Source: Liolophura sinensis (lineage: Eukaryota; Mollusca; Polyplacophora; Chitonida; Chitonidae). From it: a stretch of DNA of 64,000 nucleotides. The stretch is taken from NCBI RefSeq assembly GCF_032854445.1, contig NC_088299.1, positions 3,075,001-3,139,000 on the forward strand, read 5' to 3'. Below, piece by piece: positions 1-64,000 of the stretch. Numbering within the stretch: the stretch's first letter is position 1; each line of letters starts with the position of its first letter. The translations under genes and the position numbers were made by a program. The notes under the pieces are model-generated. The model saw only the letters and a program-made list of their open reading frames with translations. It did no database searches and was not told the origin of the DNA.

Positions 1-476
1 TGTAACTTCTAACTGAAAGTCTCCGTTGTCTCTAAAGTTGTATCTATCTCAGTGAAAACTGAATTTTTCTCAAGCCGTTGAAAGCCCTTTCACCTCAGTG
101 AAAACTTCTTCCACCTGAGTGGAAACCTCTTCACCTGCCTTCCATCTGCTATAAATGAAAACCTTTAAACCCAGGTGAGATCTGTTTAAACACCACTGAA
201 AACTTCTTCACCCAGGTAGAAAATATAATAAAAAAGTCACGACAAAGGTAAAATGTTGAACGTGGACCACCGTATATATGTTTTAGCTTCCAGTTTTTCG
301 CCACTGAGGTCTCAGACTCTATTCCATCTTTTGCTGTTTTTTTTTGGTAATTGTGGCACTTTTATTCATGGGCTTTGTCAAGCATCTGGATAAAGTCGCG
401 GTGCACTGGAGTGTCCAAATAATGCTTAACACCAATGAATTCCTGATATAAAGTAACATGTATGGTGACGTATATA
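1..476. other. Non-genic; short imperfect repeats
   Basis: No coding signal. Bases 80-230 hold imperfect copies of a motif like CACCTSAGTGAAAACTTCTTC. Nothing else is recognised. Confidence 0.4.
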
Positions 477-590
477 TGTGATACTGACCCGATGATGATG
501 ACGTATGCGATACTGACACGCGGTCGTGTATGATGACGTATGTGATGCTGACACGCAGTCGTGTATGATGATGTATGTGATGCTGACATG
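477..590. repeat. 35-bp tandem repeat, about 3 copies
   Basis: The unit begins GTGATGCTGACACGCAGTCG and ends TGTATGATGACGTAT. Two full 35-base copies are nearly identical, with partial copies on either side. Confidence 0.75.
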
Positions 591-888
591 TGACCGTTTA
601 CACTAAAGACTGAAACAAGAACCGTGAAGTAAACTTGTTTTGTTGGGACATTTTTTTATTTTCTCAGAACACAGCATGCATGTAACGATCTATAAGAATA
701 TATGTTAAACACTTTGCTATGCGAGTATGACCACAATTCACATATAGACTCTGTTATTATACTCAGCAACATATGGAGTCCATAGAAGCATCCATCGCTG
801 GGCGCTTGGCAGTGAGGTTGTATTCAGGTTCGATTCCAGCTTTCGCTCTGTGGTTCGCAGATATACATATATATAAGTAAAATATTCT

Positions 889-1107
889 GGGGCCGATTCC
901 ACGACGCCGTTTCGGACGTAACTCAGAATTTAAAAACTCTTTACGATTTTTAGCTTTAGGTACTTTAAGTTGAAATTTTGACACATTTGTCTTAAGATAA
1001 CATTGATGAGGTGGAGTAAATATTCATTTCTAAAGTTTAAAAATACGCTTCACGATCGTATTTTACGTTCTGGCTTAAGGCAGAAATGGCTTTGTGGAAT
1101 CAGCCCC
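889..1107. mobile_element. MITE-like element with about 50-bp terminal inverted repeats
   Basis: The left end GGGGCCGATTCCACGACGCC mirrors the right end, whose reverse complement starts GGGGCTGATTCCACAAAGCC; similarity continues inward for roughly 50 bases. The element is 219 bases with no coding capacity. Target duplication is unclear. Confidence 0.65.
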
Positions 1108-1890
1108 TGGAGTGTAAGGCGTTAGACACTAGGCACATAAATATAAAAATAAATAAATAAAATAAATAAATAAATATAAGTGAAATATTCTTCAGAATAC
1201 AGGATTCAGCACTAGTCAAATACATAATTAACATAACATTATGCCTAAACATAATTGAAATATTCTTGAGTATACGGTGATAAAAACCAATCAATGTACA
1301 TGAACACAAAAAGTCAAACAATCGCCCAGAACTGTTCATCTAATACCTGTGGAACCTATACCTTTTGTGCTCAGTTTGTCAAGCTGGTTACCCATATATG
1401 TAAATTTGTCTCGTGTCATCTTTGTATATGTCTTCTATTTGGTATTTCTATCTTTATAATCCGTGTTTTAGTATACGAACCCATAGAAAGTTGGCCTCGG
1501 GATCGGGAAAGACAATGAAATGAGTAACAATTGCTGGAGTGACTAACTAAACTACGGCTGAGACTATATCCGGAAACTCTTAACTGTGGCTGTTCCAAAT
1601 CACTTCTCACCCTCCCACACACATCCTTCCTGGTCAAGTCGCCTCATCCGGGTGCAGATCCATTATACATGCGAACAATATCATAATGTATATGTACATC
1701 CACAACGTCAAAGACACTGGCAATGTGGAAATACAGCCGCTGTATGCATCTGGCCTAAAACTTCCAACATACATGAGTATAATAATATATTATACTCAGT
1801 TTGCCTTATTCCGAGATTTTTTATTCTTCTTAAAAATATTTTTTAAGGTTTATTTGGAAGGTATGGTTATATCCTGTCCTGGAAAATTGG

Positions 1891-2151
1891 AGTGAGTGAG
1901 TGAGTGCTTGGGGTTTAACGTCGTACTTAACAATTTTTCAGTCATATGTCGACGAATGAATCCTTAGAGTGCATGTAATGTGCCTCCTTGTTGCGGGACG
2001 GATTTCCACCGCTCTTTTATCTAGTGCTGCTTCACTGAGACGACTTACCAAGGCAAGTAAGCCGCCCAGCCCGAGCCATCATACTGATACGGGTCAACAA
2101 GTCGTTGCACTATCCCCTTCATACTGAACGCCAAGCGAGGAAGTTACAACT
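1891..2151 (-). mobile_element. tRNA-derived SINE, family B (TGAG/TCAC tail), antisense copy
   Basis: Starts with (TGAG)n and GGGGTTTAACGTCGTACTTA, the reverse complement of the tail of the 15369-15714 copy. It is flanked by an 11-bp direct repeat TGGAAAATTGG at 1880-1890 and 2152-2162, a clean target site duplication, so this is a bona fide retroposition. Confidence 0.8.
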
Positions 2152-2162
2152 TGGAAAATTGG

Positions 2163-2326
2163 TCACATCACTAAAAGTAATATTTTTTATATATTATACA
2201 GATATACAGTATATACGAATGCTCCGCTTATTTTAACTGTCTTCTAAGCTTGTTTTAATGACATCCGTCTACTCTCTACATAATACAGGATTGAGGGGAA
2301 GAGTTTTATAATTTATGGGTATAATT

Positions 2327-2405
<79 letters not shown>

Positions 2406-4931
2406 CCTTTGTACATGTACTATATCGCATCACTGTCACATATCACTATACATACTACTACTAGTTAAACTACATTTGTAGGCTATTTGTAAAGGGTAAA
2501 GAGATCATCTACACCTCCACTGTTCTCAGTAAAAAGAAGCCATTGACAACTCTCAGCTATAAACCGGCTGCTTTAAGAATTCTTCAATCAGTCAATCAAT
2601 CAATCAAAATTTAATCAATATATTTATATGGAAAAACCACACCGGGAAAAGATGTTGAAACTCACGTCACATTTAAAGGAGAAGAAAATGTAAATATCAA
2701 ACAAATACCATTGAAAAGAGTATGCGTTTCCTCGCAGGTGCATGAAATAAAAAATTCTAATATGTACCTCTAGTTGATAAATTATAAATAAAGTCAGCGC
2801 CAACATCCGCTGTGGGCGACTCCATTTTGCCTAAGAACTAGTCCGGAAGTCTTCTGTGTTAGAATGAGAATTGCAGTCGGAAACCGCCGAGGTGCAGTTC
2901 GTACATTTCCGGTAGAACTCTTCTTCTCAGAAGGTAGCGAAGAGTACAGTTCGTTTTCCGCTTGACGACCGGGAGGCACAACCAGATAGACAAAAAATGT
3001 GCTCTTTTCAGCCTATAGTGTCATGTTTTTAAGTTCTCTTCTCCTTTAAAAGACGATGTTTTCAATCATGCAGCATCAATGTTTAAGCGGTCTAGCTCAA
3101 ATGGGAAAAGATAAAGTATGCATTTTTGTAAAGAAGGTATATACTTCATCAATATAGTTCCCTTCAAACAGCCAGGACTTAGCATGCAAGCTTGCTATAA
3201 ATTTAAAATAACTTCGTAGAAACATGGTTCTTTTGTCCCCATGCAGCGATGCAGTATACAGATCCAACTTTGCACTTACTAAAGTACGGAAGCCAGAATT
3301 TAATTCGACGAATATTTCTTACTTCTCATTTTAGGAGGAGGCAAATATATACACATATAGACTTAACATTAGAGCATGGCAATGTTTTATCGCCGTATAT
3401 TAATGCCATAGAGGAGCCCATGTACACGTACTGTCTACACAAGCGAGATGACGTTTGTAGATTCCCTAAGTGTGCTCATGTATATTTCCTCCTTAATCGT
3501 AAGCTTATAAATCCTTCCGTATTTCAGGCATCATGCAATTTAATTGCCCCTAGCTCTCTTTCTTAAAAATACATGGGGTCTGCATGTGTTGAATTGGTTA
3601 TAGGCCATTCCATGTATGTTTACTACAAACAACATGCGCTATACATGTGCCTATTAAAACACGCCACCCTTCCGTGCTTCAATAAGTGCGGTTCCATGCA
3701 TAAATTGGTCTGTGGGCTACATGAGATGGCTTCATAAAGTGAAATCCGAAATTCTGGCAAAATCAACAGCATGCATCATGTGAATATCTGGTTGAGTGTT
3801 GCATAGTATGTGGTACCCCAAACACCAGTCACATCAAACATCAAGTCACATCACATCCGACGGTGGCGAGCACCATGGACAAAGTGGGCGTGAAGAGCAT
3901 CCGCAGTTTGCTGGAAGACCCTTTAACGTATACGGAGATGTTCCGCTTATGCTATTGTCACACTAAAGTAGTCAAAACGTCCTGTGCGTCCAAAACTTGA
4001 CTGCACCACGTCGTAATACGCCCTTAGTAGGATCGAAGTACGGCAATTCCGTTCGTAGTACGTCAATCGCGTTTTAAGTATGTTGTCACTCCGTCTAATT
4101 GCAGAACGGGATGGCCGCCTGAAATTTTTGAGTCGGTTCGAAGTTCTAGAGCACCCTTCCCGTCCATCCATGAAATTCACATAAAGCCCGTAAAAAGTTG
4201 CTCCGCAGTTCACATGCAGTTTGAGTCCGTTCGGCAGCAATTTTAAGAACGTAGTGAGAACTTGCTTGGTGTGATGGAGGTATTATAGCCTACTCTGTGC
4301 ACGTCTCAATGCCTCTGACAATTTTTATTTTGTATTTATTTATTTAAATGTTTCTTGTCGGCGGTAATGCAGGTTTATGCATGTATGAGGGACTGGAGTC
4401 CCCGGAAACTTGAAAACACCGCCCTTCACCAGGTACCTGGCCAACCTCTTGACAACTGCAGCCGAATCAACGAAAGCCAAGTTCGAACACATTGTTATCG
4501 TCAAGGGCTTGAATCAAAGTTGCAGGTAGCCAGTGCATGCTGTTTGCGTTTGGGCAGGCAAACCAGGATTCCACTGAAAACTGAAACATGTGCAAAATTT
4601 AAACACATAGGCACTTTACCACGTCAGATGGTGGAGGGTTAAGTTTTTCATTTTAATTTTGAATTTTTTTTTTATGTGGGTCAGGCTCATGGTCAGGTGG
4701 AGAATGCCGCAGAAAACCACCGTCAATTGCCATGTACGCCTACATGCACATATTTAGCTGATATTTTTCTTAATAGACATAGAAATGTGTAGAAAATAGC
4801 ACCATTCTCAATCAAAATTAGGATAAAATTTGTAGAACTGTTCTACCAGTTTACTGGACTTTTACATGTTCGCTGATATCAACGGGGAAACTTTGTAACT
4901 TTGATATAGGCTATAGGCCTATGCTGTACGA
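2163..4931. other. Intergenic stretch without a recognisable gene
   Basis: Contains the (AT)n microsatellite. A possible inverted pair, TTTAAAGGAGAAG near 2670 and CTTCTCCTTT near 3038-3047, may bound a MITE of about 380 bases. Open frames here (for example 3947-4240 on the - strand) show no domain and no codon pattern I trust. Confidence 0.4.
2332..2402. repeat. (AT)n microsatellite
   Basis: About 35 uninterrupted AT dinucleotides; likely polymorphic in length. Confidence 0.97.
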
Positions 4932-5063
4932 TTTTATTTATTTATTTGATTGGTGTTTTACGCTGTGCTCAAGAATATTTCACTTATATGACGGCGGCCA
5001 GCATTATGGTGGGAGGAAACCGGGCAGAGCCTGGGGGAAACCCATGACCATCCGCACGTTGCT
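4932..5063 (-). mobile_element. SINE family A (AAAT tail), 5'-truncated antisense copy
   Basis: Begins with TTTATTTATTTGATTGGTGT (the reversed AAAT tail) and runs through the conserved GGCGGCCAGCATTATGGTGG core. It stops before the tRNA head. Flanks GCTGTACGATTTTA and GCTGTACGGTTTTA look like a target duplication. Truncation at the 5' end fits LINE-type target-primed reverse transcription. Confidence 0.8.
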
Positions 5064-5479
5064 GTACGGTTTTAAATGTAGCCTGTATTGAAAGTGGGAT
5101 TACAAGCGTGATTGCTTTATTGTTTAGTCGATCCGAACATCGTCAGGATATGATCTGTAGTTCTTTATATTTTACACAGTGCCTTGACACGACATAGGCC
5201 TACGGATCAAAACAGTTCTCAATACATGCAGTTCTAAGATGTCATGTAGGCAGCAAACGGGTTTTTGTAAACGACATCGAAGAACCCAAAACTTTTTTTT
5301 TCTTATCCCTCTCCTTAACTGGTACCCAGATAGTGCCTGGTACGGCTTCCTCACTTAGAATACCACACAGTGCCTGCATCTCGCTCTTTGTTTGCTATCC
5401 CTTGTTGTTAAACTCTCTCCATAGCTTACATCGATCTATTCCGAGCAATATTTACCTGGCCTTTATCCACGAGCTATAC

Positions 5480-5926
5480 TGGCAACGCTCTGTCGTTAAG
5501 GACTTGTGACGTAAACGGGTATAGGTCACGTGACCTTATAACTGTGTCACGATCTCCGCTTTAAGTTAGGAGAGAAAATTCCTGTGCCCGTGTTTCTTTA
5601 ATATCGCGAATTTTCAGGGATATATTCCTGGATGAAAAGTAGGTAGTTGTATTTTTCAGTCCCAGTTAACAGAACGCACAAGCACGTTGCTGTGTGGCCG
5701 TGTTGTCACTTTTTTCCCCGGGACTACTTTCTCTCGCAAGTCGGGCAGGTGCGTGAACAGGCTAAACTTTTATTCAGTTATGGATGCCAGTCTCTGAAGT
5801 TGTGTTGCGGAGCGTGGATGGTGAAACTCTCACAAGATTCATCGGAATTTCCTCGGAACGGTGTTTTGTGTGTCTGTGTGTTCTAGATGGGGTAAATGAA
5901 AGTCAGAAGTTCTGTTTTAGTACGCG
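5480..5926 (+). promoter_or_regulatory. Probable PSKH1 promoter and 5' UTR region
   Basis: This stretch directly precedes the kinase start codon. It contains a perfect 12-base palindrome GGTCACGTGACC at 5524-5535, an E-box/CLEAR-like bHLH site, and a CRE-like TGACGTAA at 5507-5514. A TCTGTTTTAG at 5911-5920 could be a 3' splice site six bases before the ATG, so a non-coding 5' exon is possible. Vertebrate PSKH1 also has a non-coding first exon, from memory. No transcription start site can be located from sequence alone; this is inference. Confidence 0.35.
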
Positions 5927-6793
5927 ATGGGCTGTATGACCAGCAAACTGGTGCCCGAAGCGCCGAACGATGGCCACCTTGTGAAGACAATGTTGCCGGA
6001 TGGTAAAGCGACGACAGACAACAAACAACATGTCCACTGTAAGCCGAAAGCGAACAATCAAAACGAAGTGCCGCCCAGGCCGAACAAAAGAGTGGCCAAG
6101 TACAGGGCAAAATTTGACCCTAAAGTCACAGCAAAGTATGATATTAAAGCCCTGATCGGCCGGGGCAGCTTTAGCCGAGTTGTTCGCGTGGAACACAGGG
6201 TAACAAAACAACCATACGCGATTAAAATGATTGACCGCATCCAGGGTAAGGAGGTTTTCGAGTCGGAGTTGTGTGTGTTGCGGCGAGTTAGGCATGCCTA
6301 TATTATACAGCTAGTCGAAGTGTTTGAAACCAGAGATAAAGTGTACATGGTGATGGAGTTGGCAACCGGAGGTGAATTATTTGACAGAATTATAGCCAAG
6401 GGGAGTTTTACTGAAAAAGATGCGACTCGGGTATTAAATATGGTGTTGGAAGGAGTGCACTATCTGCACAATTTGGGTATTACACATAGAGATTTGAAAC
6501 CAGAGAATTTACTCTACTACCATCCTGGCCATGATTCTAAAATAATGATCACAGATTTTGGGCTAAGTGCTAGTCGGAAAGGCACTGATAATTATATGAG
6601 AACGACTTGTGGTACCCCTGAGTATATAGCCCCAGAGATCCTTGCCCGCAAGCCTTATACCTGTCAAGTGGACCTGTGGGCTGTAGGAGTTGTTACCTAT
6701 ATCTTACTCAGTGGCACCATGCCTTTTGACGATGAAAATAGGTCCAGACTGTTTAGACTCATTCTAAAGGCGAAATACAGCTATGCAGGAGAG
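5927..6793 (+). CDS. PSKH1: PSKH1 coding exon 1 (residues 1-289)
   Basis: 867 bases, 289 whole codons, ending in phase 0 at GAG followed by the donor GTAATA (6794). The frame stays open to 6865 by reading into the intron, but homology stops at ...KYSYAGE, which fixes the boundary. This exon carries the acylation signal and nearly the whole catalytic core through APE and the DLW motif. The ATG at 5927 is chosen because Gly2 and Cys3 match the conserved PSKH1 N-terminus. Confidence 0.93.
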
Positions 6794-9700
6794 GTAATAT
6801 CAACTGATTTGATTCTTGAAATTGCTCTGCTCTGTGATTATGACATTAAGATATGCTTTTCTTAACAGGAACGAATAATAACATTTACCTTCCAGACAGA
6901 TGCAAAGCCTTGGCGTTGTTCAGCTTGACTGACAGACACCTAAATGTACATTTTGTGTGGCAAAGTTGATCAGCATTTATGCCTTTTACTATACACATGA
7001 AATCCTTTCAGTAAGCTTTGTATGGTTGACTTGATTAAGGAAGTCAACCTAAATGTTACTGGTCTAGGTGAAGTTGCCCTCTGCTTCATTGTTCCCTACT
7101 TTTAAGTATTTTGGAGAAAACTTAAGAATTGGGTGGTGTTTACTTCATTTGGTAGAGAATATGTGGAAGAGGCTGCTGTTGGCAATGAAGATCAGAGAAG
7201 CTGATCATATGAAAACTTAACAACACCCAGTGTGTAGTTTGAAGAAATCGCATGTTTTGTCCAGATCTATGACATGGTTCACAATTTACATATGTTGTGT
7301 AGATTTGGTCTGTTTTTTTTTTATGGTTGTTATCAGCCGTAATTCTCTGGAAAGGGTCCAGTGGTGTCCATCTCCCTCTGTCTTCCCATGTTACCTTTCA
7401 CCTTATTGCCTGCTGCCTTTGTAGCAGGCGAGTGAAGTGTCTGGATGAGGACAGTCCGGAGTTAGTGCTGATTCTTTAAAAGGGCTAATGTGTATATTTA
7501 TTTTGATTGGCCTTTAACACTATACTAAAGAATTCTTAACTAACACAACTTCAGTTATGTTTGTGCATATACCACAGAAAATGACATCCCTGCTTTACAG
7601 TACATTAAGCTACTCTCCTATCTTTTAACGTGGCCATGTTTTTGTGCTGAGATAAACCTGCCAGTGTAAGATCATTGCTTTTTAACATTTCACAAGAATG
7701 AAAAAAACATAATTTGCAGGATTAATCTAACCTCCTTTTATTAGTTTCTGTATTCTGTATAGCGACCCATCTTAAAATTGGCCAATTGACTCTAATTTGC
7801 CATAGAGCAATGGTGTCACATCACATAGGGATGTCACTCTAGTGTCGTAGAGCACCATCATCAATAAGACATGCTTGCTTTACAACGTGTGTAACAACGT
7901 AAAGGCTGAACCTTGCCACATTGTGATGTATGTCAGGTACATGTATGTTACTCCAGTGATATGAGAAGTTTTGACGATGTTACTTACAATCGACCCAGGA
8001 TTGACCCTGGATCTACCGCTCCCGAAGCCGACACTTGTTACTGTGATGAGTGCGGAACCAGCACTTGCTTGCCTGTAGCCTTTTCTTAGCATACTAACAA
8101 TAACATACATATGGTTACTACATTGTACCAGACACGTGCTGTTGTACACAGCATCAGGGATTAAAATTTACTTCTTATCAAATGATTTTAATACCCAATA
8201 CAACTTAGGACTTATAAAAAGTTCTCAGAAGCATTTGACTCCTGAAATACCTTCAATTTCAATCCTCGATTATTAGTTAGATTCTTGGGACCGTCGATTT
8301 AGGGTGATGACCTCCTTTAATTCTTCAACCCTTTCTTCCACTAAAACACTTTTTTTCTGTGGAAGTTGTGCATACAGTTATTATGAAAATGATGCTAAAA
8401 ATTCTTTGGGTCATTAAGATGCAAGCTTCATGAAACTGTGCAAATTGTTTATCCACACCCTACAGCTCTCTCAGAATCTCTCAGAATTGGAGCATGTATA
8501 CCTGTGAAATGTAAGTTATTTTGTAAGAGCATCAGACAGAATTCTGAATTTTTCCATCAAGGTCTAATATGCCACTGCAAATCTATACATTATCAGTAGA
8601 TACAAGGTACACGTGTGGAGGCCAAAAGAGAAATACATGTATGTGTACCTACACATATTTGGTTTATGTGGCTCTGATACAGTGCCAGTCAGACATATAT
8701 ACAATCACATCTGCTATTTCATTTGTAATGACAGTACTTCCATGTACTTGTGTGTACTTGTATCAGAATGTTAATTATAGATTTTAAAGATTGAAATTAT
8801 TGGAAGGTTATGGAATTTTGCAAAGGGTCTGTAAAATCAGTGCTATCTCAACACATTGTTAACATATGCAACATTGTTGAATAGAAGTTCTTCTGTTGTT
8901 ATTCAGGTAACAAATGTATACATCCACCTATCATACAACCTGTATTATTGACACTGAACACAGAATAGTAAGTTACATGTTTTAAGCACAGTTACATTGT
9001 TCAAAACTGCTATTTGAGATTTATAGACTATTTGAAGACTATTATAATTATTCAGGTATGACATACCCATAGGTTATTATTATAATTAAACTTGTATTAA
9101 TTTAGTGTGTATCTTCTGATTACTATGTTGTGATCAATCAATTAGAAGATCTACTTAACATGAATACACTGTGTGGAAGGATATACATGTAGATGTATAC
9201 ATATTCACAAATATGGGTGCATTCAATGAAAGTAGTTTTAGTTTTGTGTATGTAAATTTGACCCAAGGAATACATACGTGTACATGTATATGGCATTGTG
9301 GTAAATTTTTGAAACTGTGCCAGTAATGATATTATCTTAAAGCAGAAACCAGACATGAGTTTGCACGTACAGGTAAAAGCATGGTTTGAACATGCAAATA
9401 CATGTCCTAGAGTGATCCAGTGGGTACAGTGCTGTTACTATCAGAAAGTAACGAACACAGTACATGTAATCTATTCTGTGGTATATGCATATTATAAATA
9501 GTATGCCATGTACAGGGTTATATCACTTATTATTCATCCCGATATATATATATATGACCTGCACTTGTGTATACTTTAAACTGAGTACTTAATGAAACAG
9601 ATTACCAACCGGTACTGGTAATGATTGTGTTCAATTGGAGAAAAGATGCATTGTCAGATCTAGAGCCTGACAACATTCATGTAGAAAAGGACGCAGGCAT

Positions 9701-12700
9701 AAAATCTAATTAACATGTTTTCTTAAAATTTCCTTTAAAGTTTTACCAGGTATGACAAAAATGAAAACTTAAGATTCTGACGTATGGGCTGAGCATTTTT
9801 AATAAAAGAATGCGGGGGTTGAACTCTTGACTGAGGAATTATATTTGCAAACCATATATTACTACACAGGTATTTATTAATAGTATCATACAAGATGCTT
9901 TTAATGCTTTCTGTGTCTTGTTGTCATTCAGTCAGCATGTAGGGTAGAGCCAGGAACTAAATTACTCCATGTGATGTTCATGGATTTCATACACGTGTAC
10001 TGTGTTGCAGATATATACGTGTACTGTATTTACGTGTAGATAATATGTACATTCAATAATATGATAATATGTGCATTCATATGCATGTACATCTTACAGA
10101 TCAGTTGTTTGTCATGACATAAAGAAGATATATGAACATGGATGATTTTTATTGTAGATATATATATATATATGTACATTTTGTGCAGCGTGTTGGTAAT
10201 TGTGGACTGAGTATGCATGAAAATATTCCCCCAAAACTTGCTAGAAGGTAAATGAAGCACAAGGATGGAAAAGTCATCTTGATTCTCTCTATTATTTATA
10301 AGCACTTCATTGTAAGGCCCCCATGAAAAAAACAAGGCCATCCAACATGACAGAAGTCTTCATTGTGGTAACCTGGGCTTAGTTTGAGGTCATTTTTATT
10401 ATTAACTCATAAAATCAAAAGTATGAAATGTTTTGACTCTTGTGTAGGTATTTTGATTCAGATTTGTCTGATTTGGTCAGTTTGTGGTGTACATGCAATA
10501 GAATCATTAGGGTCTCTGTCTTCTTCAACATGCAGGTTAAAGCTTGTATTAACCAACACCCATTTTAATCCTTGTCTTCTCTTCAGACAGGTGTAATAGC
10601 GCTGTAATCATTTCCAAACTCAAACTGCAAGAATTAATGATGAAACTTGTTGCATAGAAGCAAGATATTCTACATGATTGCACATACATTTGTCAATTAT
10701 ATTCAGGTGTCTGGCGTACAGGGAGATTCATGTATATACCGTTCTGTGAAACTCATGGGTGTCTGGTTAAATTATTGTGGATTGATTTGGCTGGTTTTGG
10801 TAGGCATTTGTGTCCAAGTTACACCTAAGAGGGCATTATTAACAAGTATGTTATATGGCGATCAAAGGTGTGGCTTGTACCAAGAGACTCCGCTTTTGCT
10901 TCCGCTTTGTTGTGTACACGTATCAGATGTAGGTGTGTGCTAAGTAATCTTGTTTTAGGAGTAACCTGTCACCTGTTGAAGCCAGATCACATTTCATAAT
11001 TATATATTGTATAATGTTGTGTAACAGACATCAGCTCATTGGTCCCCATCTCCCCATTGGCCAATCATTAAGGCTTAAGGCAGATGGCTTTTTTACATGT
11101 GGGGAATTTCACGTTTATGTAAGCTGAAATTTTCTTGTGTGGATTCGTGTGTATGTGTGTATGAGGATGACATACATTTTCCTGCTTAGTCATCTCAAAA
11201 GGCTTTATTGTGCTGCTTACAGTGGCCTGGCCATGCTCTGATTGTCAGCCCAACACAAGCGGCATTATCTTCTGCCTAACAACACATAGCCGTGATAGGG
11301 GAAAGTGGAACAGTCCTCTTCCCTGCTGTGCACTTGCATAGTGCTGGAATATAGAAACTGATTGCTGAATCTTGCTGAACAAGGGGCACTAGTATTCTCT
11401 TAATTGGTTGATTTCCATGCATCAACCCTTTATAAATAGTGGCTCCATGGGAATGCCCAATTTCCCAGCGCTCACTCCTCTAAACTCATTGTGTTTCGTA
11501 ACTGATTTCTGATGTCACTGGGTACAAGGACATTGCTACATGTACATGTACATTTTTTCCCTCGTAGGAAATTACATTCAGGCCATAGCAGTTTGAATTG
11601 TTGTTTTATGGGCAGAACAACAATCTTTTACCAATGTTAGAGGAGTTTATAAAAATAAAAATCATCTAATTTGTGGGAAATGTGAACTGTTGCAGCCATA
11701 TTTCCTTGATCTGGAAGCTTTGAAAAAAGAAAAAAAAACAGGAAAATTTTAAAAATTTTAGATGACATGAAAACATTGGTGATGCCTTATGTACCTTTAC
11801 ACTTTTCATAGACACCTGATAAATATATTACATGTAATTGGAGTTTCCTTAGGCACATAATATTTGAAAATTAAGATTGAGACATATCAAAAGTAGATGG
11901 CTTCAGGGACATTCAAAAGATATTTCTTTCAAGCCATCTCTCAGAGTTTTTAAAAAAACTAATCAGTCTTTAGGATCAGTGTTAAAAGTGCTTACATGCC
12001 CAAGTACAACTTGGTAAGGTGTACTAGAGGTATACTTAAGGTACATCTGGGGTGTAGCGTATCTGAACTGAGGTGTGTCTAATGTATAATTGATGTGTGT
12101 CTGAGGTGTATTGAAAGTGTATGTGAGGCTCTGCCAATTATGCAAATTAGTACCTCAAGTACACCCACAGTACACCTCAGTGGAGGTGTACCCTGTAAAT
12201 GTTAGGTAAAAAATATGATGCTTGAGGTGTATCTGAGGTACATGCTTATGGACGAGATGGATGTATACTGTTTTCACTTTCATTTTGATGTGAAACAAGC
12301 TCAAAACACTTAAAATATTGATTGTATAAATAATAGATAAATTTGTTTGAAAGTGCATGCTGTTCTTTGTTTACAGTATGTGTAAATGGCTTTCTAGCTG
12401 CTTGATCAAAATTTAATGTCACTCCTTTTCTATGCCTTTTAGAATATATGTACGTCTTGTTCAGGGAATCCATGTTGGAATGATCAGGGGCAAAGATATC
12501 CATACTCTGTGAGTGGTCAGTATTTGACCATGGACTGGCCAATCATTATAGGGTGAGACAGGGGTTTATGTTTATTTAGTAAACATTTTTTTTCTGCACA
12601 AAAATATTTGTAATTTTGTATTCACCATTTTGTCTGAAGTAAATTGTAAATCTGATCCTGTTTTAAAAAAGTGGCAGAGGTGTACCTGACGTACATGTAC

Positions 12701-15700
12701 ATGACCACTAAATTATAATTAAAAACTCTCAAAGTTTCTAAGGTACATCATTTACATTTTTTAACTTTCAAAGTTTCTAAGGTTTACCTGAGGTACATCT
12801 TCTAAGTGTTACCTAAGTTGCTGAGGTGTATTTCAGGTACATTATCTCGTGTTCAGAAACCACTCAAAAATTCTCAAAGTTTCTAAGGTGAACCTGAGGT
12901 ACAGCATTTATTTTTTTTAACGTTTAAAGTCTGTAAGGTGTAGCTGAGGCACATCTTCTAAGTGTTGATTTGTTTTCAAAGTTCCTGAGGTACATCTGAG
13001 GTATACGTATACACCTGGGGTGTAAGTGAGGTACAGTACACTTCAGATATGAGAGATGGGGTGTACACCTCATCTATACCTCACAGCGAGGTGTACACCT
13101 CATGTCTATATGGGTGTTGAGTTTTAAGACTTGAAATGTGATGCCTAGATCTGATCATTATAAAGGTATATGCAGGTCGTACTTCCAGGTTTATCTAAAG
13201 GTCTTCCCTACTGGGCATTGGAAGGGATTGAATATCCTCCATTTGGCATGGGAATGCCAGGATTCTGTGGACAGGGACATTTTCTGTTGTGTCCATTGTG
13301 TTTCCTCCTACAATCTTGTTAGACGCGCTTTACTTGATGCTTTGTCTGAAGACAAGCCTATTCGTCTGGCCTGGTTTCATTGCACCCCCTGTTTCTGTTA
13401 TTCCCCAGGTGATTCCATCCATTGGTCCCCTGCTGCGCTATGTTGTATGTTGTATTGTGAACTTACAAAGCCGCAGTGTAAGATTGTACAGGATATAGAC
13501 ATCGGGCACCTGAGGACATGATTCCTATGCATGAAAAAAAACGGAGTCACTCAGGCGTGACCACTACCTGACCCTGCACAGCTTATTATCAGTCACTTGT
13601 GCTGGGAGAAAGTCAAATGTGACAAGCCTTGGTTACCTCTTTCAGTCCCACAGGTGAATCAGGGCTCACAGACAACCAGTCATTGTCCTCTTATCACTTG
13701 CCTGTATAGCTCACATTATATACAAAGTACACCCACATAAAAGCTGAAGGCTATTCAAAAACTGGATTACCTTTGTTCCCGCATCCTGTTTTTCTGTAGA
13801 TCTTATAAAAGACATGACAATAGGTAACACACATGAAGATTTTAACAGAAAGATCCGCCCTGTAACCATAACAACAATGTTGCAATTTTATTGAGGTGAT
13901 GAAAATGTTGTAACAGAAGATTGAAAGGTGTACAGTGTGAATGTTTGCTAAGAGGTCTGGATGTTGGAATGTAGAAATTAGATACAAAAAGGTAAAGGAC
14001 CTGCACATTAGCATAGAGCGCGGTTCGCACCTGTGCTGCTAATTTTTTGTTTTGTATTACTCATTGCCCTTTTTTCCTGTTACTGTAATCCTGCTGAAGT
14101 TCTGATATGCTGACTTGCATACATATGCCACTTTGTATCATTCTGTATGTATTAGATATTTACAAAAATTGCGAGAAAATTAAAACCACGTATATGCTGA
14201 TGATCTCACCGGACATAAAACTGACATTTTTCCCATGCAGATTATCACTTAAGGTATAAGACTAACATTTTGCCTCGAGTTGATCTGTTTATATATTTTT
14301 AATGTGTTGTGAGAGAGTTTGCACAAGTTTCCTATTGTTTACAACCTGATGATACCTATCCTCAGCAGCTTTTCAGAGCTTTTTTTTGCCTGCTTGACCT
14401 GCTGAGAGATACAGTCCATGTGCATGACAATAGAGATTCGAGTTGATCTACAGCTGGGTTAAGAAGAGTTCGTAATAAGTATCAAGGGTTTCAGGTACAT
14501 TCACAAGTCCTAACCATCTGCCCCCTAGCTTGGTCATGGCCTCCGCTCCTAAAACCTACTTGGGTATTCATGGCTAGTCCTTATTTTGACATTGTTCTCC
14601 AGTTTGATTAATGACTGTTCTCATTTCTAATACATCTGTATAGCTAATCTAATGTGATTAATAAAACCTTCATGAAAAAGAATGTACCTGGCCAGGTATT
14701 AAAACTCTGCATATGATTTGCATGTCATGCACAACATGGACATGTAAATAAGAAACATACATCCCTTACCTGCTGACCCTGAGACATGCATTTCTATCAT
14801 TAAACTTAATGAACATAAATGTTTATAGACTGGATAATCTCAGGGAAGAATTTACTTATGAATGCACTAGACATTCATTCACTCAGTATTTAATATGAAA
14901 ACATATATGAACTTGCCTATAAATGTGGACTTTCACAGTCCATAGTCGGATTTTGAAATTGGTCTATCATTTAAAATTTTTTTCCTCTGAATGTATATTG
15001 ACGTCCAAAAGAAACTTAACCATGGCTGTGAGAGACGATCAAAATAAAGTAACCACATGTTGCATATGCAAGAGATACATGTATGTATTCAAGAGAGTGA
15101 TGTTTTAGGATGGTGTGAACTAGATGAGACTCGATGATAAGGGAAACATTTTCATGAACAGTCACACAAAGATGCATGTGTGTCCAAATGAAACAAGTTA
15201 AAATCGCATTTGTAAAGTTTCTTTTGGACGTCAGTATATATTTTATGTCCTTTCCCCATAATACAGGTAAAAATGAGATTTCTTGTGTGGAATGTTTACA
15301 GAGCAGAATAATGTGTTTTGGTGATGCATTTACCGAAAACTTTTGTCTATAACTAACTTACTGACCAGCTCTGATAGCTCAGTTGGTAGAGGGTCTGCTT
15401 CGGGGTGGTAGGTCCAGGGTCAGTCCTGGGTAGGGTCACACCCTAAAAGAGGAAATTGTAGCTCTATTGCTTGGTGTTCAGCATTAAGGGTACACTGCAA
15501 CAACTGGTTGACCCGTATCAGTATAACGGTTCGGGCGGGGAAGTGTACTTGGCTACTGTAAGTCATCTCAGTGAAGCAGCACTAGATAAAAGAGTGGTGG
15601 AAATCCCTCCTGCAACAAGGCAGTACGTTACATGCACTCTAAAGACTCCTTCGTCGTCATATGACTGAATAATCGTTAAGTATGACGTTAAACTCTAAGC

Positions 15701-18700
15701 ACTCACTCACTCACTTGCTCACTCATATACGGATACTCATTTTAAATGATAATGAGAGTTCTATTGATTTTCTGATGTTAGAGCTTTACATGTGGATGTT
15801 TAGATGTTTGTTAGGAATGTAGGATGGTGAAATAATATCACTCTTGTAAAGTGAAATAATTTATAACCTTTATTTGTCCCTAAAAATATCTATACCTTTT
15901 TTGCCAAAGTCATGGGTAAATATAGTGTTTTGGCCAAGTTATGGCATGTTGGGACTCTAGTCCATCTTTAAACATGGTAAGGTGTTTGCGGAGACAATAA
16001 TATTCTAGAAAGTGCATGTAAGTTTGAGTGTTGTCCATGCTTTAGTCAATATGAAGACCCAATTAAACAACTTGGTAAAGGGGTACAGACTCTGCACTGA
16101 TTGGCAAATAGAAGAGATGGGACATACTTGGTTTAAAGTAGAAATAGGCGTTATGTCTGAACCTACATGTAAATTCAGCTTAACATTTGAATTTGTCTAC
16201 GTATGTAATTAAATATTACATGTACCCTATATAACAGTCAATGAGTGACAATTCTGTATCATGTACAGGTGTTGAAATTTAAGACTTGCCTATGGTGTAA
16301 TAGAGAGGCATGTACGTGCACTTTGCCTGAGAAGGCTTCACTTTGCTGACACAGTATCTTTACTCTGTCAGATTTGCAAAGGTACATGTATGGTCTTAAG
16401 GAGTTATAGCTCATAAATGATCAAATGTGACTTTATTTGTGCATATTGATGGACACAGCAAGTTATTCTGTCTGATTTATTATCATGCAGCTTTTATCTG
16501 CTAATATATTCATGAAATCATCTGATATAACTAAAGATTCTTTGCCATTGGCAATTTTCACTGTGTAAAGGCATGGAGTTCAGGCAGGTACACAACTTCT
16601 GAAACAATCTACATGTACGTCCCTGTCAGCCATGGAGAGATATTCACATAGACTTGTAAGTTATGACACAAGTTATGACACATTCGGTTGTCTTCCCTCT
16701 GTTATGGACAGAGGACATGAACAGTCTAGGTGCACTCATCTTATTTGTTGCCACTGTACATGTATGTCACGGGATGAAGTCACTCCGTGCAATAATACAC
16801 CAGTACTATAAACCTGACACACACCTGACAACTTCTACGGAAGATGTTACTTTAACACCTGACTAAGTGGCCTTGTTTTTGTCAAGATGTACATAATGGA
16901 TGACACATTCCTATCATTGCCCAGGCATGACAGTACATCTAACCTGAAATTAAGCTCAGACTATACTTTGCCTGTATTTTTGTTCTATTTTTACTGCCTT
17001 CGTGCAGTGTAGATCACTTGATTAATTAGATGACCTAATCCGGCATTGTTGCGTCTGAGATGACTGAGGTGTGTGAAGCTGTTCTATCTCATGACTGAAG
17101 CCTGAAAAGCTATGTTTTAGCCATTGCCCTTGGCGCTGTTTGCCTCAGCATTTGTTCATCAGGGCTATTGTTTCTGATCAGTTTGCCGAGCGCACAGTGG
17201 CAATGTAATTACCTGTGGCATGTGATTCTAGTGTTCACCTGGCCCATTGTTTGCGATAACGAAGTAGTTTGTTCCACCTCCGCTGTATTGTGTTTGAGTG
17301 CTAATTAAGCTTTTTTCTATGTGATCAGGTGATACTTCTTATATGTACATACAGTACAAGTGAGCATCCCAGGGTTTACCATCACATAGTACTAAAGATA
17401 TAGAGAAGGATATTCACCTGATGCACCTGATTATGTACAGTACAGGGAGATGTGGGTGTGGTTGGGTACTTACATGTAGATTGTAGATATGTTTAGATTG
17501 GTTGGCATTCTTTATTAAGTATCAAAGGTCATTCAGTTTATTTCCCATTGTACAGACACAAAGCCCCCCTGCTCATCCCCCTCCCCCCCCCCCCCCCCCC
17601 CCTTTTGCAGCAACAACACACTGCAGGTACAAAGGCAGGCTTCATTTGATCCAAGATATGGAGCGCTTTTTATATCAGCTGCATACATGTACATGTAGAT
17701 CTGGGCAGAGGGAGCTGATAGCCTACTCCTCGGTTGTTCTACACAATAGGAAGTTACATACCTGCGTGTCTGAGAGATTAGCCTAGCCAGAATGTACAGG
17801 GGAACCAGAGAAAGGCAGAGGGAAAATCGTTTTTTTTATGTCCGTACTTCTGTGTGTGAGAATTGGGAGCTGCACACAGTGACGTCAGTGTTCTCTTGTT
17901 TGCTAGATGTGGCTGACTTTCTTTTCAGTGAAAAATTTATTCCCTCTGTCTTATAGATCATAATGATGGCATTGTCTTGGCTGACTGAAACATTGCAGTA
18001 TTAAGGAGAGAAAATCAAATTAACCTGAGGATAATTTATTCTGCCAAGACGGTGGTAGGTTTTTGTCGGGCGTGTGAGTCGTATAACTCTCATTAAGTCT
18101 CTGTTTAAAACACCTGCCATTCTTCATTAAAACTGACCTATTTCTTCTGATCCAGCGCTGAATACATACATACTCGGGCTGTAGGTTTATTGCAGTGAAA
18201 ACGTCAGATTAGGTTTCATAATAATCAGGCGCAGTATGTTCATTAGAACGTTATAATTGCTCTATTTTATGGAAGTTTTGGTTTGCGAGAAGACACCTTC
18301 AAAAGCACATACAGGTCTTAAGATGATGCCAGTTGTTAAGAATTTGTTTTGAGGAATTAATCAGACTTTGTAACATCTCTTGAATGTCCCTAAAAGGTGA
18401 ATGAAACAGTCAGAATCAAGTTCGGTGTCCATTGAAAAAGGCTACACTTTAGGTGATATACAGTAAATGCCACAAACTCCTCTGCTCAGGCAAGATGGTC
18501 ATTTTTCTACTCTAACGTAGATGAAGTTCATTCTGATTGCATCTTTGAAGTTTTGCTTTGATTATTATAGTGTCTAAAAGCTGCAACTAGGCATTGTTAT
18601 TGGACTGAAGGGATGATAATTTTTTTTTGTTGCATTTCATTACTTTCTGTATAGATCATGTTGAGCATGACATTAAGCAACAGTCAAGTGTATACCGGAA

Positions 18701-21700
18701 GTGGAAATCATACTGAAATTGTATACGATTGTTTTTGTCTCAACAGATGAAAGCAAAGGATATGTGAATTAGATTTTTTTGAGATTACAGATCACTCTCT
18801 TTGTCTTATCTTTGTTTGCGTCATACATTTACATATACAGAAGGGTACAGTGAGATTTCAAATTCTGAAGCATGTAAATTCACATGTATAAAAAAAATTG
18901 GATTGACAACAAGGAGCTTTCTACCCATGATTATATACCTGTATAGGTCATACTGTACATGTGTAGATGAAAGTTACATGAAGTGGTAGGTGGGTGTATG
19001 AGGAATTGTCTTTTCATGTAAAGTAAAGTAAAGTAAAGGCATGCATATGGATACCGATCTGTCGTCGAAAACATTTACATTCCGTAACGTATTAATGTCA
19101 GAAGTCGCTGTGATTTAACCGTAAGAACTGACAAGTTTTCTCGTGAAACACAAACTTTAAAGTCATACAAACTTCTAAGTGTTTTGTTCATGTACATGTA
19201 TATTATATGTTTTATATATACATATATATACTCATGTTTAAGTTAACTTTATCTCATCTTTACATCTACATGCATAGCTGAGTTTATGTAAATGTACATA
19301 CTATATACTAACATCCAGTATTAGAGTCAGGGTAGGTGTGAGCAGTAGCCAATGGCCATTTCGGAGCTGTAACTGACCCTGTGTGCCCACAATGTAGGCT
19401 GTTTCTAGCTGAGTTAACAGAGAGCTTGTGGCTCTACTACAGTGGGGAGGTATGGCTGGATGTAGGTATGGGATAGCAGAGAAAAGGGGAAAGCATCTGG
19501 CTTCGGCCTCCCTCCTCATCTCTCTGAGTGTAGCAGCAGGCTGTGAATGACTCCCAGAAGTAGGTCATCGAGGCCCACAAAAGGTGGCTGCAGGGCCGGC
19601 CACACTATCAACCTCTGTCTAACTGCCTATTATGTGGAGGGAGCTAGGGAAAGCCTAAGAGAGCCATATATACCCATGCAGTACATCAGCCCCTCATCTT
19701 GCCCCCATTGCACAGCACTAAAGGTGTGGAACCCACTGACAGCAAACACAGCCAGATGGCCATCTTCACTCTTCATCCTGAATACACACTATACTGTCTA
19801 CTTGGGATTTAACCTAATACGAAACTTTCCCATTTACATGTAGGTAATGAGGCATATGCTTAAGGGGAACCAAATTTTTTTTTTTTTTTTTTTAGTTTCT
19901 ATTGAATCTCCAGAATGGGGATGTATAACACAACTCTTTGTCGGCAATCATTTTCTCACCAGACGACCTCAGTCTTTTTTTTGAAAGCTCAGATTTTCCA
20001 TGTATTGTTTAGGCATGACATTTGCATAGTTTCTTTCTTCTGCTGACTTTGATATCCTGCGAAAAGGGTGGAATTTCCGTGGCTGTTTTCCACCCTTTCT
20101 TTTGGACGATTCAAAGAGAAACACATGTTATTGGTGGGCCAGGGCAGGGATTACAAGTTTTGTGATTTATTTGGCTTGGCCGCTGTGTGACCCAGACCAG
20201 GTTCTGTACACAAAGAACAGAGCAATTGAGATTAACAACAAAGGAACAAGTCAAACATGGAGAACACATGTGTTTGTGGAGCCCCATTCTCCCAAAGCGA
20301 GGCCTCTAACCTCTGCCACCTGCAACCTCCATCACTTTTTACCTGCCACCTGACCTCTGCTACTCTCTCACTCTTAGACAGTTTCTTGGAAAACTACAAT
20401 AACAGGAATGTGCCTGTGTAGAAAAGCAGGTAGATCTGGAAAGAAGCTTACACAGGTGTCAAAACACAACTGCTGGAACTTTCCCCTAATCTTGTTACCC
20501 TGTATAGGACATGTATATGACAGTGTGTTGGGAATTGTTTTACCAGAAGGTTAACTGTACCATATACATGTATGTGTACAGTACTTTTGTTACATAGTTC
20601 ATGAGTGAAACAGACATGTTACCTGCACTGTACATTAAGCTTTAGTGAAAGTAACAAAGCACAGCAGGATATGCAAATGTACATGTACCTGAAATATTTA
20701 TTTATCTGTTTGATTGGTGTTTTACGGCGTACTCAGTAATATTTCACTTATACAAAGGTGGCCAGCATTATGGTTGGAGGAAACAGGGCAGATCCGCACC
20801 CCGGGGGGAGCCCACGACAATCCACAGGTTGCTGGTAGACCTTCCAATGTACAACCGATAGGAAGCCAGCATGAGCTGGACTTGCACTCACAGCCACAGC
20901 ATTAGTGTGAGGTTTGGCAAGCTGGCGTAGTATCCCCCTCGGCCACAGAGGCCCCTGTATTTGAAAAAAAAAAAAGTTGTATTATTTCAGAATGTGTGAT
21001 CATTGAGCAACCACCAAGCCCTATGCTCATTATGTCACCTAAAATTCATGTTGATCCAGAGCAGATGGGTTAGAATGAAGGACTGAAAGCTTGGTTTAAC
21101 AGTGGTGCAACTCTCTGTTGTTGTCTAGTGCTCTTTGTATGCATGAGTGCATTAAAGCAGAGTGTTATTTATATTGGCAAAAGCAAACTTTGGAAACAAT
21201 ACTCTCAAGTATGAGAACCTTTGGGCTGCATATTATTTTCAAATCTTTACTCATGTCATCCTGTTCGTATGCATATAAATGGGGAGTCAACAAATCTATT
21301 CCTGGGTCAAGTACATATGTAGATGTATGTCCTCTACCAAGATTTGTCATTCGTGTGAAATTTGTTATTCATTATGTAAAATAATATGCTTTAGTCATGG
21401 TACCAAAATTCTCTTGTGGTCAAATAGTTGCCAAAGGACTGGGTCTTGCTCAACTGAGCCAGTCTCGGTTACCTACCGTGCATAGAATTTGAAATCAGGC
21501 CATCTCATTTCCACTTCCCCTCCCCCCTGCCGTATTCCCTACCTCTTCCATGTTAATTTTGCCAGAATAGGGTGCCTCAAAGACTCTTCAGACACAATTA
21601 CCCTGGCCAAACCAACATGTATGCCTCCAGTTCAGAATGTCAACTTAGGCTACCCTATTTTTTCTGAAGTTTGGGACACTAGATCTGCTGATTTTAACTA

Positions 21701-24700
21701 ATATATGTGTAATTCTAGCAGGAATATTGAGTTTCTTTTTTTCCCCACATCGTTAGACCATCTAATGAACAACATACTCATATCTTTACTTTTCCAAAAG
21801 GGTGGTAAAGAAATCTAATATTCTACTTTCAACACTACTAATATCTGTCCCAAATTTTACACGAATTAGGGTATATGATAATCATGTATTATATACTGTA
21901 TGTGTACAATGTATGTAGGAAGTTTTTGCTTCTCCAGTTATTTCCACTTTATTATGTTTTCATACTTCTGTGCAGATGTACACACATATCAGCCAAAAAT
22001 TATAATGAATATGAGTAGGGTACCTGATTTATGTAAAACATCTCCAGCAGTGTTTTCATAATCTTACTTTTGTTACACATAGATTAGTGTAACGCACAGT
22101 TAACATAATTTAACATTCATGTTCGTTGTGATGGAAATGCTAAGGTTGTATTCAGTAGCAATGTTGGAATTTTGTGTGAGACAAAGTTTGTCCCAGCATA
22201 ATGTCTGAGCTGTTCAACAGCTCTTTCTGTAATTGGTTTTATTGACAGAATACCTTAGCATGTTGACGGCCGTGTTGACACACACATCTATAGCAACCAG
22301 ACAATGGTGTAGAAGGAATACCATTGTCTACCTGGCCTCCAGAGAGAAAAACAGACGCATGTCTGGGCACAGGAAAACTGCAAAACAACAGCATTAGCAG
22401 TTTATACCTGTCTATATGGGTTCTTTAATTTATAATGTTACCTTTGAATCAGTATTGGAAAAAGTCGTGTGTGTGCGAATGGGAGTAAGTTATACACATC
22501 TATCAGCCGGTGGGAGGGGGGGGATATAAATGTATATATTGATATATAACAATGGTTGCCTTCACCACCTTCATTGTTTCTTCCTGCGACTGCATGCACA
22601 AAGAGATCGTAAACTAAAGTTTATCGTACATCACTAAGGTCGCAATTACATGTGTATTTAGGACAAATACATGTACCTTATTTTCTGTGTACAGTAAGCA
22701 TATAGAGCTGTGAGATTTGTAGTGCAGTAAATGACCCAAATATTTCACCCATGACAAAAGTTGTACACTTTGCCTAATTCTGAGAATTTTATCAGCTGTT
22801 ATTAAAAAGCTGTTTTTTTAAGGTTGTTCTGAGGTTTGTTCCACTGGGGAAATGTAACTTTCAACACCTGAAGAAATGGATGAAGTTTCAGGTCATTTTA
22901 ATACTGTAGAACATCTGGGAGTGCCTGAAAACCCTTGTGTGACACTGTATGTGTGCCTGTTTTGCATATCATTCTGGCTAGATCTTTGTTACCATCAAGA
23001 GCGTACAAGTACATGTACCTGTTTCTGATATCAAACTGTTGGATTTTTGTTGCCATCAAGTGGGCCCAAGTACCTGTTTCTAGTATCAAACTGTTGGATC
23101 TTTGTTGCCATCAAGTGGGCCCAAGTACCTGTTTCTGGTATCAAACTGTTGGATTTTTGTTGCCATCAAGTGGGCCCAAGTACCTGTTTCTAGTATCAAA
23201 CTGTTGGATCTTTGTTGCCATCAAGTGGGCCCAAGTACCTGTTTCTAGTATCAAACTGTTGGATCTTTGTTGCCATCAAGTGGACCCAAGTACCTGTTTC
23301 TAGTATCAAACTGTTGGATCTTTGTTGCCAGTATGTGTGTCCATGTACTTGTTTCTGATATGAAACTACATGCAACTGGACCTGTTTTGCCGCAATATGT
23401 GTCCAGTCACCATGTACATATTTCTAGCTGTGTTTGATATCAAATTAGGTAGACCTACATGTATTGTGCCATCATGTGTATGCATGTGTTGTAGCGGTTT
23501 CTTATATCTGAATTGCAGTATTTGTGTGGCCACTTGTGACAAGTTTCTGACTTCAGCCAGACTTCATCTGTGTTACCTTATGTACATATACCTGTTTTTG
23601 ATGTCAAACTGGCGGTGGGTATTTGCACTGACAGGGGTGTTTGTCTCAGCTGCTTTGCCCCTGGTTTTTAGTCTGTCATTCCCAGACAGGATGTGGCCAG
23701 ATGTGGGGAGCAGAGTCTATGGGAAACCCTGTCAGAATTGTAATCCAGGAAGACCTTGTTGTGTGGATGTGAGAGTCTGTGTCTAACAGACAACCAGGGA
23801 TTGACCAGGCTAGCCTGGGAAAGATAGGGGACTCTAACACTGTAATAAAGCCACTTGTTAGCAGGGGGCCTTGCCAGAGGATGCTGCCCTTTCCTAATAG
23901 TGTAATTGAAATGGATGGGTTGGCTCTTGACGTGGCCTATTCAATTGCTTGTTGATACCTACATTGTATACATATGTTACATATACATCATGTGTGAATT
24001 GATCATGCACACTTTACTGGTATATCAGTTTGTGTTAAAGGTGCTGTTGATTTTGGAGTTATGGAAATGGCAAAAACCACACAGCATAACATATTGTTAC
24101 ATGTACATTTACGAATCAAGTTTTATGGGGGGGGGGGGGGGGGTGGTAATTAATGTGTCTAACCACATTTTCAGTTACCTTTGCTCTGAGTGAATAACGG
24201 TTTGCCGGGTGCAATTTATGAGTGCTTCCTAAACATGAGGCTGCTGATGTTATCCAGGCATTTAATGTATGTTATATGTGCAGTGTAACTGAGTACTGTG
24301 CCTGTATTAACAGTGTGTATGTATATTTAGTGTATGGATAATAGTGTAGACTGGTGAAGTGTTGTATGACTGTAACATTGTAATGATGTTTCAGTGTTAT
24401 CTGCCTGTGCCTGACTGCTAGCCAGCCCCCTCCCATCACCCCCCCCCCCTTCCCCATTGCATCCAGACAGACTGTGTAAGAACTAACCCCTGGAGAGAGG
24501 CAGAAAACCTGATACTCTTCCTTTCCCCAATTACTCATCCTCTTGTCTTCAGCTCCACCATAAACCATTGTGTTTAGAGATAACCCACTCTTACAGCTGT
24601 TGGTAGGTCACCCCCCCCCTCCCCGTGGAGCCTACTATGATGGAGAACAGAAACATAGGCCTGTACAAAAAGACATGACCTACAAATGCGAATCTACTTG

Positions 24701-26886
24701 CTTAATCCTCATGTATGTATATATACTGTGTGGAAATGTCAGTATGTTAGGACATAATGATGCTCAGTGAGAAACAGGTGAAAACATTGACATTGTACGC
24801 AACTTATGTGGAAGTATATACATGGATACTTGGTAGATGAAGTTAATTATGTACCTGTGCTTCATGGAAATGTCAGAATTTTAGTATGTAATGGTACCTC
24901 GGTGAGAAACAGGTGAAGGTAACGACATAGCTGGTGTACAAAACTTAGGCCTTCTGTAGAGATGTACATGTACTTCGTTGAAGTATCAGTACATGTATGT
25001 AAGACAGTGATGAGAAATTAGAAACAGATGAGAGATGTACAAGTTAAGAACGTACCTGTACTTTATGGAAATGTCAGTATGCAAGGACTCACAATGATAC
25101 CACAATGAGAAGCAGGTGAAGATAACGATGCTGCGTACAGATTAGGCCTTTTGTGGCGATGAAGTACATGAATACATGGTGTTGCCTTTGATATAGTTGT
25201 TGTCTTAGATCTTAGAATGTTCAGTTCATCGTCTGTTACTGAAGAACAGCCTTGCCCTGATAAATGTAGATACAGGATATGTTTGTGCACCTTAAACCTG
25301 TAGTTGTCTGATTCACTTGATATAGCTTTATATCTCAGCTGTAATGAGGTAAACAGCTGCAAGTTTGTGATCTTCGTATTTATTTCTGTGTACCTATACA
25401 TCATGTACATCAGTACATTTTTTGCACAGTATTATTTACATGTATTTGTATAATTTTTTTATATTTATAACTGCGTTGCATGTGACTGTGTCCTCACAAC
25501 TGGAGAACTCTTAAAAATAGATTAGCAATCAAGGGGAGCATTCTTGAATTAGCCATGTGTAGGTTATATTTAGGTTTTATTGACCAAGGGAGATAATCAT
25601 GTACGATTGGATGAGTTGACTGACTACAGTCTGAGATACAGTTGACCCAGTTCCCTCCCCTCCCTTCATATGCGGGGGCCTGTCTTACCTAGGCTATTTG
25701 GCCCTATTCATTTATCCCATTATCAGCCCATAGTTTGACAAAAAGCCAGGGTTTAGTTTTACTGTTCTAAATATAGCTGACAAAGTCCTAGAGTTTGTAG
25801 CCTGTTAAGAGAAGTGTTACTTTGTTTACAGGAAGTGGCTCATGCCAGTGACATTGTGTTTCCCTTGTCCTTGAGAAAAGGCTTACCAAACCTGAATGAT
25901 AAATTGAAACTTCCCCACCCTTTGATGGTGTGAATATCTTGCCAAGTTAGGGTTTTGTGGTCTTTCTGTGCCCCTGAAGTTGTAAGACGTTGAAAGAAAT
26001 TTGATTTCTTTTTGTACATGTATACAGGGCTACTAAACCAATTGCATGTGTGCATACTTAATTTTCATTTTACTAAATGTTAGTGCTTGTAATTTCACAT
26101 TATGAATGAAGTTTGGTTTAAATCTTCATTCGTACAAAATGGGGAGTTTGTTTATGTATGTAGTTATTTTGTTAATGCCAGTTTTGAATGAAATCAAAGG
26201 TTGATAAGGTTTTAAGGATTTGAAAACAATTATTGGGTGTTATAAAGGAGTTTTGAAATGGTGACCTGAGAAATATGCCTTTGTGGTATCAACCTTATAT
26301 TGCAATAATATACATGTGTAGATTTGAATATGATGATGGTTATTATATGTTCCTCATCATGAATACCCAGTCACTTGATAGTTTTAACTGTAGGTATTAC
26401 ACTTTTGTCAGTTATTATTAAATATTACGAAATACAGTATTTGGTCATGTATGGTCTAGCCTGTATATGTGTATACATGTGGAAAACTTTGAACAATTTG
26501 CTAACAGTTTGTGTATGTTTATATCTTTTCAGCACTGGAAGGATGTGTCATTACTTGCCAAGGATTTTATTGACAAGCTATTGTTGATAGACCCCTCAGA
26601 GAGGATGACCTCCGATGTTGCACTTCGCCATCCGTGGCTGGAGACAAACGCCGCCTCCTCGTCCAATAAAAATCTCCATAGAACAATCAGTCAGAATCTG
26701 CTGCAGCGCCAGTCCTCTCGGGCAAACAGCACCAAGTCCGCGAAATCTGCCAAATCCACGCGCAGCAACAAGTCCAACAAGTCTGTCAAGTCACTGCGCT
26801 CAGACCATCGCCACGTACAACCCGAGGAAATCGATGAATTGCACAAAGACCCTGAATTCCAGGCAGAGTTATCCTCCCTTGGATAA
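5927..26886 (+). CDS. PSKH1: Serine/threonine-protein kinase H1 (PSKH1), spliced gene of two coding exons
   Basis: Joining 5927-6793 to 26533-26886 gives one 406-aa frame; vertebrate PSKH1 is about 424 aa. The protein begins Met-Gly-Cys, a myristoylation (Gly2) plus palmitoylation (Cys3) signal typical of PSKH1. The kinase domain runs from about residue 71 to 325. It has glycine loop GRGSFSRV (78-85), the VAIK-type lysine K100, HRDLKPEN (187-194), DFG (210-212) and APE (235-237). The tail (about 330-380) is a Ser/Lys/Arg-rich stretch beginning ASSSNKNLHRTISQNLL, very close to the vertebrate tail. Family knowledge: PSKH1 is a CaMK-group kinase found at Golgi, ER, plasma membrane and centrosome. 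All catalytic residues are present, so the kinase should be active. The variable linker (residues 10-50) is shorter than in vertebrates. No neighbour suggests a shared pathway. Confidence 0.93.
6887..7980. other. PSKH1: PSKH1 intron 1, 5' portion; no feature seen
   Basis: Non-coding intron sequence. No conserved frame or repeat recognised beyond short T runs. Confidence 0.6.
7985..8045 (-). mobile_element. SINE family B head fragment, antisense
   Basis: CCCAGGATTGACCCTGGATC and CCGAAGCCGACACT are the reverse complement of the B-box side of the tRNA-like head seen at 15369-15430. The rest of the element is absent. Confidence 0.6.
8066..12010. other. PSKH1: PSKH1 intron; no gene
   Basis: A+T-rich intron sequence with scattered TACATGTA motifs and short (TA)n runs near 9543 and 10160. 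No nested gene could be supported. Confidence 0.5.
12015..13105. repeat. Degenerate satellite of GAGGTGTA/GAGGTACA motifs
   Basis: Dozens of spaced variants of GAGGTGTACCTGAGGTACAT occur here. Larger sub-blocks containing CTCAAAGTTTCTAAGGT and ATCTTCTAAGTGTT are repeated at about 12728, 12768, 12876 and 12957. The 3' end has palindromic GAGGTGTACACCTC. Confidence 0.7.
13106..14990. other. PSKH1: PSKH1 intron; no gene
   Basis: Open frames at 13138-13521 have no recognisable domain and no splice or start context. No repeats were identified. Confidence 0.45.
14999..15233. mobile_element. MITE with 19-bp TIRs and GTATAT target duplication
   Basis: The left end TGACGTCCAAAAGAAACTT is the exact reverse complement of the right end AAGTTTCTTTTGGACGTCA. 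GTATAT is duplicated at 14993-14998 and 15234-15239. It is 235 bases, non-coding, inside the PSKH1 intron. Confidence 0.85.
15369..15725 (+). mobile_element. tRNA-derived SINE family B, near full length
   Basis: The head CTCTGATAGCTCAGTTGGTA is an RNA polymerase III A box; GGTCCAGGGTCAGTCCTGGG is a B-box-like region. The body ends in CGTTAAACTCTAAGCACTCA and a (TCAC)n tail. The antisense copy at 1891-2151 aligns to its 3' half. Confidence 0.85.
15726..20690. other. PSKH1: PSKH1 intron; no gene
   Basis: Non-coding. It contains a poly-C run at 17583-17602, an AAAGT repeat near 19019-19037 and a T run near 19875-19893. No supported exon. Confidence 0.5.
17583..17602. repeat. Poly-C tract
   Basis: About 20 consecutive C. 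The proline-rich open frame across it is an artefact of this run. Confidence 0.95.
20693..20958 (-). mobile_element. SINE family A, near full-length antisense copy
   Basis: Runs from the reversed tail through TTTTACGGCGTACTCAGTAA and the GCCAGCATTATGG core to the tRNA head, whose reverse complement starts GGGGCCTCTGTGGCC. It is diverged relative to the 33978-34229 copy. Confidence 0.82.
20960..22980. other. PSKH1: PSKH1 intron; no gene
   Basis: No coding or repeat feature recognised. Confidence 0.5.
22981..23380. repeat. 55-bp tandem repeat (minisatellite), about 6 copies
   Basis: GCCATCAAG recurs at 23052, 23107, 23162, 23217 and 23272, an exact 55-base period. The unit includes AAGTACCTGTTTCTAGTATC and AAACTGTTGGATCTTTGTT. 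Decayed copies extend upstream to 22981 and downstream toward 23620. The period is not a multiple of three, so the open frame across it is not a protein repeat. Confidence 0.9.
24127..24143 (+). repeat. G17 homopolymer
   Basis: Uninterrupted run of 17 G in the PSKH1 intron; could form a G-quadruplex in the transcript. Confidence 0.95.
24144..26530. other. PSKH1: PSKH1 intron, 3' portion
   Basis: Loose repeats of GAGAAACAGGTGAA and ATGGAAATGTCAGTATGTTAG between 24730 and 25130 suggest an old duplication of about 150 bases. No exon is supported. Confidence 0.45.
26533..26886 (+). CDS. PSKH1: PSKH1 coding exon 2 (residues 290-406)
   Basis: The acceptor TATCTTTTCAG (AG at 26531-26532) is followed in phase 0 by HWKDVSLLAKDFIDKLL, the end of the kinase C-lobe. 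The RHPWL subdomain XI motif follows, then the Ser/Lys-rich tail with repeated K-S and R-S pairs, and finally TAA at 26884-26886. No clear polyadenylation signal is seen within about 200 bases; the first plausible AATAAA lies much farther downstream. Confidence 0.92.
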   Translation, partial: HWKDVSLLAKDFIDKLLLIDPSERMTSDVALRHPWLETNAASSSNKNLHRTISQNLLQRQSSRANSTKSAKSAKSTRSNKSNKSVKSLRSDHRHVQPEEIDELHKDPEFQAELSSLG

Positions 26887-28266
26887 AGCTTTTCTGTTTT
26901 TATTTTTCTTACAATCAAAAAAAGTTGTATAAAATAAGTCAGAGGTTTTTTTATCATTGGTTGGAGGGTAACCAAACAAAGATTTTCGTACTGTGAAATC
27001 AACAGTTTTCGCCAGTATGCCATTCAGAATACTTGAGAACTCACTATCAGGGGACCGACCACGCAGCAGAGTTAAAGAAGAGTGTGTTTGGCTGCGGGTC
27101 ATTGTGGAGTTCTACCCAATTCAGAAATGCGCAATGTCAACTTCAGTGATTGGCTCGTAAAGAAGAAAACTCAGTGACATGGTGTCAGCAGTTTTCACTG
27201 GTGTTCCGGGCACATGTTGGAGAACTCCTGAACTGAGGACAGACCGATTAGCAGAATTGCGGAGGCCTTAATAACTTGACAGTGTTTGTGCTGTGGGGGA
27301 CATGCATGATGTCTCATGTTGTGTGCAGCCACAGCTTGTGCGCTGTGACACTGGGTTGCAGGACAATTACTCGACGTATGATTATCATTATTACAAAGAT
27401 GACATAAAACAGGGGATATTTGTAAATGTTACCATTTGTATATATCTGTCTCTACCCCAACCCCAAAGTTCTCCACCTAGAGAGCTGGGTGCCACAATAC
27501 CACCGCCTCCCATAATGGGGGGTAGTGTTCAGGGCAGCTTATAGAATAGAGCCTGTTCCTCTGTCTCAGTACCCACAGAGCCTGGCCAAGCACAGTTAGC
27601 TCTGGGTGGGCCCTAAGGAAACAAGGCTGCCCCACAGGTTGTTATTAAGCTGCAGGTATGTCTCTGCATACGACCATGCTTAAAAAGTTCTTTGTTTGGG
27701 TTAACACAATGGTATCGGGATGGGGGGGTGGGGGGAGTGATAAAGGGTTGGGACAGTAGGGAATTTTTCTCTTCCTCCTCTTCTTTCCCTGTGCAAATCC
27801 ATTTGCATTCGGGTCAAACTATTTTAAAGCAAATCATTGTGTGAAGGATTTGCTGATTTATTTCTGAAGTCTAACCCTTTTACCCCCAACAAAGATATCT
27901 TCAATACTGGCCAAGTGACATTAGTGTTACAGTACGACAATAGTCTTAGGGTTTGTTTTTTTTTCCCCTTTTCATGTATATGTATGTATACTTGTATGTA
28001 TATTTTTACCTTCTACAGTATCTGTCAAAAACACAGTGACATACATGTACAAGAGTTGTAGGCTTGATTCTTCAAACTTTTGGAACTTAGGATATGGTGG
28101 TCTTTTACTCGATTCCAACATTCTTTAATAACTCATAAAATATAAGCACATGAATCTGCATACTAAGAGAAAGAAGGAGAGTTAGTTCAAGGGAGATAAT
28201 CTCATCCGTTAAACATCTCAAGTGTCTTTACAGCCGTGATAGAAATGTAAATGTGTATACATGTAC
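26887..28266. other. PSKH1 3' flank / probable 3' UTR
   Basis: No domain-bearing frame. The end of the transcript cannot be placed. Confidence 0.4.
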
Positions 28267-28276
28267 ATTATATTAT

Positions 28277-28431
28277 ACACCAACCGTAAGTGGGAAGGTC
28301 TGTCAGCAACCTGCAGATGGTCCTGGGTTTCTCCCCCGGCTCTGCCCAGTTTCCTCCCACCACAATGCTGGCTGCCATCGTATAAGTGAAGTATCCTTGA
28401 GTACGGCGTAAAACACGAATCAAATAAATAA
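28277..28431 (+). mobile_element. SINE family A, 5'-truncated sense copy
   Basis: Starts within the body (GTGGGAAGGTCTGTCAGCAA just downstream) and ends AAACACGAATCAAATAAATAAA. The 10-bp duplication TATTATACAC flanks it on both sides. Confidence 0.85.
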
Positions 28432-30104
28432 ATATTATACACGTGGTAACAAGGTCCAGAAATGTGAACCCAGAAGTTTTTGTGGACAGACTTGCTATGT
28501 TTACATTTTTTGGTCTACATACTGTTTAAAAGATGTTGATAGATATCTGCCTATTGAGCTGCCTGGAAGAAACAAATTCTATTATTTTTGTGACTGGTCT
28601 CTTTTCAAGTTGTTTTTGATGTAAGGACAGATGTAGGTGTAAATGTACTTGTAGTTTTGCCTAAAGCCTCTGGGCAGTCTATTAGTTTCATATTTGTCAG
28701 CTAAGTGCTGCGGATATGATCAATTTAGACTTGTTCAAGGAAGCCTGCATTTGCTTCATCAAGTAGAAAGTGCCTATGTGCCATCTAGACTAGTCCGTAA
28801 AAGTGGTTAAATATTGACTTAATACTAGTGTATTCGACACACCTACATGTATGTTATATGCTTATAGGAAGACATGTAATTGAAGGCTGTCCAGCTCTGA
28901 TAAAGCCAGGCTGTTCAATCTTATGTGCCATGATTATTTATCTCCCCTGGATGCAGACATGCATATACCTGTATTGAATGTTTCTCAGCTATGATAAGAC
29001 CTGGCAGTGAAAAATTCTCCTTAATTCTGAGACAGAAAACTTGACATACACTCATCAGCTGGTCTGATGTGCCGTTAATTATTTAAACGAATTAAATTCT
29101 GATATTTTCATTGGTTGTATCAGGTCTGATCAGATGTTAAGGTATTTTTTTTATGGGTCATGCTAACATGAGAAGTTGTAACTGAAATTTTTGTGTGATT
29201 TTATGTTAAATTGAGAAGCTCTTTTAGCATCCACTCAAGGATCTGTTATGTTGCAAGAATTTTTGAAACTACTCACAAGGGTACACAAAAAGCATTCAAA
29301 CAGATTAAATATATGCAAAGGGTAATAGAATTATGTTTTTTGTTAATTCAAATTTTTATGCCAGCTGACCCTATTATTGTTATCTTTAAAGTTCATGTAC
29401 AGTGTAGAATTGTTAGGCCACACAATAATGACACGCTATTTAAATCTGGTGTAAATATGTACATAACTGACTGGTTTATGTTTTATATGGTATTTTTCAG
29501 GTGACCAACTCTGTCATTGAATGATCAAGCCATTCTGTTAAATCCTGTGAAATTCAGTGCTTGTACTTATACATATATATATATACATACAAATATATAT
29601 ATATATTTATGGATATTAAGTCTGTTATTATGCTATTGTTCTCAGATCTGGTTGTCTCTGTAGAGTTTTTGACTCCAGCAGCAGTTGTAGTGCTTTACAG
29701 AATCGTAAGAGGAAATACACTAGTCTCTGTCGTACAGTGCTGCTTTCTGTAAATTACCCTCCACATGTTTAGTGTAAATGGCAGCCTGCTCAGTAGATTG
29801 TGGAGGTACATTCTCATTGCTGCTGAAAAGCTGATCGCTGAAAGAATAAATTTATCCAATGAACAAATGATTGCCAGTGCTCAACAGTAAATGGGCTATC
29901 AGCCAAGAGTGCTGGAGCTGTTAATTTCTAACTACTGGCATGTAGTTTGGGTCATATGTAATTAAAAAAAAACAGTGAAAACTACATTTATGGTAGTATT
30001 TTTATGGGCAAATCAAAATTCAAGTTTATTCTAAGGCAATGTTACGAGTCATAGTAAAGCTACAGTTCCAAATGATTTACCTCCCTTTAGTGACACTTTG
30101 CGGA

Positions 30105-30146
30105 GGGGGGGGGCTCAAAGGGTTTTTTGGCGGGGGGGGGGGGGGG
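30105..30146 (+). repeat. Two G runs (G9 and G15)
   Basis: G runs at 30105-30113 and 30132-30146 separated by 18 bases; quadruplex-prone. Confidence 0.9.
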
Positions 30147-30821
30147 TAACTGTTGATGGTAAAACATAACTAAAACTATTTATCTTATAATATTTGACTT
30201 AGAAGAGTCAAATATTGCAGAGAGCATACTCGGGCTTGTTGCATGTTTAAAACGTTTAACATGAAATGATGACAGGTCTGTTAGAAGTATTTCCCTCACA
30301 GTTGACATCCTCAACTGTGAATTTCCATGAGTAGTATTTCAGCTTTTTTCTCCAGGGTCAGATGCTCAGTGAGATAAATACGTCCATTCTCTACTTCTAC
30401 TTAGTGCAATGGCATAGAGTTGTCTGGTAGTACTAGTTTGCTGCCTGTTAGTCATTTTGTAAATGTTTGTTGACAGTCAATAAATTTTATTACGATATCA
30501 CTCTTTGGTTCTCTCTCTTTCTGTCTCTCAATATTTTTGGCGTTGTCTGCATGTGTGACATTTTGTACCAGTACCGATAGCCTATGTCGTAGCAACTGGA
30601 TTATACACTGTATGTGGATGGTGTTGTCTAGTGCTTTTGGCGCTGATGATACAGTGATTGAGGCAAGAAGGAAAAACATTCAAACATTGACAATAAATTT
30701 TGATATGCAACGCATCATGTTTCGAACAGTGCTTAATTCCAAAGGCCCTGCTCTTGTTTGAGGGGCCTTTATGACTATGAAAGGTGGAAGATGTCTGTAT
30801 GGACATTTGCTCAGTAAGTCT

Positions 30822-31024
30822 CTTGAAGACCACTTCTCTTCTATCAGTGTGGTACAAGTATGGATATCAGTAACTTGCCAAAGGTTGGTGGTTAATTCCA
30901 GCAACTCATAAAACCATAATACTGACTGTCATTCTGTAAGAGAAAAATTCTTGAGTAAAGTATTAATCAACCTGTAGCGGAAATAATGATATAAACAATT
31001 TGCAATCAAATTAAATAAATAAAG
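30822..31024. repeat. Possible dispersed repeat, family D
   Basis: Shares TTGAAGACCACT, AACTCATAAAACC and ACTGACTGTCAT in the same order with 44293-44345, and ends with AAATAAATAAAG. It may be a distinct SINE fragment. Confidence 0.35.
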
Positions 31025-31569
31025 GTCATTTGCAATCAATGTATGGTGCTTTTTATCCATTATTTTAGCAATGTATAAAACCTACTAAGCTATCATGCCT
31101 ATGGAGGTCTCAAGGAATGCTGATTGGGATAAGATTGATGAAGTTAATATCACAAATCAGACAGCTCATTAAAGGCAGAATGTTGTTACAATAGATACTG
31201 ATACATTGTGACCTGCCGATACAATCAATCGTTCACTTACAAACAAGGGCTGAAGGCTCTGCCCCACACGGGTGGCATCTCATGTAACCTCCCCATTACC
31301 GGTATCTAAGTTTTTATCTAATGGTGTGTGTGCATCTGAACCAGATCGTCTGAACAATGAGGTGGTTCCGTGTGGACCTACATTGTTAGATCACTCGATT
31401 GTCAATGTTGCAGAGAATAAACATTGAAATTAACAGAAATTCCAAAAAATAAAGAAAAAACAACAACAAAAAAATAAATAAATAAAAGCACGACAGGGGA
31501 AATAACTCACAGAGGATTTATTTTCAAAGGTTAGCCCAAGGGAGATAAGCCTGTAGGCGCATAAACTTA

Positions 31570-31577
31570 TGACGTCA
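31570..31577. promoter_or_regulatory. Consensus CRE palindrome TGACGTCA
   Basis: A perfect CREB/ATF site 1.2 kb upstream of the ADCK5 ATG. A possible 5' UTR donor (CAAAG|GTATGT, 31896) lies downstream. Function is unproven. Confidence 0.25.
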
Positions 31578-32231
31578 CGATATCAGCGGTTATGTGTAAT
31601 GACTATAATACCCTAGGTGAATATAGACAGGAATCAACAAGCCACAACCGTCTGCTTAGGTAAGAGGTTACGATGGTGACATTGATTTACTTCGTAATAA
31701 AACGATGTGCTGGTTCTAATGTAAAATAAGTCTTTTCTTTGGAGAAAAACGAATATTATTAACCCAACTGAACTTTCACCAAGCTTTCAGTGTACAGTTT
31801 TCTCACTGTCACAGCGTTGCAAACTTCATACTACATTTAAATGAAGATTTAATTGTTCTGATTTAGACACTGCAGAGAGATTCTTCACTTCAAAGGTATG
31901 TGACTATCACTTAGCTGGTAATTTGTACGATTATTGACACTATTTAATATTTGGTTACGTTAGCGGCGTTGGACCTGTCGGGGATTTAAGTGGGGTGTGT
32001 GCTTTTGATCTCACTCATATTGTTGAAAAAGAAAAAGATAAAGATGCATGCTTTAACTTTTATGATAGGCCCTATATATGGAAGTTATCTCAAACTAGTA
32101 GTGGCACGTCAGTTGACCTTGATAGCAGAATATTAGGTGAAATTTCCTTACTTATGACATTTTTGATGTCAATTTAAATAAATCAAATTGACTCACAAAT
32201 ACAGGTATGATTTGATTGTACATGTGTAAAA

Positions 32232-32653
32232 TAGTTCGAGATTGCATTGAAGTTAGATTTCGCAAAATTTTGTTTGTCCGAGGATGGCCCCAAACCAAGA
32301 CCAGAGTGCGCACCATTTAAAAACCTGATGCAGTTACCTGCCCTTGTGAAATATGTTGATGCTGTCAGTACAGCCGTTCACTGTGAGAATCTTGAACCCA
32401 TACGGTCTAGGAAATAACAGATTGGCGTTGAAGTTATGATAAATTGACAGATAAAAAGATAAGGAACATAAGTGTTTATGAACTTATGGCCGTGAAGACG
32501 TATTTGATAGATAATTTATGTCTCAGGTGCCATGAAACACTGCAAGGGCAACTGCATCAGGTTTGTAAGTGGAGTGCTGCCTGATGTTGGTTTGGGGCCA
32601 TTCATGGCCGAACAAAATTTTGCCAAACCTAACGTCAGAGCAGTCTCGAACTA
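32232..32653. mobile_element. Long inverted repeat / foldback element upstream of ADCK5
   Basis: The left arm from TAGTTCGAGATTGCATTGAA matches the reverse complement of the right arm ending TCTCGAACTA over about 125 bases. It includes GGCAAAATTTTGTT-like, TGGCCCCAAACCAA and AAACCTGATGCAGTT blocks. The arms flank about 170 bases of unique DNA. It ends 115 bases before the ADCK5 ATG. No transposase is present. Confidence 0.8.
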
Positions 32654-32768
32654 ATTGCATAAAGGAAACGTTAATCAAAAAAATATCAGCCAAAATCATC
32701 AGGTGTCTAAAGCAAAAACGTTGAAAAATGTCTGAATATTGTTCATTGTAGTCTCGAGTATTGCGAGC

Positions 32769-33082
32769 ATGTGGTGGAGTGTTGCAGGCATTGGGGGTGG
32801 ACTCATCAGGAAATGTTTTCACCTGTCACACACCTGTGCTGTGTGTGGCCGGCCCCGGACTGTTTCCTCATTCATCACATCTCACAAAGTACATAAAGTA
32901 CTAACCGGTCAGGTTCACAGGACATATGCTAGCACTGTTAGGAAGAAACCGTCCTGGCGGAAGAGGTTCCTACTCCTCTCTTCAGTCAGTCTTATGGCTG
33001 GAGGCGGGGTTTACGTTTTACTAGATGCTCCACAGAGGCGAAAGGTCAGAGTTATGGTTGGTGGTGTAGGCAGGTTTTTAAG
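32769..33082 (+). CDS. ADCK5: ADCK5 exon 1
   Basis: Begins at the first ATG after an in-frame TGA (32733), giving [10 protein letters not shown], similar to the MWRPV start of vertebrate ADCK5. It encodes the basic targeting region and the hydrophobic segment [19 protein letters not shown]. It ends in phase 2 (AG) before donor GTGAGA at 33083; the split Arg codon is completed by exon 2. Confidence 0.88.
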
Positions 33083-33945
33083 GTGAGAATGCTCAGTCTT
33101 GTCTCTGTCTATTTCAGTGGTTATTTCTGTTCAGCTACTTGTTCTTGTGTATCACTTTGCTGGAAATAAAAATCTTGTTTAGAGTCCAAGTCCAGCTCAT
33201 GATAGCTTCTGTGCGAAAATCTGCCAGGAACATGGCCAGTTTCCTCCCATTGTTGAGTATGGTTTGAAAGGCTGATCAAATATATGCATGTAAATACGTC
33301 AGTCAAATTGCAAGAAATGTTTTCAAAATATTACTAAAACTGATATCATCAGAATTTTGTAATATGGCGGACTTTTACGTTTAAGTAAATTACACCACTA
33401 TGTCCGGACCAGTGGAATTTTGGCTGAGCCAGTGTTTCAAGTTGTGGTTGGTCCGTAAGTAGATGAAATGTCTTATGCTTGCATTTTAGATCAGGTATAA
33501 TAGGACTGGCAATATCTTTAGATTATAAATGGAGTCTGTGGAATTTAGAAGATGAAACGGAGCAATATAACAGCGCTATACGTTCCTGCCACAAGAGGGC
33601 TGCTCAAAGAATCCTGGCTGGCTGTCTGGCCAATGGTGGCCTCTACGTCAAACTGGGGCAGGGACTGAATGCCATGAACCACATTCTACCTCGAGAGTAC
33701 ATTGATACGTTAGTGGTATTACAAGATAAGGCTCTTCACCGTGGACCAGATGAGGTGGGTCATAGGTTTCTCCAGGGAGGTGGGAGCATAGGTTTAGTTA
33801 TGGGAGGAGGGTCTGTGTTTTTTTTTTTTTTTTTGGGTGGGGGGTGGGGGTGGGGTGTTGCTCAGTGTCTTTGAGACGCTCTATTCTGACAAAATTAACA
33901 CAGGACAGATAAGGAATATAGGAGAAAATTGGACGTCCGAGGACC

Positions 33946-33977
<32 letters not shown>

Positions 33978-36900
33978 GATTGTTGTTTTACGCCGTACTC
34001 AAGAATATTTCACTTATACGACGGCGGTCAGCATTATGGTGGGTGGAAACCGGGCAGAACCCGGGGGAAACCCACGACCATCCGCAGGTTGCTGACAGAC
34101 CTTCCCACGTACGGCCGGAGAGGAACCCAGCATAGGCTGGTCTTGAACTCACAGCGACTGCATTGGTGAGAGGCTTCTGGGTCACTACGCTGCGCTAGAG
34201 TTCTAACCGACTGAGCCACGGAGGCCCCCTAGGACTGGATTTCAAATTCTGGCTAAATCTATGGGAAAGATGGGAAAGGGTGCTCATGTCACATGGGACA
34301 CCCTATGCTGATTTAAAAATTGATATGAAGACGATAAGGAAAATAGGACAAAATGCGAAAGAGAAAACATGATTTCATGGTTGGATCACAAAGCTGTCTT
34401 GCACTCATTTCAAAACTTTAACTTCTTAATTTCATAACAATGAACTGCTCTAAAGTTGTGACAAACTTTAGGAATAGGAGACTCCAGGACAAGCAACACA
34501 TAAGGTCTAAATGACAGTACAATGTGTGGTTTTCTTCTGTGATGTTGCAGTGCATGTGTACTTCATATATGTTGTATGAGCCCACATACACTGATAATTA
34601 TGACGTAATAAAGGAAATTCACAACTTTGGATGGTCATGATACAGACAGAATGGAGTTCAGGAATAATTCTTTAGTCTAAAGCCATCTTTGTGATCCCTG
34701 GCCTGATCCTTTCTAACATATTTTGTATCGCCAAACCGCAAGACAAAATGCAGTCAATACATATAGTTGCTCTTAGCTTTGTTGAAGACCATTCTTTCCC
34801 ATCAATGTTGCATGCATATTTATAGATGTACATGTATCTGTATAGGTCCATTGTTTGTCCTGGGTACTCCATTTTCCCCAGCCCATAAAAATGCATGACT
34901 GCTGTTGTATACAAGTGAAACATTGTTTGATGATATGGAGTCATTCATTCATTATCAAGCCATTATCATGTTGAATAAACTGAAACAAGATCTCGTTCCG
35001 TTGGATGCAGCTTTGAAGCTGCTGTTGTTTTCCCTGATTCGGTTTCTTCCTTAGATACATGGTAAATCAGTGTAACCACAGATGTTTTGGTAGGCTCAGT
35101 ATGGCATGAATCGCTAAATCAGTCAATCAAACAAATGAATTAACAAAGAGGAGGAAATTTGCTGTTAGCTGCAACATATTTCTAAAAGATAGGATGTCGG
35201 TAATTTGACCAACCGATTTTGTTACAGCTACATGTAAAAAATGACATGGCTAAGCTGTAGACTTTATCTGACAGGTACGTCAGCTGTTTCTGGAAGATTT
35301 TGGGGTCACTCCAGACAAGATGTTTCGTGAGTTTGATACAGAACCAATTGCTGCGGCTAGTCTGGCTCAGGTCCATAAAGCCATGACGCATGAGGGAGAG
35401 AAAGTGGCAGTTAAGGTGAGTTCTGTATACTCTACATGCACCTGGGGGGTTTGTATGACCAAGTCTGTTATTTCACCGATGGGATTATCTATCAGAGTAG
35501 TCTACTGAAAATTTACATATATAATGAAATCCGAGCTACCTGGGAGCAGAATGAGGGGTATTTGTGACCAAGCGGTTTAGTGGTATGCAAGCACAGCACA
35601 GTGACTAAGAAGCCTCCCACCAATGCCGTCAGGCTGAGGCCCAGCTGATGCTGGCTTCCTCTCTGGTTGTACTTGTATGTGAGAAGGTCTGCAAGCAATT
35701 TTGGAGATGTCCTTGGGTTTCCAATGGGCTCTGCTCGGTTCCTTCCCAGCGTAATGCTGGCTGCCAACGGCATGTTTAAAAGTAAACTTTCCTCAAGTAC
35801 GCCTTAAAACAAATAAATAAATGTAAACAGAGTACATAGGTTTATTGTGTCACATATATCATTTTTGTAGTTATTTCATACCGGTATTTTCAGACAAGGG
35901 TGCAGTTTTACTTATAAATTTGTTTGTAGAAATGGATTAAAACAATACAGGTATACCGTATTTCTACAAAATTTTCGCAAGCATGGGGCCTGAAAACTTA
36001 CGGGGTTGAATCCATGACAGGCAGAATGGGAGATTGGGGGTAATCCTGTTCTTGTAAGAAACACATCACGCACCGCAGGAGGTCTGACGTGCTGAGACAC
36101 CCGCGACAACAACAACACCTGTCAGTCAGCCAGCGCAGCCGTATGCGCGTGACTATATGGTTGGAAGTAGAAGACAAATACTGGTCTTTTTTTTATAATA
36201 TTTACCAGAAATATCAAGTCCAAAACTGTTACAGACAACAGGTGGTTTTACATTTTTACATGTTTGCTCCCGTAAGAAAATTTATTTTCATGCAGTTGTT
36301 TGCATTAGATTAGAACATACATGTACACGTCATCACCCCTTACCAATGTAGGCTCGGATGACATAACAATAGGCTGGCGTTCTTTGCTTGAAAATTTGGA
36401 GGCGATGTCAGTGTACAACTGACGGGGTGAATTCAAATTTAAACAGCCAAATAGTATTGATATGCAAATTGGAACTTTGCTCAGTTCTAGCACAGTTTAT
36501 AGGAAACGTCTATCACAGCAAGCGACCTGAGACAACCACGTGTTGTTTTGCCTGTACTAACTAGACAAAGTGTTGTGGACATCATTACAATACATCAACC
36601 AGTAGAGGGCTTTATGATCATTTTACTAAAATGGTTTAGTATCAAGACCAAAGTTAATGTGGTAATTAAAAGTCATAATTGTCACTAGGTGCATGTTGAT
36701 GTGTAAAATTTTGAACTCCTATCATATAGTCTAGATTTGGCGGGAGATTTCACAACAAAACTTTATGTTTATTTAAACTTTATGTTATTGGTGCTGAAAA
36801 TACCACCAATACGTTTGATATATCTGCACCAGAATGTTCTAATTACGTTCGTCGGAGTTTATTGCTATTAGACAGGTGTTGGCATAGGAAGTTTGACCTC

Positions 36901-39900
36901 GATTTCACTGATTTGGAATCCTTGATTGAGGCACTCAACATCGTGCGATGGCTGTTATCATACTTGACAAACGATTTGTGTGATACATATTTTAGGTACA
37001 ATCTGCTTATTAAGTCATGTGTAGAAATGGTTTAAAACAATACTGGTATAATGTGATTTAAACGTGTAAAGTTTTGTGTAAGCTGTATGTTTGTGTATAC
37101 ATATATTGTGTAGAGTACAGTTTGTGTGACCCATATTTCAGGTACAGTACATTTTGTGTGACTGGGAAGGTCTGTCAGCAACCTGCAGATGGTTGTATGT
37201 TTCCCTCGGGCTCTGCCCGGTATCCACCCACCATAATGCGGGCCACCATGGTATAAGTGAAATATTCTTGACTACGGCGTCAATCACCTAAGCACCAATC
37301 AAATAAATAAATAAATAAATAAATCATTTTTTGTGACCCATTTTTTCAGGTGCAGTACCGTTTGTGTGACCCATATTTCAGGTACAGTACATTTTATGTG
37401 ACCCATATTCCAGCTACATGTACTGTACAGTTTGTGTGATACATATTTCAGGTACAGTACATAGACCTGCGGGACAGGTTTGTTGGGGACATTGCTACCT
37501 GCGAGCTACTATTGCGCTTAATTGGATGGATCCACCCCAATTTTGGTTTCGCCTGGGTTTTACAGGTAATACTGAGTATGCGAGAAGGAGTGTATACATA
37601 CATGCACCCATTCAGCTGGCATACGTGATATCAGTCATAACCAATGCTGGTTCCTGTATAAGCACAAACTGATGTGTAGCTACATTTACATGCAGTCTAG
37701 TCTATTCTAGTCTATTGATGATGATTCATGTGGTAATTTATAACGTCTAATGTGGTACTAATGCACTTAAAAAATAGGGGTCAGTTCAGCTTGGTCCTGA
37801 GTGTACAGAAGTGTATCCCGTCGTGCCTCAATATCAGTTGTCAGCAAAGATATATCCCAGTGGGACATACAGATGTAGATGTACATAGTGTAATTCTTCA
37901 ACCTTTTTGCATATTTGCAAGGTGTTTATTCAAGCAAATTCTGAAGACAGTTTTCTGTGTTGACTGATAAAGTTATGCTTATTGTGAAGCTCAGACACAA
38001 TCCGACCAATCTATGGTGTCTCCAAAATCAACTTACAAATGTGTATAAATTGTTCTGAAAGTTGCTCTTTCATATGCTGAAAGGTCAAGGAATTAGATCA
38101 TATACAAATGATGTGGACTCTTGAGCTACATGCACAGTGTATTTTGGGACAACTAGCACCTTTGCTGCTTTGGTCAAGTACTAGATAACATAGTTTTGGA
38201 AAATTTATTTTTATGATTAGGTACCTATAAATAAAATGCATAGGCATCGGTTGAGCTTTCCACAGCTTTTTATCAATTATTGAGTAGGATCTTCATCATG
38301 TATCAGTAGTGTGATTGAATTTGAGCACAGGGCCAAAAACTGCAGTCAAAAAAAACCTGAAAAACAAATGTCTATTGAATGTACTTGTATATTGTGTTTT
38401 TTTTTTGTTGTTTTTTTTGTTCTGTCAAGGATTTGAAAGGCAACCTTGCGGAGGAATTAGATTTTGAAAAGGAGGGTAGAAATGGTGAGGAATGTCAGCG
38501 GGACCTGAAGGACTTTAAGTACATCTATGTGCCAAAGATACACTGGGGGAAAACCAGTAAAGTAAGACATTCCCTTGTGTCACTAAATAGATGAACAGAT
38601 CCTGATATTTGTTTTATTTGGTGTTTTAAACAGCACTTAAAAATATTTTGCATACACCATGGTGACCAGCATTACGGCGTGAGGAAACCAGCCAGAGCCC
38701 CGGGAAAATCCATGACACATGTGGGAAATTTTATTTCAAGTAACACATTTTGCTTGATGCTGATTGTTTCATTCACCTTATAGTGCCAGATAAAAGATCT
38801 TTATGGAGTTAGGTTAATTTCTTATCAGAAAAACTTGAATTTTGGAATTCAGAGTGTTATTTTAAGGCCTTAAAGTACTGCTTAATTGTGGAACTTGATT
38901 GTCTGCACTAATATTTGTCTACTTGTCTTTATAGCGAGTACTAACAGCAGAGTTCATTGATGGCGTGAAAATAAATGATAAGGCAGGACTGCTGAAGATG
39001 GGCCTGACTTTTAAAGATGTAAGTCTGGTTTGGGAAAGAATAGTGCATGCAAATTAGTGGTCTAACTATGCAAGGTTTCACTTTCGACTGTGAAATATTA
39101 AGAGTCTGTATTCTAAAATGAAGTAATTTTTTTTATTTATCAAGAGTAGCTCAAATTACTGCCTTTTATACAATGTCAGACTTGTGCCTTTACTATATAT
39201 AGTTTTAAAATGATTCCATTTATTTATTGCTTTGAATGGTGTTTGTACGCAATTTGAAACATTTTATATTCATGACTATGTCACTTACATGACTAGGGCC
39301 AGGATTTTGGGTTGCTGGCACTATTCAAAAAAGCGACATGCATTATAAATCTTATGAACTTGATTGCTGCTTGAACGGTATCACATGCACTGATAAGGCT
39401 GATCTTTTGAAAGGTATTTATATGGGCTATTCTAAAACAATAGTAAATAACAATTCCGTCTAGTTTTTTGCAAAAAATCACCAGTATAGTCTCTTTAAAC
39501 ATTTCATGATCCCAGTTTGCTTGTATTACCCCTCTGGTCCCTTAGAAATCCATTAAATTAAAAGCATACTGTACTTATGCCTGTAATAAAATGTGGAAAG
39601 AGAGATAAATTACTGCTTGTTTCTCAAAGTTATCGTGAAAATGCTTCTAAAAATTGTCATGGCCTTCTTTGGCTGACTTAGATCAGATTGCTGCATCTTG
39701 TTCAAAGAGAACTCGTCTTCAGATCCAGCTCTCACATGTTGGATTGTAGTCTGGTCAGGAGGTCTTGCAAGCTTATCTTGATTCCGGGGCACTCTTAAAG
39801 CACTTTAATGTTACAAATGCACAACTGCCATGGAGATGTTATGTCTACATTGCTGGTTTCTATGGTAGTAATGTACATACATGTAAATCTACATCAGCTT

Positions 39901-42900
39901 TATGCAAGCGGGCCGAGAGGTATGACTATCATCCGTGAAGTATAACGTGTGAGTGTTAGAAAAGAAAGCAACGAGGAAGAAAAAACAGAGTTGTCAAGAT
40001 TCTTAGATATCATGGAGACATCATAACCTAAAATACTGGCATATGAAAGTGCACAAAAAGGCTGAAGTGAGTTTCGTTCTTCTGTTATAGGTTGATGAAA
40101 AGTTAGTGAAATGTTTTGCTCACCAGATATTCCGCTCAGGTTTTGTTCATGCAGACCCTCACCCAGGCAATAGTAAGTTACGTGCATGTCACTGTAAACT
40201 TTTAGTGTGCTTGATATTTTGTAATCACAGGTGCTTGATATTTTGTAATGCCATCGTATCATGACTGTTTCACAACGACTGCAGTATTTTGGAGAAGTCT
40301 AATCATTATTGGATTAGAGAAAAGGAAAAATAGGTAACGTGAAAATCAGAAGAAAAAAAGCAAAACAAAGGTTAAGTAATGATTGAATATCAGTGTGGAA
40401 TTTTAATTATATTAATGATTATAATTATTGTGGTTGATTTAATTATACATTAACGATTATAATTATAATTACATATATATCTTAAAGTTGGTTGCCCAAT
40501 TTGGACTTGAACTTGTATACACATTTTATCATCGCATATTTACTCTCAAGGGGTGTAGTCTTTAATGGATTTCTTTATTTGATTTGTGTTTTACGCCGTA
40601 CGCAAGAATATTTCACTTATATGACGGCGGCCAGCATTATGGTGGGAGGAAACCTGGCAGAGCCCGAGGGAAACCCATAACCATCCGCAGCTTGCTGGAA
40701 GACCTTCTGATGTACAAGTCTTTAACAGAGATTTTGAGCTGTACATGTACTGCACATCATTGAAACCCAGAGAATAAAAAAGCTTTGAAAAACAAGAGTG
40801 GAGAGAATGGACATTTTTTGGAGTAAACATCGTGAAAATTAAAAAAAGGCCTTTCAAAAGATGTTCAAAGTTAGCATTGCTGAAAGCTGTTGTTTTATTT
40901 GTCAGTATTTGTGCGTCGTGGTACTGATGGGAAGGCAGAGCTGGTTTTGCTGGATCATGGCCTGTATGACCGGCTATCCCCGCCCCACAGGGAAGCCCTA
41001 TGTAAGCTGTACAAGTCCATCATTAAGAGGGATGAGCTAGGCATGGAGCAGTTCTCCAGGGAGCTGGGAGTGGAAGGTGAGCCAATACATGGGATCTGCA
41101 CCTGTGGCAGGACTGGCTAGTCTTCTTGGTAAACTGTATAACTGAACTGGTAACTAAAAAAAAAAACGTAATAACAAGTTTCAGTTATTTACTTATTTAT
41201 TTATTTGATTGATTACGCCATACTCAAGATTATTTCATTTATATGACAGTGGCTAGCATTATGGTGGAAAGAATCGGGGCATAGCCCATTGGAAACCACA
41301 ACCATTTGCACAGTTGCTGACAGTGAGGAAACCAGCATGAGCTGGACTCACATCAACCACATTGGTGGCAGGCTCCTGGGTCATTGTGTTGCACTAGCTC
41401 GCTAATCACAAGGCAGTGGATGGCCCCATGTTTCAGCTAGGATTAAGATAGACACTGTTAAACTGTCTCAATCGCAGGTTTCAGTTAAGAAAAGACTGTA
41501 TTTTATACATGTATTTAGATGTATGCCTGTTTAGTAATATTGCCTGTCCTAGTCCCATTATATGTGAACATACCACATCCAGGGACCTGTTTCACAAAGC
41601 TGTTGCAATCCTATGACAACAAGTCCAATTTTAATGGTGACATACTAGTATCTCTTCATGGTATTTTGTCATGGATGTTATGCTAGGTGCAATTTGTGAC
41701 TGCTTTTAAACAGTCCACAGATATTCCTCCTTATTTATGCTCCAGGGGCCTCCATGGCTGAGACCGTTGCACTGTAGCACCCCGGTGAGTTTAATTCTAG
41801 CTCATGCTGTCTTTCTCTCTGGCTGTATGTGGGAAGGTTTTCCAGCAACCTGTGGATGGTGCAGGTTTCCCTTGGGCTCTGCTCAGTTTCCACACTCCAT
41901 AATGCTTCCTGCTGTCTTATAAGTGAAATATTCTTGGGTACAGCATGAAACAACTATCAGGTAAATAGATAAATCAAGCTTGTTCACATGAGTCAGACCA
42001 CTTGAGCAGTATTACAGTTTTATCATGGTGATCATACAAATAACAAATATGTTTGTTAGAGGCTTAGAGGTGTGGTAATGTAGAGAATGTTACAATGGGT
42101 CGGTGTTGCTCTCTCCATCAGACTATTACATATTTGCCATGATGGTCGTGTCACGACCTGTCAAACTGAAAAGTCACCCACCTGTCAGAATGAAGCGGTA
42201 CACGAAGAAGGAGTGGCGAGAGATGAGCCCAGAGACGAAGGCGGAGCTGCGTGCTTTTTTTGTCGACCTCCACGAGAGAGTGTTACAAGTGCTGAAAGAC
42301 ATGCCTTCACCTCTCCTCCTTATATTTAGGTACTGTCCATTCACCTAACCATTAACACCTCTTTAACACGCTCAGACTTGACGGCTGTCCGGTGTAGAAG
42401 GCTGTACTTTTCATAGTGTGTTTGTCTTAAAAACCAATTTATAGTTTTAGGTAAGGACTGATGTTCTGAGCCTTCTGTGTTCCAATCATGCAGACTTGTA
42501 TATATTTATATGTTCATAATTATTTCTGTCAAGCTTATTGCGATTAAGAAAGATGCTGAATTATGAAATGAGTCATTAAGAAACTTATAGATTGTACAAA
42601 CCTTTGAGCCGAAAGCCGTCCAATCTGGAGTCTTGTTGAAGGGATCAGTATACTTCATGGTTTACGCTTTTAGAGTAGATCATGTTTCATTTGTGACAGA
42701 TCATCCCATGTTTTGTGAGATCCTTGTACAGCGCCCTATAGCAAGGGAGACTACCCAGTTGCCAAGCTATCTGACTGTGGCCGATCTGGAGCACATGAGA
42801 GAAATGGCTCAGAATCATTTTGATAGAATCATGGCGGTTCTGAAGAAAATGCCCAGGACTATGATTCTCTTGATCAGGTTGGTGAAAGCAAAGCTACCTG

Positions 42901-45900
42901 TAGCTTATGATCTGCAGGTTATTTTTCCTCTCTACACTTCACTGTATAAATAAATTACAGGTGTATATATATATAGTTAGCAAAGAGTTTTACGATTTGG
43001 TCTTCTGCTCAGCTGAGTTTTGTCATTTTGATGAGGTCACTGTTTTAATATGTTAGTTCCATGGTATGTTTGTTTTTGTTTGCCTCCCTGCTTTGTCACA
43101 AACTCAGGAACTTTGCTCAGATATTAATTGGCATATTAATCAGCTTAATTTGCATAAATGTTCCCATTGTGATTTCCATACCTACTTACAGGTAGTTCAA
43201 GATTGCTTGTGGAGAAAATCATTTGGACTATGCCTTTTGACTTTTTCAGGACTAACCTTGCATTAATTTTTATAATAATCTCTTTAATTTGCATAACTGT
43301 CACGGTGTACCGTTTGGCATTTTCAGAGCTATACTTACTATACAACATTTGGCATTTTCAGAGCTATACTTACTATACAACATTTGGCATTTTCAGAGCT
43401 ATACTTACTATACAACATTTGGCATTTTCAGAGCTATACTTACTATACAACATTTGGCATTTTTTAGTGATTGAGAAATCTGTTTTGAGGTTTATCCCAC
43501 CTAAGTAATTCTATTTGTCTTATAAGTAGCAATTAACATCACAGATTTTTTTTTACCTAATTCTGCTTAAGTCATTTTTGCTAGGGATGTGTAATTTGCT
43601 ACTCTTTAAGCATTTACACAGACAGTTCGTACAAAACCCTTACTGATTTAAATTGAAAAGAGGCCATATTTCACTGGTTACGCTGCATTATAGGCATTTA
43701 CACGAACACTTTGAATAAAACGTTAGCTGAGGTAAATATATCATGATGAGGCCATATTTTTCCAGTTGCGTGTGACCATTTCCCAGCTATAACACTGTCA
43801 ATGCTGCTTTGGTTTTACTCTCTGTGCTGTACATTTTTAACCATTATGTAAATCGATGATATGCAAAATTACTAACACCATGTTTGTGAAGTGTCGGCTA
43901 TTCTAATGCTTAAAGATTTTGCTCTTAATAACTGCATTTTATAATTTGCAGAACCTGTTAGCTTTGCTTTCACCAGTTTGTTTAAAATTTTGTTCATATT
44001 CATTGATACTTCTATATTTTCTTTTGGTTAGATTTGCAGTTCTCTTCTGTAATGCATGTATTTATAGTATTGTTAATTGTGAAGGCTTTGGCACATATAG
44101 CCGAGAGTGAAAAAAAAGAATTTAATTTGGGTTTCCAATAATCTGTTTATCAGTGATGGCCATTTAAACTATTTAGGTATTAATACACACATGTACATCG
44201 CTCATAGAATCGTCTTTCATGACTCTCATTGTTAACGGGGCCTAGGTGACAACGGTCATCAGTCCTGATGGGAGCATTTGCACCTTGTTTGTTGAAGACC
44301 ACTCGTCTTCCACAACTCCATAAAACTGACTGTCATCACGCAAGGGAAAACATGGCATTTAACAGAAATAAAGTACTTGAATTAATTTAAAACTGAATAA
44401 ACAAGGCATAAAATAAAATTTGAGTTTCCACCAGATTGTTCCTGCGTTTACGCCCATGTGTGTCAGGAATGTTGGTTGTGTGTGGGGAGTTATATCCTCC
44501 GTTAAAGTTCTCCAAATTGTTTTCCTCTGTCTACCACAGAAACATGAACATCATCCGTGCCATAAACAGAGAACATGGCCACCCTGTGGACAGGTACACT
44601 ATCATGGCACACAGGTGAGAGTTATGTAATTGCACACACATTCTGATATTACCTGATTTTAAACCCGGGTCAGGTCATATCAAAAGCTTTAAAAATGGTA
44701 CTTGTTGCTGCCTAGCTTGGCACTGAGCAGTGAGAGGTTAGAGCAAGGAACTCGGACTAGTTGACCCAGTGTCATTATAATGTGACTGGGTGGGGTACCA
44801 TGGCTGGTGTCAACATGACAACATGGACTCCCCCTGCCACAAGAAGACAGTATACTGAGTATGTACACACACTTAATGACTGGTTGTTGTCATATGATAG
44901 AAAAATTGTAGAAGTACAACGTAAAACCCCAGGCATGCATACATTTTTATGATATTCTTAAAATGTTGAATTCTTTATAATGTTTGAGGGTGGGCATCAT
45001 TAAAATATGCCCTTTGCTTTATAAAGATTAAACCTTCGTTTCAAGAAACCACATGTTTTAGAACAAAAGGATAAATTATTGACTTAATCATATATATATG
45101 TACATGTATGTGTGTGTGTGTGATAGATGTATATATGGGAAATATATAAAAGTGAAATATTCTTGAGTACAGCGTAAAACACCAGTCAAATAAATAAATG
45201 AATAAATTTTAATTTCCAACACTAATGAATGTTGTGTTTTACCCACGTCCATATTGTTTAATTGTGGTAAGATCATCAGTCTGAAGAGCTTGATATATTA
45301 ATCATTTTGATATCCACTGACACTGTTTGATCCTCAGCTGGATTGTTTTTCAGTGCAATCTCGGGCTCCTATCAGCATGGCAACACGAGAGGGCTTTTGG
45401 CACGGGCTTACAGCTGGTTAGAGAGATGTCACTTGGATTATAGAATAAGGTAGGGATTACAGTCTCACTCTGTCCCATCGTGTCAATGTTAGATAAGTGA
45501 ACTGAAAATAGTGAATTTCATAAGCGGCGTTCAGACGATATGGTTTGTCAAATGCTACAATGGCAGGTCCTATTTTCATTTGACTCGTCAACTCAATAGT
45601 TGCAGTGTGAAGGCAACTTAATGACCACGCTGTTGTAAATGACAGGACCTCTACCATTTTTCTCAAGGTGTTCTTTTAAAACCCCGAAGGAAAGCACAGT
45701 TTTCAGCACCTGATCACCTTGTTGATCTAGCTTGGTGAGAAATCATATAAAACTTCATGTGATTATTAACATTGTAGGCATTTATATGACCTCACATGAT
45801 TTTTCAGTAACCGATCACTCTTCTGCACTTCAGTTCGCGTAGCAGGGTGATTAGATGGTGAAACATTTCATGACATTATAGATGATTTACTATGGTGTGA

Positions 45901-47138
45901 AATGTGGTAATGACTGTTCAATGTTTTGAAGTATTTTTGTAAAATTTTTATTCATAATTCAAATATTAATGTTGGCATGTGTAATAGGGGAGTTTCAAGT
46001 TTGTACTTCTTTTTCACTGAAGGTAAAAAATGTCTACTGTACAACATGACTTCTTAGAAATGTTAGACAACTATTTTTTATTATATTTACTGTGACATGA
46101 GTGCCAAAAAATGTTTCCGAAAAAGTTATTTAGAATAAATGTACAATGGAGAAAATATAGGAACTGAGACTTTGTGAACTTAAGAAATTCTTCATGCATA
46201 GCGGTGTCACTGATCTACTTACAAAATGGCGAGACAGGTGTTAGGTAAATTAATGTCCACAAATGTGGCCTCAGATTTTTAACAAGTCACATGATACAGA
46301 AGCACTATTTTTACCTTTAGTAACAAAGAGTTCAAACTTGAAACTCTCCTATTAATGAATATGGAGAGCAATTCATTGCTGGTCACTGAAATATTGGTAG
46401 TCAGAGTAAATGTAACAGCCTAAAGTGTTGATTGCGTGGAAAGTTCGCTGGACATATTGGTAGTGCGAGTAAATGTAACAGCCTAAAGTGTTGATTGCGT
46501 GGAAAGTTCGCTGGACATATTGGTAGTGCGAGTAAATGTAACAGCCTAAAGTGTTGATTGCGTGGAAAGTTCGCTGGAAATATTGGTAGTGCGAGTAAAT
46601 GTAACAGCCTAAAGTGTTGATTGCGTGGAAAGTTTACTGGAAATATTGGTAGTCCGAGTAAATGTAACAGCCAAAAGTGTTGATTGCGTGGAAAGTTCGC
46701 TGGAAATATTTGTAGTGCGGGTAAATGTAACAGCCTAAAGTGTTGATTGCGTGGAAAGTTCGCTGGAAATATTTGTAGTGCGAGTAAATGTAACAGCCTA
46801 AAGTGTTGATTGCGTGGAAAGTTTGCTATGGAACGCCATATTTTAACAAATGAATGAAAAATTGTACATAGAAATAGGGAGTTATATGTAGGTGCACCTG
46901 TACTTTAAACAATGCAGATGTTTTGAAGCTGAACTACACAAAGATCAAAAGTAAGATAAAGGATTGCAGTGCTTTACATGTACAAGTATCTACTTTTGTT
47001 GGTATCATTACCATTTTCAGTGTTGAAAAGTTCCAAATGTGGCTTGCCACAACGTACCTGAGGCTGCTTGCATTGATTGGTCGAAGCCCTTCGTTTGAGA
47101 AAGTTAAGCAGCTCATGGACACTGCAGAAAAACAGTAG
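32769..47138 (+). CDS. ADCK5: aarF domain-containing kinase 5 (ADCK5), spliced gene with 12 exon positions
   Basis: Joining 32769-33082, 33490-33754, 35275-35415, 37452-37565, 38430-38561, 38935-39018, 40091-40172, 40906-41076, one of 42122-42329 or 42700-42877, 44540-44614, 45354-45449 and 47021-47138 gives an unbroken frame of 599 or 589 aa. Human ADCK5 is about 580 aa. UbiB/ABC1 hallmarks (9b isoform numbering): KLGQG (159-163), the Ala-rich loop [11 protein letters not shown] (219-229) replacing a glycine loop, VAVK lysine K240, [10 protein letters not shown] (287-296), HADPHPGN (370-377) and DHG (394-396). The N-terminus is rich in Arg/Lys with a hydrophobic segment near 67-86, fitting a mitochondrial presequence plus membrane anchor. 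ADCK5 rather than ADCK1 or COQ8 is called from the N-terminal MVGGVGRF and the C-terminal region after the DHG. Family members ADCK3/4 support coenzyme Q synthesis; the substrate of ADCK5 is not established. All introns are GT-AG. Confidence 0.93.
33490..33754 (+). CDS. ADCK5: ADCK5 exon 2 (KxGQ motif)
   Basis: Acceptor GCATTTTAG, 265 bases, phase 2 to phase 0. It encodes [14 protein letters not shown] and the family-defining [10 protein letters not shown], then [10 protein letters not shown]. Donor GTGGGT at 33755. Confidence 0.92.
33950..34229 (-). mobile_element. SINE family A, full-length antisense copy in ADCK5 intron 2
   Basis: A 27-base T run (reversed poly-A tail), then the complete body, then the tRNA head (its reverse complement reads GGGGGCCTCCGTGGCTCAGT). 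The flanks AGGACCGGATTT and AGGACTGGATTT are a target duplication. One of the best-preserved copies in the window. Confidence 0.9.
35275..35415 (+). CDS. ADCK5: ADCK5 exon 3 (Ala-rich loop and VAVK lysine)
   Basis: Acceptor TTATCTGACAG, 141 bases, phase 0 at both ends. It encodes [10 protein letters not shown] through [11 protein letters not shown] and the nucleotide-binding lysine in VAVK. Donor GTGAGT at 35416. Confidence 0.93.
35560..35823 (+). mobile_element. SINE family A, diverged sense copy in ADCK5 intron 3
   Basis: Recognisable by GATGCTGGCTTCCTCTCTGG, GAAGGTCTGCAAGCAA, GTAATGCTGGCTGCC and the AAATAAATAAATG tail. The head is heavily mutated. Confidence 0.75.
36977..37461 (+). repeat. 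ADCK5: Tandem repeat of the ADCK5 exon 4 acceptor
   Basis: Units of about 32 bases like TTTGTGTGACCCATATTTCA followed by GGTACAGTACA recur near 36977 (weak), 37121, 37330, 37360, 37395 and 37430. The last one is the true 3' splice site plus the first exon bases. A SINE interrupts the array between the second and third units. Confidence 0.85.
37160..37324 (+). mobile_element. SINE family A, truncated sense copy inside the acceptor array
   Basis: Starts at GGGAAGGTCTGTCAGCAACC and ends in a long (AAAT)n tail. The flanks CATTTTGTGTGAC and CATTTTTTGTGAC are the duplicated target, itself part of the tandem unit. Confidence 0.83.
37452..37565 (+). CDS. ADCK5: ADCK5 exon 4
   Basis: 114 bases, phase 0 at both ends, encoding [14 protein letters not shown] to FGFAWVLQ. 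The acceptor and the first ten exon bases are the last unit of a tandem repeat (about 36977-37461), so several near-identical decoy acceptors lie just upstream. The one at 37450-37451 is chosen because only it keeps homology and frame. Confidence 0.92.
38430..38561 (+). CDS. ADCK5: ADCK5 exon 5
   Basis: 132 bases, phase 0 at both ends. It encodes [18 protein letters not shown], the conserved ADCK acidic/asparagine motif, and KIHWGKTSK. The acceptor follows a T-rich tract (38398-38426). Donor GTAAGA at 38562. Confidence 0.93.
38607..38725 (-). mobile_element. SINE family A, decayed antisense fragment (intron 5)
   Basis: GGTGTTTTAAACAGCACT, GACCAGCATTACGG and GAGGAAACCAGCCAGAGCC match the body with many changes. 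Confidence 0.55.
38935..39018 (+). CDS. ADCK5: ADCK5 exon 6
   Basis: 84 bases, phase 0 at both ends, encoding [18 protein letters not shown] and [10 protein letters not shown], the strand and linker before the catalytic loop. Acceptor TCTTTATAG, donor GTAAGT. Confidence 0.93.
40091..40172 (+). CDS. ADCK5: ADCK5 exon 7 (catalytic HxDPHPGN)
   Basis: 82 bases, phase 0 to phase 1. It encodes [17 protein letters not shown] and the catalytic loop HADPHPGN. Donor GTAAGT at 40173; the Ile codon is completed by exon 8. Confidence 0.93.
40571..40712 (-). mobile_element. SINE family A, truncated antisense copy (intron 7)
   Basis: TTTATTTGATTTGTGTTTTA, then ACGACGGCGGCC-like core and AACCATCCGCAGCTTGCTGG. 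It lacks the tRNA head. Confidence 0.82.
40906..41076 (+). CDS. ADCK5: ADCK5 exon 8 (metal-binding DHG)
   Basis: 171 bases, phase 1 to phase 1. It encodes [20 protein letters not shown], where DHG replaces DFG as in the UbiB family, and the helix ending SRELGVE. The last base, G, begins an Asp codon that either exon 9a (AC) or 9b (AT) can complete. Donor GTGAGC. Confidence 0.93.
41184..41430 (-). mobile_element. SINE family A, antisense copy (intron 8)
   Basis: Reversed AAAT tail, diverged body, head end GTGGATGGCCCC. Flanks GTTTCAGTTA and GTTTCAGCTA suggest target duplication. Confidence 0.78.
41744..41975 (+). mobile_element. SINE family A, full-length sense copy (intron 8, just before exon 9a)
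   Basis: Head GGGGCCTCCATGGCTGAGAC, B-box region GAGTTTAATTCTAGCTC, body, and a tail ending GGTAAATAGATAAATC. It ends about 150 bases before exon 9a. Confidence 0.83.
42122..42329 (+). CDS. ADCK5: ADCK5 exon 9a (alternative, divergent copy)
   Basis: 208 bases (3n+1), phase 1 in and phase 2 out, acceptor GCTCTCTCCATCAG, donor GTACTG. It encodes 70 aa starting [16 protein letters not shown] and ending [10 protein letters not shown], with a basic stretch KRYTKKEW. Relative to 9b it carries about ten extra residues in the middle. It is clearly homologous to 9b ([15 protein letters not shown] versus [15 protein letters not shown] versus ILLIR) with the same boundary phases, so the two are interpreted as mutually exclusive exons. 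Confidence 0.85.
42700..42877 (+). CDS. ADCK5: ADCK5 exon 9b (alternative, canonical-length copy)
   Basis: 178 bases (3n+1), phase 1 in and phase 2 out, acceptor CATTTGTGACAG, donor GTTGGT. It encodes 60 aa starting [18 protein letters not shown] and ending [10 protein letters not shown]. As far as I recall the vertebrate ADCK5 sequence, this copy matches its length without gaps and is the more conserved. The acceptor polypyrimidine tract is weaker than that of 9a. Confidence 0.87.
43313..43465 (+). repeat. 35-bp tandem repeat, 4 copies (ADCK5 intron after exon 9b)
   Basis: TTGGCATTTT recurs at 43314, 43349, 43384, 43419 and 43454. Four near-identical units contain TTTTCAGAGCTATACTTACT, each with an acceptor-like TTTTCAG and an ACTTAC. 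The last unit is incomplete. Confidence 0.95.
44226..44400. repeat. Possible dispersed repeat, family D
   Basis: Shares ordered motifs with 30822-31024 (TTGAAGACCACT, ACTGACTGTCAT). Boundaries are uncertain. Confidence 0.35.
44540..44614 (+). CDS. ADCK5: ADCK5 exon 10
   Basis: 75 bases, phase 2 to phase 2. The split Arg codon is completed as AGA after either exon 9. It encodes [19 protein letters not shown], the conserved post-kinase motif, then TIMAH. Acceptor CTACCACAG, donor GTGAGA. Confidence 0.92.
44705..44935 (+). mobile_element. Dispersed repeat / SINE family C (intron 10)
   Basis: TATAATGTGACTGGGTGGGG recurs as TATAATGTAACTGGGTAGGG at 62586, and its 3' end (CATATGATAGAAAAATT) recurs at 49657-49672. 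An old retroposon is likely; no head was identified with confidence. Confidence 0.5.
45138..45207 (+). mobile_element. SINE family A tail fragment (intron 10)
   Basis: AAGTGAAATATTCTTGAGTA, CAGCGTAAAACACCAGTCAA and an AAAT tail; the rest is absent. Confidence 0.7.
45354..45449 (+). CDS. ADCK5: ADCK5 exon 11
   Basis: 96 bases, phase 2 to phase 2, encoding [20 protein letters not shown] and [11 protein letters not shown]. Acceptor ATTGTTTTTCAG; donor GTAGGG at 45450. Reading through the donor meets a stop at once. Confidence 0.88.
46391..46831 (+). repeat. 63-bp tandem repeat, 7 copies (ADCK5 intron 11)
   Basis: ATATTGGTAG recurs every 63 bases from 46391 to 46769. Units are over 90% alike by eye and include AAATGTAACAGCCTAAAGTG and TTGATTGCGTGGAAAGTT. 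The near-identity points to recent expansion. Confidence 0.96.
47021..47138 (+). CDS. ADCK5: ADCK5 exon 12 and stop
   Basis: Acceptor ACCATTTTCAG, 118 bases to TAG at 47136-47138. It encodes [20 protein letters not shown] and a C-terminus ending LMDTAEKQ. An AATAAA at 47497-47502 is a possible polyadenylation signal; a SINE tail lies in between. Confidence 0.9.
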
Positions 47139-47235
47139 GTTATGGTTTCATTTGAATATTTTGTTTAATAACTGCAGGGTTCTTGTTACTCCTATTTTGA
47201 GGTGTGTAACAGGACATTCTTCCCACTCGTTTTCA

Positions 47236-47325
47236 GAAATGTCCGGTTTCCTCCCACCATAATGCTGGCTGCTGTCATATAAGTGAAATATTCTGGAGTA
47301 GTCAAATGAATAAATCAGTAAATAG
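47236..47325 (+). mobile_element. SINE family A tail fragment in ADCK5 3' flank
   Basis: TTTCCTCCCACCATAATGCT, GGCTGCTGTCATATAAGTGA and AAATGAATAAAT tail. It lies 100 bases after the stop codon, probably in the 3' UTR. Confidence 0.75.
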
Positions 47326-47329
47326 TTGT

Positions 47330-48690
47330 GTGATTTGTAGTTTCAAATGGGAAAAAAACCTCCAACTACATGTATGTGTCAAAACAAAGTAGATTTTGTA
47401 GTGTTCTGTTGGTGGTGTCTGTGGTATTTTACAAGATTTTGTAAGTGAGTGACTAATCACAGTATAATTACAACTGTCATTTTGAACAGCAGTCAAAATA
47501 AAAAACAACTCTGAGCACTGTTAGATTCTACCAAAACACAGAAATTTCTCCTTTAGATGGACCCTGATCTCTTCTGTGACTGGAAGACACCGAAGAGACA
47601 TCCAGCAGTTGTTTGTTTTTTTTGTTTTTTTATTTTTATTTTAAGAGGGTCGACAAAAAACAAAACAAAAAAACAAACAAAAACTGAATGAGTATACAGA
47701 TGGTAGACAGTGGACTATAGCCATCTCATGTGTAACTGATCTAAGAGTTACATTGTATTTTGTCTTTCAAATCAATTTCTTATATTGTACGGTGGCTTGT
47801 ACTAGAATTATGTAAAACTTGTTGTTGATAAACAATTTGTCCCTAGTTTAGGTTGGGCAATGTTCAGGATGTGCATGTACTTAATAGCCCTACAAAAATC
47901 ATAGGGTGCCATAGCTTACTGCCAGTTCCTTGCTTGTAGTCAGTGAGGTCACATGTTCAAATCCACACTATATTGTGTGTATTTTTTTTTTTTTTGTCAG
48001 GATCATTTTGATCTTTTTGCAATTCCTTATCACTGAGATACATGTGTGTGCCCCTGACCAGTATATTACCCTAGTGCTTCTGTGGCTTTTAATCAGGATT
48101 ACTGTCAGTTAATTGATAAATGGCCACGGTTTATTCTGGCCACTCATTTTTATCAGGAGTATCAGTGAAATTATCTTTAAACACTGGTGAAGCAAATAAA
48201 GTGAAAACGTAGAGTAAAGTTATACTGTGTGACTTTTAACAACTGCATTCAGCAGGATCGTGTAAAACAAAAAAATAAAAAGACTCATCTGTCCAAATCT
48301 CAGCACAGCCAGTACAGGTAGAGATTTCAATGTTTTATTTTTGCGTTTACCTTTTTTTTTCAGGTATGACACAATTTGATGGCAGTTGACCTTTAGATCC
48401 TGGATATACAAGTATGCCTTCAGATTTTCTTATTTATAATTCATCACTGTATTTATAAATATGTAGATAAAAGTTTTAAAAGTGGGATTTGTGTGTTCTT
48501 GTTTGTCCTTGATTTGAGTCTGTCTGCTCAACAACCTATACATCCGGCCGTTTGCTGAAGGTAACCTTTCCAATAATGACTCCTTTTAATCTTCTAGTAA
48601 ATCGAATGTTGAGCCAGCGGACATCCAAACATTTGCCGTTTTACTAAAGGGAAAACATAGTCTAAATATCATGGAATACAAAACTATTTC
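47330..48690. other. Intergenic, no gene
   Basis: Non-coding, with A/T runs. Possible AATAAA signals lie at 47497-47502 and 48195-48200. Confidence 0.4.
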
Positions 48691-48957
48691 AGGGCCTCTG
48701 TGGCTGAGGTGGTTAGCGTGCCAGAACGGCGCAATTACTCAGGAATCTTTCACCAATGCAGTAGCTGTGAGTTCCAGTCCAGCTCATGCTGGCCTCCTCT
48801 CCTGCCATACGTAAAATGTCTGCCTGCAACCAGCAGATGGTTGTGGGTTTCCCCTGGGCTGTGCCCGGTTTCCTCCCGCCATAATTCTGGTCGCCGTTGT
48901 ATAAGTGAAACGTTCTCAAGTAGGGCGTAGAATACCAGTCAGATAAATAAATAAAAC
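48691..48957 (+). mobile_element. SINE family A, full-length sense copy
   Basis: Head GGGCCTCTGTGGCTGAGGTG (A box), B box GAGTTCCAGTCC, body and AAATAAATAAA tail. Moderately diverged. Confidence 0.85.
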
Positions 48958-48959
48958 AA

Positions 48960-50290
48960 CGCATAGGCATTGTTGACATTCACAGTTTACACATGCTGTG
49001 TAGTTTGTCCATAGAGCAGCAATGTGTACCGTATTTGTCTAACGTAGTATAATTTCCGTTTTTTACGGGCCATAGTTCTCGACCGTAGTTCTTAGAATAT
49101 GGTTTAATTTTGTTCATTTCTTTGTATCGTCCCGTGTTATCTTTCACCTCCTCGTCTGCTTGCCGATGTCTCTTGCGCACAGTGTTGTGACGCACGTGGC
49201 CTCGACTAGAATTGGTGGAGAGTTGTTTAAACCGTATTTGCCTCCTTAAACATAATAACAACCCATGTTGAAACAAATGATTTATTAGGGTGGCCAACAG
49301 GTACATGTAACAAGCTAAACATAGCTTGTGCATCAGTGCAATTTCGTGAAGCAAAGTCTGTGTAATTTGCGGTTGTTCAATGTTAATATTCAAAACTATT
49401 GGACCACTAAGGGCCGCCCACATTCAGACATTCAGACCAGGTATTATGTCTAGCGTTTAAGGCCTTGCTGGATTGCCATGTGTTTTTATGGAGTAAACTT
49501 AGTGGTTGGTCATACAGCAGAAAAAGTCCACTCGAAGCAATAGAAAACCAATCCTTTCCTTCAAGTCTATACAACACAAGAGAAATACATTTATGTTGGC
49601 GTGGACTCGTCCCGCTTCAAGCGGTAACTTGACACACACCTAATGACTCCTGGTCATATGACGGAAAAAATTTAGTGTAAATGAGTGTGCTCAAATTTAT
49701 ATTTCTGAAATAGGGTGATGTCATTTAAACACTTGTAGCAAGAAAACTGAAGATGGTAGCTGAAAATTGTTCAACCCTCATGAAAAGAACACCAGTTGGA
49801 ATACATCAACGTCATATCAAAGGTCAAAACATTATATGACGTCATATATTTGACCAGTGCCGAGCTTTTTAAGTTTTTAACAGATTTCGATGTCGTCTTC
49901 AAACATTATGTTTATTTATTTATTTTTTTATTTGTTATTTGGAAGAAACCGGGCTGGAATCAGTTATTGTGTAAGTTGTACATCTCTACATGCATATCAA
50001 ATTTTAGAAGAATCCGTCCATTGGTTCTTGAGAAGAAAATGTTTAAAGGTTTTGTTCGATATCCAATATGGCCACCAAACTTCAAAACCTTAAAAGATAG
50101 TATCGGCGAGAGCTTTGCAGCCAGATTTCAAACAAATGTAATTTGTAGTTTTCTAGAGAAATTAATGACATAATGCCCAGCTCGAAGTTTTCAGCTCGGA
50201 TACCCAATAAATGTTGATGAATTACCCCAGTATTACTGTTCCTTGCGATCTTATGAAGTGCACGTCTAGAAGACCCGTGTCGTATATCTG
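48960..50290. other. Intergenic, no gene
   Basis: Includes a family C 3' fragment at about 49600-49680. No supported coding frame. Confidence 0.4.
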
Positions 50291-50299
50291 ATTTAACAG

Positions 50300-50912
50300 T
50301 TGTCTAGATAAACTGTTACGGGTTTCAAGCGGAGAATTTTGCAAAATGCTTTGCGAACTTCGGCCATTCTGAGGTGATGCATGCATCGGATTGGTACCCG
50401 AATTGGTAAATGATAAAAAGGTAATGCAGATGTGGACGGTGTTAACCCAAGACGGGAGGGAGTTGATCCGAGACGAACTGGCTCTTAATGCATAAATCTC
50501 CCAAGATTATAAAACTGGCGAAAGGCAGGTTACAAATGGCATAGGCCCCGAACACCATGACCAGACAGTAGCAGCGTTTTTGTTTTATGTACATATGGGC
50601 ATAAACACTGCACATTAACAATGCCAACAACATCGGAATTGCAGAAGATAGATAGCTTAATATAAAATGTATAGGCGAGACAAAATGCCATTGATGTACA
50701 AACACGAAATATTGAATACAGTGATTGAAGTTCTCTCCAAGGTGAAAATAGTGTACGTGAACCAGGGTGATGGGAATTATACGGCATGACGATATAGGAA
50801 CCCACGGGAACAACGATGACATAAAAAGAAGCCGGCAATAGAAACGCCATATTTTGCGACTACAAAAACCCAACCGCTTCCACTGAGTTTGGCCTGCCAT
50901 GAATGCGTGCAT
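50300..50912 (-). pseudogene. Degenerate tandem copy of the neighbouring GPCR
   Basis: Read on the - strand, this matches the receptor from about TM4-TM5 to the C-terminus. The DNA is near-identical at TM6 (MVFGAYAICNLPFA, positions about 50520-50570). It then meets TAA after VLG (near 50442), and needs a frame change to read TFLSFTNSGTNPM (TM7) and another for RMAEVRKAFCKILRLKP. The third intracellular loop present in the intact gene is missing between TM5 and TM6, and no TM1-TM3 is found upstream. Stop, frameshifts and truncation together mark it as a pseudogene created by tandem duplication in the same orientation. Confidence 0.8.
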
Positions 50913-51148
50913 TGGCTGGATATTTTAAACATTGTCTTCACTTTGCACAGAGATACTTTTCACACAAATTACAGTAACGGCTAGTATTGATTGTATAATT
51001 TCAAGTACATGTGTGTATGTTTTTGGTACTTCTGTATCATTTTTGGTACAGTGTGTAAGCACCTGCGAATAAATATTCATAAATTTACCCGTGATTTTTT
51101 TCCTTGCAATATTAAGAACTTTCCATCCGGGCTGTATTCCTGACTTTC

Positions 51149-52156
51149 TTAGCTGTCTGTTTCGGGTTTCAAACGGAGGATTTTGCGAAATGCTCGGCGA
51201 AATTCTGGCATTCTGCGGTGATAGATGATTGGATTAATGCCCGAATTGATGAATGACAAGAAAGTAGTGCCGATTCGGAAGACGTGAAACGAAGACGGGG
51301 CGGATTTGATCCGAGAGGAACTGGCGTTTAATACATAAACCTCCCAGATCATGAAAATGGCAAATGGCAGGTTACAAATGGCGTAGGCTCCGAACACCAT
51401 AGCCAAAGCAGCAGCAGCCTTTTTGTTTTTCAGGAATAGCTTGTCCGACGTGGGTTCCCTGTTTACAGTGGCAATCTGTTGACGAATTTCTCGTGAGACG
51501 GCGTTGGCTGTAAGAAAGATTTTAAGGTTGAGGGTGCCGATGATTACCACGGCGATGATAATGTGGCCTAAGATGAAGGCAATGAAGGGAGCTGGTAGAA
51601 CGAGGGTGAAAGTACAGTCCACACAGGGTGACCAACGGTTCAGTCCCAGAAGAGGCAGAGAACCATTCGCCATGGCATATGTCCAAACAGCAGTGCAGAG
51701 GATCTTGGAGCGTGTTTTGGACATGACTCTTTTATAGATGTACGGCTTCTCGATGGCGATGTATCGGTCAACTGATATTAGCATAAGCGTTGCGATGGAG
51801 CTTCCACAACTTACGATAATGACACAGTATCTCAACATGCACACTGCGAACACGATTTTGACACTGGGGAACAGGAAGATGGTGATGTGCAGAGGCAGGG
51901 CAACTAAAGCTACCATCAGATCCGAAAGGGTCAAGCTGAGCACAAAGATGTTGGTACTTGTTCGTAACTCCTGAAATCTGGCGACAGCTATCACTACCAG
52001 GATGTTAGTGCCAGACAGGAAAAGCACAAGGCATATCTCGGCAATCACATAACCGAGAGTTGACATCTGAAAACTTTCCGTAGATGCTCTGGCAATACGT
52101 TCTTCGCAATCTTCGTAACCGATAGTGTCGAAATTTCCGGCAGTTGAGTTGTTCAT
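51149..52156 (-). CDS. Class A (rhodopsin-like) G-protein-coupled receptor, orphan
   Basis: 335 aa from the ATG at 52156. Class A hallmarks: N51 (1.50), D79 in LSLTLSDL (2.50), C106 (3.25), DRY 130-132, W158 (4.50), P264 (6.50, in CNLP) and NPIIY 308-312. Seven hydrophobic segments are visible, with N-glycosylation sites in MNNST. Position 3.32 is Ile, not Asp, which argues against a classical aminergic receptor. The usual Trp 6.48 is Asn. It looks like the adenosine/opsin-like orphan receptors expanded in molluscs, but the ligand cannot be told. The frame stays open upstream; a good acceptor (ATGTTTCAG, exon edge 52244) suggests a 5' exon, so a longer N-terminus is possible. The Met at 52156 is preferred because a sequon-rich ectodomain follows. 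A decayed paralogue lies 240 bases downstream. Confidence 0.87.
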   Translation of the reverse strand: MNNSTAGNFDTIGYEDCEERIARASTESFQMSTLGYVIAEICLVLFLSGTNILVVIAVARFQELRTSTNIFVLSLTLSDLMVALVALPLHITIFLFPSVKIVFAVCMLRYCVIIVSCGSSIATLMLISVDRYIAIEKPYIYKRVMSKTRSKILCTAVWTYAMANGSLPLLGLNRWSPCVDCTFTLVLPAPFIAFILGHIIIAVVIIGTLNLKIFLTANAVSREIRQQIATVNREPTSDKLFLKNKKAAAALAMVFGAYAICNLPFAIFMIWEVYVLNASSSRIKSAPSSFHVFRIGTTFLSFINSGINPIIYHRRMPEFRRAFRKILRLKPETDS

Positions 52157-52315
52157 TGCGGGTACGAGGTTTGGTGTACGCGAACGTTTGAATCGCTCTG
52201 GACTACCGCAGTGTCTTTTGTTCCTTATCGGATGGTCTGTAAGTCTGAAACATAAACAGAAAAATTTAATGAGATATACAGACCCTGCACGACAGGCTCC
52301 TATCTGACCATGCCC

Positions 52316-52349
52316 CCCCACCACCCCCACCGACACACACACACACACA
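52316..52349. repeat. C-rich / (CA)n microsatellite
   Basis: Short C-rich tract followed by eight CA units. It lies upstream of the GPCR exon in that gene's intron or 5' flank. Confidence 0.85.
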
Positions 52350-52374
52350 ATATGTTAATGTCAACAACCCAGGC

Positions 52375-52590
52375 TGATGTTTTCTGCTATGCGACAGAAT
52401 ATTCTGTTTAATATAATATAGCACACATATTCTATTAATTCAACATAAAAAATTCTATGAGAACTGAATATTCTGTTAGAACTGAATATGATAAAGTATT
52501 ATGTTATAATTTACACAATACATTCTAGTATTACTCAGACAACTGATTTTCTGTTAAAATTAAAACATTAATTTTTTGAGTGTACAAAGA
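52375..52590. mobile_element. AT-rich palindromic (foldback/MITE) element, copy 1
   Basis: Shares TATTCTATTAATTCAACATA, TATTATGTTATAA and terminal ATTAATTTTTTGAGTGTA with 59885-60417. It is made of repeated GAATATTCTGTTAA-like blocks in both orientations. Confidence 0.6.
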
Positions 52591-52784
52591 TCAGCTACCG
52601 TCAACATATTACTTTATAGGTAGATGTGGGAGTTTTAGCCATGCCAGTATGGACACGTGTGCACGAGCGAATCCAGATTTCGCTGTTTTATTCACTGCCT
52701 TGAGACAGAAGGTTTGTGTGGTACGTGGCGAAGGTCGGTAGTTTTCCCTGGACACTCTTCAACCATAAACTTAGCCGCCTTGAT

Positions 52785-52835
52785 TTGTGATTGGTGTTTT
52801 ACGCCGTGCTCAAGAATATTTCACTCGCTCGCTCG
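52785..52835 (-). mobile_element. SINE family A tail fragment
   Basis: TTGTGATTGGTGTTTTACGC and GCTCAAGAATATTTCACT, then GCTC repeats; the remainder is lost. Confidence 0.7.
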
Positions 52836-52908
52836 CTAAGTTAACAAAAGAATTTTCAGTATTTAGAACAGAAAGAAAAACTTAACAGTTAACACATAAT
52901 TGGTACAC

Positions 52909-53800
52909 GTGCCAGAAGATTCCGGAATTGACAGCATAAGCCATCGGTTTGGCTGTACTGGTGCCCAATCTTATTTCTCTGATACACAGAGGCACGTGCC
53001 AGAAGATTCAGGAAGTGACAGCATAAGCCATGGGTTTGGGTGTAATGGTGGCCGTCCTTATTCTTCAGATACACAGAGGCGCGTGCCAGAAGATTCAGGA
53101 ATTGACGGCATAAGTCTTAGTTTTGGCTATATTGGCCGCCATTCTTGTTCTTCTCATACACAGAGGCGCGTGCCAGAAGATTCAGGAATTGACGACATAA
53201 GTCTTAGTTTTGGCTATATTGGCCGCCATTCTTGTTCTTCTCATACACAGAGGCGCGTGCCAGAAGATTCAGGAATTGACGGCATAAGTCTTAGTTTTGG
53301 CTATACTGGCCGCCATTCTTGTTCTTCTCATACACAGAGGCGCGTGCCAGAAGATTCAGGAATTGACGGCATAAGTCTTAGTTTTGGCTATATTGGCCGC
53401 CATTCTTGTTCTTCTCATACACAGAGGCGCATGCCAGAAGATTCAGGAATTGACGGCATAAGTCTTAGTTTTGGCTATATTGGCCGCCATTCTTGTTCTT
53501 CTCATACACAGAGGCGCATGCCAGAAGATTCAGAAATTGACGGCATAAGTCTTAGTTTTGACTATATTGGCCGCCATTCTTGTTCTTCTCATACACAGAG
53601 GCGCATGCCAGAAGATTCAGGAATTGACGGCATAAGTCTTAGTTTTGGCTATATTGGCCGCCATTCTTGTTCTTCTGATACACAGAGGCACGTGCCAGAA
53701 GATTCAGGAATTGACGGCATAAGTCTTAGTTTTGGCTATATTGGCCGACATTCTTGTTCTTCTGATACACAGAGGCACGTGCCAGAAGATTCAGGAATTT
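52909..53800 (+). repeat. 87-bp minisatellite, 10 copies, with one open frame throughout
   Basis: The period is exactly 87 bases (starts 52909, 52996, 53083 ... 53779). On the + strand each unit encodes 29 aa, RVPEDSGIDGISLSFGYIGR plus HSCSSHTQR, with no stop from 52900 to 53832. The first two units are diverged; units 3-10 are nearly identical. A TAA sits just upstream (52897-52899) and the first in-frame ATG is only at 53431, so a stand-alone protein is doubtful. It could be part of an exon, or a non-coding array whose period happens to be a multiple of three. Confidence 0.92.
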
Positions 53801-53835
53801 CTATTTTCTATCCTGGAATGCTGACAACGTTTTGA

Positions 53836-56685
53836 ATACTTTTTCCAGGCTAGGTATGGCGCCAAAGCGGGTCTGTTTGTAATAAAGCGCCGTTTGTATT
53901 TGTTACACCTTGCCTTATCACTAACTGTCTTCCAGATGTTAACTCAATTTTTAATAACTAGTTATTACAAAAAGCCAGTGGAAGTACTGGTACAAATTAT
54001 AAAAATGATTACAGACTGTCATTTTAGGGTGGCAATTTTTAATAGTTTATTATATGAAAGGCCACTCTGAGAGCGGATTGTGTAAGTAATTGTTATTAAT
54101 TGCCTTGTAACATTGGTGTCTTCCGGATAGCGTTTCAATCAGCCACTATTGTATTTGTCGCATTCATGACACACCACAGGCATATTAAATTAAATAAATA
54201 AATAAACGCAAAACGAATTGAACATTCCCCCTTTTTTTTGCAAAAAAAAAAATCTCTCGGCTTGTTTTTGACACATGGCGTAGGTTAAATTTGGATTGTG
54301 GGCTTTTGATTTGCATAGTGCTTTATAACAGGGTGTGGTTCAGATTAAGGTAAAGTAAGATATGATTAGCGACTCCGCGACGTAATCGAACAAAATAATT
54401 AGCCACACATTCGAGCTGGCTGACTTTCTACTAACTATATGTATGTAGTAAATCATTCTTTTCTAACACGAGACTACCATGCATGGTAAAAACAATAGAA
54501 TAAATACCACATTCTAACTTGACCGCATGTTTCTTGCCCCCCCCCCCCCCTGGCCAATTGCTGTATTTTATCGACGAAAAATGTGCGAATCACAAAAGAA
54601 AAGTATTTCATTAGTAATGTGCGACCGCATCTTTTTAAAATTAAGACGATTCGAAATCAAGCAAGAAAACGCGTTCGCCGAGTGATGCTTAATAAATTTT
54701 GTCATTTCGTACCACAGCATGAAATATGAAGGACCAGTGAAGTCGCGTGTTCGAATCCATCTCGCTCGGTCTCGGCTTTGGCATTACAGCAGTCTTTTGG
54801 AGGCCCTGCATATGGCGCGTGTTTTTTCTATCATAGGATCTATATCCGCTTTATCAAGACAAACTGATATAAAGCTAACCGTCGCCAGGCAGCAGGCAGG
54901 CCTACGGATTTATTCTTGGTTAGACACCACAAGAAACAAGACAAAATGACCGATATACATTCTCTGTCCCCGACGCATGGTTATTTTGAAAATGCACGTG
55001 TCCCTCAAGAATAAGTGGAACACCATGCATCGTCAACAACGTCAACATCGACGAGGCTGTCCTTTGACTAGAGCCATAATCAGAGTAAGAAGTGGCCGAT
55101 GTGCGGTCACAAGCGACCACGCATGCGCATTTCAAAAAGTCATGTAGAATGTGTTCCCCATGCAGAGTGGCTAAAAATCAAATTCAGCATTGACCGGTTT
55201 GTACAAAGTTAAGTATTAGTACTTGTACGGTGTGTCTGTTTGGAGAAGCCTGTGGGGTATTAGTACGGCAACCAACTAGTTGAATGAATACTTGGATACC
55301 TATTAAAGGTATACAGAAATACCACCAATTGGCTCAGAGTGGAGATAGGGTTTTCTATGTTGAAACTTAGAGAACTGGACATTTGAATGACTCTGAAATA
55401 CCTACAATTCAGCGTAGGCTACAGGCATAGCCTGGAGTTGATTAGGGTTGTAAACGTGGCTAGGGAAGAGTCTGAAGATGGAACAAAATATAAATAAGTC
55501 TAATCGACATTACTGGAGTTTCACATGTTCACGCGGGATTGGACGAGACCTTTTGGGAGCTCTCGCAAACTAAAGAGGCTAAAATGAGTGATTTACGGTA
55601 GGTGCTAAACTTAATTTGCATGTACATCTTGAATAATTTGGTCTGTTGACCTACGGGCGTCGTTAACACCTATCGTAAAACAACGTATTTCAGCCGCGTT
55701 AGTTTGCGAGAGCCCCCACTGTATCTCATTTAAACCCGCGTGAACTCCCGAGACTCCTGAAATGCTGATTCGGCTTACCGTGCCTTGCGGAAATGTGGCC
55801 TGTAAGTGAACATTAAATAGTCTGGCTGGGAATTTGCGTGATGATGTTGTCTATTTCATGATGATAAAAACTGCATGCGGGCCTGTTTTCCCCGACTTCG
55901 GTGACCGTTCCGGTCTGTATTTGTTCTTCTCGATCAATGGAGGTTTTCTCCTACGATTCTAATATTTGAACTGTTAATAGGCCTATATTCTACATTAGTC
56001 AGTCGAACACGCCAGTTTATCTTTACTAACCAACACATTTAAGACATGAGCACATATTAACACTTATTTGTGAGCATCTCGATGTCAAATAGTACGCGCA
56101 TCGTAATTTAATTATGAATTGTACATGCAATTAACCTCACGTTACCTCATTGTAGACCTAACCTTTTTTTAGGTCGGGCAGCCTGATTTTAACTTTTTAT
56201 AAGCAAATTCATTCATTTCGTGTGTGGATAGATTGTAAGTCAGCTTAAAAAGCATTTGGAATTTTTTCTTCTTACATCTTTTGTTAGCCTATATCTAAAT
56301 AATTGAGGTCTTCCGATTGGATATATTTAAATCGACTGTATAACTAAACAATATGTTTTAGTCTGAAGCATGTCGATAATCGATCGCCCAGGATATATTT
56401 GAAGTAGTCAACTTCCTGGTCGTAAACACTGTCAAAACGCACAGTTTTATATTTTTCTGTTACCTTGCTGTGTCTACACGAGTTTCAGTTTGCGATAAGC
56501 AATTCTATGAAAGGGTGTCATTTTTGTTCTGGATGTTGTTGTTGGAACACATGTGCCGCCATCTACGCTCGCTTTACGTCAGTGACACCTAAAGACCTCT
56601 TATTTTAAACGCCTACATGTGTATGGATATAGATGAATTATGTGTTAAATGTTATCAGTAAATTCATTCGTTTGGTGTATGGACA
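53836..56685. other. Intergenic, no gene
   Basis: Contains a poly-C run near 54537-54550 and short frames without domains. Nothing else recognised. Confidence 0.4.
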
Positions 56686-56689
56686 GATT

Positions 56690-56856
56690 GTATTTATTTA
56701 TTTATTTATTTGATTGGTGTTTCACGCCGTACTCAAGAATTTCTCACTTATATGACAGCGGCCAGCATTACAGTTCGAGGAAAGCGGGCAAAGCCCGGGG
56801 GAAACCCACGACCATCCGCAGGTTGTTGAAAGACCTCCCTACATTCGGTCGGGATA
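56690..56856 (-). mobile_element. SINE family A, truncated antisense copy
   Basis: Long reversed AAAT tail, body with GGCCAGCATTACAG and AACCCACGACCATCCGCAGG. The AGATTGTA duplication is on both sides. Confidence 0.85.
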
Positions 56857-57900
56857 GATTGTAAGTGAGTTTAAACGCATTTGGAAATCAGTGCATTCTT
56901 TCTGTGCAAAGGGGACAGGCCTCAGGATGCTTAATCCACCAGCCGAATTCTGGTTTATGAAGGAGTACAATATAAAAAATTCCAGCAGCTGGATAATAAA
57001 ACCAGAGCACTGATATATTTAGCAAACGTAACCGGTGAAATATGGCTTCTTCTGAGTTTACCTCAGTTGGGGATTTATGCTAACAATGTTCAAGCAAATG
57101 CTAAAAACTAGGAACTTACACATCTCTGAACATCATAGTTTAAGGAGAATAAAATAAAAACTGCAATGATGTTAATATCACTTAATCAGACGTCATCGAT
57201 CTTATCACATAAAAGTCAGTTTAAATGGCCTAATAAACACCTACATATTTGACTCATGACCTTTGCACTAAAATATTGTTCACAGTGTTATTGTGTTAAA
57301 GCAAAGAGGGACTACTTTGTTGGTGGATGGTTATTGTATGAATGCTGAAAACACAGATAGTATAACGTCATCAAGTTTGCTCAGGTGCCAGATGTCGCTC
57401 GCTGGAAACCGTAATATACATACAGGATCTCCAACGAGTGACCCCGGTGTATAAAATTCAAAAATTGGTTTGTTTCGAGCCTCTGGCGAGAAACAAATGA
57501 AAATTTTGACTCGAGTTTAATAAATTTGATACTACAGGTTTTGGAGATTCTATTTATCCCATAAACGGAAAATCGAAAAAAGTACAAAATTATGCTTCAA
57601 ATCAGCGAGTTAGTTTGCCTTCTCTCGTTGCCTTCGTATCGTTGTAGCATGTGTTACCATGGCAATTACGCTGGCGCAAATATGCGCACGCTTTGTAAAA
57701 CGGGTCCGTGGAGGTCAGAATACTAAGAGGCGTGTGAAATGTCAAACGTCTTGTGTGGCGTTTATGTTGTAATGTAATTTTCCCGAATGGCGACCAGTCC
57801 GATAGTAATTTCTTCGTCTGATTAAAGAAACTTAATAATATCCCCACTGATGCATTGATAACATTCTCATCATTTATATTAGAACATGGACTTTGCATAT
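56857..57900. other. Intergenic, no gene
   Basis: No coding or repeat feature recognised. Confidence 0.4.
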
Positions 57901-57908
57901 TATTCCGG

Positions 57909-58096
57909 TGGGGCCTCCGTGGCTCAGTTGGTTAGCGCGCTAGCGTAGCGCAATGACCCAGGAGCGTAGCAGTGCGGCCGCTGTGAGTTCAAGTCCAGCT
58001 CATGCTGGCTTCCTCTCCCGTACGTGGGAAGGCCGTCGTCGACGCCGTCGTATAAGTGAAGTATTCTTGAGTACGGCGTAAAACACCAATCAAATA
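57909..58096 (+). mobile_element. SINE family A, sense copy with intact pol III head and internal deletion
   Basis: The head GGGGCCTCCGTGGCTCAGTT carries a consensus A box (TGGCTCAGTTGG) and B box (GTTCAAGTCC). About 80 bases of the body are deleted between GTGGGAAGG and GCCGTCGTATAAG. A 13-bp duplication ATATTATTCCGGT flanks it, so it is a young insertion, and the deletion may define a subfamily. Confidence 0.9.
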
Positions 58097-58109
58097 AATA
58101 AATATTATT

Positions 58110-59880
58110 CCGGTACCGTATCTATATCGCTGAGGACTCGACGGTATTTAAACACGCTTTTGGCAATGGAAGAATTATACCGACAAGGTCATAAGAAATC
58201 TTTACATCGACTGTTTCTTTTACAGTTCACCCTATTTCTTGCGGCCTGGCGTCGTCTATGTTTAATAGAATGTTATAAGACTATATACATGTACACTTAG
58301 GTAACAATTTGAAGACCAAATCTGTCTCCTAATCTACGCGTGCATAAACCACTGAACAGGAACACATACGCAGAATATTCAATAGGTATCCACGTTGACA
58401 TTTTAATCTTACAATGAAATCTTACCATATTTGCCAATACTACATTTAATAATTAAAATCAGTATTATTACCTACCTGGATATATGCTGATGCACACAAA
58501 TAATAGATTTAAGATCTGGGTCCAGGAACAGTATGGGCAGATGAAACAGACAGATGTAGAGTGAAGCAGAGCCGTCCGAATGGTGCTTGGCATGTGACCA
58601 GACAACTACGACGCTGAGGAAATCTGTGCGAGTTGAAACTATCATATATGTCGATAGACGCAACATGCGGTTACACCGTTGCGTTTGAACAAAGGCGCAT
58701 ATATTCCTTTGATGGTTTATTTAAACATGACTCGTCCATGATATGAAGACTGTCATCATTGGTAGATTTCCAGATGCGACACACCTGGTGGTCGGGATTA
58801 GATCAAACGCTATATTACTGTGATGATAAAGTTCAAATTTCTGTGACAGTAAATAACAGTATTTTGAAATTTTGTCTTGACAAAGGAGGAACGTAGTGGA
58901 AAAGTTTTTGTTTGCTGGGTTTTCCTGGATAGAAGAACAGAAAAAATGGATAAATAAGCCTACTGTCACAGAAAAGTGACATGGCGAAAAAAATTTTTGG
59001 ATGAGAAAAAAAAAGTACGGTGATTTTTTTTTGGAAAGAAATTTTTTTAACCCCCGACTTAAATTCGAGGCCCCGGAGTTTAAAAGTCGGGGCTAAAATT
59101 TACGCTATAATCTCATCTATATATAGGGGGCTACTGGATGATCGTCATTGCCATTATACTTTCACAAATTAACTTTTGTCGCTTGCAAATTATACTTTCT
59201 CAGTCCCAAAATGTTCTTTTAGACGACAAGGAACGCCAGCAGGATTCACAGCATAGCTTCCAACAATCTGGAATTATTATTAATGAAGTAAACATTCAAC
59301 CAAATAATGCAATAAGATTAAAACTTATCACAGCCGTCCTAAGACACCAAGCTTAAGCTTTTGGTCCTTACGTATATATAGCTTACCTTAGTTCCACTCT
59401 GGTTGGATCAAATACATGTATAGAACTCCACTGGGCTATTTCAGGACGGGGCTGCATGCTGTATTTTGTATTTTATTTTTATTTAGTCCATATACCTCTT
59501 TTTGAAATCTCTTTATTAATAACCTGGCTCGTTGTTATAGGAAAATGCATTGCCCGCCTAAAACAAGTCGGCCTGAAACGGTGTACTCTTTTATTCTTTC
59601 AGTACTTCACTGTTTCTGTTTTGGCCTAGTCGTGCCCGTCAAAGTCCTACGTGTCCATGAAGTTCACAAGCACTGCAGCGTGGCAGCTTAGAATATGTTT
59701 ATTCAAACAGATTGGAATTGACCTGTATAGGCGATCAAGCCCACTGTAATCCTTGTTCTTGATTTAAAATACAAGTTATTTATCTCACGGCAAGACCCTG
59801 GTCAAAATATGTAGTCATCAGTGAGAGATGCTCGTCTGTGGCTGCCATATGGGCTGTATGATGGCAAGCAACCTGTGATT
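58110..59880. other. Intergenic, no confident gene
   Basis: Holds the doubtful exon at 58472-58666. Otherwise unremarkable. Confidence 0.35.
58472..58666 (-). CDS. Possible exon, hydrophobic peptide, unknown
   Basis: A 64-aa - strand frame contains a hydrophobic core, ASLYICLFHLPILFL. The coding part is followed by a consensus-like donor, CCAG|GTAGGTAA. There is no homology and no neighbouring exon; it could be chance. Confidence 0.12.
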   Translation of the reverse strand: MLRLSTYMIVSTRTDFLSVVVVWSHAKHHSDGSASLYICLFHLPILFLDPDLKSIICVHQHISR

Positions 59881-59884
59881 GGCC

Positions 59885-60417
59885 AATATTATGTTGAATA
59901 TGACGCAGTATTATGCTTTAATAACAGAATACACTCTAGCTTCACTCAGACAACAAACTTTCTGTTAAACTAACAGATTGATTTTTACAGCGTGGTGGAG
60001 AAGAGAAAGCATTTATGATGTTAGGCTTACACGTTCTAAGCGTTAGAAATTTCACACTTTGTATAAAAGGTTCACAAAATGTTATTCTTTAATTCTGTCT
60101 TATGCCATATTAACACTTATAGATGTTCTTTCCACATTATAATTGTCATGCATCTTGTAATGCAACACTAAGTTACAACGCTGAAGTAATTATTCAACAC
60201 TTTGTGTTAATCACACTTAATTTGAACAGAAAGTCTGTTGCCCAAGTGATGCCAGAATCTATCCTGTTATTATAACATAATACTGTGTCATATTCAACAT
60301 AATACCCTGTTAATCTAATAGAATCTTTATGTTGAATTAATAGAATATGCTAAATTAAACAGAATAATCTGTTAATCTTTGTGTTAAAATTAACAGATTA
60401 ATTTTTTGAGTGTACCA
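59885..60417. mobile_element. AT-rich palindromic element, copies 2 and 3
   Basis: 59885-59995 resembles 52470-52590 in the same orientation. 60230-60417 contains the reverse complement of the 52390-52530 block and ends ATTAACAGATTAATTTTTTG plus AGTGTA. Mirror-image composition suggests a foldback transposon family. Confidence 0.55.
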
Positions 60418-60618
60418 TGTTATTACGCACTGTTTTGCAGCATTCAACGTGTTGTATTGTTTTAAATCTTACAAAAACTTAACATTTTAACATTTGTGTT
60501 TTTAGGTGTGTACTGCTGTCAAATGGATGTATCGAGGGTAGCATTTCCCACGCAGAGATGTGGTGATACGCACACTCCTGATAGATCAGCGACTCGCTGA
60601 CATGTCGCTGCATGTTAC

Positions 60619-60754
60619 CTTCACATCGGCGGTTTCTTCTTTTGATGAGGGCGGAAATGGAGTTGAATGTAGAGTGTACACAGAAGACCGCCTGCAGATC
60701 GTCATCGTCATCAATCGTCTCTAGACCACCATGTTCATCTCTTCCGTAATGCAT
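60619..60754 (-). CDS. Possible isolated coding exon, unknown product
   Basis: On the - strand an ATG at 60754 opens MHYGRDEHGGLETIDDDDDL, followed by 25 residues without a stop. It ends at a good donor, AAG|GTAACA (edge 60619). Composition looks protein-like (acidic then basic) rather than random, but no domain is recognised and no partner exon was found. Confidence 0.2.
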
Positions 60755-60902
60755 AATTTTTTCTTCGTATTTCTTATTACGAAGATCCCGAATGTTTCAC
60801 TAATTTTTCTGTATTTTTTATACAAAGTTTTTTCATGCAATTCTTTACACGGAAAGCCGAACGCAAGTTTCCGTGATCTCTTATTTAATTGTGTATTTAC
60901 GT

Positions 60903-61020
60903 TTTTATTTGATCAGTGTTTAACGCCGTAATCAAGGATATTTCACTTAGAAATCGACCGCGACCAGCGTTATGGTGGGAGGAATCCGCGCAGAGCCAAG
61001 GGGTACCCACGACCATGCAG
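60903..61020 (-). mobile_element. SINE family A, truncated antisense copy
   Basis: TTTTATTTGATCAGTGTTTA, GCGACCAGCGTTATGGTGGG and GGTACCCACGACCATGC; head missing where the tandem array begins. Confidence 0.75.
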
Positions 61021-61022
61021 TG

Positions 61023-61402
61023 TTCCCATACAAAAGGTTCCTATTTTGTATAGACAGAGAGCAAAATACAAATTTCTCCCGCCCCATACACAAAAGGTTC
61101 CATGCATGATTTACATATACAGCCCAACACACGTTTTACTGCATTTCCCGTACAAAGGGTTCCATGCATCTTCCATAACCCAACACAAGTTTCTCTGTTC
61201 CCATAAGGCCTCCGTACATGTTTTACATACACAGCCCAGCGCAAGTTTCTCTGTTCCCAAGCAAATGGTTCTAAATATGTTTTACGTACAGAGCCCAACA
61301 CAAGTTTCTCCTGCTCCATACACAAAAGGATTCGTACATGATTTACATATACAGCCCAAAACAAGTTTCTCCTGCCCCATACAAAGGTTCCATACACGTT
61401 TT
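61023..61402. repeat. 56-61-bp degenerate tandem repeat between two inverted SINEs
   Basis: Units contain TTTACATATACAGCCCAACA, CAAGTTTCTCCTG and CCATACACAAAAGGTTCC, with AGCCCA-type anchors at 61121, 61177, 61233, 61292 and 61353. About six copies. Open on several frames but without coding bias. Confidence 0.85.
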
Positions 61403-61407
61403 AGCTC

Positions 61408-61596
61408 TTGTTGCCTTCCTCTTCAGCCGTACGTGGGAAAGCCTGCCAGCAACCTGCGGATGCTCGTGGGTTTCCCCTGGACACTGCCCGGATTCCTCCC
61501 ACCGTAATGATGGCTGCCGTCGTATAAGTTAAATATTCTTGAGTGCGGCGTGAAACACCAATCAAATAAATAAATAAAATAAATAAATAAATAAAT
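61408..61596 (+). mobile_element. SINE family A, truncated sense copy
   Basis: CCGTACGTGGGAAAGCCTGC, CAGCAACCTGCGGATGCTCG and a long mixed AAAT tail; the tRNA head is replaced by the tandem array. Confidence 0.82.
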
Positions 61597-61983
61597 CTTA
61601 GCTCCCTTCTTGGGGGCTTGAAAATGGCTTTTTTCACTACAGTTTTCCTAAGACCCCATCGGCCAGTCCGGAAATTAGGCAGCCTGATGTAGTGACGTCA
61701 ACGATCATAGCTGTCAAGACAATTTTGTTGGGGGCAGATCCCGGATTGGGGCGCTAAACTGGCACTGTGTTCCCAGTACGTTCAGAAGATGGCGTCATTT
61801 CCAACTATTTCCGACCATGGATGGAAAATACGCAGAAAATAGAGAGGTTATTAAGAATTATGGAATATCCCTAAAAAATAACAACATATTTTTTAAAAAT
61901 TTAATGGCATAAACTTCTTTATTTTCCTTAAAAATACATGAATATTGTCTTCGTTTTATAGCACCGTATACCTTTTCATTAAT

Positions 61984-62160
61984 CGGTTAATGTCGTGCTC
62001 AAGAATGTTTCCCCCTCACACGACAACGGTCAGCTTTGTGGGTGAAGGAAACCGGAGTGCCCGGTGTAGACTACTGACAGTCACCTGGTAGCGGAAAACC
62101 CTCCTGACGTAAAGCCGCAGCCGTGAAAGCTGCATTCGAACACGTGACCCCATTGGTTAA
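61984..62160 (-). mobile_element. Diverged SINE related to family A
   Basis: GTCGTGCTCAAGAATGTTTC, CGACAACGGTCAGC and GGAAACCGG follow the family A order. The rest (GCATTCGAACACGTGACCCC, a reversed B box) differs, so this is probably a separate subfamily. Confidence 0.5.
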
Positions 62161-62574
62161 AAGCCACACTCCTTACAGCCCACACTCCTTAAAGCTCATG
62201 CTCCACTCTATATCGTCTCTTTATACCAGTCTCACCACTAGGAAGGTTTGTACAGAAATCTTGAACCACGTCGAAGTCAGTCTGCTCACGTGATAAATCA
62301 GGAAGTGATGTCAGAAAACCCAACAACTCTATCTCAACATTTGTGTCTTTCTCTTCAGTGTGTACAACATGAATCTAACCAACCCCTGGAACAATTTTAT
62401 TGATGAATGCTGATTAAAAAGTTCCGTGCGAGGACATCTCTGATGGGGCTAAGTATAAACAAGCCCACGTGCGTTATACAGGCTTCAAAAGTCAAGCTTA
62501 TCCAGTGGTGTCTATCTAGTGATGTATGACGAGCATATAGAGCGGCCATTACGCTGTAAGGAGCTGTGTTCAGC

Positions 62575-62658
62575 CCATAGTGCCAGTATAATGTAACTGG
62601 GTAGGGTGTCATGTCTGATTTTTTTATTTATTTATTTGATTTGAGTTTTACACCGTCC
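62575..62658. mobile_element. Family C fragment next to a family A tail fragment
   Basis: TATAATGTAACTGGGTAGGG matches 44794-44813. It is directly followed by TTTATTTATTTGATTTGAGT, a reversed family A tail. Confidence 0.5.
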
Positions 62659-62819
62659 TGTCATATCTGATGTCTTCGGTGTATAAATATAATGGCATTA
62701 GGTCCGGCCAACTACAAATCGTAACACAGTCGTGATCTGACCGAACCACTGTTAAAAACGATGTTATTCCCGAGGAAACAATAAATTAGCAACCACTGTG
62801 CATTGGCAGTAATTCTCAG

Positions 62820-62980
62820 TCAGGAGGAAGGTCTATCAGCAACTTGCGGATGGTCGTGGGTTTCCCACGGGTTCTGCCCGGTTTCCTTCCACCATAATCC
62901 TGGCCGCCGTCGTATAAGTGAAATATTCTTGAGAAAGGCGTAAAACACCAATCAAATAAATAAATAAATCAATCAATCAT
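62820..62980 (+). mobile_element. SINE family A, truncated sense copy
   Basis: GGAAGGTCTATCAGCAACTT, CCGTCGTATAAGTGAAATAT and AAATAAATAAATCAATCAAT tail. Confidence 0.85.
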
Positions 62981-62984
62981 AAGG

Positions 62985-63370
62985 TGACATTGTCATTTAT
63001 GTATAAAGTAATTATCTGCCTAATGATGGCTTGACATGGCAGGAAAGGCTGTGAGTGAATGATGGAACATCTAACGTCTATATACTTCTGACAGCATCTT
63101 ATAGATAATACTAAAATCTAATTTGGGAACTCATAAAACCCTAAGTCCATCCAGCGTGCTGCATGCAGAAGATATAAATTATAATTTTATACATTTTATA
63201 ATAGATGTAGTTTTGAATGCCTGATAAATTCGCGAAACCCCTGTAGATATTGCACAGTATACAGAATGAACACAATGTAGCTCAGTTTAAAGAAAAAGTT
63301 TTCAACTGTATTTGCATCAGATCATCCAGTCTCATCGCTTAAATTATATATATTCTTATGTATATAACAT
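62985..63370. other. Intergenic, no feature
   Basis: A+T-rich; nothing recognised. Confidence 0.4.
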
Positions 63371-63371
63371 T

Positions 63372-63527
63372 AATTTTATTTATTTATTTAACTGTTGTTT
63401 TACGCCGTACTCATGAATATTTCACTTATACGACGGCGGTCAGCATTATGGTGGGTGGAAACCGGGCAGAACCCGTGGGAAACCCACGACCATCCGCAGG
63501 TTGCTGGAAAACCTTCCCACATACAAT
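63372..63527 (-). mobile_element. SINE family A, truncated antisense copy
   Basis: Reversed AAAT tail, TTTTACGCCGTACTCATGAA, GGCGGTCAGCATTATGGTGG and CATCCGCAGGTTGCTGG. Flanks ATTAATTTTATT and ATTAATCTTTATT suggest target duplication. Confidence 0.85.
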
Positions 63528-63698
63528 ATTAATCTTTATTCTGGCATCTGGGGACTGTATTAGATACGAACATACCTTTCGTGCGAGCCACTCACTTATG
63601 ACTAAAAAAGCAAAACAGGGGTCTGGTGATGTAAGTGGAAACAGACGCGTCCTCAGGTCATAGAAATAACTCGCATCTGATTGGATTAAACTCATAAC

Positions 63699-63724
63699 AT
63701 GGCGGCTCTTTCCATTGTCTTAAT
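63699..63724 (+). CDS. Possible first coding exon of a gene running off the right edge
   Basis: ATGGCGGCTCTTTCC in a Kozak-like context encodes MAALSIVL and runs into a strong donor, GTGAGTAA, at 63725. A strong pyrimidine tract and acceptor (TTTTCTGCCTGTTAG, AG at 63967-63968) follow within 245 bases. Joining these two sites puts a stop in frame after two codons (Trp-His). The next AG (63989-63990) or a different donor would be needed. No homology is recognised, so this is tentative. Confidence 0.25.
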
Positions 63725-64000
63725 GTGAGTAATTCTGCTTACCTTGAACTGCGATATGCCCAACACCACAAAAATAAAAAGTTATACCTTAAAACTTTCT
63801 GAGGGATTCTTTATAGATACATATATACATTGGGTGTAGAATAAATTTTCAGTCAGCTAATAACATTTTGGTGAAGATGGGATGTGAATACGTGAGGAAA
63901 AAATGGACGGGGTTTTTAGATATATTTTTTGCGTCTTTTTTATCTTTTTATTGTTTTCTGCCTGTTAGGTGGCATTAATTTATACGGCAGAGATGAAATT

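Follow-up and report, generated by a model that had tools for sequence, protein, structure and literature searches.

The coq-2 gene of C. elegans, helminths, annelids and molluscs carries two homologous internal exons, 6a and 6e, that are used one at a time (PMC7434440). In C. elegans each of these is 134 nt long (3n+2), so that inclusion of both shifts the reading frame, and the choice between them remodels a quinone enzyme with a shown effect on quinone type (PMC7434440). A tandem exon duplication with exclusive use is also known from the transporter gene MRP1/mrp-1, where the two exons are of the same length, RNA stems have been proposed as guides and the pairings are reported across species (cited in PMC7434440 and PMC6071210). 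In srp, 14-3-3zeta and Dscam, complementary intronic stretches lie around the alternative exons, as established by species comparison and partly by minigenes; such exons are known to be selected by stems that compete with one another or that surround each exon (PMC6071210).

We describe here a candidate pair of this kind, exons 9a and 9b, in an ADCK5-like kinase gene of a chiton. The design is a known one and, within the open-licence literature searched, the gene is new for it: no mutually exclusive exon pair in ADCK5/aarF kinases, molluscs included, was found among the papers listed there, in agreement with the original prediction, which knew of no description of alternative exons in ADCK5. 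In contrast to the coq-2 and MRP1 exons, 9a and 9b differ in length by 30 nt, and any difference in their function is putative. The candidate RNA pairing comes from a single genome, with its main stem lying over a splice donor. Available sections of the literature record mouse Adck5 as showing a retained intron (PMC9467408) and call the roles of ADCK proteins other than COQ8A/B elusive (PMC8346625). The chiton assembly was published as Liolophura japonica (PMC11068029, available sections), a name since corrected to L. sinensis (PMC12441733), and five-tissue RNA-seq for the animal is named in the same sections (PRJNA973839; PMC11068029).

The window analysed is a stretch of 64,000 nt (NC_088299.1, positions 3,075,001 to 3,139,000), and the features discussed are collected in Table 1. 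The predicted gene model was built by eye and by translation from one genome; on recomputed frames both single-exon isoforms end at the same TAG (47136–47138). Each isoform, submitted without its final residue, matched Pfam PF03109 (ABC1) with an E value of 3e-76 over residues 182–426. We use the name ADCK5 as an assumption, taken from the original prediction and from the human family. The gene is distinct from two other family genes of the assembly; the nearer of the two, with exons joined by eye, we take to be ADCK1, a name that is likewise an assumption.

Table 1. Coordinates of the features discussed, numbered within the window
Feature	Position	Strand	Remarks
ADCK5-like (UbiB/ABC1 family) kinase gene	32769..47138	+	coding exons 1-12, with two versions of exon 9; Pfam ABC1
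Exon 8	40906..41076	+	contains the DHG motif; last base is the first base of the exon 9 Asp codon
Exon 8 donor region	41072..41096	+	one side of a weaker candidate pairing by which 9a would be looped out; third of 52 tests, z -3.2
Exon 9a	42122..42329	+	208 nt; 10 residues longer than 9b, with a basic insertion; donor TAG/GTACTG, lowest score of twelve
Intron 9a-9b	42330..42699	+	370 nt
Partner of exon 8 donor region	42386..42413	+	in the intron directly 3' of 9a
Exon 9b	42700..42877	+	178 nt; donor CAG/GTTGGT, second lowest score of twelve
Stop TGA, 9a and 9b joined	42716..42718	+	frames recomputed
Stem, 5' arm	42875..42896	+	covers the 9b donor, -3 to +19
Stem, 3' arm	43959..43980	+	inside intron 9b-10
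Exon 10	44540..44614	+	common downstream exon; carries TGA 44545-44547, read when 9a and 9b are both skipped

The layout of the two exons, including their coordinates, lengths, matching phases, AG/GT ends and the 370-nt gap between them, was as originally predicted, and the recomputed frames gave the same four splice outcomes. Joining exon 8 through 9a to exon 10 yields a product of 599 aa and joining it through 9b one of 589 aa; including both exons reads AGA TCA TCC CAT GTT TTG TGA, and skipping both reads GAA ACA TGA. These premature stops lie 159 and 67 nt 5' of the next junction respectively. Mutual exclusion enforced by the reading frame is thus supported at the level of the sequence. 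Two details of the prediction needed adjustment. The junction codons were claimed to be identical, which holds for the Arg codon (AGA in both), whereas the Asp codons are only synonymous (GAC with 9a, GAT with 9b); and the 3n+1 length of both exons, although true, counts as one fact and not two, because the exons have the same phases. Exon 9 was also correctly placed just past the kinase domain: the ABC1 match ends at residue 426 and, by exon lengths, exon 9 begins at residue 435, with the 10-residue insertion of 9a sitting after an RPV/RPI motif. Besides the 9a–9b pairing itself, a search of the window for a third copy of the exon gave only short matches (E at least 1.2). An assembly search in which 9a was joined to the first part of exon 10, and one candidate was scored, returned only its own locus; 9b was missed too, so that diverged copies may exist elsewhere.

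The two exons share 16 of 60 aligned residues. Their local alignment score of 51, compared with a shuffle mean of 23.8, was reached in 1 of 5000 shuffles, and the score of a single-gap codon alignment in none of 3000 codon shuffles; judged by these alignments the homology is weak but real. Over the 60 aligned codons, identities at codon positions 1, 2 and 3 number 23, 39 and 18, against 16.3, 17.0 and 15.8 expected from composition. Because the real alignment had been picked on protein score, the same choice was applied to the null, shuffled codons being aligned by the same procedure as the real exons; neither the position 2 identity of 39 (shuffle maximum 31) nor the gap between positions 2 and 3 (39 minus 18) was reached in 3000 codon shuffles. 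Position 3 is near background and the silent sites of 9a and 9b are therefore saturated which, with the protein pattern kept, argues against 9a being no more than a duplicate in decay. Both exons appear to have been under protein selection for most of their separate history. Of 10200 overlapping windows of 210 nt taken from introns of the kinase gene, 159 are open.

A comparison within the assembly gives a scale for this divergence. Identity to the putative ADCK1 is 15/61 for 9a and 15/60 for 9b, so that here the divergence within the pair equals that between paralogues. In length 9b represents the usual form, because the putative ADCK1 lacks most of the insertion. A prokaryote scan recovered AarF/UbiB proteins, of which 80 of 421 were kept, 79 of the 80 gave an open reading frame and 13 entered a profile; a scan of viral_contigs with exons 8–10 of the 9a form found no relatives, and NCBIfam had no match for the 9a peptide or for the segment containing it. 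The isoforms compared with the 79 bacterial proteins carried a wrong C-terminal tail (the end of exon 12 was a few bases off), which was cut away for the profile. In these comparisons seven of the 79 had a best match that extended to residue 480 with one or both isoforms: L007, L008 and L014 continue through exon 9 with either form (9a/9b-form scores 195/197, 191/185 and 172/174), and four others (L012, L016, L025 and L080) reach that residue only with the 9b form. The bacterial profile scored the 9a form at 29.3 bits and the 9b form at 34.2 bits; the exon's own profile score was reached by shuffled 9a in 17/300 and by shuffled 9b in 1/300, falling to 4/300 and 0/300 when ADCK1 was added to the profile. 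By these measures the bacterial relatives are somewhat nearer to 9b than to 9a.

Eleven of the 13 bacterial profile segments were aligned with 9a and 9b, and every row of this 13-row alignment retains the proline that precedes the last helix. The exon peptides, folded alone with 13-row alignments, gave models of low confidence (mean pLDDT 71.2 and 70.4). The helices of the two are alike: they are predicted at residues 3–10, 27–50 and 53–59 of the isolated 9b peptide, and at 2–10, 37–60 and 63–69 of 9a together with a short extra one at 29–34; the low-confidence fold thus places the extra part of 9a after the first helix and ahead of the long one.

We favour the explanation that 9a and 9b are a genuine, old and frame-enforced mutually exclusive pair, derived by tandem duplication, in an ADCK5-like kinase of the UbiB family, and on the sequence evidence would give this a probability of about 0.83. 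The chiton probably makes two forms of the kinase, because both versions of the exon look long preserved by selection and only one is usable per message. An exon only recently out of use would still look constrained, and this has to be counted against the pair. We consider it unlikely that 9a is a duplicate on its way to loss or silenced of late, with a frame inherited open but no further use in splicing. The 9a donor, with the lowest of twelve scores, fits such a history, as does the closer approach of the bacterial profile to 9b; the codon pattern, however, with position 3 near background and position 2 identical at 39 of 60 codons, places most of the time since duplication under protein selection, and the 9a acceptor is intact (12 pyrimidines of 17, mid-range within the gene). 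Moreover, when 9b was decayed by simulated neutral substitution to the observed identity, 7.9% of 2000 copies stayed free of stops, indels being left out of the simulation. We find it somewhat less likely again that the pair is mainly an off-switch, in which messages with both exons or neither are destroyed and the dose, rather than the form, of the protein is regulated. Both of these messages do carry early stops 5' of the next junction, yet a poison exon need not hold a homologous open frame, and 9a is under apparent protein-level constraint.

The two donors of the pair have the lowest of twelve scores, -1.6 (9a) and 1.5 (9b), the ten others in the gene ranging from 2.7 to 8.3; the scores come from an informal donor matrix, with exon 12 left out. 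The 9b donor is also covered by one arm of an uninterrupted 22-bp stem (19 Watson-Crick and three G-U pairs), the longer of two stems of at least 17 bp listed within 41060–44560. A stem of 22 bp was present in 0 of 227 shuffles, and its energy of -31.5 kcal/mol was equalled in 0 of 1000; its core, a perfect inverted repeat of at least 17 nt, is of a kind that turns up somewhere in 1.6% of 500 shuffles. Among 52 splice-site tests with 60 shuffles each, a set that includes a mispositioned exon 12 donor and two tests at the start codon, which is not an acceptor, this stem ranked first (z -5.4). A second candidate pairing, in which the exon 8 donor region would bind the intron 3' of 9a, is given little weight because the mispositioned exon 12 donor outranked it (z -3.7). 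A recent inverted micro-duplication would give the same 22-bp stem, which may have no function. Its arms were also considered as a transposon end and this was rejected: judged by the 40 places scored of 3565 candidates in the assembly, the dispersed repeat of intron 9b-10 (approximately 43501–43861) excludes both arms.

If 9a and 9b are the exclusive pair that we propose, the spliceosome would pick between two weak donors, and RNA structure would bias the choice because the 22-bp stem must open for 9b to be used. An mRNA with a stop well 5' of a junction is destroyed by nonsense-mediated decay. Messages with both exons or neither, carrying early stops, would be expected to meet this fate, so that only the two single-exon forms would yield protein. 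Both proteins would keep the kinase core; the difference would lie in the segment directly after it, where the basic loop added by 9a could alter partner, lipid or membrane binding. Isoforms differing solely in this segment would be a ready-made comparison for its function. The stem on the 9b donor, if conserved, would amount to a simple splicing lock that can be put to the test.

A special case of this explanation is that the choice of exon 9 is part of a switch between ubiquinone and rhodoquinone, with the 9a form serving low oxygen alongside the alternative coq-2 exons. The idea is attractive: in C. elegans, coq-2 exons 6a and 6e decide whether ubiquinone or rhodoquinone is made, and the same coq-2 pair is present in rhodoquinone-making phyla, molluscs included (PMC7434440, available sections); ADCK1/5 have been proposed as orthologues of Cqd2, a yeast protein with an effect on CoQ distribution (PMC8346625, available sections); and the chiton coq2 locus has both an a-like and an e-like exon, the divergent exon coming first in coq2 as in the ADCK5-like gene. 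Against this, the passages of the quinone literature that were examined give ADCK5 no role in quinone handling, the terms 'ADCK' and 'coq-8' are absent from the available text of a paper on rhodoquinone genes (PMC8659336), and the activity of the e-like coq2 exon is uncertain. We regard the special case as speculative and its chances as slim. A low probability likewise attaches to the broader idea that rhodoquinone-making animals use exon choice to switch two quinone proteins, with COQ2 setting the kind of quinone produced and an ADCK5-type UbiB kinase its placement, with 9a as the low-oxygen form and the stem on the 9b donor as the lock. The pair would offer a test of splicing-switched quinone handling in animals possibly living through low oxygen.

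In the chiton coq2 gene the e-like exon (L001 2964–3095; G000 C7:53965500–53973500) has Leu and Ser as in the rhodoquinone (e) form and is 132 rather than 134 nt long, with its likeness spread across three frames, which may reflect a sequencing error or a true loss. The a-like exon lies 3' of it (L001 3444–3577), is 134 nt long and is open. The method of exon-pair detection recovers this coq2 pair (E 9e-6) as well as 9a/9b (E 0.010). Applied to ADCK1 and COQ8 it gave, among the matches listed, only repeats and short chance matches in place of exon pairs of the same type, the other ABC1 matches (C7, C8 and C6:17549643) being left out. That two genes of one genome, both with possible quinone connections, have a similar exon layout is suggestive only.

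The introns of the kinase gene also contain other repeats. Intron 9b-10 holds a tandem array at 43313–43463, with a 35-nt unit in 4.3 copies and 100% matches, in which the unit has an acceptor-like TTTTCAG; a second array, at 46388–46827 in intron 11-12, has a 63-nt unit in seven copies with 95% matches. Pieces of a SINE-like repeat, recognised by eye and by repeated open reading frame matches, are present in several introns (33980–34230, 40580–40710 and others).
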